Assembly (NCBI GenBank): GCA_027018875.1
Contig: JALUYA010000017.1
Span: 16,935 to 80,934, forward strand
Direction of reading: 5' to 3'
Source of the DNA: Gammaproteobacteria bacterium
GTDB lineage: Bacteria; Pseudomonadota; Gammaproteobacteria; JAKDMP01
Length of the DNA stretch: 64,000 nucleotides
Of this stretch, positions 1 to 64,000 are shown in pieces. Below the pieces are notes generated by a model, which saw only the letters and a program-made list of their open reading frames with translations, searched no databases and was not told the DNA's origin. The stretch's first letter is position 1. Every line of letters begins with the position of its first letter. The translations under genes and the position numbers were made by a program.

Positions 1-82
1 ACCCCGCACCGGATCGAGGCTCGGCCTGGGTTCTGGAGCAATAAATGAAACCCGGCAAGCAAACCCGAAGCGGAACCCCCCG

Positions 83-1252
83 ATGCCCGACTTAGCCGAT
101 AGCCTTACCGACACCGCCGCCCCGCGTCTTCCTCGCCTGCTGGGGCTCGCATGGCTCCACTTTGCAAACGACGGTGCGGCAAATCTGCTACCGGGGATTC
201 TCCCCGCAATCCTGATCTCCCTGCACCAAAGCCCCGCCCTGGCCTCCGGCATGATGGCTGCCCTGTTGATAGGGCAGGCCTTACAGCCTGCCCTGGGCTG
301 GCTCGCTGACCGCCTGGGAGGCCGCTCATTTATCCTCTGGGGGCTCGGCGGTACCAGCCTGGGTGCTGCAACGATCGGGGTGGTCCCGAACTTCTGGCTG
401 CTCATACTGGTTCTCATCTGCATCGGTTTGGCCAATTCCGCCTTCCATCCTCAAGCACTTGCGGCCGCCCGCAGGCTTGCGGGTCCCGGACACGGCCTGT
501 CGATGTCGGTATTCCTGGTAGGTGGCGAGCTGGGCCGGGGAATATGGCCCCTGTTGGCCAGCCTGGTGGTCGTGCATTGGGGCATGCAAAACCTCTGGGT
601 GCTCATGATCGCCGCATTCGTATCGATGGCCCTGCTGCACCGCAACCTGCCCAATCCGGCGCCCCGGCCCCATGCCGGAAAAATTGCCTGGTGCAAGCAT
701 CTCCCAGCGGCTTCATATCTGGTGACCTTTTCTGCCCTGCGGTTCTTGGCCATTGTCGGACTGGTGACCTATTTGCCCATCTCCTGGCATGCCCACGGAG
801 GATCCCTGGTCGGTGGCGCCTCTCTCATCAGCGTCCTCCTGGTGGTCGGGATCATCGGCAATATCGGTGGCGGATTCTTTGCCGATCGCCTGAACAGCCG
901 CCTCCTTCTCGGCGCCTCCAGCATTCTGGTCGCCGCCTTCCTGGCCCTGTACCTGATTTTACCGATCCCCTGGGGATGGCCCACACTGGCGGCACTCGGG
1001 ATAGTTCTTTTCGCAAGTCTTCCTGTCACCGTACTGATCGGTCAGGATATTTTCCCGGAGAACCCTTCCCTGGGTTCGGGGATCGCCCTGGGGTTTTCCA
1101 ATGGCCTGGGAGCCATTATGCTTCTCGGTTTTGGAGCCGCAGTGCAGCTGCTCGGCGTAGATAGATCATTATGGGTCATCGTTCTTCTAACCGTTATATC
1201 CGCCCCCCTGGCATTTGCCCTGCCCCGCCTCCACGCCACGCGAGCCGGATAG
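83..1252 (+). CDS. MFS transporter, fosmidomycin-resistance (Fsr)-like
   Basis: 389-aa hydrophobic ORF with about 12 TM segments; N-terminal HFANDGAANLLPGILPAIL and GGRxFILWG patterns typical of Fsr-like MFS proteins. Confidence 0.8.
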   Translation: MPDLADSLTDTAAPRLPRLLGLAWLHFANDGAANLLPGILPAILISLHQSPALASGMMAALLIGQALQPALGWLADRLGGRSFILWGLGGTSLGAATIGVVPNFWLLILVLICIGLANSAFHPQALAAARRLAGPGHGLSMSVFLVGGELGRGIWPLLASLVVVHWGMQNLWVLMIAAFVSMALLHRNLPNPAPRPHAGKIAWCKHLPAASYLVTFSALRFLAIVGLVTYLPISWHAHGGSLVGGASLISVLLVVGIIGNIGGGFFADRLNSRLLLGASSILVAAFLALYLILPIPWGWPTLAALGIVLFASLPVTVLIGQDIFPENPSLGSGIALGFSNGLGAIMLLGFGAAVQLLGVDRSLWVIVLLTVISAPLAFALPRLHATRAG

Positions 1253-1319
1253 TCGCGCGGCACCACCGCGGCTTTTACCGCAATGCTAAAAATTCCAGGA
1301 TGCCGAGGCGACGTTAGCC

Positions 1320-1859
1320 TCATGCCCCGGGAATACTCACGGCTTCAAACCGGTTCAACTTGCGGTTTTTCCGCACCCGGGACGGATGAAACACCTGGCC
1401 GTTCATGACGATCCATGCACCGGGGGTTAGCACCTGTACGGCAAGAAAGGCTGCCGCCACATTGAACACCGCATCGGTGTCGCGAAACCGGGCCGGCTTC
1501 AGCGCCCCCGTGAGGACGATGGTTTTGTCGGGTACACCTTCGAGTGCTCTGGCCGTCTCCACCAGGGTATCGGTGCCGTGAGTAATCAGGATGTGGGGTG
1601 TCGGCGCCTCCTCCACCGCCTTGCGCACCCGGGCGCGATCGGCAACGGTGAGTTCCAGACTGTCCTTTTGCATCAGCGAACGCACGGTATAGGGCACCGC
1701 CACCCCGGCCTCGGCGAGGATGCCGGCAACGACCGGGGTGCCGACCTCATAGTGGCTAAGTGTGTCGAAGTAGATCTTGTCGATCGTGCCTCCGGTCGTG
1801 ATAATGGTGACACCCGCCCCCGGGGCTTGCGTCCCGCCTTTGGTTTTGTTCTGATGCAT
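1320..1859 (-). CDS. Short asparaginase-domain protein
   Basis: N-terminal TIITTGGTIDK and ITHGTDTLVETA motifs of type I/II asparaginases; only 179 aa, so N-terminal domain only. Confidence 0.8.
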   Translation of the reverse strand: MHQNKTKGGTQAPGAGVTIITTGGTIDKIYFDTLSHYEVGTPVVAGILAEAGVAVPYTVRSLMQKDSLELTVADRARVRKAVEEAPTPHILITHGTDTLVETARALEGVPDKTIVLTGALKPARFRDTDAVFNVAAAFLAVQVLTPGAWIVMNGQVFHPSRVRKNRKLNRFEAVSIPGA

Positions 1860-1862
1860 GCT

Positions 1863-3215
1863 ATGGCCGTGATCGATTCCGTTTCAATGCCCTCCATTGT
1901 AAAGCGTACTTTGGCCGCTTTCGCCCTGCTTGCGGCGTCCGTACCGGTATTTGCCGGTACGGTGGCACCGGAAATCGCCATTGAGGGGCCGATCGGCCCG
2001 CCCATGGCGGGCTATGTGCAGCGTGAGTTGAACGCCGCCGCAAGTGCGCAGGCGCCTTTCGTGCTGGTTCGGCTGGATACGCCGGGAGGATTGTCGCAGT
2101 CCATGCGCACCATCATCAAGGCCATTCTGGCCTCCTCCGTGCCGATAATCTGCTGGGTGGGTCCCGAAGGTGCGCGTGCGGCCAGTGCGGGCACGTACAT
2201 CCTTTACGCCTGCGGCTACGCGGCGATGGCACCCGGCACCAACGTGGGGGCGGCGACGCCGGTAGCGCTGAGTCCAGCCGCTGGCAGCAACACGCCGGCC
2301 AAACCGAAAACGGCGGAAGGCAAAAAGATTCTGAATGACGCCGTCGCCTACATCAAAAGCCTAGCGGAGCTTCGCGGTCGCAACGCCGGCTGGGCCGAGC
2401 GCGCGGTTCGCAATGGAGCCAGCATCACCGCGAAAACCGCTCTCGCCAAACAGGTTATCGACCGCATCGCACCCAACCCACAGGCACTGCTGGTCGCCAT
2501 AAACGATGTGACCGTACCCACTGCAAAAGGTGCGGTTACCCTGCACACCGACAACATCACCCTGAAAATCCGGAATCAGAATTGGCGTGAACGATTGCTG
2601 ACCGTCATCACCAACCCGACGGTGGCCTACCTGTTATTCCTGATCGGCCTGTTCGGCCTGATCATAGAAGGGCTGCATCCGGGCGTGATCTTGCCCGGCA
2701 CGGTCGGCGCCATCAGCCTCATCCTGGCGCTGTTCGCCTTTCATGCCCTGCCCGTCAACTACGCCGGTCTGGCGCTGATCGTGCTCGGCGTCATCCTGTT
2801 TGTGGCCGAAGCCTTCGTAACCAGTTACGGCACGCTTGCCATCGGCGGTATCGTAGCCTTCGTTTTCGGCTCGATCATGCTGATCGACACCCATGCCCCC
2901 GGCTACAGCCTGTCCCGCATCTATATCGGCAGTATCGCCTCGGCTGCCGGAGTGATCATCCTGGTACTGCTTTACCTCATCGTGAAAATGCGGCGAAGGC
3001 CGGTGGTGAGCGGACTGGCACACATGATCGGACGTGTCGCCGTTGCCCAGTCGGATTTCGATTCCAGGGGCTATGTCCATATCGAGGGCGAACGCTGGGC
3101 GGCGGTGACCTCGGTGCCCCTCAAACGCGGCGAACGTGTTATCGTCAGTGCTGTCGACGGCCTGGTACTGACCGTTTCGCCGGAGATTTCCGCCGGAAGT
3201 AAAGATCCTACCTGA
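1863..3215 (+). CDS. NfeD family protein (ClpP-class membrane serine protease)
   Basis: [38 protein letters not shown] motifs, C-terminal TM and OB-like domain; ORF track start (1578) extends upstream, start chosen at 1863 or 1887 before a signal peptide. Confidence 0.85.
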
Positions 3216-3244
3216 ACTCATCCGCTTCGTCGCGCAAATTTATC

Positions 3245-4018
3245 GTGGAGGATAGAAACATGTTAATTCCCATTCTCGTTGCCATCGGCATCATCGTTTT
3301 GATCATACTCAGTTCGATAAAGGTGCTCAAGGAATACGAACGTGGCGTAGTTTTTCTGCTCGGTAAATTCCAGGCTGTGAAGGGACCGGGGATGATTATC
3401 GTGATTCCCATCATTCAGGTGATGACACGGGTCGATCTGCGCGTGATCGTCATGGACGTACCGCCGCAGGATATCATCTCGCGCGACAACGTATCGGCCA
3501 AGGTAAACGCCGTCATCTATTTCCGCATCGTGGATCCGGAACGCGCCATCATCCAGGTCGCCGATCCATTCAACGCCACCAGCCAGTTGGCGCAGACCAC
3601 GCTACGTTCGGTACTGGGGCAACACGAACTCGACCAAATGCTCGCCGAACGCGACAAGCTCAATACCGCCATTCAGACCATCCTCGACGAACAGACCGAT
3701 GCCTGGGGCATCAAGGTCACCAACGTCGAAACCAAGCAGATCGAACTGGATGAGAACATGGTACGTGCCATCGCCCGCCAGGCCGAAGCCGAGCGCACCC
3801 GCCGGGCCAAGGTGATCAACGCCGAAGGCGAACTGCAGGCCTCGGAAAAGCTCACTCAGGCCGCCAATCGCCTGGCCACGCAACCACAGGCCATTCAGTT
3901 GCGTTACCTGCAGACGCTGACCGAGGTGGCCGCACCCGGAAAGTCCAACACCATCCTGTTCCCGTTGCCGATCGACCTCATTCGGCCCCTGCTGGAGCCA
4001 AACCCGAAGGCGGAATAA
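3245..4018 (+). CDS. Slipin / stomatin-like SPFH-domain protein
   Basis: [20 protein letters not shown] ... [31 protein letters not shown]; adjacent to nfeD as expected. Confidence 0.9.
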
Positions 4019-4279
4019 TAATCGGCGATACTGTTTCGGGAGCCTCCCCCTGGCCGGGCGGTCAATTCACGGTTCAAGAACCCGGAGCCGGCGTACCCAC
4101 CGCCGGTATCCCGGTTCCAACCAGCAGCCGGGGCTTACCCGTTGAAAATAACGAAACGCTCAACTATTCGATTCGAATACGGTGCCGTTTTCCGACACCC
4201 ATTAGCCTTCACCACCTACCATGATAAAAGCCGCAAAGTTTAATGCCGTAGCGGATTTCTCACTTCTTGTCGGCGATTC

Positions 4280-5218
4280 CTACCGGTCGGCTGCATAGGC
4301 AAGCGAAAAAGATCCGGCGCCCAGGTAAACTCCCGCAGTGGTGCTCATCATCGATTCCAGTAATTTCACCTGGGCTTCATCGGCCCGTAACCGCAACCGT
4401 CGATAGGCCTCGAGATGGTGAAGTTCACGGATCTCTCCAGCGTAACTCAACACCACGACGGGAGCCACGAGATTACCTCGATCGATCCGCTCGATGGCAC
4501 GACTCATGACCTGATCAACGGCGGCTTCAAAATGACGTACCTTGCCGATAGGATGCGTCTCGCCCACATGGGCTTCGACAATAGGTTTCACATCGAGCAG
4601 GCCCCCAAGCTGAGATTGAAGCCAGCCGACACTGCGGTCGCCCCGCTGGCGTCCCCGCTCGCGAATATACTGTAGATCCCGGGGTATGGCATAGGTGTAA
4701 ACTTGGCGCTTGAACCTCTCGGCAAACTGCCGTAACCGCTCGAGCCCCATCTCAGGATGCTGGGCCAACTGGTGAACCAACTCCCAGACCAGTACCCCCT
4801 CCCCGGTAAAAAGTTGCCCGGTATCGACAACCCGCAACATAAAATTCCCTTTCAGCCCGGATGCTTCCCGCCGCCGGTGATACTCCTTGAGAATTCTGAA
4901 GGAAGCCTGGGTGGCATTGTGGAAAATCTGGCTCCGGGTTCCGGCTATCGCACAAACCAGAACCCGGTCATAGCGGGTCACCAGTTGATCCAAAAACAAT
5001 CGACTGATTTCTTCTACCGTAAAGGCCTCGGTTTCGGCTTTCAGACCATGCTCGGGAATATAGTCCTTGTAAAAATTCAGGGTGGCTTCCGGGTCGCGGA
5101 GATCCACGAAACGCTCATTGCCGAAATGCAGGGAAATAGGCATGATCTCGATGCCATGATCGTGAAAAAAATCACGGGGTAAATCACAGGCCGAATCAAC
5201 AACCAACCCAATAGTCAT
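4280..5218 (-). CDS. DegV family fatty-acid-binding-like protein
   Basis: MTIGLVVDSACDLPRDFFHDHGIEIMPISLHFG start; VDTGQLFTGEGVLVWE motif of the DegV fold. Confidence 0.85.
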   Translation of the reverse strand: MTIGLVVDSACDLPRDFFHDHGIEIMPISLHFGNERFVDLRDPEATLNFYKDYIPEHGLKAETEAFTVEEISRLFLDQLVTRYDRVLVCAIAGTRSQIFHNATQASFRILKEYHRRREASGLKGNFMLRVVDTGQLFTGEGVLVWELVHQLAQHPEMGLERLRQFAERFKRQVYTYAIPRDLQYIRERGRQRGDRSVGWLQSQLGGLLDVKPIVEAHVGETHPIGKVRHFEAAVDQVMSRAIERIDRGNLVAPVVVLSYAGEIRELHHLEAYRRLRLRADEAQVKLLESMMSTTAGVYLGAGSFSLAYAADR

Positions 5219-5296
5219 AATGGTTTCACTCTTTCAATTTCGCCAGATACGAATAAGCCGGAAAAATCAGTCCGGATCGACGCATAATGGGTGCAC

Positions 5297-5725
5297 CTAC
5301 TTTTTACCAACCCGCTTGATGACCACCGGTTGCCATCTGGAGGGATTGGCATCCGGGATCTTGGCGGCAAAGTAATACGTCATATCCCGTTTCAGCGTTA
5401 GCTTAAGTGTACGCAGGTTTTGGGGCTGATCGAATGCGGGGCTAAGCATGACGGCCGGTCCACGGCTAGGGTTAATAATCACTCGAAATCCGATCGTATG
5501 CTCCCCAGGACTCACCCAGAAGGCCGTGCGCCGATGGTCGGTTGAAAGATACTTTCCATCCAGCCAGATGATCTGAACCCGATAGTGATTCGGCCCGGCC
5601 GGCATGGCCGTAGAAATAACCGCATGCGGTTGTCGGGGACTGACCAGGGATTGATCCCCTCCCCCCGCCAGTGCGGTAATCGCAAGCAACCCCAACAGGG
5701 CGGCTAAAATAAATCGGAATTTCAT
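5297..5725 (-). CDS. Secreted protein of unknown function
   Basis: 142-aa ORF with clear signal peptide (MKFRFILAALLGLLAITALA); no family recognised. Confidence 0.6.
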   Translation of the reverse strand: MKFRFILAALLGLLAITALAGGGDQSLVSPRQPHAVISTAMPAGPNHYRVQIIWLDGKYLSTDHRRTAFWVSPGEHTIGFRVIINPSRGPAVMLSPAFDQPQNLRTLKLTLKRDMTYYFAAKIPDANPSRWQPVVIKRVGKK

Positions 5726-5910
5726 CGCTCACCTCCTCGTCGCGAGACGATTCAAAGCAGTGTATAAAAAATTCAATTTCTCACACCATGGCCTACTTTA
5801 ACAGGATAATCGGAACCCTGTTCAATATTCGCTGACTCCAGCCCAAGCCTTCCCGCGGTCGTCTTTAACGGTAACCGGGCGCATTGGTCAACCTAAATTT
5901 ATAGACTATT

Positions 5911-6255
5911 TTAATTTGGGTTTTCTCCTTGGGCCGGGCGCGGCGTACCGCACCGCCAACAGATCTCAAATTGCCCTTCCACCAGTTCCCCGCATTGCGG
6001 ACAACGCCAAGAATCCGTCCGCTGCGGTCGTACCGCCGTCAACGCTTGGCGCAACACCCGTTCAGCCGCCGCAAAATCACCGGAATTCGTCAGCCATAGT
6101 TCGGGCGGCGCCATAATAGGGGATAACTCTCCGGCCGCCGAGCCGGTATTGGTCGGATTACGTACATACACGCCAAATCCACGGTTTTCCAGCTGTTCGC
6201 GCAAATATTCGATCAAAGCCGTATCGGTTCCGGTGTAAAGTCGACGCATGGCCAC
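5911..6255 (-). CDS. DUF2007-type protein with C-terminal zinc ribbon
   Basis: RRLYTGTDTALIEYLREQLENRGFGVYVRN plus CPQCGELVEGQFEICWRCG; start probably at internal Met 6249. Confidence 0.65.
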   Translation of the reverse strand: MAMRRLYTGTDTALIEYLREQLENRGFGVYVRNPTNTGSAAGELSPIMAPPELWLTNSGDFAAAERVLRQALTAVRPQRTDSWRCPQCGELVEGQFEICWRCGTPRPAQGENPN

Positions 6256-7258
6256 GCCCCTGGCAAGGATTGGTTACTATGGCCATCATCCCATGATTGG
6301 TCGCGCCATGTTTCTCAAGCGCCTCCTGCAAGCCTGCCTGCCACCGACCCATGCAGGTAACACGGCGGCATGGATACCGCTTCCCGACCATGCGCTGCTG
6401 AGCCTGCACGGAAGCGATTCCACGGCTTTTTTACATGCCCAAGGGAGCGCCGCCGTAGGTAATACCCCGAGCGGCAAGGCCCAACCTATTTCCTTCGCCG
6501 ATCCTAAGGGCCGAGTGCTGGCCTTGGCTCAAGCCTGGCGCTCCGCTACCGCCTGGCGGCTGATCCTGCCCAGCAACGAAGTCGACTGGCTCACCACCCA
6601 CCTCAAGCGTCACCGATTTCGCAGCCAAGTCGAGTTCCTCCCCGATCCGCTGATCCGCTTTGCAGCGTTGGTGGGCACGGATCTTCCCGGACGACTCGAG
6701 CGCCACGGAATAACCCTGGATCGAGGGAAAATTCAAAAGTATACCGGGCTGTGGATTCAATGCCTGGATGAAGCCCGGATTCTGCTACTGGGCCGGCAGG
6801 AGCGCCTCGAGGCAATGCGATCCGGCATGGATATACCGGAATGCCCCAATGATACGCTCTGGCGCGGAGCCCGAATGCTCGCCGGTGAGGTCTGGATTGA
6901 CACCGCGGTTCGGGGACGTTTCTTGCCGCAAATGCTCAACCTGATGGATAATGGCGCAGTGAGTTTGAAAAAAGGTTGTTTCCCGGGTCAGGAAGTCATT
7001 GCCCGCAGCACCCACCTGGGACGAATCAAACGCAGGCTCGCTCTGCTTCGTTGTTCCGAAATTCCGCCCTGGGGGCAATCCATGACTCTGGACGGGCATA
7101 TTCTCCAGCCTCTGGATCTAATCAGCTTATCCCCACACGAACACTGGTTGCAGGCCGTAGCCCCGTCCCCTTTGCCCCCGGCGCTTTCCGCCCGGTGCCT
7201 GAGCTCTTGCGGGCCGGATGAGGCGATACCATTTTCTTCATCGGGAGGCAACAAATGA
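6248..7258 (+). CDS. ygfZ: Folate-binding Fe-S cluster repair protein YgfZ/GcvT-like
   Basis: Signature KKGCFPGQEVIARSTHLGRIKRRL; folate-binding fold N-terminus. Confidence 0.85.
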   Translation: MATPLARIGYYGHHPMIGRAMFLKRLLQACLPPTHAGNTAAWIPLPDHALLSLHGSDSTAFLHAQGSAAVGNTPSGKAQPISFADPKGRVLALAQAWRSATAWRLILPSNEVDWLTTHLKRHRFRSQVEFLPDPLIRFAALVGTDLPGRLERHGITLDRGKIQKYTGLWIQCLDEARILLLGRQERLEAMRSGMDIPECPNDTLWRGARMLAGEVWIDTAVRGRFLPQMLNLMDNGAVSLKKGCFPGQEVIARSTHLGRIKRRLALLRCSEIPPWGQSMTLDGHILQPLDLISLSPHEHWLQAVAPSPLPPALSARCLSSCGPDEAIPFSSSGGNK

Positions 7259-7950
7259 TCCAGCTTTATTCCTGGGCCACACCAAACGGCCATAAGGTTC
7301 ATATTCTGCTCGAAGAAACCGGGCTCGACTACCGGGTTCATCCCATCGATATCGGCGCCGGAGAACAATTTTCCCCGGAATTTCTCGCTATCAGCCCGAA
7401 CAACAAAATCCCGGCGATTCTTGATGAAGAAGGCCCCGACGGAAAACCTTTCCCTCTAGCCGAATCCGGTGCTATTTTATTGTATTTGGCTGAAAAAACC
7501 CGGTGTTTCCTACCTGCGGATCGACCGAATTATTACCTGACCCTGCAATGGTTGATGTTTCAAATGGGTCATATCGGACCCATGCTGGGCCAGGCGCATC
7601 ATTTTCGTTCCTACGCCCCCGTGCGTCAGTCTTATCCCATCGAGCGCTATACCCAGGAGGCCCATCGACTCTACGGGATACTCGATCGCCGCCTGCGGGA
7701 ATCGAACTATCTTGCCGGCCCCGAATATGGAATCGCGGATATCGCCACCTTCCCCTGGTTACGTGCGCATGACACCCAGGGCGTGAGGCTACAAGACTAT
7801 CCTCACCTGCAACACTGGTACGCGACCATCGATGCACGACCTGCCGTGCAACGCGGGCTTGCGGTTCTTGCTCAAGAGTCGCATCGGCATGTGGATGAGG
7901 CCACCCGGCTCGAAAATTTGTTCGGTAGCACCCAATACCGCCGTCGCTGA
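7255..7950 (+). CDS. Glutathione S-transferase family protein (YfcG/YghU-like disulfide-bond oxidoreductase)
   Basis: MIQLYSWATPNGHKVHILLEETGLDY, SPNNKIPAI, ESGAILLYLAEK. Confidence 0.88.
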   Translation: MIQLYSWATPNGHKVHILLEETGLDYRVHPIDIGAGEQFSPEFLAISPNNKIPAILDEEGPDGKPFPLAESGAILLYLAEKTRCFLPADRPNYYLTLQWLMFQMGHIGPMLGQAHHFRSYAPVRQSYPIERYTQEAHRLYGILDRRLRESNYLAGPEYGIADIATFPWLRAHDTQGVRLQDYPHLQHWYATIDARPAVQRGLAVLAQESHRHVDEATRLENLFGSTQYRRR

Positions 7951-8053
7951 GATTTGCCGCCGCTGCCCGGGGAGGGAAATTGGTCTTATTGGCACGGAAA
8001 CCGATACCCCGGCTGTTCCCTCACACCGGCTGTCATGGTACCGTAAAGCCCCT

Positions 8054-8935
8054 ATGAAGACACCTGCCTTTCACCACATCGGCTTGATCGCCAAAGACGA
8101 TGCCGCCTCCGTGACCGGCGTCATTCACGAAATTGTCGCTATCCTCACCCAGGCACGTTGTGAGGTACTCGCGGGCGGCCCGACCACACGATTCGCCCCC
8201 ACGGCACGTCCCGTCGCAATGCCTGACCTGCCGCGCCAGGCCGATCTGATCATCGTGGTGGGCGGGGATGGATCCCTGCTGGCCGCCGCACGTTCCACCG
8301 GCTGGCCCAAGACCCCCCTGCTGGGTGTCAACCTGGGACGACTGGGATTTCTCGCCGATCTCTCTCCCACGGAGCTAAATAAGGAACTGCCCGAGATCCT
8401 AGCGGGACGCTACGGCATCGAACATCGTATGCTGTTGCGGGCCGATTCTCCCGACCTCGACGGCAACGACGCCCTTGCCCTCAATGACGTCGTTGTGAAA
8501 CGGATAAACGGCGGCCATCTGCTCGAGCTTGAACTAATGATCGGCGCCATCCAGCTTGGACGCACCCGCGCCGATGGCCTGATCGTCGCCTCCCCCACCG
8601 GTTCGACGGCCTATGCACTTTCGGCCGGCGGCCCGATTGTACACCCCAATCTGGAGGCCCTTGCCATCGTCCATATCAGCCCTCACAGCTTGGGTGAACG
8701 CCCGATCATGGTGGGGGCCGACCAAACCGTTCACATACGCCCCGTACTCAACGCGGGCGAACGCGCCGAGGCCTTACTCGACGGCCAGCTACGCTTCGAA
8801 CTTAAACCAGGCAAAACCCTTACCGTGCAACGGTCAAAAAACAGCGTGCAACTGCTGCACCCGCCCAGCTACGAATATTTCTCGAACCTGCGAAAAAAAC
8901 TGGGCTGGGGGGGCTGGCGTACTCCCTCATGCTGA
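8054..8935 (+). CDS. nadK: NAD kinase
   Basis: VVGGDGSLLAAAR, GVNLGRLGFLADLSP, SPTGSTAYALSAGGPIVHP; Met at 8054 fits NadK N-terminus better than 7832. Confidence 0.93.
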   Translation: MKTPAFHHIGLIAKDDAASVTGVIHEIVAILTQARCEVLAGGPTTRFAPTARPVAMPDLPRQADLIIVVGGDGSLLAAARSTGWPKTPLLGVNLGRLGFLADLSPTELNKELPEILAGRYGIEHRMLLRADSPDLDGNDALALNDVVVKRINGGHLLELELMIGAIQLGRTRADGLIVASPTGSTAYALSAGGPIVHPNLEALAIVHISPHSLGERPIMVGADQTVHIRPVLNAGERAEALLDGQLRFELKPGKTLTVQRSKNSVQLLHPPSYEYFSNLRKKLGWGGWRTPSC

Positions 8936-10602
8936 CCCGGCTCACCGTAGAGAATCTGGCGGTTCTAACCGCCGTGGAAGTGGAATTCGGCCCCGGGTTC
9001 AATGTTCTAACCGGCGAGACCGGGGCCGGAAAATCGCTTCTGGTCGATGCCCTCGGCCTGGTGTTGGGTAACCGGGGTAGCAGCACCCTGGTCCGCACCG
9101 GAGCGGGCCAAGCCACGGTAACCGCAGAGTTTACTCTTACCCCCTCATCCCCGGCTTGCAAGCTCCTGAATTCACGCGAAATACCGATAGAAAACAACGA
9201 GCTTCTACTACATCGCAGCATAACGGCCGATGGCCGCAGCCGGGCATGGATCAACGGGGTTCCCGTGCCCATAGGCTTCCTGCGCGAAATCGGGGAACAC
9301 CTGGTTGAAATCCATGGCCAGCACGAACACCTTGCCCTGGCCCGCTCCGAGCACCAACGCATGCTTCTGGACTGTGCCGCCGGCAGCGAGAACTTGTCCG
9401 TTCAGGTAGCCCAAACCGCCACTGTGCTCAGGCGGCTCGAGGAAACTCTGTCAGAAGCAAAATCCGCCGGCGCGCAACGCAGGGAAAAACTTGACACACT
9501 CCGGTTCCAACTGCGGGAATTAGACGAACTGGGGCCCCGGGAGGGGGAATACCAGGATCTTGGCGCCGAATATGAACGGCTGCATGACCGCGAGCGCACC
9601 GAGGCGGCCTATGCCCAGGCACTTGGAGCGTTGGAAGAAGGCGAGGGTTCGGCCAGTGCCACGCTGGGCCGGGCGCAGCGAGCCCTGAAGGGACTCCATG
9701 CGCCGAGCGCCGAACTTGCAGAAGCCATCGATCTGCTCTTCCAGGCGGAATCGCTCGTTTCCGAAGCCCTGAGGCTGCTCCGCCCCGAGGCCCAAGCCGA
9801 GGCCGACCCGGCGGCGCGACTCGAGTGGCTGAATACCCGCATCGCCAGGTACCAGACCCTGGCAAGAAAACATGCGGTGGACCCCGCTTCCCTGGCTGCC
9901 TTGAAACAACGCTTGACCCGGGAAAACGATGCACTTGAAACCGGAGACCAACACCTGGCCAAGCTGGCCGACAACTTGCATGCCTGCCGCAGCGAATACG
10001 AGAAACTAGCCACGGAATTATCGTCAAAAAGGCGCCGGGCCACGGTTGAGTTCTCCACTCAGGTCACCCAGACCATGCGGGAACTGGGTATGCCCCAGGC
10101 CGAGTTCTCCATCCACCTGGAATCCGTCTCCACCGAGTCCTATCCCCCGGGTGGGCGTGAGCGGGTGAATTTTCTGGTGACCACCAATCCGGATCAGCGC
10201 CCGGGGCCGATTGCCCGGATCGCCTCGGGCGGCGAACTGTCACGCATCGCGCTCGCCGTCGAAGTGCTGGGAGATCCCTCCAGTGGAACCCCGGTGATGG
10301 TATTCGATGAAGTGGACGCGGGTATCGGTGGCCGGGTAGCGGATCTGGTGGGTCGTTGCCTGAAGGCGTTGGCCGGACATCGCCAGATTCTATGCGTCAC
10401 CCATCTACCCCAGGTAGCCGCCTTGGCCAACCACCATTTCGAAGTCCGCAAGCTTACTACCGCCACGAGCAGCTCGGCGACGATAGAACCCTTGGACGAA
10501 GCCCTACGAGTAGAGGCCATCGCCGCCATGCTGGGAGGCCTGCGAGTAACCGAGAGCGCCCGCCGCCACGCGCGCGCGCTTATCCAGCCCCCTCCCCGAT
10601 AA
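8929..10602 (+). CDS. recN: DNA repair protein RecN
   Basis: MLTRLTVENLAVLTAVEVEFGPGFNVLTGETGAGKSLLVDAL; C-terminal VFDEVDAGIGGRVAD and ILCVTHLPQVAA. Confidence 0.96.
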   Translation: MLTRLTVENLAVLTAVEVEFGPGFNVLTGETGAGKSLLVDALGLVLGNRGSSTLVRTGAGQATVTAEFTLTPSSPACKLLNSREIPIENNELLLHRSITADGRSRAWINGVPVPIGFLREIGEHLVEIHGQHEHLALARSEHQRMLLDCAAGSENLSVQVAQTATVLRRLEETLSEAKSAGAQRREKLDTLRFQLRELDELGPREGEYQDLGAEYERLHDRERTEAAYAQALGALEEGEGSASATLGRAQRALKGLHAPSAELAEAIDLLFQAESLVSEALRLLRPEAQAEADPAARLEWLNTRIARYQTLARKHAVDPASLAALKQRLTRENDALETGDQHLAKLADNLHACRSEYEKLATELSSKRRRATVEFSTQVTQTMRELGMPQAEFSIHLESVSTESYPPGGRERVNFLVTTNPDQRPGPIARIASGGELSRIALAVEVLGDPSSGTPVMVFDEVDAGIGGRVADLVGRCLKALAGHRQILCVTHLPQVAALANHHFEVRKLTTATSSSATIEPLDEALRVEAIAAMLGGLRVTESARRHARALIQPPPR

Positions 10603-10622
10603 ATACGGACGGATTCAACCGC

Positions 10623-11072
10623 TCAACCCGGAGCGGTCTCGATCCTCTCCTGTTCTCCCTCCACACGGCATTTAGCGCAAATACCGTAAAGATACAGGGC
10701 GTGATCGGTGATCTCGTACCCTATCCGGCGGGCAATCTCTTCCTGTCGCGCCTCGATGGTTTTATCCACGAACTCATCGACCCGTCCACAGCGAACGCAA
10801 ACGATATGATCGTGGTGCTGCCCGGAATCGATCTCAAAACTCGAATGCGTACCCGCGAATTTATGCCGCGTCACCAAGCCGGCGGCCTCGAACTGGGTCA
10901 ATACCCGGTACACGGTTGCCAGGTTGATTTCTTCACCCTCATCGAGTAACGCCCGATAAATATCTTCGGCACAAAAATGGCGGCGGGCACCAGCCTCCAG
11001 CACCCGCAGTATCTTCAAGCGTGGCACGGTTACCCTTAAGCCTACTTCGCGCAGCTCCTTGTCTCTATCCAT
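10623..11072 (-). CDS. fur: Ferric uptake regulator Fur
   Basis: ELREVGLRVTVPRLKILRVLE, HFCAEDIYRALLDEGEEINLATVYRVLTQFEAAGLV, HHDHIVCVRCGRVDEF. Confidence 0.95.
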   Translation of the reverse strand: MDRDKELREVGLRVTVPRLKILRVLEAGARRHFCAEDIYRALLDEGEEINLATVYRVLTQFEAAGLVTRHKFAGTHSSFEIDSGQHHDHIVCVRCGRVDEFVDKTIEARQEEIARRIGYEITDHALYLYGICAKCRVEGEQERIETAPG

Positions 11073-11147
11073 ATTTTCAGGAGGGGCATTGGCCCCGGAT
11101 GTCTTTCACGGGTATTATGGACCACCTTGCAACCCGTATACAGACCG

Positions 11148-11468
11148 ATGTCCCGTTCCCTGCTTTTTGCCACCCTCCTCATAACCCTCGGCGGCTGCGT
11201 CTACATCCCCCCGGTCACCCAAGGAAATTACCTGAAATCCAGCCAGGTACAGAGTCTCAAGGTCGGCATGACCCAAGACCAGGTGCGTTACCTTTTCGGG
11301 CAACCCATGCTCGCGGACCCCTTCCATTCCGATGCGTGGCATTATGTCTATTACGCTAAACCGGGGGCCAAAACCAAAGCCAAGATCTACCGCCTGACCG
11401 TCTATTTCAAGAATGGCAAAGTCACTCGTTTCACGACTTCGGCTCCGCCCGCCGACGCCCCGAGTTGA
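11148..11468 (+). CDS. bamE: Outer membrane assembly lipoprotein BamE
   Basis: Lipobox LLITLGGC; GMTQDQVRYLFGQPMLADPFHSDAWHYVYY; divergent from fur. Confidence 0.93.
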   Translation: MSRSLLFATLLITLGGCVYIPPVTQGNYLKSSQVQSLKVGMTQDQVRYLFGQPMLADPFHSDAWHYVYYAKPGAKTKAKIYRLTVYFKNGKVTRFTTSAPPADAPS

Positions 11469-11730
11469 GTTTCTCGCGCCGCGCAACTTTCGGATCGACG
11501 GCCAAGGGGCGGTAAAACTCGACCCGGTCGCCCTGCTCGAGTACCCGGTTAAGATCCACCGTCCGGCCCCATATCCCAACACATAGCGCAGGCTCGCGGG
11601 GAATATTCAGCCTGTCGAGCAAATCGACAAGCCGGGTGCCGGAATCTATCTTGAGCGCAACCGGTCCGGAAAACCGGGAAGGATGCGGCGCGACCTCCAC
11701 TGTAATCTTAGGCGGATTGGCCATGGCCAT
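11431..11730 (-). CDS. rnfH: RnfH family protein (UPF0125)
   Basis: ITVEVAPHPSRFSGPVALKIDSGTRLVDLLDRLNI; VGIWGRTVDLNRVLEQGDRVEFYRPLAVDPKVARREK. Confidence 0.9.
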   Translation of the reverse strand: MAMANPPKITVEVAPHPSRFSGPVALKIDSGTRLVDLLDRLNIPREPALCVGIWGRTVDLNRVLEQGDRVEFYRPLAVDPKVARREKLNSGRRRAEPKS

Positions 11731-12154
11731 GAGTTTTGCGAGCCTCGGCAACAAACGCGTCCACCAAGGAATTCATTGCCTCGCTAAAGATAGGGGCAAA
11801 TACCGCATCTAGAAGACGGGAAGAAAAAGCAAAAACCAGGTCCAGTGATACCCGGGAACCCATTCGGTTCAGAGGCTGAAAATTCCATGCCCCTTCCAGC
11901 GTGCGGAATGGCCCCGATTCCAACTGCATGTGTATGACCCGGGGCGGTTCAAGAAGATTGCGCGTGGCAAACTGCCGATGCAACCCCGCACGATTTATTT
12001 CTATGCAGGCGACCAACTCATGCGTATTCACCCTTTCTACCGCGGCTGAACGGCACCAAGGCAAGAAACGTGGATAGGCTTCCACATCGTTAACCAGCTT
12101 ATACATGTCCTCGACGGTATAAGGAATTAACGCCGAACGATGAACTTCACGCAA
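11708..12154 (-). CDS. ratA: RatA / Coq10-like START-domain protein
   Basis: REVHRSALIPYTVEDMYKLVNDVEAYPRFLPWCRSAAVER; no in-frame ATG near the conserved N-terminus, probable TTG start at 12154; sits between rnfH and smpB as expected. Confidence 0.88.
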   Translation of the reverse strand: MREVHRSALIPYTVEDMYKLVNDVEAYPRFLPWCRSAAVERVNTHELVACIEINRAGLHRQFATRNLLEPPRVIHMQLESGPFRTLEGAWNFQPLNRMGSRVSLDLVFAFSSRLLDAVFAPIFSEAMNSLVDAFVAEARKTHGHGQSA

Positions 12155-12241
12155 GATCTTAATCGGGTTCGAAAATGGGCTGGGCCACCCACTCGCGGGC
12201 AACCGAATTATTTTAGCATGAAGCCCGTTTACAATGTACCC

Positions 12242-12706
12242 ATGAAAACCACCGGCCAGGCAACGATCGCGCTCAACCGCAAGGCGCGCCATGAATACAA
12301 CATTGAAGAACGCCATGAGTGCGGCCTTGTCCTGCTGGGGTGGGAGGTAAAGGCCCTGCGCGCCGGACAGGCTAATATCGGCGAGTCTTATGCATTGATT
12401 CGCGGCAACGAAATCTGGCTGTTGGGATCCCGGATCAACCCGCTCCTAAGCGCCTCCACCCATGTGGTTCCCGAGCCCGATCGAACCCGAAAACTGCTTC
12501 TCAAATCCACGGAAATCAACCGCCTCAGGGGGGCGGTCGAGAGAAAAGGATATACCTTGGTCCCGCTGCGGCTGTACTGGAAACATGGACTCGCCAAGCT
12601 GGAACTGGGCCTCGCCCGGGGGCGGAAACAGTACGACAAGCGTCAAGTACTCAAAAAACGCGACTGGGTCCGGCAACAGTCCCGGCTGCGGCGCCATCAG
12701 GGTTGA
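12242..12706 (+). CDS. smpB: SsrA-binding protein SmpB
   Basis: IALNRKARHEYNIEERHECGLVLLGWEVKALRAGQANIGESYA; C-terminal GRKQYDKRQVLKKRDW. Confidence 0.95.
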   Translation: MKTTGQATIALNRKARHEYNIEERHECGLVLLGWEVKALRAGQANIGESYALIRGNEIWLLGSRINPLLSASTHVVPEPDRTRKLLLKSTEINRLRGAVERKGYTLVPLRLYWKHGLAKLELGLARGRKQYDKRQVLKKRDWVRQQSRLRRHQG

Positions 12707-12844
12707 TCCGAAAGGATAAAAACCGGGTATCGCCCGGCCGCGAGATCATCTGGATTCTGCGCCTGAGTACAGGTCTTGGCTATAATTACGATCAATTTAA
12801 AGACTTCACCTTCCTATTTTTTTGTCTTATAAAGAGGAGATACC

Positions 12845-13924
12845 GTGAAAACCAAGGCCCGGTTTGAGATCGGCTTCGAACAAATCCTGGATCCCGCGGG
12901 CCAGGTACTCACCAAGCGCCTTCCGGCCTTTGCCCGCGATCCGGAAGAGATGTTGCGCATGTACCGCGTCATGACCCTGACCCGGACCTTTGACAGCCGG
13001 GCGATTGCCCTGCAACGGACGGGAAAACTGGGCACCTACGCCTCCTGCCTCGGCCACGAGGCCGCCCACGTCGGGGTCGGCGCCGCCATGATCGAGGCGG
13101 ATGTACTGGCTCCCTCCTATCGTGAATACGGGGCCCAGTTCTGGCGTGGGGTCAAACCCGAAGAGGTATTGCTTTATTGGGGCGGGAACGAACAGGGCAG
13201 TAATTTCTCCGGCCCCCCTCACGATTTTGCCTGGTGCGTTCCCATCGCAACCCAGACGCTTTACGGGGCCGGGGCGGCTCTCGCATTCCAGACCCGCGAG
13301 GAAAAACGTGCCGTGGTCGCCATGCTCGGCGATGGGGGAACCTCCGAGGGCGCCTTTTACGAGGCCATGAATATCGCCGGGGTACGCCGGCTACCCATCG
13401 TATTCGTAGTCGTGAACAACCAATGGGCCATCTCCGTGCCGCGATCGGCGCAGACTCGCGCCGCAACCCTGGCCCAGAAAGCATTCGCCGCCGGAATCCC
13501 CGGGGTACAATTGGACGGTAACGACATTATCGCCGTACGCAAGGTTGTGGGCGAAGCCCTGCAACAGGCACGCCAAGGGAAAGGTCCGACCCTGGTCGAG
13601 GCCCTGACCTATCGGCTCTCCGACCACACCACGGCCGATGATGCCCGGCGTTACCGGAGTGAGGATGAGGTTAACAAGGCGAAAATGATCGAGCCCTTGG
13701 AGCGGACTCGCAAATACCTCGAATCGCTCGGGGTCTGGGACGATGAAAAAGAACAGTCCCTCATGGCGGAGAATAAAAAAATCATTGAGGCGGCGGTTAA
13801 AACCTACCTCAACAGCCCGGCTCCGGCGATCACCGATATGTTCGACTACATGTATGCCGAACTCCCGGATGCCCTGCGCGAACAACGTAAAACAGCTATC
13901 GAGGAGAATGCCGCCGATGAGTAA
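12845..13924 (+). CDS. pdhA: Pyruvate (2-oxo acid) dehydrogenase E1 component, alpha subunit
   Basis: MYRVMTLTRTFDSRAIALQRTGKLGTYASCLGHEAAHVG; TPP motif LGDGGTSEGAFYEAMNIAGVRRLPIVFVVVNNQWAIS. Confidence 0.92.
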   Translation: MKTKARFEIGFEQILDPAGQVLTKRLPAFARDPEEMLRMYRVMTLTRTFDSRAIALQRTGKLGTYASCLGHEAAHVGVGAAMIEADVLAPSYREYGAQFWRGVKPEEVLLYWGGNEQGSNFSGPPHDFAWCVPIATQTLYGAGAALAFQTREEKRAVVAMLGDGGTSEGAFYEAMNIAGVRRLPIVFVVVNNQWAISVPRSAQTRAATLAQKAFAAGIPGVQLDGNDIIAVRKVVGEALQQARQGKGPTLVEALTYRLSDHTTADDARRYRSEDEVNKAKMIEPLERTRKYLESLGVWDDEKEQSLMAENKKIIEAAVKTYLNSPAPAITDMFDYMYAELPDALREQRKTAIEENAADE

Positions 13925-14900
13925 AATCACCCTTTTGGAGGCCGTGACCCAAGCACTGTCCTGGGAACTCGAACACGACGATTCGATACTGGTATTCGGC
14001 GAAGATGTCGGTGCCAATGGGGGGGTATTTCGCGCCACCGACGGATTGCAAAAACGCTTCGGCGCCAACCGGGTTTTCGATACCCCCCTGGCCGAGGCCA
14101 TGATCGCGGGGCTCTGCGTCGGTCTTTCCGCCCAGGGCATGAAGCCTGTCGGGGAGATACAATTCAGCGGCTTCATGTACCCGGCGGTCGATCAACTGGT
14201 CAGCCACGCCTCACGCATGCGCAACCGGACCCGTGGGCGGTTGTCCTGCCCAATGGTGCTTCGCGCCCCCTACGGTGGTGGCATCCACGCCCCCGAGCTG
14301 CATTCCGAAAGCATGGAGGCGTTGTACGCGCATGTCCCCGGCCTCCGGGTCGTTATCCCCTCCTCGCCACAGCGAGCCTATGGCCTGTTGCTCGCCGCCA
14401 TGCGCGACCCCGATCCGGTGGTATTTCTCGAGCCCAAGCGCATTTATCGTATTACCAAACAGGAAGTGCCCGATAATGGACAAGCGCTCCCGCTAGATAC
14501 CTGTTTCGTGCTGCGGGAAGGCACCGACGTGACACTGGCTTCCTGGGGAGCGATGATAAACGAAACGCTTAAGGCGGCAACCCAGCTTGCCGCGCAGGGT
14601 ATCGAATGCGAAGTCATCGACCTGGCCACCGTCAAACCGCTCGACCTGGAAACCCTGGTGGAATCGGTAGAACGAACCGCTCGACTCGTTATCATCGCCG
14701 AGGAGCCCCGCAGTTGCGGAGTCGGCGCGGAAATAGCCGCAGCAGTCGCGGAAAAGGCACTGTACTCCCTCGTGGCCCCGATCGAACGGGTCAGCGGCTA
14801 TGACGTGATCATGCCCCTATCCAAGCTGGAAAACAACTACCTGCCGAGCGTCAACCGCATTCAAAAAGCCGTTTTGCGCACCCTGGAGGCCGAGCGATGA
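13917..14900 (+). CDS. pdhB: Pyruvate (2-oxo acid) dehydrogenase E1 component, beta subunit
   Basis: ITLLEAVTQALSWELEHDDSILVFGEDVGANGGVFRATDGL; start overlaps the 3' end of E1alpha by 8 nt. Confidence 0.92.
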   Translation: MSKITLLEAVTQALSWELEHDDSILVFGEDVGANGGVFRATDGLQKRFGANRVFDTPLAEAMIAGLCVGLSAQGMKPVGEIQFSGFMYPAVDQLVSHASRMRNRTRGRLSCPMVLRAPYGGGIHAPELHSESMEALYAHVPGLRVVIPSSPQRAYGLLLAAMRDPDPVVFLEPKRIYRITKQEVPDNGQALPLDTCFVLREGTDVTLASWGAMINETLKAATQLAAQGIECEVIDLATVKPLDLETLVESVERTARLVIIAEEPRSCGVGAEIAAAVAEKALYSLVAPIERVSGYDVIMPLSKLENNYLPSVNRIQKAVLRTLEAER

Positions 14901-16129
14901 AAACCTTTAATCTTCCTGATCTGGGCGAAGGACTCGCCGAAGCGGAAATCGTCACCTGGCACGTCGCCCAGGGGGACGTCATCGAGGCGGATGCCCCGCT
15001 GGTCTCGGTTGAAACGGCCAAGGCCGTCGTCGACGTGCCATCCCCTTACAGCGGCCGAATCATTGAACTCCACGCCGCGGAGGGGGATGTGGTAGAGGTC
15101 CACAAGCCCTTGGTGGATTTCGAGCTTGCCGCTGGAAATGCCTCTGAAACGAGGAAAGATACGCCGGGCTCAGCCTCCACGAAGACTGTTACAACAGCGC
15201 AATCCCCGCGCAAGGATAGCAGTACCGTTGTCGGTACCATGCCCACGGATGAAGAAGAAATAGAATCCGGATTTATCATCCGCAAGGCTCAGCGGGGTAA
15301 CAATGCGCGTCCCAAGGCGGCGCCGGCAGCCCGGGCCCGGGCCAAGGCGCTTGGTATCGAGCTGCAAGCGGTTAAGCCCAGCGGACACCGCGGACAGATC
15401 ACTCCCAGCGATGTCGAACGTCATGCCGCCCGACCCCGCCCGACCCCGGCCGCTCCCTCGCGCCCGGGCGCATCGCCGCGGGCGGTGGAACCGGCTCGGG
15501 CGACCCTCTTGAAGGGCCCCCGGCGGGCCATGGCACTCGCCATGACCGCCTCCCGGGATGCCGTCATGCCGACCAGCCTGTTCGATGATGCCGACATTCA
15601 TCTGTGGGCACCCCGACAGGATATTACGGGCCGACTCATCCGGGCATTGGTCGCGGGTTGCCGGCAGGCGCCGGAACTCAATGCCTGGTTCGACGGCAAA
15701 TCCATGACCCGCACCCTGCACGAGCACATCGACCTGGCCCTGGCTATCGACACCCCGGATGGTCTCATCGTTCCGGTCATCCGTAATGTCGAAACACTCA
15801 AGGATGAAATTCTGCGGCATGAGCTAAACCGCATAAAACAAGCCACGCGGGAACGCACGGTCAGTCCGCAGGAAATGCTCAACCCGACGATCACCCTGTC
15901 AAATTTCGGAATGATGGCGGGCCGATACGCGACTCCGGTCATCGTACCGCCCCAGGTAGCGATCCTGGGTACCGGCGGAATTCGGCACGACGTGGTGCCG
16001 GTGCTGGGAGGCTTCGAGGCTCACCGGCGCATCCCCCTGTCGCTGAGTTTCGATCACCGCTGCGCAACCGGCGGAGAGGCTTGTCGCTTCCTGGCCGCCG
16101 TCATCGAGGATCTTGAAAAGCCTGACTAA
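14897..16129 (+). CDS. pdhC: Dihydrolipoamide acetyltransferase E2
   Basis: One lipoyl domain (VSVETAKAVVDVPSPYSG), peripheral-subunit-binding domain (ARAKALGIELQAVKPSGHRGQITPSDV), catalytic domain ending LSLSFDHRCATGGEACRFLAAVIEDLE. Confidence 0.9.
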   Translation: MKTFNLPDLGEGLAEAEIVTWHVAQGDVIEADAPLVSVETAKAVVDVPSPYSGRIIELHAAEGDVVEVHKPLVDFELAAGNASETRKDTPGSASTKTVTTAQSPRKDSSTVVGTMPTDEEEIESGFIIRKAQRGNNARPKAAPAARARAKALGIELQAVKPSGHRGQITPSDVERHAARPRPTPAAPSRPGASPRAVEPARATLLKGPRRAMALAMTASRDAVMPTSLFDDADIHLWAPRQDITGRLIRALVAGCRQAPELNAWFDGKSMTRTLHEHIDLALAIDTPDGLIVPVIRNVETLKDEILRHELNRIKQATRERTVSPQEMLNPTITLSNFGMMAGRYATPVIVPPQVAILGTGGIRHDVVPVLGGFEAHRRIPLSLSFDHRCATGGEACRFLAAVIEDLEKPD

Positions 16130-16143
16130 GCCTTCAGCCTAAC

Positions 16144-16203
16144 GGAAGGCGGGATTTGCACCGCCCCGCGGGCGCTTGCGCCGAAACCCACCGCCCGCCT
16201 TCC
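16144..16203. repeat. Long inverted repeat (10-bp perfect outer stem) with nested hairpin
   Basis: GGAAGGCGGG (16144-16153) and CCCGCCTTCC (16194-16203), with internal GGCGC-TT-GCGCC (16171-16182). Confidence 0.7.
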
Positions 16204-16326
16204 AGCCACGCAATCGGGATACCGGAAAATTATACGGCCTGTACCTGGGAAAGCCGCTTCATACTCGGCATTTCATACTGATCCAGAGTTAGAATATTCG
16301 ACATTCATCTCCGGCAGAAGTTATCC

Positions 16327-19300
16327 ATGGTCTCCGTCACGAAAAGGACCTCGCAAGACGCCCTCATTTCCCGAATTATCGCTGCGGCAAAAGTCAAGGC
16401 CCCCGATTTAAGCGCGATCATAGATAACTTCGTCCGCCTATACTACGACGGCGTGAGCCCCGAGGATTTACGCGAGCATGATCCGGAGACTCTCGCCGCT
16501 TCGGCCCTGGCCCACTTCCAGCTTGGCAATACCCGTGGCAATCAGCGCTTCGTCCTCAGGATATTCAATCCGACCCTAGCCAGAGACGGATGGCGCAGCA
16601 CTCACACCATTATTCAAACCGTGTCGATGGATGTTCCTTTTTTAGTGGATTCGGCTTCCCTGTGCATTCAACGGCGCCATCTCACCATCCACCAGACCAT
16701 TTACCCGGTACTGCGGCTGAAGAGAGACTCCCATGGCATCCTGCTCAAGGTTCACACTCAGGGAAAATCCAGCAACAATCTGAACGAATCGTTCATTAGC
16801 ATCGAGATCAGCAAGGTCACCGATCCGAATCAGCTGGAAAAATTGACACGCGATCTCAACAACACGTTCCGTGACGTAATGGCGGCAGTGGATGACTGGA
16901 GATTGATGCGTGACAAGGCCGCATCCATAGCTTCCAGGCTGTTGCCGGGGACACTGCCTCTGGATCCGGATGAAGTAGAGGAAGGGCGCCAGTTTTTAAA
17001 CTGGCTGGTCGACAATAACTTCACTTTCCTCGGCTACCGTGAATATCGATTGGAACCCCAAGGGCAAAAACTCGCGCTGGTGCAAGTTCCGGATACCGGA
17101 CTGGGGATCCTACACGGAAGCAGTAAAGAGAGCAAGCCGCTCTTACTCCCCAGCGCACTGCGCAAACGCGCCTTGGCCGAGGAATTCGCCATCATCACCA
17201 AGGCCAATTCGCGTTCGACCGTACACCGCTCCGCTTATCTGGACTATATCGGGATCAAACGATATAACCAACAAGGCCGGATCTGTGGCGAATACCGCTT
17301 TCTCGGGCTTTTCACTTCACCCGTATATATCCACAGCCCCCTGGAAATCCCCATAGTCAGAAGAAAAATTTACAACGTACTCGAACGCATTGGATACGAT
17401 CCCTCCGGCCATGCCGGTAAATCCGCGGCACAAGTACTGCAAACACTCCCTCGAGATGAGCTTTTTCAGGCTAGCGAACAAGAACTTTTCAACATCACCA
17501 CGGGAATCCTGCAAATGCAGGAAAGACCACAGGTCAGATTATTCATCCGCCATGATGCCTTTGGGCGATTTTATTCCTGCCTGATATACGTCCCCCGGGA
17601 TCGCTATAACTCGGGGGTACGAGAACGCATGCAGTCCATATTGGGAGAAGCGTTAAAAGCAAGGGAAATAGAAACATTTGTCCACATGGACGAATCTATC
17701 CTGGCCAGGATCCACATGATCCTTCATACCCGGCCCTGGCAACATTCACGTATAGGCCACAAGAAACTGGAACGCGAACTTGCCGAAGCCACCAGAACCT
17801 GGACCGACACGTTGCGCGTCTCATTGATCAAACGCCATGGAGAGAGACGCGGCATTGAAGTCTTCAATACCTGGGGGAAATTTATTCCTGTAGCCTACCA
17901 GGATGACGTAACTCCGGATAAAGCGCCTCATGACATTCACTACCTGGAACGCCTGAGCGAATCGAACCCATTCGACATCAGCCTGTATAGATCCGGCAAT
18001 AACCCGGAAAATGTTTTTCATATAAAAATATTCAGCCGGGAACAACCCATTATCATTTCCGATGCCTTGCCCCTGATGGAAAACATGGGCATGAGGGTGA
18101 TAGCTGAGCGACCCTACCAAATTGAACTCAAAGATGCATCCGTATACTGGATTCACGATTTCGAAGTGCTCACCCGAGTCGCCACTCCCACCCGGGTGGA
18201 AAATGATTCACAACGCTTCCGTGAGGCCTTCCTTGCCATCTGGCGGGGAGATGCCGAAAACGACGGCCTTAACAACCTGATCCTTGATGCAGGAATGGAC
18301 TGGAGACAGATCTGGGTTATTCGTGCCTACGAAAAATATCTGCTACAGACGGGAATGCCTTTCGGAGAACGCTATGTGGAACAGATCCTCAGTGAGAATC
18401 CGGTTGTTTCTCGTCTTGCGTTTGAACTCTTCGAGGCCTGCTTCGATCCATCAGTCACCGCACCGAGACGGGAAGAAAAGGTAAAGAATATCAACCAGGC
18501 ACTGGATCGGAAGCTGGATCAATTATCCGGACAGGACGAAGACCGTATTCTGCGCGCACTCGTAGGCTTTATACGTGCCACCCTGCGTACTAATTATTTT
18601 ATGCGCAGCCATCGCGGCAAATACAATCCCTACCTGTCGTTCAAGCTCGATTCGGGACAGATCCCGGAATTGCCTCTACCCAAACCCCTATACGAGATAT
18701 TCGTTTACGCTCCCCACGTGGAAGGGATCCATTTACGGGGCGGCAAAATCGCCCGTGGAGGATTGCGCTGGTCAGACAGAAAAGCGGATTACCGGACCGA
18801 AGTCCTAGGCCTAATGAAAGCCCAGACGGTCAAGAACACGATGATCGTTCCGGTCGGAGCCAAAGGAGGATTCATCGCCAAATGTCTCCCCGCGAATGGT
18901 GACAGAGACGCCATACTCACCGAGGTAAAACACTGCTACCGGGATTTTATCCGGGGCCTGCTGGACATCAGCGACAACATCATCGATGACAAGATCATCC
19001 ACCCCGACCAAGTCATTCGCTATGATGAAGATGATCCTTATCTGGTAGTCGCGGCGGACAAGGGCACGGCAAGTTTTTCCGATCTTGCTAATGAAATTGC
19101 CGCGGACTACGGCTTCTGGCTAGGTGACGCCTTTGCCTCGGGCGGCTCCGTGGGATATGACCACAAACAATTGGCCATTACCGCGAAAGGCGCCTGGACG
19201 TCGGCCAGGCGCCTATTCGGAGAGTTCGGAATAGATCCTGAAGCCGACAAAATATCCGTCATAGGTATCGGCGACATGTCGGGGGATGTGTTCGGCAACG

Positions 19301-21153
19301 GTATGCTCCAGTCCCGGACGATCCAACTCAAGGCTGCATTTGATCACCGCCATATATTCATTGATCCAAACCCGGATACGGAGCTGAGCTACAGGGAACG
19401 CGAGCGCCTGTTCCACCTGGAAAGATCCAGTTGGTCGGATTATGACCGAAAACTCCTATCCGAAGGGGGCGGGATCTACCCGAGATCGGCAAAATACATA
19501 CAAGTAAGCAAACAGGCAAGAAAATCGTTAAGCTTGACCAAGTCCAAATACCGGCCGCAGGAACTCATTCACGAAATACTCCAGGCACCTGTCGACCTGT
19601 TTTGGAACGGAGGCATTGGTACCTATGTCAAGGCCACGTCCGAAAGTCATCTTGACGTTGGCGACAGGACCAATGATGCCGTTCGCATCAACGGCAAAGA
19701 CCTCCGCTGCAAGGTTGTAATCGAAGGCGGAAATCTCGGTATTACTCAATTAGGCCGTATCGAATATGCCCTGCATGGCGGCCACGTTACCACCGACTTC
19801 ATAGACAACTCCGCCGGTGTTGACTGCTCCGACCATGAAGTCAATATCAAAATCTTCCTGAACCAACTCAAACTGCGCGGAAAACTCCGGGAGTCCGAAC
19901 GGCGCAAGCTACTCTTCGAAATGACCCCGCAGGTAACCAAGAGTGTGCTCCGAGACAACTACCTGAAAGCCTTGGCATTGTCCGTCGCAGAAGCCCAATC
20001 GCAGAATCAGATCAACGAACATGCACATCTACTACGTACCCTGGAACAAAAGGGGACACTGGACAGAAAACTGGAATACCTTCCCAGTGAAGACGAAATC
20101 ATCGAGCGCCGCGCCAGCAAACAGGGTTTTACCCGGCCCGAGCTGGCGGTATTGCTGGCTTATGCGAAAATAACGGTTAAAAATTCGCTGGATCTAAACG
20201 AATTAGCTAAAGACGAATACCTGAGCCGGGAGCTGATAGATTACTTTCCGGAATTGTTGCGGCCCCGGTTTCTCAAACGCAATACCGAGCATCCTCTGCG
20301 CAATGCCATTATCGGTACGGCCATCACCAACAGCATGATCAACCGCATGGGATTCAATTTCCCGTTCTGGATCCAGGAAACCACCGGCGCAAGCATCAGT
20401 TCCGTGGCCCGTGCCTATACAATTGCACGCGATTCCCTGAATATGCTGGACTTCTGGTGCGGATTAGAGGCGCTTCCCATCCATTCTCACTCTAAAGTCC
20501 AAGTCAACCTAATCACCCTTTCAGATCACCTGGTACGTTATGCAACCCGCTGGCTGATTGAACACGGGTATGGAAATGCCGACATCCTGGAGACAGTAAA
20601 AAAATTCAAACCCGCTACCAGGGAGTTACTGACTCTCCTACCGGATATTCTTCCTCCAAGATTACAAGAACAGTACCAAAAAACATGCGCCACCTACGCG
20701 GACGAGATCATCCCCAAGGAAATTCAGCAACTTGCCGCCGCCATTCCCGCCCTGTACACGGTTTTCGATATTCACATGGTTGCCGAGAAAACCGGAAAAG
20801 GAATTAGAGACGCGGCCAAGGCCTATTTCCACCTGGGCTCTGTTCTTGGGCTTGATTGGCTCAAAGAACAGATCCAGTCGCTTCCGACCGATGATCACTG
20901 GAAGACCTTGTCTCGTGCCACCTTGCGGGAAAGACTTTATGCTCAACAGCGCAGGCTCACCATCGATACCCTAACCGGAACCGATGTAAAAGAGGATGCC
21001 ATCCAACAAGTCGAAAACTGGGTAGCCAAAAAAGCGATCCCTATCCAGCACTTCCTGACCATCGCCAATGAGATCAGGAACACCGGACAGATTGAATTTG
21101 CATCCGTGTCCGTGGCCATCGAAGAAGCCTACGCGCTGCAGAAAAGATCATAA
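16327..21153 (+). CDS. NAD-specific glutamate dehydrogenase, large (about 180 kDa) type
   Basis: 1608 aa; [85 protein letters not shown]. Confidence 0.95.
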   Translation: [1608 protein letters not shown]

Positions 21154-21332
21154 AATGAACCTCCTATTATCCCGAGGTCGAATCGAGACAAGACGGTACC
21201 GATCTTGCATGAATAAGACCATGGAGACAAGCAATCCGGGAAAGCGATTCAACGGGATTGAGCCGCGGGGCTCCCTGCCGGATACTAAATCACCCGGTCC
21301 GCCCGGAGGGAAATAAAGTAACGGCAGCTACT

Positions 21333-21614
21333 ATGAAATCAGACTCTGAATTCAAGCAGGAACTGATCATCATTATCGGCACCGTCGGCATCGCCGGTGC
21401 CATTTTCTGGATGGGCGCATACCTGCTCGGCCCGCTCACGCTCATCCCGGGTGCATTTGTGCTTTTCGCCCTGTTATGGCATTACCGGTCTCGGATTAAT
21501 ACATTTCAGGAGTTAGGACACCGGTTATCGGGATCTTTGCTGCTCGCCGCCCAAACAAGCCTTCTGGTTGCGACCGCCTACGAAATCTTGCCCCTGGTAT
21601 TCCGACACATATAA
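21333..21614 (+). CDS. Small membrane protein of unknown function
   Basis: 94-aa ORF with three hydrophobic segments; Met at 21333 chosen over 21258. Confidence 0.5.
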   Translation: MKSDSEFKQELIIIIGTVGIAGAIFWMGAYLLGPLTLIPGAFVLFALLWHYRSRINTFQELGHRLSGSLLLAAQTSLLVATAYEILPLVFRHI

Positions 21615-21906
21615 ACCCTGAACATCCCGCCCGGATCCGGCGACTCCGCGAACCGCCGCTTTAGGCTACTTTGTGGTCGGGTAACGCAAAAGGCGGCGGC
21701 TGAGCTCCATCCCGGGTATCGCCTTCATAACGAACGCCTGATATGCCGATACCCCCGTACGGGCGCATAATATCCTCCGTGTTTCACCTCGGGTCGAGGA
21801 GGTTACGCCTACCCTGGCGGATCCTCTAAAATAGTTTTATGGGCCGGGATAAACCTAGGATTTTCTCCGGATTTCAGGATGATTGGTTAACCTAAGAGCA
21901 AAGTTT

Positions 21907-22998
21907 ATGAACAGTCAAATTTCTCTTTTTTCATCCATCCAACTGGGCAATGTTCCCCTGAAAAACCGTATCGTCATGGCCCCCATGACCCGCAACCGCG
22001 CGGAAAAAGGTAATGTCGCCGGTGAACTCATCAGAAAATATTACACGCAGCGGGCCGGCGCCGGCCTGATCATCACCGAAGGTTCGCAGATCTCCTCCCA
22101 AGGTGTCGGCTATCCCAATACCCCGGGGATCTACAGCGAGGCGCAAATTGCCGGCTGGCGCAAGGTGGTCGATTCGATCCATGCCGCCGGCGGCCGGGTT
22201 TTTATCCAGCTATGGCATGTGGGGCGCATTTCGCACCCCTCGCTACAGCCGAACGGTGCCCTGCCCGTGGCGCCCTCGGCCATTCAACCCGCCGGTGAGA
22301 CGGTAACTTACCAAGGCATGCAACCTTTCGTAACGCCCCACGCTCTTGAGCTAAATGAAATCCAGTCCATCATCGAACAGTATCGCCAGGCGGCCAGGAA
22401 TGCACAGGCAGCCGGCTTTGACGGTGCCGAAATTCACGCCGCCAATGGCTACCTGATCGATCAATTTCTGCGTGATAAAACCAATCACCGCGACGACCAC
22501 TATGGGGGTTCGATCGAAAACCGTACCCGTTTCCTAATCGAAGTGGTCGAGGCCGTCGTCACAGCCTGGGCACCGGGTAATATCGGTGTCCGCCTGTCGC
22601 CGGAAAACACCTTCAACGACATCGCCGATTCGAATCCCCAAGCCACCTTCAATACCGCCTGCGAAAAACTCGGCAAGTACGGCCTGGCTTACCTGCACAT
22701 ACTGGAAGGAGTCATGCTGCAGCACGGTAAGCACCGCTTGGATTACCGCCAGTTCAGCGATCGTTTCGGCGGCCTGTACCTGGCCAACAACGGCTACACC
22801 AGACAATCCGCCCAGGCCGCCATTTGCGAACACCGCGCCGACCTGGTGGCATTCGGCATACCCTTTATCGCCAACCCGGACCTGGTCGAGCGGTTCAAGC
22901 GGAATGCGCCACTCAACGAGGCGGATCGGGCCACCTTCTATGGTGGCGATGAACACGGCTATACGGACTATCCGTTTCTCGATAAACAACAGGTATAA
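21907..22998 (+). CDS. Old yellow enzyme-family alkene reductase (NemA-like)
   Basis: FSSIQLGNVPLKNRIVMAPMTRNRA; FIQLWHVGRISHPSLQPNGALPVAPSAI; DGAEIHAANGYLIDQFLRDKTNHRDDHYGGSIENRTRF. Confidence 0.94.
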   Translation: MNSQISLFSSIQLGNVPLKNRIVMAPMTRNRAEKGNVAGELIRKYYTQRAGAGLIITEGSQISSQGVGYPNTPGIYSEAQIAGWRKVVDSIHAAGGRVFIQLWHVGRISHPSLQPNGALPVAPSAIQPAGETVTYQGMQPFVTPHALELNEIQSIIEQYRQAARNAQAAGFDGAEIHAANGYLIDQFLRDKTNHRDDHYGGSIENRTRFLIEVVEAVVTAWAPGNIGVRLSPENTFNDIADSNPQATFNTACEKLGKYGLAYLHILEGVMLQHGKHRLDYRQFSDRFGGLYLANNGYTRQSAQAAICEHRADLVAFGIPFIANPDLVERFKRNAPLNEADRATFYGGDEHGYTDYPFLDKQQV

Positions 22999-23033
22999 CT
23001 ACCGGCCAAGGTGCTCAAGGGCCGCGGCGAGGC

Positions 23034-24326
23034 TCAGCGCCCGCCCCGGTTCAGCTCGGCGAGGTGTCGCAGCCGCTCGGCAATCCGTTTTTCGATCCCC
23101 CGCTCGGTGGGCCGATAGTAGCGGCGGTCGGGCATCTCCTGCGGAAAATAATGTTCGCCCACGGCATAAGCCTCGGGCTCGTCGTGCGGGTAGCGGTAAC
23201 GGGCCCCGTGGCCCAGTTTACGCATCAGTTCCGTCGGTGCATTCCTCAAATGCAGCGGTACTTCGGCGGAACCCCACTTGCGGCTGTCCTGCACCGCGGC
23301 ACGCAAGGCAAGGTAGATGGCATTGCTCTTGGGAGCGGCGGCCAGATACACCACGACCTCGGCAAGTGCCAGATCGCCCTCGGGGCTTCCGAGCCGTTCG
23401 TAAACCTGCCAGCCATCGAGCGCGATTCCGAGGGCGCGCGGATCGGCGAGTCCCACGTCCTCGCTCGCCATCCGGACCAGCCGGCGGGCGATATAGAGCG
23501 GTTCGACACCCCCCGCGAGCATGCGCGCAAACCAGTAGAGCGCCGCATCCGGTGCCGAACCGCGAACGGACTTGTGCAGTGCTGAAATCTGGTCATAGAA
23601 CAGATCCCCCCCCTGATCGAATGCGGCAATGCATTCCCCGAGCAGGGCGCGAAACTCACCCGGCTCCAGGGGCCGTTCGCACTGGGCGGCGGCAATGCTT
23701 TCGAGCAAGTTGAGCCCGCGGCGCGCATCGCCACCCGAGGCGGCCGCGATGTCACCGATCCACTCTTCCGGCAAGGCGTGCTCGTCCAGACCGAGTCCCC
23801 GATCGGGATCAACCAGTGCCCGACGGAGGATGGTTACCAACGCAGGCTCATCGAGCTGGGCGAGGCGTAACAAGCGGCAACGTGATAACAGCGCCCGCCG
23901 AACCTCGAAGGAAGGGTTTTCCGTGGTTGCCCCGATCAGGGTTACCGTACCCCGTTCGACATACGGCAACAGCGCATCCTGCTGTGCCTTGTTGAAGCGG
24001 TGAATTTCATCGAGAAAAAATACGGTCGGGTGCCCCGACTCCCGCTCCCGATCGGCCTCGGCAATAATGCGCTTGACCTCACTCACCCCAATGGCCACCG
24101 CGGATCGAGCCACAAATCGTGCCTTCACTTCCCCGGCAAGCACCCGGGCCAGGGTGGTCTTACCGCTGCCCGGCGGTCCCCAAAAGAGAATGGACGGCAG
24201 GTGGCCACCGTTCAAAATCCGGCTAAGACTGCCGCCGGGACCCACCAGGGCCGGTTGGCCGACCACCTCATCCAGGCACCGCGGGCGCATCCGCTCGGCA
24301 AGCGGCGCCCGGGGATGATCCATCAC
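23034..24326 (-). CDS. rarA: Replication-associated recombination protein A (AAA+ ATPase)
   Basis: PLAERMRPRCLDEVVGQPALVGPGGSLSRILNGGHLPSILFWGPPGSGKTTLAR; FFLDEIHRFNKAQQDALLPYVERGTVTLIGATTENPSFE. Confidence 0.95.
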   Translation of the reverse strand: MMDHPRAPLAERMRPRCLDEVVGQPALVGPGGSLSRILNGGHLPSILFWGPPGSGKTTLARVLAGEVKARFVARSAVAIGVSEVKRIIAEADRERESGHPTVFFLDEIHRFNKAQQDALLPYVERGTVTLIGATTENPSFEVRRALLSRCRLLRLAQLDEPALVTILRRALVDPDRGLGLDEHALPEEWIGDIAAASGGDARRGLNLLESIAAAQCERPLEPGEFRALLGECIAAFDQGGDLFYDQISALHKSVRGSAPDAALYWFARMLAGGVEPLYIARRLVRMASEDVGLADPRALGIALDGWQVYERLGSPEGDLALAEVVVYLAAAPKSNAIYLALRAAVQDSRKWGSAEVPLHLRNAPTELMRKLGHGARYRYPHDEPEAYAVGEHYFPQEMPDRRYYRPTERGIEKRIAERLRHLAELNRGGR

Positions 24327-24988
24327 GACCCGCCGGTGCTCGGCCCCGGCGGTGAAGTGTCGCGCACCACATCGACTCCCGCGGGCGGCACGAAGCGAAA
24401 TTGTGCCACGGGAATGGCCGGATTACGCCGGACATCGCTGAATTTTATCCGTGTGGTCTGGCCCAGGCGTGACACGAGCCGCATCACCCGAATTTCATCA
24501 TGGGCCGCAAGACCAAGTTCGATTGCCGTATAGTCGGCATTTTTCGACCGCGGAACCAGGCGCAACCAGTCCAACCCGCCGTGACGCGGTAGCAGGCTGA
24601 CCCTGAAGTTCCTTGATATATCCGCCTCCCCGGCGAGCAACGCCGCTGGCCCGGCGGCCAGCGCACCGGGCTCGGGTTTGACCGTCACCTGTTCGAGCCC
24701 CGGATCATAGATCCACAGGGTTTTCCCGTCGGCGACGATCAACTGCCGGTAAGGCTTGCGGTAGTCCCAGCGAAACCGGCCCGGCTTGGCAATCGCCACG
24801 TAGCCCGAAGCCTGCCTGACGGTCGCGGCATTGGCATTTACCACGGTTTCCGTGAACCGGGCCGTGAGACTGCGGGTTGCGCCAAGCAGGCGATCCAGCC
24901 TTGCAGCCGCCCGGGAATTACCCGCCTGGGCCAATGGCGCCAGGAGCAGCAACGCGATTACCGCGGTGGGAAAGATAGGTTTCTGCAT
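24323..24988 (-). CDS. lolA: Outer membrane lipoprotein carrier protein LolA
   Basis: Signal peptide; ARFTETVVNANAATVRQASGYVAIAKPGRFRWDYRKPYRQLIVADGKTLWIYDPGLEQVTV; between rarA and ftsK. Confidence 0.93.
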   Translation of the reverse strand: MQKPIFPTAVIALLLLAPLAQAGNSRAAARLDRLLGATRSLTARFTETVVNANAATVRQASGYVAIAKPGRFRWDYRKPYRQLIVADGKTLWIYDPGLEQVTVKPEPGALAAGPAALLAGEADISRNFRVSLLPRHGGLDWLRLVPRSKNADYTAIELGLAAHDEIRVMRLVSRLGQTTRIKFSDVRRNPAIPVAQFRFVPPAGVDVVRDTSPPGPSTGGS

Positions 24989-24991
24989 GAA

Positions 24992-27292
24992 TTACTCCGG
25001 TGGAGGGGGGGCCAATACTTCACGGTTACCGTTCGGTTGCAAGGAACCGACAATACCGACCCGCTCCATCTGCTCGATCAACCTTGCCGCGCGGTTATAG
25101 CCGATGCGTAGCCGGCGCTGGACCGCGGAGATCGAGGCCCGACGGGTTTCGGTAACGATATGTACCGCTTCATCATAGAGGGGATCGTCTTCGGCGTCGG
25201 TGCTTACTTTAGATTTGGGAAACCCGTTCGAAATCTCCTCGTTCGCCTCGAGAACCTCCTCCAGGTACGTGGGTTCGCCGGCTTGCTTGAGCCACGCCAC
25301 CACCCGATGCACCTCGATATCGTCAACGAAGGCCCCATGGACCCGATTAACCAGGGAGGTTCCCGGCGGCAGGAACAGCATGTCGCCGGTACCGAGCAGC
25401 GAATCGGCGCCGCTCTGATCGATTATGGTACGCGAATCCACCCGCGAAGATACCTGAAAGGCGATTCGGGCCGGAATATTAGCCTTGATCAGACCGGTGA
25501 TCACATCGACTGAGGGCCGTTGGGTAGCCACCAGGAGGTGAATTCCTGCCGCCCTCGCCTTCTGCGCCAGGCGGGCGATCAGTTCCTCGACCTTCTTGCC
25601 CACCACCAACATCAGATCGGCCAACTCGTCGATAACCACCACGATGGCCGGCATAGGCCGGAGCGGTTCGCGTTCTCCGGCCTCATTGGTCTCGGACAGT
25701 GGATCGTCGGGAACGGTTTCCCCCCGGGCGGTCAGTTCCCGCAGCTTGCGGTTGTAATTGGCCAGGCTGCGCACCTTCAGCGTCGCGATTCTCCGGTAAC
25801 GCCGGTCCATCTCCACCACGCACCAGCGCAATGCGGTAGCCGCCTCACCCATATCGGTCACTACCGGTGTAAGCAGATGGGGAATATCTGCATAGACCGA
25901 GAGTTCGAGCATTTTCGGGTCGATGAGCAACAAGCGCACATCATCGGGGCTGGCCTTATATAACAGGCTCAGTAACATCGCATTCAAGGCTACGGATTTG
26001 CCCGAACCCGTCGTTCCGGCAATCAAAAGATGCGGCATCCGGGCCAAGTCGGTAACTACCGGCCGGCCGGAGATATCCTTGCCGAGCGCCAGGGTAAGTT
26101 TCGATGTGGAACGATCATAGGCATCGGAGCGCAGGACCTCTCCCAGGGTGACCAGTTCACGGACTTCGTTAGGAACCTCGATACCGACTACACTCTTGCC
26201 CGGGATGACCTCGACCACCCGCACGCTGACCGCCGAGAGGGAACGGGCTAAATCCTTGGCAAGACCGCTGATCTGGCTAACCTTGACGCCCGGTGCCGGC
26301 TGAACCTCGAAACGGGTAATCACCGGGCCCGCGTGTACCGCTACCACCTCGACCTCGATGCCGAAGTCCCGCAGCTTTAATTCGAGCTGGCGACTCATCG
26401 CCTCGAGCGTCTTCTCGCCATATCCCCGACCGGAACGCGGCGGAGGGTTCAATAGCGCCAGCGGCGGAGTTCCCGGCGCCCCGGTTTTAGTCGGCGGGAG
26501 CGGAAACAGATTTCGCTGGCGCTCGCGTTCGACCTTGGCGCTTAACGTTACTTTGGCTATTGCCGGCTCGACCCGGAGTTTGCCCCGGGTCGCCCGCCGG
26601 GCACTCTCACGCTCCAGCGCCACGCTGCGCGAGGTGCGACCCGCCCTGGCCTGGCGCCGCTCGCGCCGGTGCCGGCGGCGCAACCCCACCCACTCGATAA
26701 ATCGCAAGACCAGGGCGCCCAAGCGATCCATCAAGGCAAACCAGGACAAGCCGGTCGCCAGCGTTACCGTTGCCGCCAACACCGCCAGTAGCAACAACGC
26801 CGCTCCCGCAACTCCCACTCCATCGGCAATCGGCACCGCCAGGGCATCCCCCAGCACCCCTCCTATACCGGCCGGAAACCAGGCCGGACCCGGCGCCGCC
26901 AACAAGGTCAGCAATATCGAGCAAGTGATAATCGCCGCCAGCAAGGAGAATATGCGCAGGCTACGCACCAGCACCTTGCGCCGCACCATGCCATGGAATA
27001 TCAGCCACCCGGCATAGCCCAGAAACAAGGGTAGTACATAGGCCGTAGCGCCAAGGATGAACAGCAGGAAATCGCTGGCCCAGGCACCTGCCGGACCAAT
27101 CAGGTTATGCACCGGACCGATACCGGTGCTGGTGTAGCTGGGATCGCCCGGATGAAACGAGGCCAAGGCCACGGCCAGCACTACGGCCAGCGCGGTGCTC
27201 AGCCAGAAGGCGGCTTCCCGTGCCGCCGCGCCGAGCCGCGGTATCAGCAGCTCATCGGAGGTAGAGTTTGAACTGTCTCTCGTCTTGGCCAT
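24992..27292 (-). CDS. ftsK: DNA translocase FtsK/SpoIIIE
   Basis: N-terminal TM segments; [49 protein letters not shown]-terminal gamma domain [27 protein letters not shown]. Confidence 0.96.
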
Positions 27293-27364
27293 ATTGAAGT
27301 TACGATTCGATCCTTATGAGTTTAGCGCGTCCGGCGAATGCACCCAAGCCCGGGGCTAGGGTAA

Positions 27365-28405
<1,041 letters not shown>

Positions 28406-28417
28406 AATCATTTTCTC

Positions 28418-29560
28418 ATGCCCACTCTACGGCTGCATTCCACGATCGCGGAAATTGATTCCGCCCAGTGGAACCTGCTTGCCGGAACCCACTCCGCCCC
28501 CCTACGCCATGAGTTTTTCAGCGCCCTCGAGGCCGGTGCCTCGGTAGGCCCGGGAACCGGCTGGTTACCCCGCTACCTGAGCCTTCACGGAGACGACGGC
28601 AAGCTTTGGGGCGCGCTACCGTTATTTGAAAAAACCGACTCCCGCGGGGAATTTATATTCGACTGGGACTGGGCCGAGGCGCTGGGTTCGAGCGGCCACG
28701 AATATTATCCGAAACTTGTCATCGCCATTCCCTACACCCCGATTCCGGGTTACCGCCTGCTTCTCGGTGCCTCGGCACCGGCCGGCACCGGAACCACCCT
28801 GGCCCAAGGAGCGATGGATTATGCCCGCGAGCGCGGGTTATCCTCCCTGCACTGGCTATTCCACCGCCCGGATGAATCCGCCATATTGGCCTCTTGTGGC
28901 CACTTGGCGCGTACCGGCTGTCATTTCCGCTGGGTTAACGCAAACTACCAATGCTTCGATGATTGGCTGGCAACCCTGACCGCGGCGCGGCGCAAGAAAA
29001 TACGCCGCGAACGGCGCAAAACAGCGGAAGCTGGTGTACGCTGCATCTGGATTGAGGGAGGGGATTTCAGCCCCAGAATCCTGAATACCGCCTACCGCCT
29101 CTATGCGGCCAATTATCGAACCCACGGAATGCGTCCCTACCTTACCCGGGAATTTTTCGCCGAACTGTGCCGGCGAATGCCGGAAGCCTTTGTCGCCTGC
29201 CTTGCCTATCGCGGTACCGAGGTCCTGGCGGGAGCCCTGTTTCTGGAAGATTCCGAGAATTTATACGGCCGCTACTGGGGAGCCTTCGAATGGATCGACA
29301 GCCTGCACTTCGAGGTCTGCTATTACCAGGGCATCGAGCGGGCCATTGCCCGCAAGCAACACCACTTCCACCCCGGGATCCAGGGTGAACATAAACTAAT
29401 CCGTGGCTTCGCCCCGTGTCTGCATTACTCCTCGCACTGGCTCCGCGATGCCGGATTGGAGCGAGCGGTCCGGGCTTATCTCGAAGCCGAACATCGGGCG
29501 GTGGAACGTTACCGGCGGGCCGCCGAGGCGATCCTGCCCGTGCATCGGGTCGCCCCATGA
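28418..29560 (+). CDS. GNAT/FemAB-like peptidogalycan biosynthesis protein (DUF482-type)
   Basis: RHEFFSALEAGASVGPGTGWLPRYL; FHPGIQGEHKLIRGFAP motif; directly upstream of aat. Confidence 0.82.
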   Translation: MPTLRLHSTIAEIDSAQWNLLAGTHSAPLRHEFFSALEAGASVGPGTGWLPRYLSLHGDDGKLWGALPLFEKTDSRGEFIFDWDWAEALGSSGHEYYPKLVIAIPYTPIPGYRLLLGASAPAGTGTTLAQGAMDYARERGLSSLHWLFHRPDESAILASCGHLARTGCHFRWVNANYQCFDDWLATLTAARRKKIRRERRKTAEAGVRCIWIEGGDFSPRILNTAYRLYAANYRTHGMRPYLTREFFAELCRRMPEAFVACLAYRGTEVLAGALFLEDSENLYGRYWGAFEWIDSLHFEVCYYQGIERAIARKQHHFHPGIQGEHKLIRGFAPCLHYSSHWLRDAGLERAVRAYLEAEHRAVERYRRAAEAILPVHRVAP

Positions 29561-30261
29561 GCAGGCCGCCGCATCCTTACTTGATTGCCCGCGATGCCCC
29601 GCCCGATGACTTCCCGCCCACCGAAGCCGCGCTCACCGAGCCCAATGGCCTCATTGCCCTCGGCGGCGACCTGTCTCCGGATCGCCTGCTTGCCGCCTAT
29701 CGCCGGGGTATCTTCCCATGGTATGAAGAGGCTCAGCCGATCCTGTGGTGGACTCCCAATCCACGCCTGGTACTGAATCCCCGCCGCCTACGCCTTTCCC
29801 GGAGCCTGCGTCGAACCCTTCGAAAAAGAACCTTCACAACGAGTGTGGATCAAGATTTCGCGGGGACCATCCACGCCTGTGCCGCACCGAGAAAAGGCTC
29901 ACCGGGCACCTGGATCACCCCGGCGATGGTCGCGGCCTACCGGCACCTGCACCGCCTCGGCTGGGCCCATTCCATAGAGGTTCGGCACGGGGATGTGCTC
30001 GTGGGAGGGCTCTACGGAATCTCAATCGGTACGGCTTTTTTTGGTGAGTCCATGTTCAGCCGGGAAAGCGACGCCTCGAAGGTGGCCCTGGTTGGACTTG
30101 CCCGCCTACTCGAGAGCTTTCCCGAGAGTCTTATCGACTGCCAGGTTCCTTCCGCGCACCTTCTCGGCCTGGGGGCCGAACTGGTCCCGCGTGCCGCATT
30201 CATGGAGTGGCTGCGCCGGGCCATGAATGCGCCGGCGGGACCCTTTCCATTACCAAAGTAA
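29557..30261 (+). CDS. aat: Leucyl/phenylalanyl-tRNA--protein transferase
   Basis: GLIALGGDLSPDRLLAAYRRGIFPWYEEAQPILWWTPNPRLVL; VGGLYGISIGTAFFGESMFSRESDASKVAL. Confidence 0.95.
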   Translation: MSRPPHPYLIARDAPPDDFPPTEAALTEPNGLIALGGDLSPDRLLAAYRRGIFPWYEEAQPILWWTPNPRLVLNPRRLRLSRSLRRTLRKRTFTTSVDQDFAGTIHACAAPRKGSPGTWITPAMVAAYRHLHRLGWAHSIEVRHGDVLVGGLYGISIGTAFFGESMFSRESDASKVALVGLARLLESFPESLIDCQVPSAHLLGLGAELVPRAAFMEWLRRAMNAPAGPFPLPK

Positions 30262-30305
30262 TTCCATCTCCACCGCCGGCTTTACTTTCCGGCCCCGGGA
30301 CAATC

Positions 30306-31103
30306 TCAGAAATGCCAGCCCAAGCCGGCATAAACTCCGCTGAATTCGGCCGTGCCATTCAGGCTGATGCGGGAACTCTCCAGATGCACCCGCAACCGCC
30401 GATACCCCACAGAGGCGCTCAGCCCCGGACCAAAGGAATAGCCGAGTCCGGCACGAGCATCATACAGATAGCTGGATCCCACATGAATAAATGCAGCATC
30501 ACCCGATATCTCGAAACCGGCCGGTAAATGCAAGGTGACTCCGGTATCCAACAGCGGTAACCACACCACCCCGCCGGCCGAGCCGCTCACCTGGTAGGGT
30601 TGAGTCCCCCCGCCCGGTGCCGTAGCCACCCCTTGACCCGAGGCGGCCACATTCAGCTTTATCCAGCGGGCCTCGAACCCGAACCTCCAGTTGACCAGGG
30701 AATCGTCCAGCGGATTCCAAAACAAGAGCACCGAACCCTGCCGAAGCAACGCCTGGCTCTGGATTTGGCCATTGGCGTTATAGACATTACCCCCAAAGGT
30801 AAAGCTCTGCCGGGTAATCCCCGACCCGCTGCTGAGAATCCGGTCATAGCTCAGACGCAAATCCGGAAGCAAGGGCAAAGGATCGTCAAAGGTGACATGC
30901 AACCCCCCGTTCCAGTGATGTCCCAGATGCAGATCATTCTCCAGGTTGACATTGGTATTCAAGGCACTCGAAGTATCGCGTACCGTACCACTGGCACCCG
31001 TGTTCCAGGCGCTAACACCCACCGCAACCCAGGGCGTGGCCAAAGCCGGGATAGGGGCAAGAAGAAACAGCCCTGCCAAGACCAATAAGACACGTCGAAT
31101 CAT
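30306..31103 (-). CDS. Outer membrane beta-barrel protein (TIGR04219-like)
   Basis: Signal peptide; alternating beta pattern; LRLSYDRILSSGSG; C-terminal aromatic ending GLGWHF. Confidence 0.72.
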   Translation of the reverse strand: MIRRVLLVLAGLFLLAPIPALATPWVAVGVSAWNTGASGTVRDTSSALNTNVNLENDLHLGHHWNGGLHVTFDDPLPLLPDLRLSYDRILSSGSGITRQSFTFGGNVYNANGQIQSQALLRQGSVLLFWNPLDDSLVNWRFGFEARWIKLNVAASGQGVATAPGGGTQPYQVSGSAGGVVWLPLLDTGVTLHLPAGFEISGDAAFIHVGSSYLYDARAGLGYSFGPGLSASVGYRRLRVHLESSRISLNGTAEFSGVYAGLGWHF

Positions 31104-31213
31104 GGGAGACCCTCCCTCTCATAAAGTCGAAAGCATAACCCATCTGGAACTTGGACTTGCTCTGAACCCTCCGCTTGCGGCAAAATACCCTGGTTATTAT
31201 TGATCTATCAACC

Positions 31214-31432
31214 ATGGCTAAAGAAGAAAGCATCCAAATGGAAGGCAAGGTTACCGAAACCCTGCCTAATACCAGGTTTCGGGTTGAACTGGAAAATGGC
31301 CATGTCGTCACTGCCCATATTTCCGGGCGAATGCGCAAACACTACATTCGCATCCTGACGGGCGATAAGGTCACGGTCGAGCTAACCCCATACGACCTCA
31401 GTAAGGGTCGGATCGTCTTTCGCGGGCGCTGA
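31214..31432 (+). CDS. infA: Translation initiation factor IF-1
   Basis: [72 protein letters not shown]. Confidence 0.97.
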
Positions 31433-31688
31433 TCCCGGCCACGGATCCAGTGAATCTGCAACCAGGCATCCTCTCATCCCCAGACGCCTGCCAAGCTTAG
31501 GCAAGCATAGCGAGCAGGGCAGAGGAGAGTCGAGATGTTCCTGGTTTTGAGGCGCATAGCGGGCCTGCAAAACGAGGAACCGGAGATATTCCGCCCGCTA
31601 TCACGCCCATGCGGCAGGTTGCTCCCCGGTCCGGCAGGCACCCTGGCTCGAAGACCCGATCCGGACCGGAATCCGGCTACTGCAAGAA

Positions 31689-32996
31689 TCAGCCGGAAAC
31701 TTTATCCGCGGTGGGGTTTTCGAGGCTGAATTCGCCGCTGTCGTAATCGTAGGCAAACAGTTCGGCATAACGCCCCCAGGCAACGATCACCTCCAGAACC
31801 CGCTCGGCCTCCTCGTCCGACAACGATTCGTTGAGCGCGGCGAGAAATTGCTCTTCATTGACCCGGTGATCCTCCTCGGCACAGATGGTTTTATAGATAT
31901 GCCGGACTATCGGAACCCGGTCGAGCACCGCATGGCGGAACAGCGGCTTACGTTCGAGAATATCGGCTTTAAGAAACGCCTTGCCGGCCTCCGAAAGCCG
32001 GATCCTGCCATCGCCGGTGTGCGCAAATCCGAGTAATTCCAGCGCTTCGACCAGGGGGAAAATTTCATCAATCTCCATTTCCAGCTCATCGGCCAATTCG
32101 GACAGTTCCAACTCATCGCTGGAAGATTCTTCACTAACCACATCCAGCACGCCCAGCATTTGCTGCACATTGGCACTGGGTAAGCGGGCGCCGATCTCCA
32201 GCGTGGCCGTGGCCAAGGGGACCACTGCGGGTTCGCTGGGGCGGGTTATGGCGTCATAGACCCGGCCGACGAAGGCGCGAAAGGCATCGGAGTTCCGGTT
32301 GCGAGGATGCGGCAGGCGCACCGGCAGCTTCACCTTGATACGCCCGGGGTCACTACCGAGGATCACCAGGCGATCGACTAAAAGCAGGGACTCCTCGATA
32401 TTGTGCGATACCATGAGAATGGCCCGGGTGGGAATCTTGCGCTCCCGCCATAAATCCAGCAAATCGTCTCTCAGGGTTTCCGCCGTCGGGACATCCAGCG
32501 CGGAGAACGGCTCGTCCATGAGCAGAACGTCCGGGCGTACCACCAAGGCCCGGGCAAAGCCGACCCGTTGCCGCATACCGCCGGAGAGCTCTTTCGGATA
32601 GGCGGATTCGAACCCGTCCAGTCCGATCATGTCAATGGCTTCTAAGGCCCGGCGCCGCTGCTCGGCCACCGGGACACCTTGCGCCTCGAGGCCCAGGCGT
32701 ACATTTTCGAGCACATCAAGCCAGGGGAACAGGGCAAAATCCTGAAACACCATGCTGATTCCAGGTGCCGAGCCTCGCACCGGCCGGCCACGGTAGAGCA
32801 CCTCACCGGCAGTAGGCGCGATCAGTCCGGCGATGATACGTAGAATCGTAGATTTTCCCGACCCGGACTTGCCGAGCAGGGCGACAATCTCGCCCTCATG
32901 CAACTCGAGATTGATATCGTCCAGAATAACGATGGGTTGTTCCTCCGGACCGGAAAATTCCTTGCGTACATGCTTTAATTCAACCAGTTCCGACAT
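31689..32996 (-). CDS. NitT/TauT-type ABC transporter ATP-binding protein with C-terminal AAA-associated domain
   Basis: Walker A GKSGSGKSTILRIIAGL, LSGGMRQRVGFARAL, LLMDEPFSALD; long C-terminal extension with helical domain. Confidence 0.9.
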   Translation of the reverse strand: MSELVELKHVRKEFSGPEEQPIVILDDINLELHEGEIVALLGKSGSGKSTILRIIAGLIAPTAGEVLYRGRPVRGSAPGISMVFQDFALFPWLDVLENVRLGLEAQGVPVAEQRRRALEAIDMIGLDGFESAYPKELSGGMRQRVGFARALVVRPDVLLMDEPFSALDVPTAETLRDDLLDLWRERKIPTRAILMVSHNIEESLLLVDRLVILGSDPGRIKVKLPVRLPHPRNRNSDAFRAFVGRVYDAITRPSEPAVVPLATATLEIGARLPSANVQQMLGVLDVVSEESSSDELELSELADELEMEIDEIFPLVEALELLGFAHTGDGRIRLSEAGKAFLKADILERKPLFRHAVLDRVPIVRHIYKTICAEEDHRVNEEQFLAALNESLSDEEAERVLEVIVAWGRYAELFAYDYDSGEFSLENPTADKVSG

Positions 32997-33005
32997 GAGT
33001 TCTCC

Positions 33006-34802
33006 TCAACTTCCTTCCTCGGTGCGGGCGGCGGAATAGCGGTACAGCGGCCGCCAGAGAATCCGGTTCATCACGACCACATACAGGCTCATCACGGCAA
33101 TCCCCAACACCACCCTGGGCAGATTGCCGACCGTGGTCTGCTCGGCGATATAAGAACCCACCCCACTCGCCGTCAGTGTACGCCCACCCCAAGAGACGAT
33201 CTCCGCCACCACACTGGCGTTCCAGGCGCCGCCCGCAGCGGTCAGTGCGCCGGTCACGAAGGCCGGTAACACGGCCGGAAGGTACAGCCGCCGCCACAGG
33301 CGCCAACCCCTAAGACCCATATTGCGAGCGGCCTCGCGCAAGTCATTGGAAATGGAGCTGGCCCCGGAAATCACATTGAACAGTATGTACCATTGGGTGC
33401 CGAGCACCATCAGGGGGGAAAGCCAAATCTGGGTGTTGAGGCCATAGCGGACAATCACATATACCGCGATGGGAAACAGCAGATTGGCTGGAAAGGCGGA
33501 CAGGAACAGGACGATGGGACGAGCGCGGTGAGTAAGCCGGGAATCGAGACCGATCCGGATGCCGACCGGCAACCAGATAAGGCTGGCAAGTAAAGTCATC
33601 ACCAACACCCGCAGCAAGGTATAGAACCCGAGAAGAAATACCCGCCCGATTTCAAAAAACCCGACACTGGAGAAAACATAACGCCCAATAAAAATGATGG
33701 TGACCGCCCCAATCAGTGCCAACAGGCCCACCCAGACTGCATCGCCCAGGCGCGGTGACATCCGCACCACCCGTTTGACCCGTATGGACTTCAACCGCGG
33801 CTGCGGCCGCGGCAGATGGAAGCGTCGTATCCGGGGCGCGATGACCTCATTGATCACCCGCCCAATGCGCCGAGGTAAGCGACTCCGACGAATCAGGTCA
33901 AGCATCCATGACCGCGGTTCCTCATCTCCGGCCGTAGTCTCGGAACGAAACTTGTCGGCCCAGGCTATCAGCGGGCGGAAAACGAGCTGGTCATACAGCA
34001 TCAGGGCGACAAACATGGCAAAAATCGCCCACCCGATCGCCCTAAGGTTACGCTGGGCAATCGCCTCGGCAATGTACGAGCCAACCCCCGGAAGCAGAAC
34101 CTGGTGCCCCGACACCGTGATTGCTTCGGAAGCGACTACAAAAAACCATCCTCCCGATACCGACATCATGGTGTTCCACACCAGCCCCGGTATTGCGTAG
34201 GGCAATTCCAGCTTGGTGAACCGTTGCCACCGAGAAAGGCCAAATACCCTGGCCGCCTGCGTCAATGGTTTCGGCAACCGTTTGAGTGAATGGTAATAAC
34301 TGAAGGTCATATTCCATGCCTGGGAGGTGAAAATGGCAAACACCGCTGCCATCTCAAGCCCGAATTGCTGGTTTGGCATGCGGCTGACCACCCACACGAC
34401 GATAATCGATAAAAATCCCAGAATGGGAACCGATTGCAAAATGTCGAGCAACGGAACCATTACCCGTTCGGCACGCCGACTCTTGGCGGCAAGCCCGCCA
34501 TACATAAAAGTGAACAGAAGGGAAAAACCGAGTGCAACCAGCATCCTGAGTGTAGTTTTCAGTGTATACAGCGGCAGATAGATTGGCGAAAGAGAAATAC
34601 TTTCGCCCCGAGGCACGGATATCGTTATCGGCACGTGCCCGCTCGCCCAAGCAAAAACAAACAACACCCCCAGCACCAACGGCAGGAGGATCAGATCCCA
34701 GCGATTGAACCACTCCCCGACGACAAATGGCCGTTCGGCAGGATGATCGGCCACGGCATTCTCCTGAATCAGCCCCAGGGACCGGTAGATGAATGGAAAC
34801 AA
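33006..34802 (-). CDS. ABC transporter permease, two fused BPD-transp domains
   Basis: 598 aa with two similar permease halves; EAA-like loops AARVFGLSRWQRFTKLELPYAIPGLVWN and AARNMGLRGWRLWRRLYLPAVLPAFVTG. Confidence 0.9.
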   Translation of the reverse strand: MFPFIYRSLGLIQENAVADHPAERPFVVGEWFNRWDLILLPLVLGVLFVFAWASGHVPITISVPRGESISLSPIYLPLYTLKTTLRMLVALGFSLLFTFMYGGLAAKSRRAERVMVPLLDILQSVPILGFLSIIVVWVVSRMPNQQFGLEMAAVFAIFTSQAWNMTFSYYHSLKRLPKPLTQAARVFGLSRWQRFTKLELPYAIPGLVWNTMMSVSGGWFFVVASEAITVSGHQVLLPGVGSYIAEAIAQRNLRAIGWAIFAMFVALMLYDQLVFRPLIAWADKFRSETTAGDEEPRSWMLDLIRRSRLPRRIGRVINEVIAPRIRRFHLPRPQPRLKSIRVKRVVRMSPRLGDAVWVGLLALIGAVTIIFIGRYVFSSVGFFEIGRVFLLGFYTLLRVLVMTLLASLIWLPVGIRIGLDSRLTHRARPIVLFLSAFPANLLFPIAVYVIVRYGLNTQIWLSPLMVLGTQWYILFNVISGASSISNDLREAARNMGLRGWRLWRRLYLPAVLPAFVTGALTAAGGAWNASVVAEIVSWGGRTLTASGVGSYIAEQTTVGNLPRVVLGIAVMSLYVVVMNRILWRPLYRYSAARTEEGS

Positions 34803-35223
34803 AGGGTTTCCCGTGCAAAATTATACCGGAACCCAGCGGCTGTGCCCACTTGAAAGGAGATCCCAGACAGTAATCTCTTCTTTGCGCGAGAAAAAGAGAT
34901 GAAAACGGGGATTAGCGCGATGAGCCACAACAAGGTGCATCGGTTGCGGATAACCCGGGCGGTAGTGGATAAGCGGCTGCGCTAAGGCAGGACCGCCAGA
35001 CGGCTGGGGCTGAGCATGGGATCAAACACCCGGGTCGCCACTGCCAGGACCAAGGCACCCAGATCCGGCATCACGGCATCGCGGACGGCGGTGCCATGTC
35101 CCGGCCATTCCAGTCGGCATCCATACCTCACTCAGCAGCAGACCAGGGGGAGTATATGCCCTGGTGCCGGCGGGTGTGGACGCGAAGGGGCGCTATACTT
35201 GATTTTTATCATACTGAATCAGG

Positions 35224-36447
35224 ATGACTTCACTCGAGGGCCTTCGTGTCCTGGATCTCTCCCGGGTACTGGCCGGCCCCTGGTGCACCCAGCTCCTGGC
35301 AGACTTGGGCGCCGAGGTAATCAAGATCGAGCAACCCGGGCGCGGCGACGACACCCGCCGTTGGGGGCCACCCTATCTCGGCGGAACCGATGCGCAAGAT
35401 TCCAGCCCCGCCGCCTACTATCTCGCCACAAACCGCGGCAAACGTTCCGTCGCCATCGATTTCTCCCGCCCCGAAGGTGCTCGCCTGGTAGCAAGCCTCG
35501 CCGGACATAGCGATATCCTGGTCGAAAACTTTCGTCCCGGCACGTTGGCTCGCTATGGACTGGACGCTGCACGCCTCGGCACCCGTTACCCGAAGCTGAT
35601 CTATTGTTCGATCAGCGGTTTCGGGCAAGACGGCCCCTATGCCGAACGCCCCGGCTATGACCTGCTCATCCAGGCGATGGGCGGGCTGATGAGCCTCACG
35701 GGGGCCGCGGATGGAGAACCCGTGAAAGTCGGCGTCGCCGTCGCCGACATCCTTACCGGGCTCTATGCTTCAAGCGCCATCCTTGCCGCGCTGCATCAGC
35801 GTCAACGAAGCGGCCGGGGGCAATATCTCGATCTCTCCCTGTTCGACGTCCAAGTGGCCACGCTGGCCAACCAGGCGATGAACTACCTGGTCGGCGGCGC
35901 GGTTCCCGAACGCATGGGCAGCGCCCACCCGAATATCGTGCCCTACCAGTCCTTCCCCACCGCGGACGACCACATCGTACTCGCCGTCGGCAACGACGAA
36001 CAATTCCGCCGCCTGGCCGAGCTTCTCGGCCGCAAGGAGTTGGCCGCCGACCCGCGTTACCAAACCAACGCTGCACGGGTCCATCATCGCGACTTGCTGG
36101 TTCCCACCCTGACCGAGGCGCTTGCCACCCGCCCGGCTCGTGAGTGGCTCAGCGCCTGCGCCAAGGCGGGTATCCCCGCCGGGCCCGTCAACTCGCTGGA
36201 GCAGGTCTTCGCCGACCCCCAGATTCGCTCACGCGGCCTGGTGGATGAGGTATCCCATCCCGCACTGGGGCGGCTCCCGCGGATCGGGGCACCGTTGCGG
36301 ATCAATGGCAGTCCCGTGGTGAACCCGCTGCCGCCCCCATTGCTCGGTGAACACACCGCCACGGTACTCCACGACTGGCTGGGGCTCGGCGCCGAAACCA
36401 TCGAGGCGCTTTGCGCCAACGGCACCGTCGCCGAAGCCCGGCGCTGA
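35224..36447 (+). CDS. CaiB/BaiF family (class III) CoA-transferase
   Basis: LEGLRVLDLSRVLAGPWCTQLLADLGAEVIKIEQPGRGDDTRRWGPP; LYCSISGFGQDGPYAERPGYDLLIQAMGGLM-type motif. Confidence 0.94.
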   Translation: MTSLEGLRVLDLSRVLAGPWCTQLLADLGAEVIKIEQPGRGDDTRRWGPPYLGGTDAQDSSPAAYYLATNRGKRSVAIDFSRPEGARLVASLAGHSDILVENFRPGTLARYGLDAARLGTRYPKLIYCSISGFGQDGPYAERPGYDLLIQAMGGLMSLTGAADGEPVKVGVAVADILTGLYASSAILAALHQRQRSGRGQYLDLSLFDVQVATLANQAMNYLVGGAVPERMGSAHPNIVPYQSFPTADDHIVLAVGNDEQFRRLAELLGRKELAADPRYQTNAARVHHRDLLVPTLTEALATRPAREWLSACAKAGIPAGPVNSLEQVFADPQIRSRGLVDEVSHPALGRLPRIGAPLRINGSPVVNPLPPPLLGEHTATVLHDWLGLGAETIEALCANGTVAEARR

Positions 36448-36683
36448 GGCGTCCCCTTCCTACTTGCCACCGTATGGACCCATCCGCCTTGGGGCCGATC
36501 CCCCAGCCGGATCTACAACGCAGATAGAAAACCCAGGATACAGTCCGAGAATTTTCCGAAATTCCTTACGGGTTACCGCCCCGAATAGATAAAATCGGGG
36601 TGCCGCCGCCGAAGACTCGATGATACTGCACGCATCGTTAGTTCGTTTAGACTGAAGCGACACACGATCTCCAGGAGGACTCC

Positions 36684-37352
36684 ATGGGTAAGCCCCAATT
36701 CGTACCGCTATCCGCTTACCGGGAATACCCGTTACCCGAAATGCTGGAACGCGCGCGGAATTTTCAAGAGGTAATGGAACGGCGCCGCAGCGTGCGTCAG
36801 TTCTCGGACCGTCCCGTACCGCGTAAACTGATCGAACGCTGCATCGCAACGGCCGTGACCGCGCCCAGCGGCGCCAACATGCAGCCGTGGCATTTCGTGG
36901 CGGTTGCCGATCCGACTCTCAAACGGCGCATCCGTACCACGGCAGAAGCCGAGGAGCAGGAATTTTACGCGCATCGCGCCTCGCCCGAATGGCTGGAAGC
37001 GCTGGCACCGCTCGGCACCGATGCGCACAAGCCCTTCCTGGAGATTGCCCCATGGCTGATTGCCGTATTCGTGCAGAAATATGGAAAACTGCTCGATGGA
37101 CACAAAGTCAAGCACTACTATCCCACCGAATCCGTGGGCCTGGCCACGGGCATGCTGATTACGGCACTGCATTATGCGGGACTCGCGACGTTGACACATA
37201 CACCGAGTCCGATGGGCTTTCTTAATGAGATCCTCCATCGGCCGGCCAACGAGCGCCCGTTCCTGCTGCTGGTGGCGGGTTACCCGGCACCGGAGGCACA
37301 AATACCCAAGATTTTCCGCAAGCCGCTCGATGAGGTAGTGGATTTCATCTGA
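36684..37352 (+). CDS. Nitroreductase-family protein (iodotyrosine deiodinase/BluB-like subgroup)
   Basis: [72 protein letters not shown]. Confidence 0.85.
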
Positions 37353-37534
37353 TGGCCAACGAATGAAGACAATACCCATGAATCCACGCTGCGGGCGGTA
37401 TCACGCCGGCCGGCTGCCCCGCGATACCATCTTCGAGGCCCCAACATTCCCACAACTTCGACCCGAAGGACTTCTTGCAAACCAATTCCGTAGCGCTGCG
37501 GGCAGCCATACAATTACCCGACGGGGTAACCTTG

Positions 37535-37583
37535 GGGAACGGGCGCCCGGCACTGCGCGAACGTCCCCGGGCGCCGGGTTCCC
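37535..37583. repeat. Strong intergenic inverted repeat / hairpin
   Basis: GGGAAC-g-GGCGCCCGG (37535-37550) pairs with CCGGGCGCC-gg-GTTCCC (37567-37583), 15 bp of pairing around a 16-nt loop. Confidence 0.7.
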
Positions 37584-37670
37584 GGTGATGACGGTGCCGC
37601 TCGCCTCTTTCGCTCCGGCAAGACCAGGTGCAACGTCCGGAAACGGCGGCAAGGCGCGGCGCGTCCCATT

Positions 37671-38846
37671 ATGACCCGGCATCCCCCCCCTCCCGCCGCC
37701 CTCGTCGTCACCCGCAACCTCCCGCCGCTCGTCGGCGGCATGGAGCGGCTCGTTTGGCATATCGTGGACGCGCTGCGCGCGGACTACCGCGTCCACGTCA
37801 TCGGCCCGGCGGGTTGCGCCCGGCATCTCCCACTGAAGGTCACCGCCACCGGCATACCCGCACGACCGCTGTGGTGGTTTCTGGCCCGCGCCAAATGGGC
37901 GACGATCGGGCGGGCGTTGCAACTGCGCCCCGGCCTCGTGTTCGCCGGAAGCGGGCTGACCGCGCCCTTCGCCTGGCTTGCCGCGCGCCTGGTCGGCGCG
38001 CATTGCGTTGTCTACCTCCACGGCCTCGACATCGAGGCCGAGCACCCGTTGTATCGACGGCTCTGGCGACCCTTCCTGCGCCGTTGCGACCGGGTGTTCG
38101 TCAATAGCCGCTTCAGCCGCGGCCTGGCCGTGAAAATCGGCATCGACCCCGCCCGGATCGCCATCCTGCCCCCGGGGGTCGAGCCGCCCGATCTCACCGA
38201 TGCCGAAACCCGCCGTCGCGATTTCCGAGCCAAACACCGACTCGACGATGCCCCGCTCATGCTCTACGTGGGGCGCATCACCGCGCGCAAGGGACTGTCC
38301 GCATTCGTACGCGGCATTCTGCCCGCCGTCCTGTCGCGCCTACCGAATGCGAAGCTCGTCGTCATCGGCGACGAACCCACCCAGGCTCTCAAGCATCGCA
38401 GCGGGGAAAAGCGGCGCGTTTTCGACTCCCTGCAAGAAAACCGGCTCGGGAATCGGGTCCTGTTCCTCGACCACGTCGGCGACTCCGAACTCTCCGCCGC
38501 CTACTTCGCCGCCGACCTGCTCCTCTTCCCCGTGCAAGAGCTGCCCGGCGATCACGAAGGCTTCGGCATGGTCGCCATCGAGGCCGCCGCCCACGGCCTA
38601 CCCACCGTCGCCTTCGCCGCCGGCGGCGTGCCCGATGCCGTGGCCAACGGCCGATCGGGGCGGCTCATCGCGCCCGGCGACAACCGTGCCTTCGCCGAAG
38701 CCGTTATCGAGTGCCTGGGCCGCGATAACGCCGAAAAACGCCTTGCCGCCCGACGGGCCCGACAATTCGCAGAAAATTTCTCCTGGACGCATTTCAACGA
38801 CCGTTTCCGGACGGCGCTGGCCAGGCATGAATCTCACCCGAGATGA
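37671..38846 (+). CDS. Glycosyltransferase family 4
   Basis: NLPPLVGGMERLVWHI; LMLYVGRITARKGLSAF; EGFGMVAIEAAAHGLPTVAFAAGGVPDAV. Confidence 0.9.
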   Translation: MTRHPPPPAALVVTRNLPPLVGGMERLVWHIVDALRADYRVHVIGPAGCARHLPLKVTATGIPARPLWWFLARAKWATIGRALQLRPGLVFAGSGLTAPFAWLAARLVGAHCVVYLHGLDIEAEHPLYRRLWRPFLRRCDRVFVNSRFSRGLAVKIGIDPARIAILPPGVEPPDLTDAETRRRDFRAKHRLDDAPLMLYVGRITARKGLSAFVRGILPAVLSRLPNAKLVVIGDEPTQALKHRSGEKRRVFDSLQENRLGNRVLFLDHVGDSELSAAYFAADLLLFPVQELPGDHEGFGMVAIEAAAHGLPTVAFAAGGVPDAVANGRSGRLIAPGDNRAFAEAVIECLGRDNAEKRLAARRARQFAENFSWTHFNDRFRTALARHESHPR

Positions 38847-39856
38847 GAGAAACAGGAATGCCGGCCGGAAAAAGAGCAAAGGCCCCGCCCGCACGACCCC
38901 CGGCTCGATCTTCCGCCGGCTTTGCGCAGGACATGGGAACGCTCGCCTGCATCATCGTCACTTATGATCCCGATCTGCACATTCTCAAGCGCCTGCTGGA
39001 AGCTCTTCCGAAAGATGCGGCCGTGGTGCTGGTCGATAACGCCTCTGCCGGCGACCTTCCCGGAGAGCTTGGCGCGCTCACCACGGCACGCCGGCGCACC
39101 CGCCTGCTCGTCAACGATCGCAACCTGGGCCTCGCCGCCGCGATCAACCGGGGCGTGCGGGAAGCGCGACATATCTGGCCTGAAACCCATCTCGCACTGT
39201 TCCTGGATCAGGACAGCGAACCGGAGCCGGGTAGTCTCGAAGCGTTGATGAACGGCTTCGCGCGCCTCGAAGGCGCCGATCCGCCCGCAGGCTGCGTCGG
39301 TCCTTCGCTGGTGGACGCCGCCACGGGCCTGCGCCACGGATTTCATCAACATACCCGCTGGCGCTGGATGCGCGCGTACCCCGAACAAGGCGACACCCGG
39401 CCGGTGCCCTGCGCCAATCTCAACGGCAGCGGCACCCTGGTTCCGATCGCCCTGTTCCTGGAACTCGGCGGCTTGGAAGAGGCCCTGTTCATCGACCACG
39501 TGGACACGGAATGGGCGTTCCGTGTCCAGGCCGCGGGCTACGGCCTTTACGGCATCGCGCAGGCACGGTTCCTGCACCGCATGGGCGAGGGCACCCGGCG
39601 CATCTGGCTGTTCGGATGGCGCCTGTGGCCCATGCGCTCGCCCAAGCGCCATTATTATCTGTTTCGCAACGCCGTCCTCCTCATGCGCCGTGATTACGTT
39701 CCGCGCGTCTGGAAAAACTGGGCGATCATCAAGTTGCTGCTGACCGCGGGCGTTCACGCCTTCATCGACCCCCGGCGCAAGACTCAACTGCGCTGCATGC
39801 TGAGCGGCTTGCGGGACGGACTGAAAAACCCGGGGAAGCGGAAACCCTCCGCATGA
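38843..39856 (+). CDS. Glycosyltransferase family 2 (rhamnosyltransferase-like)
   Basis: ACIIVTYDPDLHILKRLLEAL, VDNASAGD, NDRNLGLAAAINRGVREA, FLDQDSEPEPGSL, IDHVDTEWAFRVQAAGYGLYG. Confidence 0.87.
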   Translation: MRETGMPAGKRAKAPPARPPARSSAGFAQDMGTLACIIVTYDPDLHILKRLLEALPKDAAVVLVDNASAGDLPGELGALTTARRRTRLLVNDRNLGLAAAINRGVREARHIWPETHLALFLDQDSEPEPGSLEALMNGFARLEGADPPAGCVGPSLVDAATGLRHGFHQHTRWRWMRAYPEQGDTRPVPCANLNGSGTLVPIALFLELGGLEEALFIDHVDTEWAFRVQAAGYGLYGIAQARFLHRMGEGTRRIWLFGWRLWPMRSPKRHYYLFRNAVLLMRRDYVPRVWKNWAIIKLLLTAGVHAFIDPRRKTQLRCMLSGLRDGLKNPGKRKPSA

Positions 39857-40707
39857 CCTCGCACCCGCCTATAATCGGCCTCACACTGAACTACCGTGAC
39901 GCCTCCCGCACGCTCACCTGCGTTCGCTCCCTGCTCGACGAAGGCGCGGCCCATGTGCTCGTCTGGGACAATTCCGGAGACGGCGGCGCATCCGCCGACG
40001 CCTTGTCCGAGAGCCTGAATCAGGACTCCAGAGTCGGCATCGAACGCAGTCCCGCCAATCTCGGCTTCGCCGCCGGCGTCAACCGGGGCATGGAGCGGAT
40101 CGCCCGGCGCTTCGGCACAAGCTGGGTGCTGCTCATCAACAACGACGCCCGCCTGCTTCACGGTGCCATTGAAGCACTCGCCGGCGCCCTGACCCGGCAC
40201 GAGCGGGCGGTCATCGCCTATCCAGACATTGACCATGCCGGCCACGTCATCGGCACAGTCCACTACCAGCGCCACGCCGGCCTGCTAACCCATAAGCCAT
40301 TACCCGGCAGTTTTACCTATGCCAGCGGCTGCTGCCTGCTGATCGCGCCGGAACGGACCGGTCCGGCATTGTTCGACGAGGATTTCTTCATGTATGGCGA
40401 AGACTGGATGTTGGGATGGAAACTGGGCGAACGAAAAATGGAACACGTGTCACAAGTACTGGTATTTCACGAAGGCAGCGCCGGCAGCGGACTGGGATCG
40501 GAATTCTACGAAACGCACATGGTCGCCGCGCATTGGACGCTGGCGCGCAAACTGGCGCGAACCCCGCGGGATCGCGTGCTTCTGATGACGGCGCGACTAT
40601 TCACCCTCACGATGCGGGCCCTCCTGCGGGCCTTTCGCTATCGGAGCATCGTTCCCTTGCGCGCGCTTCGCGAGGGCTGGCGCATCGCCAGGAGCCGGGG
40701 GCCCTGA
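39853..40707 (+). CDS. Glycosyltransferase family 2
   Basis: LTLNYRDASRTLTCVRSLL, WDNSGDGGAS, NLGFAAGVNRGMERI, LLINNDARL, DEDFFMYGEDWMLGWKL. Confidence 0.87.
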   Translation: MTSHPPIIGLTLNYRDASRTLTCVRSLLDEGAAHVLVWDNSGDGGASADALSESLNQDSRVGIERSPANLGFAAGVNRGMERIARRFGTSWVLLINNDARLLHGAIEALAGALTRHERAVIAYPDIDHAGHVIGTVHYQRHAGLLTHKPLPGSFTYASGCCLLIAPERTGPALFDEDFFMYGEDWMLGWKLGERKMEHVSQVLVFHEGSAGSGLGSEFYETHMVAAHWTLARKLARTPRDRVLLMTARLFTLTMRALLRAFRYRSIVPLRALREGWRIARSRGP

Positions 40708-41940
40708 AAACAGCACGCCCGATCCGCCGCCCCGATCATCGGCAACAGGCGCTTTCGGAATTGCGCCGTCCATCACCCGGACTACTGCGCCCCACACGGC
40801 CTCCACATCGATCCGTTCGATGCAAGGATAGGCCCTGTCGGGTGATGTCCGATAACGGCAGACCCAGTCACAACCGAAACACGGCATGTTTTTCCACACA
40901 CACACGGGACGCCGCTTGACCGGAGCGCTTGCCGGATAGGGGTAACAGCGCCCAAAGTTTCCGCCGCCCAGTACCACGACGGAAGGCACGCCATACACGA
41001 CGGCGACATGCCCGGCCGCCGAGTCATTACCCAACACCCATCGCGCATGGGCGACCAGGGCGACGAATCCGGCCGGATCCGTTTTCCCGGCGAGATCGAG
41101 ACAACGCCCCTCCGGCAGGGCATCGGCAATGCGGCGACACAGGGCTTGTTCGGCGGGTGTCCCGGCCATTACGCACAACAGGCCGGGATCACGGTTCAAT
41201 GTCCTGCGGGCGATTTCAGCCGTTTTCTCCCACGGCCATAATTTGAACCCCCGGCTCCCACCCGGCACCAGCAGGACATAGCGTTGTCCGCGCAAGCCCC
41301 CGGCCGGATCAGGACGGGGAAGATCCGGCGCAATGGCAGCGAACGCCACGCCCACCGCGCGCAGGAAACCGGCGCCGCGAACGGATTGATGCACGCCCGG
41401 TATCGGCGGCAGCAGGCGCGAATACAGGCGGTTGCTGATTCTCATATCGAGCTTCGGGCGATCCGGGAACCCCGCATCGAAGCCGAGCGCCGGGGCGCCC
41501 ATGGCGCGCACCACGGCATCCTCCACGATGGCATCGCGCGGATAACTCGGATGCAACACCTGCGATACACCCAGAGCCCGCAAGCCGCGCAGCACGCGCA
41601 TCCTGTAACGGAAGTCGCGAATCAATCGCTTCCACTCGACGCCTACCGTCTCGCAGCCGGGGAAATGCTGCTCCACCAGTGCAATCCAAGCCGCATTCCC
41701 GACAAAAACGACTTCATCGCCTTGCTCCTGCAACTGCGCCACCAGCCCCTTTCCGAACGGCAGCCACAGGAAATAATCGCCCAGCAATTTCAGATTCACC
41801 ACGGCGACGCGCTTGCTGTTTCGTGGCACCCTAGACACTCCGAACAATACCAACGAATCGAACAAGCCATAGGCCAGAAACTCGACCATACGTTCGAACT
41901 TGCGCCAGACAAGACGCAGGCGTTGCCATAGTCGAATCAT
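40597..41940 (-). CDS. Glycosyltransferase family 9 (heptosyltransferase-like)
   Basis: VAVVNLKLLGDYFLWLPF; YVLLVPGGSRGFKLWPWEKTAEIARR; WVLGNDSAAGHVAVVYGVPSVVVLGGGNFGR; 3' end overlaps the convergent GT2 gene. Confidence 0.82.
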   Translation of the reverse strand: MIRLWQRLRLVWRKFERMVEFLAYGLFDSLVLFGVSRVPRNSKRVAVVNLKLLGDYFLWLPFGKGLVAQLQEQGDEVVFVGNAAWIALVEQHFPGCETVGVEWKRLIRDFRYRMRVLRGLRALGVSQVLHPSYPRDAIVEDAVVRAMGAPALGFDAGFPDRPKLDMRISNRLYSRLLPPIPGVHQSVRGAGFLRAVGVAFAAIAPDLPRPDPAGGLRGQRYVLLVPGGSRGFKLWPWEKTAEIARRTLNRDPGLLCVMAGTPAEQALCRRIADALPEGRCLDLAGKTDPAGFVALVAHARWVLGNDSAAGHVAVVYGVPSVVVLGGGNFGRCYPYPASAPVKRRPVCVWKNMPCFGCDWVCRYRTSPDRAYPCIERIDVEAVWGAVVRVMDGAIPKAPVADDRGGGSGVLFSGPPAPGDAPALAKRAQGNDAPIAKGPQEGPHREGE

Positions 41941-42701
41941 TTGCGCGCCAATACTTCGAGTTCCCATTCGGACACGCGGGGCGCAGGCCGAAGATCGAGC
42001 AGGATACAAACCACGCGATGTACCATCTTATTGAGCCGCCAGCGCAGCCGGTTCAATACGCGCATTACTGCGCGCAGCGGATGCCGGAACGACCAGAACA
42101 ATTTCGGAGTATGAAGAACGAACTCAACCTGCTCGGCATCGAACCCCGCCCGCTCCAACACCTGTAACAACGAAAACTCGTTGAACTGCACCACATGAGT
42201 AAAATCCCCGAAGCCGTGGTATCCACCGAGCAAACAGGCTACATTAGGCGTTTTCAGGCTTAAATATCCGCCTTTCGCCAGACAACGTCTGAACTCACGC
42301 AGCAGGCCGATGGTGTGCTCGCGGGGAATGTGTTCAATGACATGATGAAACAGAATCACGTCATACGCCCCATCGGGTGTTTGCCCGAGAAACTCCCGGA
42401 TATCCGCCAGTTTCAGGGCAACCTGCGGCGGCAGCAGCGAACGCGCCGTCTCGATGAGTTGCGCGGAGACATCGACACCGGTAAGCCGGGTATAACCCAT
42501 ACCGTGCAATAGTCCGAGCTGATAGCCCGTGGCGCACCCTGCATCCAAAATAGGTGCGTCTTTGCCGATACGCGCAATCCAGCGTGGCAAACGGTCGAGG
42601 TGCAGCGCCCGCACGTCTTCGAGAGAACGGAAATATCCTTTCCCGCGTCGCTCGTAATTTCGCAGGTAGTTATCAAAAATTTCCTTCGATGGATCGGTCA
42701 T
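41937..42701 (-). CDS. Class I SAM-dependent methyltransferase
   Basis: APILDAGCATGYQLGLLHGMGYTRLTGVDVS; YDVILFHHVIEHIPR; FRRCLAKGGYLSLKTPN. Confidence 0.9.
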   Translation of the reverse strand: MTDPSKEIFDNYLRNYERRGKGYFRSLEDVRALHLDRLPRWIARIGKDAPILDAGCATGYQLGLLHGMGYTRLTGVDVSAQLIETARSLLPPQVALKLADIREFLGQTPDGAYDVILFHHVIEHIPREHTIGLLREFRRCLAKGGYLSLKTPNVACLLGGYHGFGDFTHVVQFNEFSLLQVLERAGFDAEQVEFVLHTPKLFWSFRHPLRAVMRVLNRLRWRLNKMVHRVVCILLDLRPAPRVSEWELEVLARK

Positions 42702-42948
42702 ATTTAACTGCTCTCAAATCAACAGGCTGGGTCCCTTGACTTGGCGGCTATTCGTTTTTTACCAGGCATTAAATGTATTGCTCTACCTCCAAGCGTAACC
42801 TACGGCCTCGGGATCGGGTAGATCAAATACATTATGCCGGGTATGCCCGCGGAGCGAGGGACGCCAAGCGGAGCGGAGCGGTTGCCGGCTCCAGGTTACC
42901 TACATCGGCCGGCATTCCCTCGCAGCGTAGAGCCGAAATTTTTGCCGC

Positions 42949-43833
42949 CTATCCCGTGGGGATTCCGACCGAGGCCAGCACCGCCAGCGGGTCGGCTACG
43001 GCGAATCGGGCGCGCTGGCCGGGTCCGCGGGCAATAAAGGCCCCGGCATAGCCAAGGGCATTCACGGGAATGCCGTCCCAGGTTCCACGCCGCCGCGGGA
43101 CCAGCAGCATCCAGCGCACCGTGACCAGAAGATTGTAGGGAGGGAGTCGTCCCTGCGCATCCGCGCCGAGATGCAGCTGTTCAAGCATGCGTGAATAGCG
43201 GGCCCGCAGCAGCAGCCCCGCGTCGGAGCGTTCCAGGACCCGCGGCGGCAGTCGGACAAGCACATGGCGGAAAGTGAATTGCCGGATGGCATTCCGGCCA
43301 TTCTGCAAGGCCTGCTCGAACCAGGGCCCAAAGGGAATCGGCGGATCCCAGGGCGCCAGCGGCAGGGTCACAACCTGGAGATGCTTGTGCGGTTGGCTGG
43401 CCCCGGCCTCGGGACCGGAATTACAGAAACCCAACGCCGGGCGGCGGCACAGCAAGGCGGCAAGAGCCGCAAAATCGGCGGCATCGAGAGGGGCCGCCTG
43501 TGGCACCCACCGGCGGGTAACCAGCAGCAGATGGCGGGCGAGGACCGGATACTTGTTAAGCAACACCGCATGGGTCGGGGCGATGTCGCCGAGATACAGT
43601 TCAGGGTCATAGGGCGGCAAGAATGGATCGGGCGAGGTGACCGGGCGGGGTGCGCGGCGCAGGCGCTCGGGATCCGGGATCCTCACTACTGCCTGCAACT
43701 CTTCGGCGGTAACGGCTTGGGGGGCCGTCACGATCGGGTGCAATGCGCCCGCGGCCTCGGCCCGCTCACGCAGCCGGCGCGCCCGGTCCCATAATCCTCC
43801 AGTATCCGTGCCCCGGAACTCAGTCGGCGACAT
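42949..43833 (-). CDS. ATP adenylyltransferase / Ap4A phosphorylase (APA1/2-like)
   Basis: DPFLPPYDPELYLGDIAPTHAVLLNKYPVLARHLLLVTRRWVPQAAPLDAADF; HIT-like QPHKHLQVV. Confidence 0.88.
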   Translation of the reverse strand: MSPTEFRGTDTGGLWDRARRLRERAEAAGALHPIVTAPQAVTAEELQAVVRIPDPERLRRAPRPVTSPDPFLPPYDPELYLGDIAPTHAVLLNKYPVLARHLLLVTRRWVPQAAPLDAADFAALAALLCRRPALGFCNSGPEAGASQPHKHLQVVTLPLAPWDPPIPFGPWFEQALQNGRNAIRQFTFRHVLVRLPPRVLERSDAGLLLRARYSRMLEQLHLGADAQGRLPPYNLLVTVRWMLLVPRRRGTWDGIPVNALGYAGAFIARGPGQRARFAVADPLAVLASVGIPTG

Positions 43834-45358
43834 CGGTTCCGGGCCGGGCGGGGGTGCGCAGCCAGGCGAGCAATTGCCGCAGCTTGGGCGGGGCACCGCT
43901 GTTGAGCAACCCGATCCGGAAGATACGCCCGGCAAAGTAAAGCAAGACCACGACGCTCGCCCCCAGCAGCAAGGTGGTCAGGATGTAATCGATCAGCGGC
44001 GGTGGGGCGTTGATCCGGTTCATCATCACAAACGGCGTCAGCGGTGGGATGTAGGAAAGCACCCGGGCGTACTCCGCGGTGGGGTTCTTGACGATCGGGA
44101 CCATCAGGATAAGCGGCACCATCAACAGCAGGGTCACCGGGGTCATGTAGGGCTGGGCCTCCTGGATGGTACTGACCGCGGCGCCGATCGCGCCGAGCAG
44201 CGCCCCGTAGAACAGATATCCGAGTACGAAGTAAGCGAAAAACCAGCCCAGCCCGGTTGGGGAAATGGCACCCAACAGCCCCTTGGCAAACGTGCCGGCG
44301 CCGCCGAGGCTCGGGCCGAAATACCCGAGGGCGAGAAAGATCACCACCACCCAGAAGCCGAGCATGGTCAACCCGACCAGGAGGCTGCCGAGAACTTTCC
44401 CGGACATGAGTTCACCTGGCGTAATCGCGCCCAGTAAAACCTCGGCAATCCGGCTCGATTTCTCCTCCATCGTCGACATCATCAGAATTTGACTGATCGA
44501 AAAAATCGAGATAAACAGCAGATAGACATAGCCCACGGGAAGCCACTGTGCGGCCCGCTCGGCGGCCGATACCCGCTTGGCTCCGGCCTTGGTGATCAGG
44601 CGATTGTGGAAAACGACCGGCACCTGCAGCCAGCGGGCCCGGGCCTTGGGCAGGCCGGTTTCCCGAACCTTGCGGGCCCGAACCACGGCGTTGACTTCGC
44701 CGGAGAACCAGTTGCGCAGCGCGGTGTCGGTGAGATTGCGCGAACCGTACACGAAACCGGCATCTCCGGCCAATGGCTTGGTTCCAATGACGAAATAGGC
44801 AAAAAGCTTGTCTCGGTTTACCGCCTGGTTCAGTACGACCGGCGTCTTTCCAGGGGGAGACAGATAGCGGAACCGGGCGATGGACAGGCCGCGATCCAGG
44901 GCCCGGGCCGCCTTCGTCGTGAGCGCGCGATACCATGCGATAAAGGCCCGGCGTTTACTCCAAAGGCCGGCCGCGGGACCGGATATGGGTGCGGGGCCTC
45001 CCGCGGCCAGCGCGGTGGCGAGCGCCCGGCGCTGCGGAGCCGTCAACTTCCCGGCCGCCGGGGCTAGTCTCGCCAGTGGTTGCGGCAGCACGGTGCCGGT
45101 GCGCGCGGCGGCAGCGGCGAGGTTCAGAAGCTGGGTATAGTCTCCGGCGGCGATACGCCGGGCCACGGCGGGCCACACCCAGCCGGAGTGGTCGATGACG
45201 GTATAGGTGCGGGCACTCTGAAGGTTTGCCAGTACCCCCGGCACGAACACGAAGGCGAGAAGCAACAGCGGAGTCAGCAGCAGCGACAACCAGAAACGGC
45301 GCCGCCCCACATAGGCGGCATAATCGCGCCGGGCGACGAGCAGTAAACTACGCAGCAT
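43820..45358 (-). CDS. ABC-2 type transporter permease (NatB-like)
   Basis: MLRSLLLVARRDYAAYVGRRRFWLSLLLTPLLLLAFVFVP; MMSTMEEKSSRIAEVLLGAITPGELMSGKVLGSLLVGL; start overlaps the ATPase gene. Confidence 0.9.
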   Translation of the reverse strand: MLRSLLLVARRDYAAYVGRRRFWLSLLLTPLLLLAFVFVPGVLANLQSARTYTVIDHSGWVWPAVARRIAAGDYTQLLNLAAAAARTGTVLPQPLARLAPAAGKLTAPQRRALATALAAGGPAPISGPAAGLWSKRRAFIAWYRALTTKAARALDRGLSIARFRYLSPPGKTPVVLNQAVNRDKLFAYFVIGTKPLAGDAGFVYGSRNLTDTALRNWFSGEVNAVVRARKVRETGLPKARARWLQVPVVFHNRLITKAGAKRVSAAERAAQWLPVGYVYLLFISIFSISQILMMSTMEEKSSRIAEVLLGAITPGELMSGKVLGSLLVGLTMLGFWVVVIFLALGYFGPSLGGAGTFAKGLLGAISPTGLGWFFAYFVLGYLFYGALLGAIGAAVSTIQEAQPYMTPVTLLLMVPLILMVPIVKNPTAEYARVLSYIPPLTPFVMMNRINAPPPLIDYILTTLLLGASVVVLLYFAGRIFRIGLLNSGAPPKLRQLLAWLRTPARPGTDVAD

Positions 45359-46304
45359 GGCGCGTCCCCTCATGCCCGACCGCCGCAAGGAATACCTGCT
45401 TGAGTGAAACCTCCCGGGTATCGAAGCGGTGGATCCGCACCTGCTCGGTAAGCAGATGCAGCAGCCGTTGGGTATCGGCTTCGGGGGCGAGGCGCAGCTC
45501 GGCGTGGTGCCCGGCATCATCCGCACTGATTACCCCCGGCAAGGTGTCGGCATTCAACGTGCCCTCGTAGTCGAGAAGCACGCTGCGCCCGGCCCGGGCC
45601 TTGACTTCTTCCAGAGGGCCGTTGACCACCAGCCGACCGTGGTGGATGATCGCCACCGCATCGCAGATCTGCTCGGCATGTTCGACCACGTGGGTGGAAA
45701 ACAACACCGTGCGACCTTCACGCCGGTATTGCTTGATCAGCTCGAGCACCATTTCGGCATTCACCGGGTCGAGTCCCGAGAAGGGTTCGTCGAGTACCAC
45801 CAGTTCGGGATCGTGCAGCAGGGCCGCGATCACCTGGGCCTGCTGACCCATACCCTTGGACAGGGCATTGCATTTGGCACCGAGCCACTCGCCAAGTCCG
45901 GCGCGGGCAAGGCGATCGGCGGCTCGCGCCTTGGCCTCGCGCAGACCGAGTCCACGCAGCGCCCCGAAATAGGCTACCATGTCCACTACCTTCATATCCT
46001 TGTACAACCCCTTTTCTTCGGGCAGATAGCCCAGGCGCGCCCGGGCCTCGCCCGGGGTTATGCCACCCAACACCTGCACCCGGCCCGAGCTGGGTTCAAG
46101 AATCCCCGTGATCATCCGCAGGGTAGTGGTTTTACCCGCCCCATTGGGTCCGAGAAAGCCGTAGACCTGCCCCCGGGGTACCACAAGGCTCAGGTGATCC
46201 ACCGCTGCGTGGATACCGTAGTATTTGCCTACCTCATGCAGCTCGATGGCGGCCCCCGAAGGGATGGGTACTGCATTTTCGCGGGCGGTAACGGGGTGGT
46301 CCAT
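45348..46304 (-). CDS. ABC transporter ATP-binding protein (NatA-like)
   Basis: GFLGPNGAGKTTTLRMITGILEPSSGRVQVLGG; LSKGMGQQAQVIAALLHDPELVVLDEPFSGLDPVNAE. Confidence 0.93.
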   Translation of the reverse strand: MDHPVTARENAVPIPSGAAIELHEVGKYYGIHAAVDHLSLVVPRGQVYGFLGPNGAGKTTTLRMITGILEPSSGRVQVLGGITPGEARARLGYLPEEKGLYKDMKVVDMVAYFGALRGLGLREAKARAADRLARAGLGEWLGAKCNALSKGMGQQAQVIAALLHDPELVVLDEPFSGLDPVNAEMVLELIKQYRREGRTVLFSTHVVEHAEQICDAVAIIHHGRLVVNGPLEEVKARAGRSVLLDYEGTLNADTLPGVISADDAGHHAELRLAPEADTQRLLHLLTEQVRIHRFDTREVSLKQVFLAAVGHEGTRHAA

Positions 46305-46603
46305 GGGTAAGGAACCCGATTTTTAAGCGCGTAACATACTACCTGTATTTCGAATCGCGATGAGTCGTCCGCGTCGGCAGGCCGGGGCAAGTTGGCCATT
46401 CCGCACTGCTTTGCGGCAATCTAGCTGCCTGACCATATGCCACTACCGGGTAAGTTTTACGCGGCCGGTCCCCCTCGTCCATCGCTCCGGCCATTCCCGA
46501 TTACACTTCGAGGCGGCCCGGGAAGCGGGACCGCTGCACCGCGGGTCGCATCGGAACCGGGGAGCACAGTACACTAAGAAGAATTGTCCCCGGGAGAAAA
46601 TCG

Positions 46604-48334
46604 ATGCCCCGCCTGCTCCGGTTCCTTGGAGTGACCGCCATGTTGGCCCTGGCCGCATTACCCGCCTGGGCCACGCCGGGATGGCAAAATGCGCGGCCGG
46701 TCACCGCGCGCCACGGGATGGTGGTCACGGCGCAGCATCTTGCGACCGAGGTGGGCGTGAACATCCTGCGCCGCGGCGGCAATGCGATCGATGCGGCGGT
46801 TGCGGTTGGTTATGCGCTGGCCGTGGTGCATCCTTGCTGCGGCAACCTGGGTGGCGGCGGGTTCATGACAATTCATTTGGCGAACGGCAAAAATCTTTTT
46901 CTCAACTTTCGCGAGACCGCACCGCTTGCCGCGCGCCGCAACATGTACCTCAACCACAACGGATCGGTGAACCATGGGGAGAGCCTGTGGAGCTGGCGCG
47001 CGATTGGGATTCCCGGAACCGTAATGGGGCTGAATGCGGCACTGCAGCGCTATGGCACGATGGACCGCGCCGAGGTGATGGCCCCGGCGATTCGCCTCGC
47101 CCGCAAGGGCTATATCCTGGATCGGGGGGATGTCGCCCTGCTGCGGGCCGACACGACCCGGCTCGCACGTGATCCGGTCACGGCCAGCGTGTTCTCTCCG
47201 CAGGGACGGCTGCCCCGGGTCGGCGAGCGCTTCCGGCAGCCGGCGCTCGCCCGGAGCCTGGAACGGATCTCCCGCGAAGGTGACCGTGCTTTCTACACCG
47301 GACCGATCGCCGGGGCCATCGTGGCCGCTTCGAAACGTCATGGGGGGATTCTTACGCTTGCGGACTTCAGCCACTACCGGGTGCAGTGGTTGCGGCCCAT
47401 CCTCTGCCATTACCGCGGCTACACCGTCGTCTCGGCGCCCCCACCGAGTTCGGGCGGAGTGACGCTGTGTGAGATGTTGAATGTGCTGGCCGGATGGCCA
47501 AAATTCGCGACCACCGGGTTTCACTCGATTCCGGCGGTGCACGATCTCGCCGAGGCCATGCGGTTTGCCTTCGCCGACCGCAACCGCTATCTTGGGGATC
47601 CGAATTTTATCCGCAATCCGATCCGCCGGCTGTTGTCGCCGGATCATGCGGCCTGGATTCGTGCCCGGATTCCGCCCGACCGGGCCGTAGCGTCGGCGCG
47701 GGTACATGGCAGCCTGGCCGCCGCCGAGGGCCACGACACCACCCAGTATTCCATCGTTGACGTCAAGGGTAATGCGGTCTCGGTCACCTACACGCTGAAC
47801 TCGCTTTTCGGCACCGGCCTGATGGCACCGGGAACGGGCATTCTGCTCAATAACGAGATGAACGACTTTACCGCGAAACCGGGGGTACCCAACCAGTTCG
47901 GGTTGGTTCAAGGTAAGGCGAACGATATTGCCCCGGGCAAGCGGCCGCTCTCCTCGATGACACCGACCCTCGTGCTGCATCGGGGCCGGGTGGTGCTGGT
48001 GACGGGAAGTCCCGGTGGATCGACCATCATCACCACGACTTTGCAGGTGATCCTGAATGTAATCGACCGCGGCATGAACATCGCCCAGGCGGTGGACGCC
48101 CCTCGCATTCATCAGCAGTGGTTGCCGGACGTGGTTTTTTATGAACCGGGGGCCTTCTCGCCCGCGGTCAGACAGGGCCTCGGGCGGATGGGTTATCGCC
48201 TGGTGGAGCATCCCCCGTGGAGCCGGCAGCCGGCGACCTGGGGAGCGGCCGAATCGATCCGGGTTCGTGCCGATGGACTCCTCGCAGGCGCCAACGATAG
48301 CCGCCGCCCGGCGGGTCTGGCCGCGGGATATTAG
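46604..48334 (+). CDS. ggt: Gamma-glutamyltransferase
   Basis: Signal peptide; GVNILRRGGNAIDAAVAVGYALAVVHPCCGNLGGGGFM; processing-site region HDTTQYSIVDVKGNAVSVTYTLN; LSSMTPTLVL, GSPGGSTIITT. Confidence 0.94.
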   Translation: MPRLLRFLGVTAMLALAALPAWATPGWQNARPVTARHGMVVTAQHLATEVGVNILRRGGNAIDAAVAVGYALAVVHPCCGNLGGGGFMTIHLANGKNLFLNFRETAPLAARRNMYLNHNGSVNHGESLWSWRAIGIPGTVMGLNAALQRYGTMDRAEVMAPAIRLARKGYILDRGDVALLRADTTRLARDPVTASVFSPQGRLPRVGERFRQPALARSLERISREGDRAFYTGPIAGAIVAASKRHGGILTLADFSHYRVQWLRPILCHYRGYTVVSAPPPSSGGVTLCEMLNVLAGWPKFATTGFHSIPAVHDLAEAMRFAFADRNRYLGDPNFIRNPIRRLLSPDHAAWIRARIPPDRAVASARVHGSLAAAEGHDTTQYSIVDVKGNAVSVTYTLNSLFGTGLMAPGTGILLNNEMNDFTAKPGVPNQFGLVQGKANDIAPGKRPLSSMTPTLVLHRGRVVLVTGSPGGSTIITTTLQVILNVIDRGMNIAQAVDAPRIHQQWLPDVVFYEPGAFSPAVRQGLGRMGYRLVEHPPWSRQPATWGAAESIRVRADGLLAGANDSRRPAGLAAGY

Positions 48335-48341
48335 TGTCGCG

Positions 48342-49577
48342 ATGAAGCACGTTACGGTACTGGGCGCGGGGATCGCCGGACTGGTCACGGCCTGGTACCT
48401 GGCCGCGGAGGGTCTCGAGGTCACGGTCATCGAGCGGGCACCGGAAGCCGCCGCGGAAACCAGCCATGCTAACGGCGGGCATCTGTCCACACAAAGCGGT
48501 GTTCCCTGGATCGGACCGCAGGCGATCCGCGAACTCTTGACGACCGGGTTGCGACGCGAGCGGGTGGTGCGGGTGCTGCACGCTCCCGATCCGGGACGCT
48601 GGCACTGGTTCGCGGCGGCGCTGCTGGCCGCACGACCCGCCGCCTACCGGTTGGCCGCAGAGCGGACATCGCGCCTGTCCCATTACAGCCGCCCCTTGAC
48701 CGAGGCGCTGATGGATACCCTGGCGCTGAATGTCGGCCTGGAAAACCAGGGAGTCCTCGCCCTGTACCGCAGCCGCAGCGCCTTTCGGCGGGCATGTCGC
48801 AAACCGCCTGCGGCGAGCCTGTTGCTGAACCGGAATGAAACACTCGAACGAGAGCCCGCACTGGCCGCCGCAACCGCACCCCTTGCGGGCGCCTGCTTTT
48901 ATCCTGCCGACGCCACTGCCGACTGCCATGCTTTTTGCGAACAATTGTCCCAACGGGCCGCGGCGGCCGGGGTTCGGTTTCTCTATGATTGCGAAGCACA
49001 GAGGGTGGAATTGAGCGCCGGGCGTGTAGTGGCCGTGACCACAAGCCGGGGCCGCATCGCCTGCGCCGATTGCGTGGTCGCCCTGGGCGCGGAGGCCGCC
49101 CCTTTTCTTTCCCGTCATGCGCTGCATGTACCGATCCTGCCCCTGCGTGGTTACTCCCTGAGTGCCCCGATCGTATCCGGGGCACCGGCACCCGGACGCT
49201 TCGTCGATATCGAGCGCCACGTGGTCTTCTCGCGCTTGGCGGGGGTATTCCGCGCCGCGGGTATGGCCGATTTTGCGGGCCATCAGCGGAACCTGCCGCC
49301 GGATCGCACCCGGCATCTGCACGCTATCGCCGGCGAGTGGTATCCGCCGGTCAAATCCGGGCAGCCCAAATTCTGGGCCTGCCTACGAGCCATGACGCCC
49401 GATGGACCGCCCGTGTTGGGGGCCTCGGGAATACCTGGCTTGTGGCTGAACATCGGCCTGGGTCCCCTTGGCTGGACCCAGGGGGCGGGTAGTGCCCGGC
49501 TGGTAGCCGACCTGGTGCTCGGGCGGAAACCCGACCTGGATATGCAAGGCTACGGCATCGCCCGGTTCCGTCGCTAA
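48342..49577 (+). CDS. dadA: D-amino acid dehydrogenase (FAD-dependent)
   Basis: MKHVTVLGAGIAGLVTAWYLAAEGLEVTVIER; ETSHANGGHLS; LRAMTPDGPPVLGASGIPGLWLNIGLGPLGWTQGAGSARLVADLVLGRKP. Confidence 0.88.
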   Translation: MKHVTVLGAGIAGLVTAWYLAAEGLEVTVIERAPEAAAETSHANGGHLSTQSGVPWIGPQAIRELLTTGLRRERVVRVLHAPDPGRWHWFAAALLAARPAAYRLAAERTSRLSHYSRPLTEALMDTLALNVGLENQGVLALYRSRSAFRRACRKPPAASLLLNRNETLEREPALAAATAPLAGACFYPADATADCHAFCEQLSQRAAAAGVRFLYDCEAQRVELSAGRVVAVTTSRGRIACADCVVALGAEAAPFLSRHALHVPILPLRGYSLSAPIVSGAPAPGRFVDIERHVVFSRLAGVFRAAGMADFAGHQRNLPPDRTRHLHAIAGEWYPPVKSGQPKFWACLRAMTPDGPPVLGASGIPGLWLNIGLGPLGWTQGAGSARLVADLVLGRKPDLDMQGYGIARFRR

Positions 49578-49801
49578 CGTTAACCTGGCCCTGTAGAACC
49601 CATGTCCAATATGGCGCGATTCTACTTTCTACCGGAGACGATAAAAACACCGTGGTCCGGGAACATAAAACCGGGTTGAGTATCGGCGCGGACCCCCCAC
49701 GACCGATAACGGGTGGCAGTTTCTCAAGTGCAGAACACTTCCCACCGCCAGCCCCCGGCGGGACGACATCTTGCACCTGCGGGATCCGAATGAAATCCGG
49801 G

Positions 49802-50461
49802 TCAGGGGATCAGTGTTTGCGCCTGTACCTCATCGGCCACCAAGAGCACGTCGGCACCCCGGTGGGCGAATAAACCGACGGTTACGACGCCGGCGATCTG
49901 GCCAAATTCCGCTTCCAAACCGGGGGGATCGGTGATACGAAGATTTTTGATGTCGATAATGTGATTCCCATTGTCGGTGACAAATCCCTCCCGCCACTCG
50001 GGGCGCCCGCCGCGGGCACTCAACTCCCGGGCGACATAGCTGCGGGCCATGGGGATGACTTCTATGGGCAGCCCGAAATCTCCGAGCACATCGACCAGCT
50101 TGGGCCGGTGGATCATGCAGATAAAGCGCCGACTCGCCGCGGCAATAATCTTCTCCCGCGTCAACGCACCCCCGCCCCCCTTGATCAGATGCCCGTGGCG
50201 TGTGGCTTCATCGGCGCCATCTACGTACACCGGTAAAGTGCCGGCCTCGTTGAGATCGATGACATCGACTCCAATGGCCTCGAGTCGGCGGGCCGTATCA
50301 GCGGAGCTTGCCACCGCCCCCTTGAGTCGCCGGGCCGATGGCTCAAGGGCCGTGATGAAATGCCGTACCGTAGAGCCGCTGCCAACTCCGATGATGTCGT
50401 AACCACGGATATGAACGAGCGCTGCCTTGGCGGCAACTTGTTTGGCCTGTTCCGAATTCAT
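49802..50461 (-). CDS. rpiA: Ribose-5-phosphate isomerase A
   Basis: IIGVGSGSTVRHFITAL; VDGADEATRHGHLIKGGGGALTREKIIAAASRRFICMIHRPKLVDVLG. Confidence 0.94.
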   Translation of the reverse strand: MNSEQAKQVAAKAALVHIRGYDIIGVGSGSTVRHFITALEPSARRLKGAVASSADTARRLEAIGVDVIDLNEAGTLPVYVDGADEATRHGHLIKGGGGALTREKIIAAASRRFICMIHRPKLVDVLGDFGLPIEVIPMARSYVARELSARGGRPEWREGFVTDNGNHIIDIKNLRITDPPGLEAEFGQIAGVVTVGLFAHRGADVLLVADEVQAQTLIP

Positions 50462-50479
50462 GCGTATTCCTTGAGAAAA

Positions 50480-50507
50480 GGGCACACACCGAACCTGGTG
50501 CGTGCCC
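50480..50507 (-). terminator. Rho-independent terminator of the H1-like gene
   Basis: Minus strand GGGCACGCACCAGGTTCGGTGTGTGCCC followed by TTTT; stem of about 10-11 bp with one mismatch. Confidence 0.75.
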
Positions 50508-50516
50508 TGATGATAT

Positions 50517-50810
50517 TCACCGTGTCGCGGTCTTCTTGCGTGTCGCGGTCTTCTTGCGTGTTGCGGTCTTCTTGCGTGTTGCGGTCTTCTTGCGTGTTGC
50601 GGTCTTCTTGCGTGTTGCGGTCTTCTTGCGCGTTGCGGTCTTCTTGCGCGTTGCGGTCTTCTTGCGCGTTGCGGTCTTCTTGCGCGTTGCGGTCTTCTTG
50701 CGCGTTGCGGTCTTCTTGCGCGTTGCGGCCTTCTTGGCTAGTACCTTACGGCGTGCGGCCTGCGAACGGGCGATAACTTTCTTTTTAGCAGTAGTTTTCC
50801 CGGTTGCCAT
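50517..50810 (-). CDS. Histone H1-like repetitive basic DNA-binding protein
   Basis: 97 aa: MATGKTTAKKKVIARSQAARRKVLAKKA followed by 11 x ATRKKT plus ATR; Lys/Arg/Ala/Thr-rich like bacterial H1-like/AlgP tails; promoter and terminator flank it. Confidence 0.85.
   Translation of the reverse strand: MATGKTTAKKKVIARSQAARRKVLAKKAATRKKTATRKKTATRKKTATRKKTATRKKTATRKKTATRKKTATRKKTATRKKTATRKKTATRKKTATR
50520..50726 (-). repeat. Tandem array of 18-bp units encoding the ATRKKT repeats
   Basis: Near-identical 18-bp units (plus strand cgYgtYgcggtcttcttg), about 11.5 copies. Confidence 0.97.
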
Positions 50811-50846
50811 GAACAGATCTCCCTGGAAGTTGAAAGCTCAAGTCGA

Positions 50847-50876
50847 AGTATAGATACATTTGCATAAAAATGTCAC
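50847..50876 (-). promoter_or_regulatory. Candidate sigma70 promoter for the H1-like gene
   Basis: Minus strand GTGACA - 18 bp - TATACT, about 37 bp upstream of the start codon. Confidence 0.6.
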
Positions 50877-51370
50877 CTCATACCTATTACTGATGCGAAA
50901 AAACACCAAATAAGTTTGGTTCGCATGCATGCTGTGGGCAAAATGGCTAATGCAATTCCAATGGCTGTTGCTTCCCGGTATGGCCGATAGTCGGCTTTCC
51001 CGGTACCGGAAAATAAACCATCAAATTCGGTATCGTTCCGCGGGATGGTAAGGCTGAGCGGCAGGCATGGCAGCGGATGGGCCCGCCATCCCCCGGCGCG
51101 TGGCGTCAGATCGAGTGTTTGGCTTGTAGCGGAGATTTCACGGATTAAATCGAGTCGGACCGGGATGGGCGCCGGATGCAATCCACGGCTTTCCCACGCT
51201 GCCCGACATAGCGCAACTTGAATGGTGAAAAAGGCGTTGCCCCAACTCGCATGTTGCGCGGATGGCTCCGGACCCGGTAATTGCATTCCCCCCCTATATG
51301 GTGATGCCATTGCGTTTCAGGTCGGCAGTGCCAATTCACCGGGTTCGGACTGTAGAATCCGGTAAGTCAC

Positions 51371-51973
51371 TTACACGGGCTCTTGCCGGAGTGGGTTGAT
51401 CACAAGGGTCTGTGCTTCGACTACCACCAGATCGAGTGGTACATCCCACGGCGCTGTTTGCAGCATCTCCTGTTGTTGCCAAGCATAAGCATATCCACAC
51501 AACACCGGGAGGCTTGCGGGACGATCGAGTTTAAACGCAAAGGTGCGGTCGTAATAGCCGGCGCCACTGCCGAGGCGATTCCCCCGGGAATCAAACGCCA
51601 GCAAAGGGACAATCACGAAATCCAACTTCTCGGCCGGAATCGATTCATCCGTTTGCGGTTCCGGAATTCCGAAGCGATTCGGTTGCATGCTTGCCTGGGG
51701 GCTCCAGGGAGAAAAAACCATGGTGTCGGCATCTGTAATTCTGGGTACGAATACCTGTTTCCCGCGGGTAATGGAATCGGCAAGTACAAGACCGGGATCA
51801 AGTTCGCTTGCCACCGCGAGGTACCCGCCAAGGCACCGCGCCCGCCGATACCCACACTGGGCAATGATCTGCTCGGCGGCTTGTTCCGCGGCCGATTGCC
51901 GCCGCTGCGGGGCGATGTTGTGGCGGCGTTGACGAAGTGTCCGCCGTAAAAGTATTCGGGAATCGGTTGACAT
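51371..51973 (-). CDS. 5-formyltetrahydrofolate cyclo-ligase family protein
   Basis: MSTDSRILLRRTLRQRRHNI; VIVPLLAFDSRGNRLGSGAGYYDRTFA; the ORF track N-terminal extension (to 52093) runs into the 6S RNA. Confidence 0.92.
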   Translation of the reverse strand: MSTDSRILLRRTLRQRRHNIAPQRRQSAAEQAAEQIIAQCGYRRARCLGGYLAVASELDPGLVLADSITRGKQVFVPRITDADTMVFSPWSPQASMQPNRFGIPEPQTDESIPAEKLDFVIVPLLAFDSRGNRLGSGAGYYDRTFAFKLDRPASLPVLCGYAYAWQQQEMLQTAPWDVPLDLVVVEAQTLVINPLRQEPV

Positions 51974-51980
51974 GAAAATG

Positions 51981-52163
51981 GGTATCCTCCGCGCGCGCCG
52001 TTGCCAGTGGTACCCTTGAACCAAAGGTTCAAGGGGGAATGGACCCCGACGACTCAAGCTTACCGCCACGAGGCGGTTCTGCTCACCGTACATCGACGGT
52101 CATATTCCAATTGCAGATCAGGTTCGAAGGGTTAGCACCGACATCGAACGCCGCAGAGGATAC
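51981..52163 (-). ncRNA. ssrS: 6S RNA
   Basis: Between zapA and the 5-FCL gene (conserved ssrS locus); closing stem TATCCTC...GAGGATA; 3' arm hairpin CCCTTGAACC-TTT-GGTTCAAGGG matching the E. coli 6S CCUUGAACC...GGUUCAAGG element. Ends estimated from pairing. Confidence 0.88.
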
Positions 52164-52235
52164 ACGAAAATGATGCGCGTTTCGGACCTTGTTTTCAAGC
52201 CCCCCGGTCGATGGGCGGAAAACCAGGCATTTTGG

Positions 52236-52526
52236 TCATGTTTCCGTCGCGGCCAGGGCCAGGCGTAGATGTTCCAGGCGCTGGGTGACGGCCTGGCCCA
52301 GCCTGTCACTGAAGGCCTCTGCTTCCAGGTTTTGATAAGCCAGATTCAGGGCAACCATCACCGCGATGCGTTCGAAACCGATTAGTTTGCCGCTGTCGCG
52401 GACTTCCTCCATTCGCTGATTAAGCAGATCGGCGGCTTTGAGCAATAACTGCCGCTCTTCGGGCGGGCAGGCGACCCGGTATTCGCGATCCAGAATGTGC
52501 AGGCTGACTTGCCGGGGATCGCTCAT
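52236..52526 (-). CDS. zapA: Cell division protein ZapA
   Basis: VSLHILDREYRVACPPEERQLLLKAADLLNQRMEEVRDSGKLIGFERIAVMVALNLAYQ. Confidence 0.93.
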   Translation of the reverse strand: MSDPRQVSLHILDREYRVACPPEERQLLLKAADLLNQRMEEVRDSGKLIGFERIAVMVALNLAYQNLEAEAFSDRLGQAVTQRLEHLRLALAATET

Positions 52527-52753
52527 GTGGCCCGTTCCAAGCCCTTTAGACGGGCTATCATCGATTCCACCCGATTTTGAACGATGGCATTTTTGTTCAG
52601 CAATTGTGCCCGTTCGGCACTGACGGCATGCAGCCGGTTGGCCAGCTGGCGGTTTTCCTCTTTGAGCCGCCGCACCTCATGCGTCAGGCGGTTGATCTCC
52701 CGCTCAATATGCGAGAACTCGGTTTCCAAATTTTCCGGTAATCGTATATCCAT
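52523..52753 (-). CDS. ZapB-like coiled-coil protein (TIGR02449-type)
   Basis: EREINRLTHEVRRLKEENRQLANRLHAVSAERAQLLNKNAIVQNRVESMIARLKGLE; upstream of zapA. Confidence 0.82.
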   Translation of the reverse strand: MDIRLPENLETEFSHIEREINRLTHEVRRLKEENRQLANRLHAVSAERAQLLNKNAIVQNRVESMIARLKGLERAT

Positions 52754-52962
52754 GGTCGAAACTATAGGCGCAGAAAGGCCTGGGCGCAAGCCGGGATCCC
52801 ATCCCGCCGCTCGCCGCCGTGCGCGGGCGGGTAGGCCATTAAATAAACCCATCTCCGAGCGCGAAAGCCCGCCGCCCGCGGCGGGCTTGCCACGAGCAGG
52901 CATCGCATAACCGGCAATCGGGCGTATGGTGACAATCGAAAACTTCATTATAATGCTTGAAT

Positions 52963-53520
52963 ATGAGTGATTACGATCTTGCCTGGCAAAGATTCCTCTC
53001 CTGGCTGAAAGACCCCATCGCCGCCGCTACGGTACACGGGTTTATGTTTGGTGTGCTTGCCTCGGGGTACTCGGCCGAGGCCGCAGCGAAGCTGGCGGCC
53101 GCCGAAGAACCCGGAACTGGGAATGGGGAAGAATCGATCATCGCCCTGGCGCGGGTGAGCGCGGAAGAATTGTCGGCGGGACAGTTGACGTTTCAATTAT
53201 GCCTGCCCGAGGACACGGCAGAGCTTGTCTCCCGGGTTCAGGCATTGATAGCCTGGGTCCGAGCATTTCTATCCGGCTTCGGCTCGGGAGGGGAGAAACT
53301 GCGGCGGCTCGATGCCCCGGAGCGCGAAATGCTCCATGACCTGGCGACAATAGCCGCGGGAGCCTCTGTAGATGAAGACGGAAATGAACAGGACGAACAG
53401 GCCTATTCCAACGTAGTCGAATACGTACGCCTTGCGGTGCAGAACCTGTATCAAACCATGGACCACCTGCAACGTGGCAGAATGGATCATCAGGATTGCC
53501 CCATGGCGGAAAAACGATGA
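52963..53520 (+). CDS. ygfB: UPF0149 / YgfB family protein
   Basis: VHGFMFGVLASG; AWVRAFLSGFGSG; EYVRLAVQNLYQTM; immediately upstream of pepP. Confidence 0.85.
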   Translation: MSDYDLAWQRFLSWLKDPIAAATVHGFMFGVLASGYSAEAAAKLAAAEEPGTGNGEESIIALARVSAEELSAGQLTFQLCLPEDTAELVSRVQALIAWVRAFLSGFGSGGEKLRRLDAPEREMLHDLATIAAGASVDEDGNEQDEQAYSNVVEYVRLAVQNLYQTMDHLQRGRMDHQDCPMAEKR

Positions 53521-54824
53521 ATCAGCAGGAATTTAAACGGCGGCGCTCGGCGCTGATGCGGATGATGGGCAAGGGTTCGATCGCGATTATTCCCGCGGCC
53601 GGCGAGAAGCTGCGCAATAGCGATGTGACCTACCGATTTCGCCAGGATAGCGATTTTCAGTATCTGACCGGGTTCCCCGAACCCGATGCAGTGGCGGTGC
53701 TGATTCCGGGGCGCAAACAGGGTGACTATGTCATGTTCTGTCGCGAGCGGAACCCCGAACGCGAAACCTGGAACGGACGCCGCGCCGGTCCCGAAGGGGC
53801 GGTACGCGATTATGGCGTGGCCGATGCCTTTCCGATCGGCGACATCGATGAAATCCTTCCGGGGCTGATCGAGTCCCGGGACCGCGTTTATTACACAATG
53901 GGGGTATTCGCGGAATTTGACCGCCGCGTAATCGGCTGGTTGAACAACCTGCGAGCCCGTACCCGGGGCGGTGTTCAAACCCCCAAAGAAATTATTGTAT
54001 TGGAGCATCTGCTGCATGATTTGCGCCTATACAAAAGCCGCGCGGAGATCCGGATGATGAAACGAGCGGCCGCCATTTCGATGGAGGCCCATCGGCGCGC
54101 CATGCAACGCGCCCGGCCGGGGTTATACGAATACGCGCTCGAGGCTGAATTTCAGGGTTATTTCTGTGCGCAAGGTGCCCGCGAAGCCTACGGAATCATC
54201 GTCGGTTCGGGCGAAAACGGCTGCATCCTGCACTATGTCGAAAATAATCGACGGATGCAGGAGGGAGACCTGGTGTTGATCGATGCCGGATGCGAGTGCG
54301 AAGGCTATGCCGCGGATATCACCCGCACCTTTCCGGTCAATGGCCATTTCACACCCGCGCAGCGCGCGATCTATGACTTGGTACTTGCCGCACAGAAGGC
54401 GGCCATTGCCCGGTGCCGCCCGGGAAGACGGTTCAACGAGGCGTATGAGGCCACCGTCCGGGTGATTACCCGGGGGCTTCTCCGCCTGGGGCTGCTCAAA
54501 GGGCGGTTGAATTCGCTGATCCGCGATGAAGCCTACCGCAGATTTTACATGCACCGCGCCGGGCATTGGCTGGGGCTTGACGTACACGACGTGGGGGATT
54601 ACAAGGTAAGCGGCGCCTGGCGCGAACTGGAACCCGGTATGGTACTTACGATCGAACCGGGAATCTATATTCCTCCGGGCAGCCGCGGCATAGCGAAAAA
54701 ATGGCAGGGAATCGGGATACGGATCGAGGACGATATCCTAGTCACGGCCGATGGCCCGGAGGTGTTGACGCAAGGCCTGGTGAAGGAAGCCGATGCAATC
54801 GAGGCATGGATGCGGGCGGTATGA
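53517..54824 (+). CDS. pepP: Xaa-Pro aminopeptidase
   Basis: NQQEFKRRRSALMRMMGKGSIAIIPAAGEKLRNSDVTYRFRQDSDFQYLTGFPEPDAV; HRAGHWLGLDVHDVGDY; GMVLTIEPGIYIP. Confidence 0.95.
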   Translation: MNQQEFKRRRSALMRMMGKGSIAIIPAAGEKLRNSDVTYRFRQDSDFQYLTGFPEPDAVAVLIPGRKQGDYVMFCRERNPERETWNGRRAGPEGAVRDYGVADAFPIGDIDEILPGLIESRDRVYYTMGVFAEFDRRVIGWLNNLRARTRGGVQTPKEIIVLEHLLHDLRLYKSRAEIRMMKRAAAISMEAHRRAMQRARPGLYEYALEAEFQGYFCAQGAREAYGIIVGSGENGCILHYVENNRRMQEGDLVLIDAGCECEGYAADITRTFPVNGHFTPAQRAIYDLVLAAQKAAIARCRPGRRFNEAYEATVRVITRGLLRLGLLKGRLNSLIRDEAYRRFYMHRAGHWLGLDVHDVGDYKVSGAWRELEPGMVLTIEPGIYIPPGSRGIAKKWQGIGIRIEDDILVTADGPEVLTQGLVKEADAIEAWMRAV

Positions 54825-56029
54825 GCAGCGACGGCATTGCGGGAGCGATCGTGGCCGGTGGTGGGTTGGCCGGGTGGCTTGCCGCCCTGGTGCTGCTCCG
54901 CGCCGGGCATCGGGTGATACTGGTCGAGGCCGAACCCAGGACGAATAGCGGTGACGGGCGCAGCCTGGCCCTGTCTTATGCCAGCGTCCGGGTGCTGGAG
55001 ACACTCGGGCTATGGCCAAACCTGGCTGTAAAGGCCGCCCCGATTCGGCAGGTGCATATTTCGCAGGCGGGCCATTTCGGAACCTTGAATTTTTCGGCCG
55101 CGGAGATGGGCGCTTCCGCCCTCGGATGGGTGGTTCCCGCCGAGGCGGTGCTGGAAGCGTTCGAGCGCGCCGCCGCTGCCGCCGGTGCGGACTTGATATG
55201 CCCCGCCAAGGTACTCGAGGCGCCGATCGACGAGCGCGGCGGCCTGCGCCGGGTGGAGATCGAAAGCGCAGAATCGCGCAAGAATCTACCCACACGTCTC
55301 CTGCTGATCGCCGATGGCGCCGACTCGGCGCTGCGCCAATCCGTGGGAATCGCCCACCGGCGGCACGACTACCATGCCCAGGCCCTGGTCACCACCGTGG
55401 CGGCGACCCGGCCACAACCGGGGATTGCCTATGAGCGCTTTACTACGGCGGGAGTGCTGGCGTTATTGCCGCGACCCGGAGACAAGAAGGGCCTGGTCTG
55501 GACACTGGCCTCGGGATTGGCCCGGGACTGGGCGGACGAACCGCTCGAGCGGATTCTGCACCGCGCGGAGCGGGCGATCGGCGGCCGGCTGGGCCGGATG
55601 AGTCCCGCCGCGCCGCTGCGAAGGTTTCCGCTCGTCGGCATATTCGCCCAATCCCAGACGGCCCGACGTGCCGTGGTAATCGGCAATGCGGCGCACAGCC
55701 TGCATCCGGTGGCCGCACAGGGACTGAATCTGACCATTCGCGATATCGCTACGCTGGCCGAGTGCCTGACCGCGGAACCGGATCCCGGTGCAGATGCCGT
55801 GCTGAAGCGCTATTCACATTCCCGGCGTGGGGACCAACGCCGCACCATGGCCTACACCGGGTTAGTTCGTCGCCTCGGCGAACTGCGCTCCCCGCCGGCG
55901 GCGGCCATGCGGGCGGCCGGGTTGACCCTTGCCGACCTGAGCCGCCCGTGCGCACGTAAACTGGCGCGTCAGGGCATGGGCCTTGTCCCCCGTCCTCTGC
56001 CGGCGATGGTCCGGGGGGTACCCCTGTGA
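54821..56029 (+). CDS. ubiH: Ubiquinone biosynthesis FAD hydroxylase UbiH-like
   Basis: AIVAGGGLAGWLAALVLLRAGHRVILVEAEP; VVIGNAAHSLHPVAAQGLNLTIRDIATLAE; downstream of pepP. Confidence 0.92.
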   Translation: MSSDGIAGAIVAGGGLAGWLAALVLLRAGHRVILVEAEPRTNSGDGRSLALSYASVRVLETLGLWPNLAVKAAPIRQVHISQAGHFGTLNFSAAEMGASALGWVVPAEAVLEAFERAAAAAGADLICPAKVLEAPIDERGGLRRVEIESAESRKNLPTRLLLIADGADSALRQSVGIAHRRHDYHAQALVTTVAATRPQPGIAYERFTTAGVLALLPRPGDKKGLVWTLASGLARDWADEPLERILHRAERAIGGRLGRMSPAAPLRRFPLVGIFAQSQTARRAVVIGNAAHSLHPVAAQGLNLTIRDIATLAECLTAEPDPGADAVLKRYSHSRRGDQRRTMAYTGLVRRLGELRSPPAAAMRAAGLTLADLSRPCARKLARQGMGLVPRPLPAMVRGVPL

Positions 56030-57240
56030 GAGGAGTCGAAACGGAGATCGCCATTGTCGGAGCGGGCCCTGTGGGTGCCACGCTGGCGCTGGCACTGGAA
56101 CGCAGCGGTCTCAGCGTAGCGCTGATCGAAGCCCGCGAGCCCCGGGGCTGGCATCGCCAGGAGATGGACCTGAGAGTATTCGCGTTGTCACACGCGGCCC
56201 GGAACATCCTCACGCGTCTCGGCGCCTGGGAGCGGATCGCCGCCTCGCGGGTGTCTCCCTACCGGGCAATCGAGGTGTGGGATGCGGCAAGTTCCGGGCG
56301 AGTGTGCCTGAGTGCCGCCGAGGTGGATGAGCCGGATTTGGGTCATATCGTTGAAGGCAGCCTGCTCACCGAGGCGCTGCTCGAGCGGGTTCGGGCCGCC
56401 CCCGACATCGGCCTGCACGCCCCCGCGGCCCTGGAGCGGGTAAGCAGCGAACCGGACTACGCCGAGCTGGTTCTCGACAATGGCAAACACCTGAGGGCCT
56501 TGCTGGTCGTGGGCGCGGATGGAGCCCGTTCCCGGGTACGCCGGTTCGCGGGAATCGAACTGAAGGAATCGACCTACGGACAACACGCGATCGTGGCCCA
56601 CCTCGTTCCCGAAAAGCCGCATGGTGAAGTGGCGCGGCAGGTATTTCATCCGAACGGCCCGCTGGCCCTGCTGCCGCTTGCCGACGGCCGGGTCTCCATC
56701 GTCTGGTCCACGACCCCGGAAGAGGCCGAGCGACTGCTTGCGGTGCCGGAAAACGAATTTTCGCTGGCGGCGACCGAGGCCAGCGAAGCGAAACTTGGAA
56801 CCCTGAGGCTGGCGAGCGAGCGGGCCGCCTTTCCGCTCATCCGGCTGCATGCCCAAAGCTATGTCGCCCCGCGGGTAGTCCTGGCGGGTGATGCCGCCCA
56901 TGTCGTTCATCCACTCGCCGGGCAGGGCATGAACCTGGGGTTGCTGGATGCCGCGGCGCTTGCCGAGACCATCCGGGATGGCCGCCGCAACGGCTATGAC
57001 CCCGATGACTTCCTGGTGCTACGGCGCTACGAGCGCTGGCGTCACGGGGAAAATCTCGCCATGCAGTCGGCCTTTAGCGGTTTCAAGGAGTTGTTCGGGG
57101 CACGCCTAGCCCCGGTGCGGGCATTTCGTGGAGCAGGCATGCGCCTGTTCGACAACACGCCCCCGGCCAAGCGCCTAGCCATGCGCATTGCGCTGGGCAT
57201 TGCCGGCGACTTGCCGGAGTTGGCTAAACCGATCGACTAA
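56026..57240 (+). CDS. Ubiquinone biosynthesis FAD hydroxylase UbiI/VisC family
   Basis: IAIVGAGPVGATLALALERSGLSVALIEAR; VVLAGDAAHVVHPLAGQGMNLGLLDAAALAE. Confidence 0.92.
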   Translation: MRGVETEIAIVGAGPVGATLALALERSGLSVALIEAREPRGWHRQEMDLRVFALSHAARNILTRLGAWERIAASRVSPYRAIEVWDAASSGRVCLSAAEVDEPDLGHIVEGSLLTEALLERVRAAPDIGLHAPAALERVSSEPDYAELVLDNGKHLRALLVVGADGARSRVRRFAGIELKESTYGQHAIVAHLVPEKPHGEVARQVFHPNGPLALLPLADGRVSIVWSTTPEEAERLLAVPENEFSLAATEASEAKLGTLRLASERAAFPLIRLHAQSYVAPRVVLAGDAAHVVHPLAGQGMNLGLLDAAALAETIRDGRRNGYDPDDFLVLRRYERWRHGENLAMQSAFSGFKELFGARLAPVRAFRGAGMRLFDNTPPAKRLAMRIALGIAGDLPELAKPID

Positions 57241-57360
57241 GCGCCTGCCGAGCCGGGTGAAAGCCTTTTTTGCACGGTAAAAAGGGCATTTCCGCCGCTG
57301 TTACACGGCGGCGGAACACTCCACCAACAACGCCGGCTCCGGTCACGGCAAGTATTGCGG

Positions 57361-58632
57361 TCAGTGCCTGGTTTCCGTGCGTATGGCCAACTGGTTCAAC
57401 AGGCTGCTATAAAGCAGCTCGATGCGGGTGTCGTCCACGGTATGGTGTGAACGATTCACGGTCAAGGAAACGCAATAGCGGTTCCCGGTTTTCGCTACCA
57501 GCCAAGTGGTGAGATTCAGCACCCCGGGCTCGGAGCCACCCTTGAAAGCGATGCGCTTCCAGGCGGCGGGATCGGCCAAGCCACCGCCGGGGTTGACACT
57601 CATCAGTGGGAGATGCTGCACCTTGCGCATCAGGTTGCACAGTTGATGAACATTGAAGAACCACTCGACCCGCAAGGCAAGCGGGCCTTGATCAAATGCC
57701 TGCTGCATCTTCCCAAGCGTGGGGCGAGGCAGGGCGTCGACCGCTTCCAACAGATCCCGGCGGGCCTTGCCGGCGGCGGCGAGATACCGGATGAGCAGGG
57801 GTTTGTTGTCCGGCAGCTTCAGCTTGAAGGCTTCCAGCGGAGTGAGAAAGGGGCGGTCTTGCGCCGGGGCCTCGGCCTCCACCGCGCGCCGGCCAAGGAT
57901 GCGGATCAGCGCCGTGGCGGCGGTATTGTCGCTGATCGAAATCATCAGCGTGGCCAAGGTATGCAGGGTCAGTGCGGAACCATCCGGCCAGTTCTGCAAG
58001 ATACCGCTGGGCAAGGCCTTCCAGCGACGCTTGAGGTGAACGATCTCGGCCCAGTGGTGCCGGCCCTGCTTGATCTGTTCTTGCAAGGCGGCCAGCACCG
58101 CGAGCTTGGAGGCCGAACCCACGGCCAGGGGCGTGTCGGCATGGTAGGCGACCAGGGATCGGCCATTTTCGAGGACCAAAAGGCTGCTTGTGCCCGCGAG
58201 TCGGCGCACCCGGTGGATGATATCGGTGAGCGAGGAGGCGGTAGGCGCAATCTGGAACACGCGCAGGCCGCGGATACGCCCGTGGATATCGAGCGCGATA
58301 TTGGCGCGGGCCGTACCCCGGGTAAATATCAGCGTGTACGGATTTGCGGAGCCCCGGACCTTGCGGAACGCGCCGAGCGTCGCTTCGAGCCCCTTACGCA
58401 CCGCGAACAACCGGGCGGGCGGCACGACCTTTAGGAATGACTGTGTAAACCACTCCGATTCGATCTTCGAGCTGGAAAATACCCGGCTCAAGACGACCTT
58501 GGGCCTAGGCGCAGTGGTGGCAGGTGCAGCAGGCAAGGCGGGGAACCATATGAGCAACCCAAATAATGGGAATAACACAATCCTCTGCATACACGATCCT
58601 CCCCGCATGAGGTGGAGAATAAGGGCCGCCAT
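57361..58632 (-). CDS. Secreted class A beta-lactamase-fold serine hydrolase
   Basis: AVGSASKLAVLAAL (SxxK), SDNTAATALIRILG (SDN), AFKGGSEPG (KGG/KTG); N-terminal signal peptide and extra domain. Confidence 0.8.
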   Translation of the reverse strand: MAALILHLMRGGSCMQRIVLFPLFGLLIWFPALPAAPATTAPRPKVVLSRVFSSSKIESEWFTQSFLKVVPPARLFAVRKGLEATLGAFRKVRGSANPYTLIFTRGTARANIALDIHGRIRGLRVFQIAPTASSLTDIIHRVRRLAGTSSLLVLENGRSLVAYHADTPLAVGSASKLAVLAALQEQIKQGRHHWAEIVHLKRRWKALPSGILQNWPDGSALTLHTLATLMISISDNTAATALIRILGRRAVEAEAPAQDRPFLTPLEAFKLKLPDNKPLLIRYLAAAGKARRDLLEAVDALPRPTLGKMQQAFDQGPLALRVEWFFNVHQLCNLMRKVQHLPLMSVNPGGGLADPAAWKRIAFKGGSEPGVLNLTTWLVAKTGNRYCVSLTVNRSHHTVDDTRIELLYSSLLNQLAIRTETRH

Positions 58633-58782
58633 GGATTAAACATATCACAACACCCTGGCAAGTGCGGCGCACCACGGTGTTTTCCTAGGTGCGATCCGGC
58701 AGGCTTTCCTTCAAGGCGGTGATGTTATCCGAAGAAAATAGTGTTATATTGAAATAATACACCGAGTTAAAGGATCGCCTGA

Positions 58783-61485
58783 ATGAGTTCAAGAATTGTC
58801 CGCTATGCGGTTTTGGCCGGCGTCGTGGCGCTGGCCGCTTGCGCCGCCCCGTCAAACCGGCCGGCACAACCCCAGTCATCCGCTGCGGTCTCGCAGCAGG
58901 GAAACATACTCCGCACCCGGCTCAAGAACGGACTTCGGGTCGTGATTGTGCGCGATCCACTGGCCCCCGTCGTAACTCAGCAGATCACCTACTTCGTGGG
59001 TGCAAACGAGGCGCCGAAGGGCTTCCCCGGCATGGCGCACGCCCAGGAACACATGATGTTCCGTGGTGCACCGGGGCTTACAGCCAACCAGCTCGCGGGT
59101 ATTTATGCACGCATGGGCGGAGACATGAACGCCTACACCACCAACAGCATCACCTCCTATTTCTTCACCGTACCGGCGAATGATATCGGCGTCGCCTTGC
59201 ATGTCGGGGCGATTCGCATGGCCGGCGTGGACGACAGCGAGGCACTATGGAAAAAGGAGCGCGGCGCGATCGAGCAGGAAGTGGCGCGGGATCATTCCAG
59301 CCCCATCTACGTGCTTCTCAAAAAACTGCGGGCACACATGTTCACCGGCACCCCCTATGCGCACGACGCCCTCGGCACCAAGCCCTCGTTCGACAAGACG
59401 ACCGGGGCGATGCTGAAGAAATTCCACTCCACCTGGTATGCGCCGAATAACGCTCTGCTGGTCGTGGCGGGTGATGTTGACCCGCAGGCGGTGCTGGCCA
59501 AGGTCAAGGCGCTCTATGGCGCCATTCCCAAACGGAGGTTACCCGCCAAGCCGGCGATCAATCTGCAGGCGGTCACGGCCAAAACCTTCACCACACCGAG
59601 CGACCAGCCTTACGGGCTGGTGCTGGTGGCGTTTCGCATGCCCGGTTACCGCAGCCCCGACTATCCGGCCGCCGCGCTGGCCGCCCAGGTGCTCGCTTCC
59701 AAGCGTGGCCCGATCGCGGCGCTACGCTATCAGGGCAAGGCGCTGGCCGCGGGTTTTCAGATGCAGAGCATGCCCAAGGGGAGCATCGGTTTTGCCTATG
59801 CGGTGTACCCGCCGGGTGGTAATGTACAACAAGTCACCCGGGCGTTGGTCGCCGCGATCAAGCAAGTACGCAAGGACGGCATCGCTCCCAGCCTGGTAAC
59901 CGCCGCCAAACGCCGCACCGTTCTGCGCAGCGAATTGCAGCATAACTCGATCCCGAGGCTCGCCATCGCCTGGACCAATGCCATTGCCCTGGCGGGCCTG
60001 GATTCCCCCGCCGAGTCGGTGGCCCGACTACGCAAGGTCACGCCGGCGCAGGTCAATGCCCAGGTCCGCGCCAGCCTTGCGCTCGATCATGCGATTACGC
60101 TGGTTGCCGCCCCGACCCCCGGAGCCAAGCCCCGGGGTGGCAGCGGTTTCGGCGGCGCGGAGTCATTCGGCGGCAATCCCGGCAAACCCGCCGCGCTACC
60201 GGCCTGGGCGGCACAGGCCCTGGCAAAGCTGCCGCAACCCAGGCCATTCCTGCATCCCACCGACATGCGCCTACCGAATGGCCTGCGCCTGATCGTGCAG
60301 CCGTTGCATGTCAGCCGGACCATCAGCCTTTACGGTGCCGTACATCAGAACGAAGACATGGAGGCGCCCGCGGGCGAAGAGGGGATCGCGGGACTGCTGG
60401 GCAACCTGTTCGACTGGGGCCCCAAGGGCATGACGCGGCTCCAGTTCAACGCCGCCCAGGATAAAATCGGTGCCGACCTCTCGGTAGGGCCCCAATTCTC
60501 CTTAAAAGTGCTGCCGCGGTACTTCGAGCAGGGGGTAAAACTCCTGGCCGCCGCCCAGTTACATCCGGCGCTGCCGCGCACCGCCTTCCGCACCCAACAA
60601 ATACTCCTGGCACGCCAGTCCCAGGGGCAACTGCAAAGCCCACTGTTCAAGTTTCAGCGGGCGGTGGACCAGGCGTTGCTGCCGCAAGGCGATCCGGCAC
60701 TCAGGCTGGCGACGGGAAAGACCGTAATGAGCCTCACGCCGACGAAGCTGAAAACTTACTACGGCAAGGTTTATCGCCCCGATGAGACCACGATCGTCGT
60801 CATCGGCGATATCACCCCGCAAAAAGTGAAGGCCGTCATCGAAAAATATTTCGGCGGCTGGACGGCGACGGGGCCGAAGCCCGAAACCGTCTATCCCCTC
60901 GTGCCGCTTTCCAAGCCGAACCACATTTTCGTGCCCGATCCCATACGCAAACAGAACCGGGTGGTACTGGCTGAGACACTGGGACTGGATTTTACCAACC
61001 CGAGCCATTTTGCCCTGGATCTGGCCAACGACCTGCTTGGGGGTGGCTTCTACGCCAGCCCGCTGTACAAGGAATTGCGGGAACGGCGGGGCCTGGTGTA
61101 CTCCCTGAGTTCGCAGTTCAGCTTCAACCGCCACCGCGGCCGTTATACACTTCAATTCGGGGCCTACCCGGACAAGGTCAGCGAAGCCCGGCAGGTCGCG
61201 GTCAAGCTGCTTACCCAGGCCGGCGCGAAGCCGATGTCGCCCGAACAGTTGCACCTGGCCAAGGCCATCGGCCTGCGTCAAATCGAGCTGTCCAATCAGA
61301 GCGTGGACGCCATCGGTTGGGGTTGGGTCAATCGCAGCGAGGATGGCTTGCCGCTCGACTGGGATTATGTTATGTCCCGCCATTTCGAGAAGTTGACGGC
61401 ACCCGAGGTACAGCGGGCAATGAAAAAGTACCTGAATCCGAAGCGGTTTTCCGTCATCGTGCTGGGCCGACCGGTCAAGCACTGA
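58783..61485 (+). CDS. M16 family zinc metallopeptidase, two-domain lipoprotein
   Basis: Lipobox LAACAAP; zinc motif GMAHAQEHMMFRG (HxxEH); second M16 half with GLVYSLSSQFSFNRHRG. Confidence 0.93.
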   Translation: MSSRIVRYAVLAGVVALAACAAPSNRPAQPQSSAAVSQQGNILRTRLKNGLRVVIVRDPLAPVVTQQITYFVGANEAPKGFPGMAHAQEHMMFRGAPGLTANQLAGIYARMGGDMNAYTTNSITSYFFTVPANDIGVALHVGAIRMAGVDDSEALWKKERGAIEQEVARDHSSPIYVLLKKLRAHMFTGTPYAHDALGTKPSFDKTTGAMLKKFHSTWYAPNNALLVVAGDVDPQAVLAKVKALYGAIPKRRLPAKPAINLQAVTAKTFTTPSDQPYGLVLVAFRMPGYRSPDYPAAALAAQVLASKRGPIAALRYQGKALAAGFQMQSMPKGSIGFAYAVYPPGGNVQQVTRALVAAIKQVRKDGIAPSLVTAAKRRTVLRSELQHNSIPRLAIAWTNAIALAGLDSPAESVARLRKVTPAQVNAQVRASLALDHAITLVAAPTPGAKPRGGSGFGGAESFGGNPGKPAALPAWAAQALAKLPQPRPFLHPTDMRLPNGLRLIVQPLHVSRTISLYGAVHQNEDMEAPAGEEGIAGLLGNLFDWGPKGMTRLQFNAAQDKIGADLSVGPQFSLKVLPRYFEQGVKLLAAAQLHPALPRTAFRTQQILLARQSQGQLQSPLFKFQRAVDQALLPQGDPALRLATGKTVMSLTPTKLKTYYGKVYRPDETTIVVIGDITPQKVKAVIEKYFGGWTATGPKPETVYPLVPLSKPNHIFVPDPIRKQNRVVLAETLGLDFTNPSHFALDLANDLLGGGFYASPLYKELRERRGLVYSLSSQFSFNRHRGRYTLQFGAYPDKVSEARQVAVKLLTQAGAKPMSPEQLHLAKAIGLRQIELSNQSVDAIGWGWVNRSEDGLPLDWDYVMSRHFEKLTAPEVQRAMKKYLNPKRFSVIVLGRPVKH

Positions 61486-61496
61486 TAAAGATGCTA

Positions 61497-61525
61497 AGTA
61501 CCCCGGTGCAAAGCACCGGGGTACT
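61497..61525. terminator. Perfect 13-bp hairpin, possible bidirectional or factor-assisted terminator
   Basis: AGTACCCCGGTGC-AAA-GCACCGGGGTACT 12 bp after the M16 stop codon; no T-tract on the plus strand. Confidence 0.6.
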
Positions 61526-61785
61526 GGCGAAGCAATCAGACGCAATCCCGCCCGCTTGCCGCCCTGGAATATGCCCGCCGCTCAGGCTGTCGCGGCCCCT
61601 TCAGCAAACCGAAAAACCTGCGGCGACAGTAATCTCCTTACCGCTATATCCCCCTTGCATCCGTAAACCGGAAGCCGCTATTTCAGCCACACCGAACCGG
61701 GAAGCATCAAGAAATCGGGCCATTGTTCCTTGATGTAAAATATTTATCTTTCAGTCCCCGTTCTGCTCGGGAACCGGAGATCATC

Positions 61786-62562
61786 ATGTCCGTATCCCCC
61801 GGCGACACCCGTAGCCGCTATCGTATCGAGCTTGTCCAAAACCAGAAAATGCTTCGCGAAGCCCAGCAATTGCGATACCGGGTTTTCGCCGAAGAACTTG
61901 GCGCCCGGCTGCCGCATGCCGACGAAGGCCTGGACCGGGATCGCTACGATCCACACTGCGGACACATCCTCGTGCGGGATAAAACCAACGGCAACCTGGT
62001 TGCCTGCACCCGGGTTTTAAGCCCCGAGGGGGCGGCGGCGGCCGGCGGCTATTATTCCCAAGGGGAATTCGAGATCGGGGCCATCCTTGACCTGCCGGGA
62101 CGCGCCGTCGAAGTTGGGCGCACCTGCGTCGCCGCCGGTTACCGGAATGGGGCGGTCATCGGATTACTATGGCAAGGTATCGGCCGCCTGGTTAAAGATC
62201 ACCATGTCGATTACCTCTTTGGCTGCGCCAGCGTTCCACTCACCCCGGATCCGCTCTATGCTCACGCGGTCATCCGCGAATTATTGCAACGCCACCGAAG
62301 CGCGAACACCCCGCGGGTCAAGCCCCGGCATGAACTGCCACCGCTCGAATCCGGAGAAACCGAACTCACACCACGCCTGCCGCCCCTGATACGAACCTAT
62401 CTCAGCCTCGGCGCCCGGGCCTGCGGAGAGCCCTGCTGGGATCCGCTGTTCAAAGTGGCCGATCTTTTTATGCTGCTCAGCCTGCGTGAACTTGCCGTCA
62501 ACTTTGCCCGTCACTTCGCCCCCAACGAACAAGAGAATCCATCAGAAGCCGTCCGTGCGTAG
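61786..62562 (+). CDS. Ornithine-acyl-ACP N-acyltransferase OlsB-like (hemolysin-type GNAT)
   Basis: MLREAQQLRYRVFAEELGARLPHADEGLDRDRYDPHCGHILVRDKTNGNLVACTRVL; EIGAILDLPGRAVEVGRTCVAAGYRNGAVIGLLWQGI. Confidence 0.85.
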   Translation: MSVSPGDTRSRYRIELVQNQKMLREAQQLRYRVFAEELGARLPHADEGLDRDRYDPHCGHILVRDKTNGNLVACTRVLSPEGAAAAGGYYSQGEFEIGAILDLPGRAVEVGRTCVAAGYRNGAVIGLLWQGIGRLVKDHHVDYLFGCASVPLTPDPLYAHAVIRELLQRHRSANTPRVKPRHELPPLESGETELTPRLPPLIRTYLSLGARACGEPCWDPLFKVADLFMLLSLRELAVNFARHFAPNEQENPSEAVRA

Positions 62563-63316
62563 TCTGCGTGCAATTGGACTGACGGCCCTGGCGCTGATAC
62601 TCACCCCCTACGTAGCCTGGCGGCGCCATCGCGGGAAATATCCCGCAATCATCGGCTGGTGGTTTCGCCGCGTTACGCGCCTGCTCGGTTTGCAAATTTA
62701 CTCTTATGGCACGCCCGCAAAACAACCCGTCCTCTGGTGTGCCAATCACGTCTCCTGGCTCGACGCGATCGCACTCGGTACGATCACCGATTCCCGCTCC
62801 ATATCCAAGGCAGAGGTTCGGCGCTGGCCCCTGGTTGGTTTCTCGGCCCAGGCCATAGGCACCCTGTTTCTCAGCCGGGGCGACGGTGCCCACGCGATTT
62901 CGGAGCAATGCGCTGAAATTCTTGCCGCCGGTGAATCCTTGCTGATTTTTCCCGAAGGAACAACAACCGACGGGCGGCAGGTCTTGCGGTTCTATCCCCG
63001 ACTGTTCAAAATCGCCATCGAAACCGGCTGCCCGGTGCAGCCCATTGCGCTGGCATATTTCGATCCGGATGGCCAACCCAGCCGGATCGCCCCCTTTGTC
63101 GGCGACGATGCCCTGGTCCCTCACCTGATCCGGGTATTGCGCGCCGGAGATATCCGCCTGGAGATTCGGTTTCTGCCCCCGATCGACCCGGCAGGGAAAC
63201 AACGCCGCGCCCTGGCGGCCAAGGCCGAAAACGCAATCAGGCAAACCTTGAAGGAACGGCATTCGAGCGTTCCGGCGCCACGGAATCCGTCGGCCCGCAT
63301 CCACCAAGCGGATTGA
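62486..63316 (+). CDS. 1-acyl-sn-glycerol-3-phosphate acyltransferase (OlsA/PlsC-like)
   Basis: NHVSWLDAIAL (NHxxxxD), FPEGTTTDGRQVLRFYPRLFKIA; true start likely near 62556 (GTG), just at the OlsB-like stop. Confidence 0.88.
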   Translation: MNLPSTLPVTSPPTNKRIHQKPSVRSLRAIGLTALALILTPYVAWRRHRGKYPAIIGWWFRRVTRLLGLQIYSYGTPAKQPVLWCANHVSWLDAIALGTITDSRSISKAEVRRWPLVGFSAQAIGTLFLSRGDGAHAISEQCAEILAAGESLLIFPEGTTTDGRQVLRFYPRLFKIAIETGCPVQPIALAYFDPDGQPSRIAPFVGDDALVPHLIRVLRAGDIRLEIRFLPPIDPAGKQRRALAAKAENAIRQTLKERHSSVPAPRNPSARIHQAD

Positions 63317-63580
63317 CCGTCCCCCGGGTGCGGATAAACCGCTCCCCTTCCCCACCCCAATTGCCAGCGGAAACCGACAGCCCCGGCCGCATCCATCACC
63401 GGACGGCAGCCCCATCCCGAGCGGATATGCAAGCCAAAAACACCACCGCACGGAGGCTTGGCAACCTCCTGTTGCCTTGTCCCGGGCGGATCCAACTGCT
63501 AGCAAAGCCGGAACAAGCCATTGACAGGCTTCCCCGCAAAAGCTAAGGTAAAAATATTTGTATAAGTTATTCACATAAAA

Positions 63581-63889
63581 TTGATTCGTATTGACACAAG
63601 CAAGCCGGGGACAATTGCCCGCAATGAATTTTACCGATCCATGCGGCCAGGCAACGAATGCCAAGAACCGGCCCGACACGGTACGGGCCCTGTTCACCGG
63701 GAAATCCAGGAAAAACATACCGGACTGCACGAAGACAGCGGCGGTCCGCCCGTCTACGAACATATTCTGGAGGTTCTGAGTGAGCCGAAGCACAAAGAAT
63801 ACGACGAACTTTCCGAATGGGCCGGCGAAGACTTCGACCCCGAAGCCTTCGACCTCGATACCGTCAACGTTTCCTTAGGTAAGCTCTGA
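63581..63889 (+). pseudogene. C-terminal remnant of a plasmid pRiA4b ORF-3-like (IS1096 TnpR-like) protein
   Basis: DSGGPPVYEHILEVLSEPKHKEYDELSEWAGEDFDPEAFDLDTVN resembles the C-terminal end of that family; preceding sequence is not a recognisable N-terminal domain. Confidence 0.6.
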
Positions 63890-63950
63890 TTAATTCCCCT
63901 GATTTGGGATAATACGCGTTATGGATTTCTGCTGCACGGAGTAATCGGGG

Positions 63951-64000
63951 ATGCGCCAACAGAGTCTGTCCGAGGAAGGGTTCGAGAAGTATCGCAAGCC
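63951..64000 (+). mobile_element. Start of an IS5-like transposase, running off the window
   Basis: ATG-initiated MRQQSLSEEGFEKYRKP resembles IS5-family transposase N-termini (MRQxTLA..FE.YRK..RR); only 16-17 codons visible. Confidence 0.55.

Follow-up and report, generated by a model that had tools for sequence, protein, structure and literature searches.

What does a gene encode when most of its product is one six-residue unit repeated over and over, and can such a gene be traced beyond its own genome? Basic proteins of low complexity tend to be set aside because they resist alignment, and it is seldom known which of them are orthologues. In the window, by which we mean the whole 64-kb stretch of DNA analysed here, the ORF list and a tandem-array search both pointed to a minus-strand ORF of 97 amino acids (50517-50810; ATG at 50810-50808, TGA at 50519-50517) in which residues 29-97, 69 amino acids in all, are exactly 11 copies of ATRKKT followed by ATR. 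We refer to it as the H1-like gene.

The repeat gene and its sister-genus orthologue

The protein contains 29 Lys, 15 Arg, 26 Thr and 19 Ala, with no Asp, Glu or Pro. Its net charge is +43 at pH 7, its pI is 12 and Lys plus Arg make up 45% of its residues; each ATRKKT unit adds +3 per six residues, and the whole protein carries about one charge per two residues. The repeats are encoded by 11.7 copies of an 18-bp unit with 98% match (50527-50736), the sole strong tandem array that a repeat scan found within the 64-kb window. The copies differ by synonymous changes only (GCA/GCG and ACG/ACA, with CGC/CGG at the last Arg), and these variants are grouped in blocks, the pattern expected of recent in-frame slippage. 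A second copy of the gene was not found in the genome (2.21 Mb, 95% complete). Ahead of the repeats lies a non-repeat N-terminal segment of 28 amino acids (50727-50810, minus strand), whose core ARSQAARRKVLAKK is kept in the sister genus in a codon-by-codon comparison. AlphaFold2, run on the single sequence and with low pTM, places one helix at residues 3-29 and gives the repeats no structure; the ATRKKT tail is predicted to be disordered.

The gene carries its own expression signals on the minus strand. A promoter scan identified a -35 element GTGACA (50876-50871), an 18-nt spacer and a -10 element TATACT (50852-50847), together spanning 50847-50876; the TATACT lies 42 nt upstream of the ATG, and relatives retain it at that spacing. 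A Shine-Dalgarno (SD) sequence, GGGAGA, is found at 50818-50823. Between the gene and rpiA, folding reveals an intrinsic terminator hairpin followed by a short T run (50479-50508; -24.1 kcal/mol, z = -5.1), which is absent from the list produced by a generic terminator scan of the window. The earlier note's account of the ORF, now placed on the minus strand, of its lack of acidic residues and of its own promoter and terminator holds on all these points, and family matches agree with the rpiA and 5-formyltetrahydrofolate cyclo-ligase (5-FCL) neighbours that it named. The H1-tail-like basic composition that it described is likewise supported, and makes nucleic-acid binding plausible. Modification of the Thr residues, which it suggested, may occur; the one Hanks-type kinase in the genome proves nothing in this respect. 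The plus strand is open as well at 50536-50853 and would encode a hydrophobic MRVAVFL-type repeat, but we discounted this antisense ORF as a side effect of the array: synonymous divergence, SD, promoter and terminator are all those of a minus-strand gene.

In the one sister-genus genome compared (G001), the H1-like gene occupies the equivalent place, although a contig break cuts through the repeat: contig C159, which carries zapA-5-FCL-EVE, ends with the 5' portion of the gene, and contig C86 opens with the 3' portion, followed by rpiA. Absence or frameshift of the ORF in all close relatives, which the earlier note had set against its own reading, is thus not what we found. The sister protein begins MATRKTAKRKK, and both genera have the core ARSQAARRKVxAKK. 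Eleven of the 14 core codons differ between the two, ten synonymously and one non-synonymously. The sister repeat unit is seven residues long, AG[T/A/G]RKKK, versus the six-residue ATRKKT of the window, which means that one repeat has taken the place of another. Common to the two genera are the TATACT box (TCTATACTTCG in the window, TCTATACTTGT in the sister) and the terminator stem motif GGGCACGC...GTGTGCCC, with z = -5.1 for each hairpin. At the level of sequence comparison, the repeat ORF is a real gene and not a stray minisatellite, and its positional orthology, the conservation of its promoter, leader and terminator, and the turnover of its repeat are established.

The island and its positional family

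The earlier note had the gene standing alone; it lies instead within a conserved island. In minus-strand order this comprises zapA (52236-52526, PF05164), the 6S RNA gene ssrS (51982-52162; RF00013, 72.9 bits against a gathering threshold of 46.4), 5-FCL (fau/ygfA; 51371-51973, by family match), a decayed EVE-domain gene with in-frame stops (50913-51263; tblastn over the window, E = 1e-7, and stops read), the H1-like gene and rpiA (ribose-5-phosphate isomerase A; 49802-50461, by family match, with a likely start at ATG 50461, some 56 nt past the stop codon of the H1-like gene). The genes ygfB-pepP-ubiH-ubiI diverge on the opposite strand. The longest 5-FCL ORF reaches 52093 and overlaps 6S RNA, so translation probably begins at the ATG near 51973. 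The EVE gene is intact in the sister genus (locus L057, 361-834). A minus-strand ORF of 145 amino acids at 50873-51310 was treated as spurious, as it has no family match and shares its DNA with the EVE remnant in a different frame.

6S RNA is a growth-phase regulator. A ZapA-SsrS-FAU1-EVE island across beta- and gammaproteobacteria has been tied to the switch between exponential and stationary growth (Bell et al. 2020, PMC7641849). The text of that study names ZapA/B, 6S, FAU1, EVE, YgfB, PepP, UbiH/I, RpiA and IlvA, the last two as additional genes that are often present, and does not mention an H1-like gene (PMC7641849); nor did we find one described in the 6S/EVE island in the open-licence literature.

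Alignment of low-complexity proteins is unreliable, and a multiple alignment of the repeats misplaces the conserved core. For this reason we judged orthology by position, by leader and promoter and, in the sister genus only, by the core. When 370 Gammaproteobacteria genomes were searched with a profile, 22 gave a strong match; 11 of these have it at the island and six have it adjoining or fused to adenylate kinase. In rpiA-anchored loci, selected regardless of H1-like content, the 313 kb that lie on the rpiA strand upstream of that gene contain 17 basic SD-preceded ORFs, whereas the other ~2.5 Mb of searched strand contain none. Of 21 named loci in which zapA lies upstream of rpiA, 14 carry the gene; it is absent from about 7 of these 21 island-bearing loci and is therefore dispensable in some lineages. 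A locus-blind pattern (TATACT, 22-50 nt, GGAG, 4-12 nt, ATG GCN NNN AAR AAR) matched in 44 of the 370 genomes, against two for a reversed-pattern control. In 34 of the 44 the match encodes a K/R-rich protein, and all 34 lie in the zapA-6S-fau-EVE-rpiA island, where an inverted ilvA usually separates the H1-like gene from rpiA (in one genome, G125, rpiA and ilvA are rearranged); the other ten matches are L27, GAPDH-like and unrelated starts.

Proteins in the pattern set range from 40 to 194 amino acids. The earlier note called the window protein minimal, yet at the same site relatives go down to 16 amino acids: Steroidobacteraceae and similar genomes have micro-versions of 16-28 residues, such as MAKAKKKGKKKASKKK and MATKKKAAKKKATKKKAAKKK, that come with the family leader and often a strong hairpin. 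We found such micro-ORFs upstream of rpiA at ten loci, and they are likely unannotated small proteins. Differences among them lean silent, although numbers are small (four silent and no replacing changes between loci L068 and L111). Charge is kept among relatives while the repeat units change. Two traits put forward as distinctive turn out to be shared: about one third of pattern-found members also have no proline, and the Thr-containing ATRKK unit recurs in relatives (L234 is one example).

The island family, as defined in this analysis, comprises genes between 5-FCL/EVE and rpiA (or ilvA-rpiA) on the same strand, with TATACT 35-62 nt before the ATG, an SD, their own terminator and a K/R-rich, acid-free, low-complexity product. 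The window gene has all of these, and the sister-genus gene lies at the same position. Six island proteins with otherwise differing repeats share a C-terminal signature, RPRKV[TS]PRKK.

H1-like tails also occur elsewhere. At six loci the tail is a C-terminal fusion to adenylate kinase and at three the H1-like gene directly follows adk, making adk a second fixed home for such tails in at least nine gammaproteobacterial genomes; a histone-tail-like extension is an odd thing to find on an essential metabolic enzyme. Two further loci combine a DksA-type C-terminal zinc-finger sequence with an H1-like basic N-terminal extension.

The leader is conserved across the family. TATACT lies 5' of the ATG in 16 of 16 homology-found genes; in the rpiA-anchored set it stands at the family distance in 14 of 17, with AAATACT in the other three, compared to 1 of 378 other genes. 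The consensus of 37 non-redundant leaders reads CTRGNATTT, 14 nt, TATACT-CA and then a G/C-rich stretch; because this set is partly pattern-found its TATACT column is not independent, whereas the -35-like element is. Family leaders do not always have a C directly before TATACT. Ribosomal protein L27 starts in seven genomes have the same TATACT...GGAG spacing upstream.

The promoter bears on timing. Location of rpoS beside nlpD is a classic gene context, and the genome has a sigma-factor gene directly downstream of an nlpD-like gene, rpoS-like at 338 bits against the TIGR02394 cut-off of 379. TATACT, CTATACT and KCTAYRCTTAA are published -10 forms for σS (PMC5650638), CTATACT being the P. aeruginosa form (PMC9793710), and the window box TCTATACTTCG agrees with KCTAYRCTTAA at 9 of 11 positions (consensus from PMC5650638). 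Control by σS is plausible but only suggested, because TATACT is also a fair σ70 -10, GTGACA is a reasonable -35 and the preceding C is not constant. Control by ppGpp and σ70 is an alternative that would also fit, and the G/C-rich stretch after the -10 would suit it.

Proposed function and alternatives

We give slightly better than an even chance to a reading in which the gene encodes a disordered nucleic-acid condenser resembling a protamine or an H1 tail, expressed from its own promoter with growth-phase timing as a member of the island, its tail evolved by slippage. The short helical N-terminus and the ATRKKT tail of this small polycation would bind nucleic acid without sequence specificity, as a linker-histone tail or protamine does, and so contribute to compaction of the nucleoid and perhaps of RNA. 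Transcription from the conserved TATACT-type promoter would most likely be growth-phase-dependent, and through its place in the zapA-6S RNA-fau-EVE-rpiA island the gene may serve the exponential/stationary switch proposed for that island. In-frame slippage of the 18-bp repeat would change tail length and unit while charge density is kept. We infer binding, condensation and timing from sequence features: polyanion binding by the H1-like protein is expected because of its charge and disorder. DNA is one candidate for the true partner, given that a polycation of this size would bind polyanions of any kind. The rest of the genome, with one Hanks-type kinase, a polyphosphate kinase (PPK) and four HU/IHF genes, constrains the choice little.

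The alternative with most standing, unlikely but to be taken seriously, is that the target is RNA or ribosomes rather than DNA, for example 6S RNA, rRNA, ribosome hibernation or RNA condensates. 6S RNA and EVE, a modified-base-binding domain, are immediately nearby; the 16-28 residue micro-versions are too short for obvious DNA bridging; and Chlamydia Hc2 reportedly binds RNA more strongly than Hc1 (PMC2848022). The argument is nonetheless one of adjacency, and in the window EVE has decayed while the H1-like gene is intact, so the H1-like gene does not depend on EVE.

Somewhat less probable still is a partnership with polyphosphate or storage granules like that of AlgP and PhaF, in which the cationic tail would tie polyphosphate granules to the nucleoid rather than compact DNA. 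The KPAA tail of AlgP is required for the spacing of polyphosphate granules (PMC9239181), and the genome has PPK; this enzyme is common, however, and so counts for little. A Pfam search found no granule or phasin N-terminal domain in the window protein, and the gene sits in the zapA-6S-EVE island, away from ppk or pha genes.

A minisatellite that expands by itself, its reading frame open by chance and its product under no selection, would account for the near-identical 18-bp copies, which imply recent expansion, and for a unit that differs between the two genera. This reading is largely refuted and now very improbable: promoter, SD and terminator are conserved, the core peptide diverges synonymously and the K/R-rich product keeps its position class-wide, and a meaningless minisatellite is ruled out because the sister genus keeps place, core, TATACT and terminator. 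Just as improbable is that the ORF serves as a leader, with its translation regulating rpiA, close as that gene is (~56 nt) in the window. A strong terminator lies between the two, and most relatives have ilvA next, in the opposite orientation, leaving nothing directly downstream to regulate.

Returning to the condenser reading, we propose tentatively, with confidence a little short of even, that the window gene belongs to an undescribed class-wide orthologous family of tail-only nucleoid or RNA condensers of 16 to ~190 amino acids, which would be a missing member of the growth-phase island, kept in place by one ancient promoter, with a repeat length freely tuned by slippage. A fixed locus and a fixed promoter trace one H1-tail-like gene across dissimilar repeats and a roughly tenfold size range, the 6S RNA/EVE/FAU1 island gains a plausible nucleoid-condensing component, and a direct genetic test becomes possible in culturable relatives.

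Comparison with known systems

The window protein resembles the HC2, Hc1 and linker-histone families, hist_H1_lk_Burk and AlgP/PhaF at most in how it may work. Membership of a curated H1-like family is not supported: Pfam, including HC2, Hc1 and linker histone, returned no family at E<=1 for the window protein, NCBIfam NF038053 (hist_H1_lk_Burk) scored 14.6 bits against a cut-off of 80, and across the H1-like family no Pfam or NCBIfam model exceeded its cut-off. The nearest approach to Pfam HC2 was one sub-threshold relative (15.9 bits, cut-off 40). hist_H1_lk_Burk shares a tail-like H1 composition with the window protein. We rejected it as the parent family, as it is above cut-off in one of 370 genomes and elsewhere than the island; that lone member adjoins a ribonucleotide-reductase small-subunit-like gene.

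The Coxiella proteins Hq1 and ScvA, small basic DNA-binding proteins enriched in the stationary, condensed-nucleoid form of that gammaproteobacterium (PMC4766238), are similar at the level of this description. Closer in architecture are the C-terminal domains of Pseudomonas AlgP and PhaF, which likewise are disordered polycationic tandem-repeat tails of variable repeat number and bind DNA, as do KPAA-repeat peptides and the AlgP tail (PMC9239181). AlgP, however, has a 124-residue helical N-terminal domain and KPAA repeats, in contrast to 28 N-terminal residues and no proline here, and the helical or phasin N-terminal domain plus KPAA repeats of AlgP/PhaF are not found in the window protein.

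The island of Bell et al. contains the position of the window gene, although its published gene list does not include an H1-like gene (PMC7641849). Chlamydia Hc2 (HctB) and Bordetella BpH1 are, like the window protein, small stand-alone proteins of short Lys/Arg/Ala/Thr repeats with even charge spacing, and their length changes by repeat gain and loss as in the H1-like family; both are described as binding DNA (PMC2848022). Hc2 units are pentamers within 36-residue elements with conserved flanks, unlike those of the window protein (PMC2848022), and the island and promoter are, as far as tested, specific to the H1-like family.
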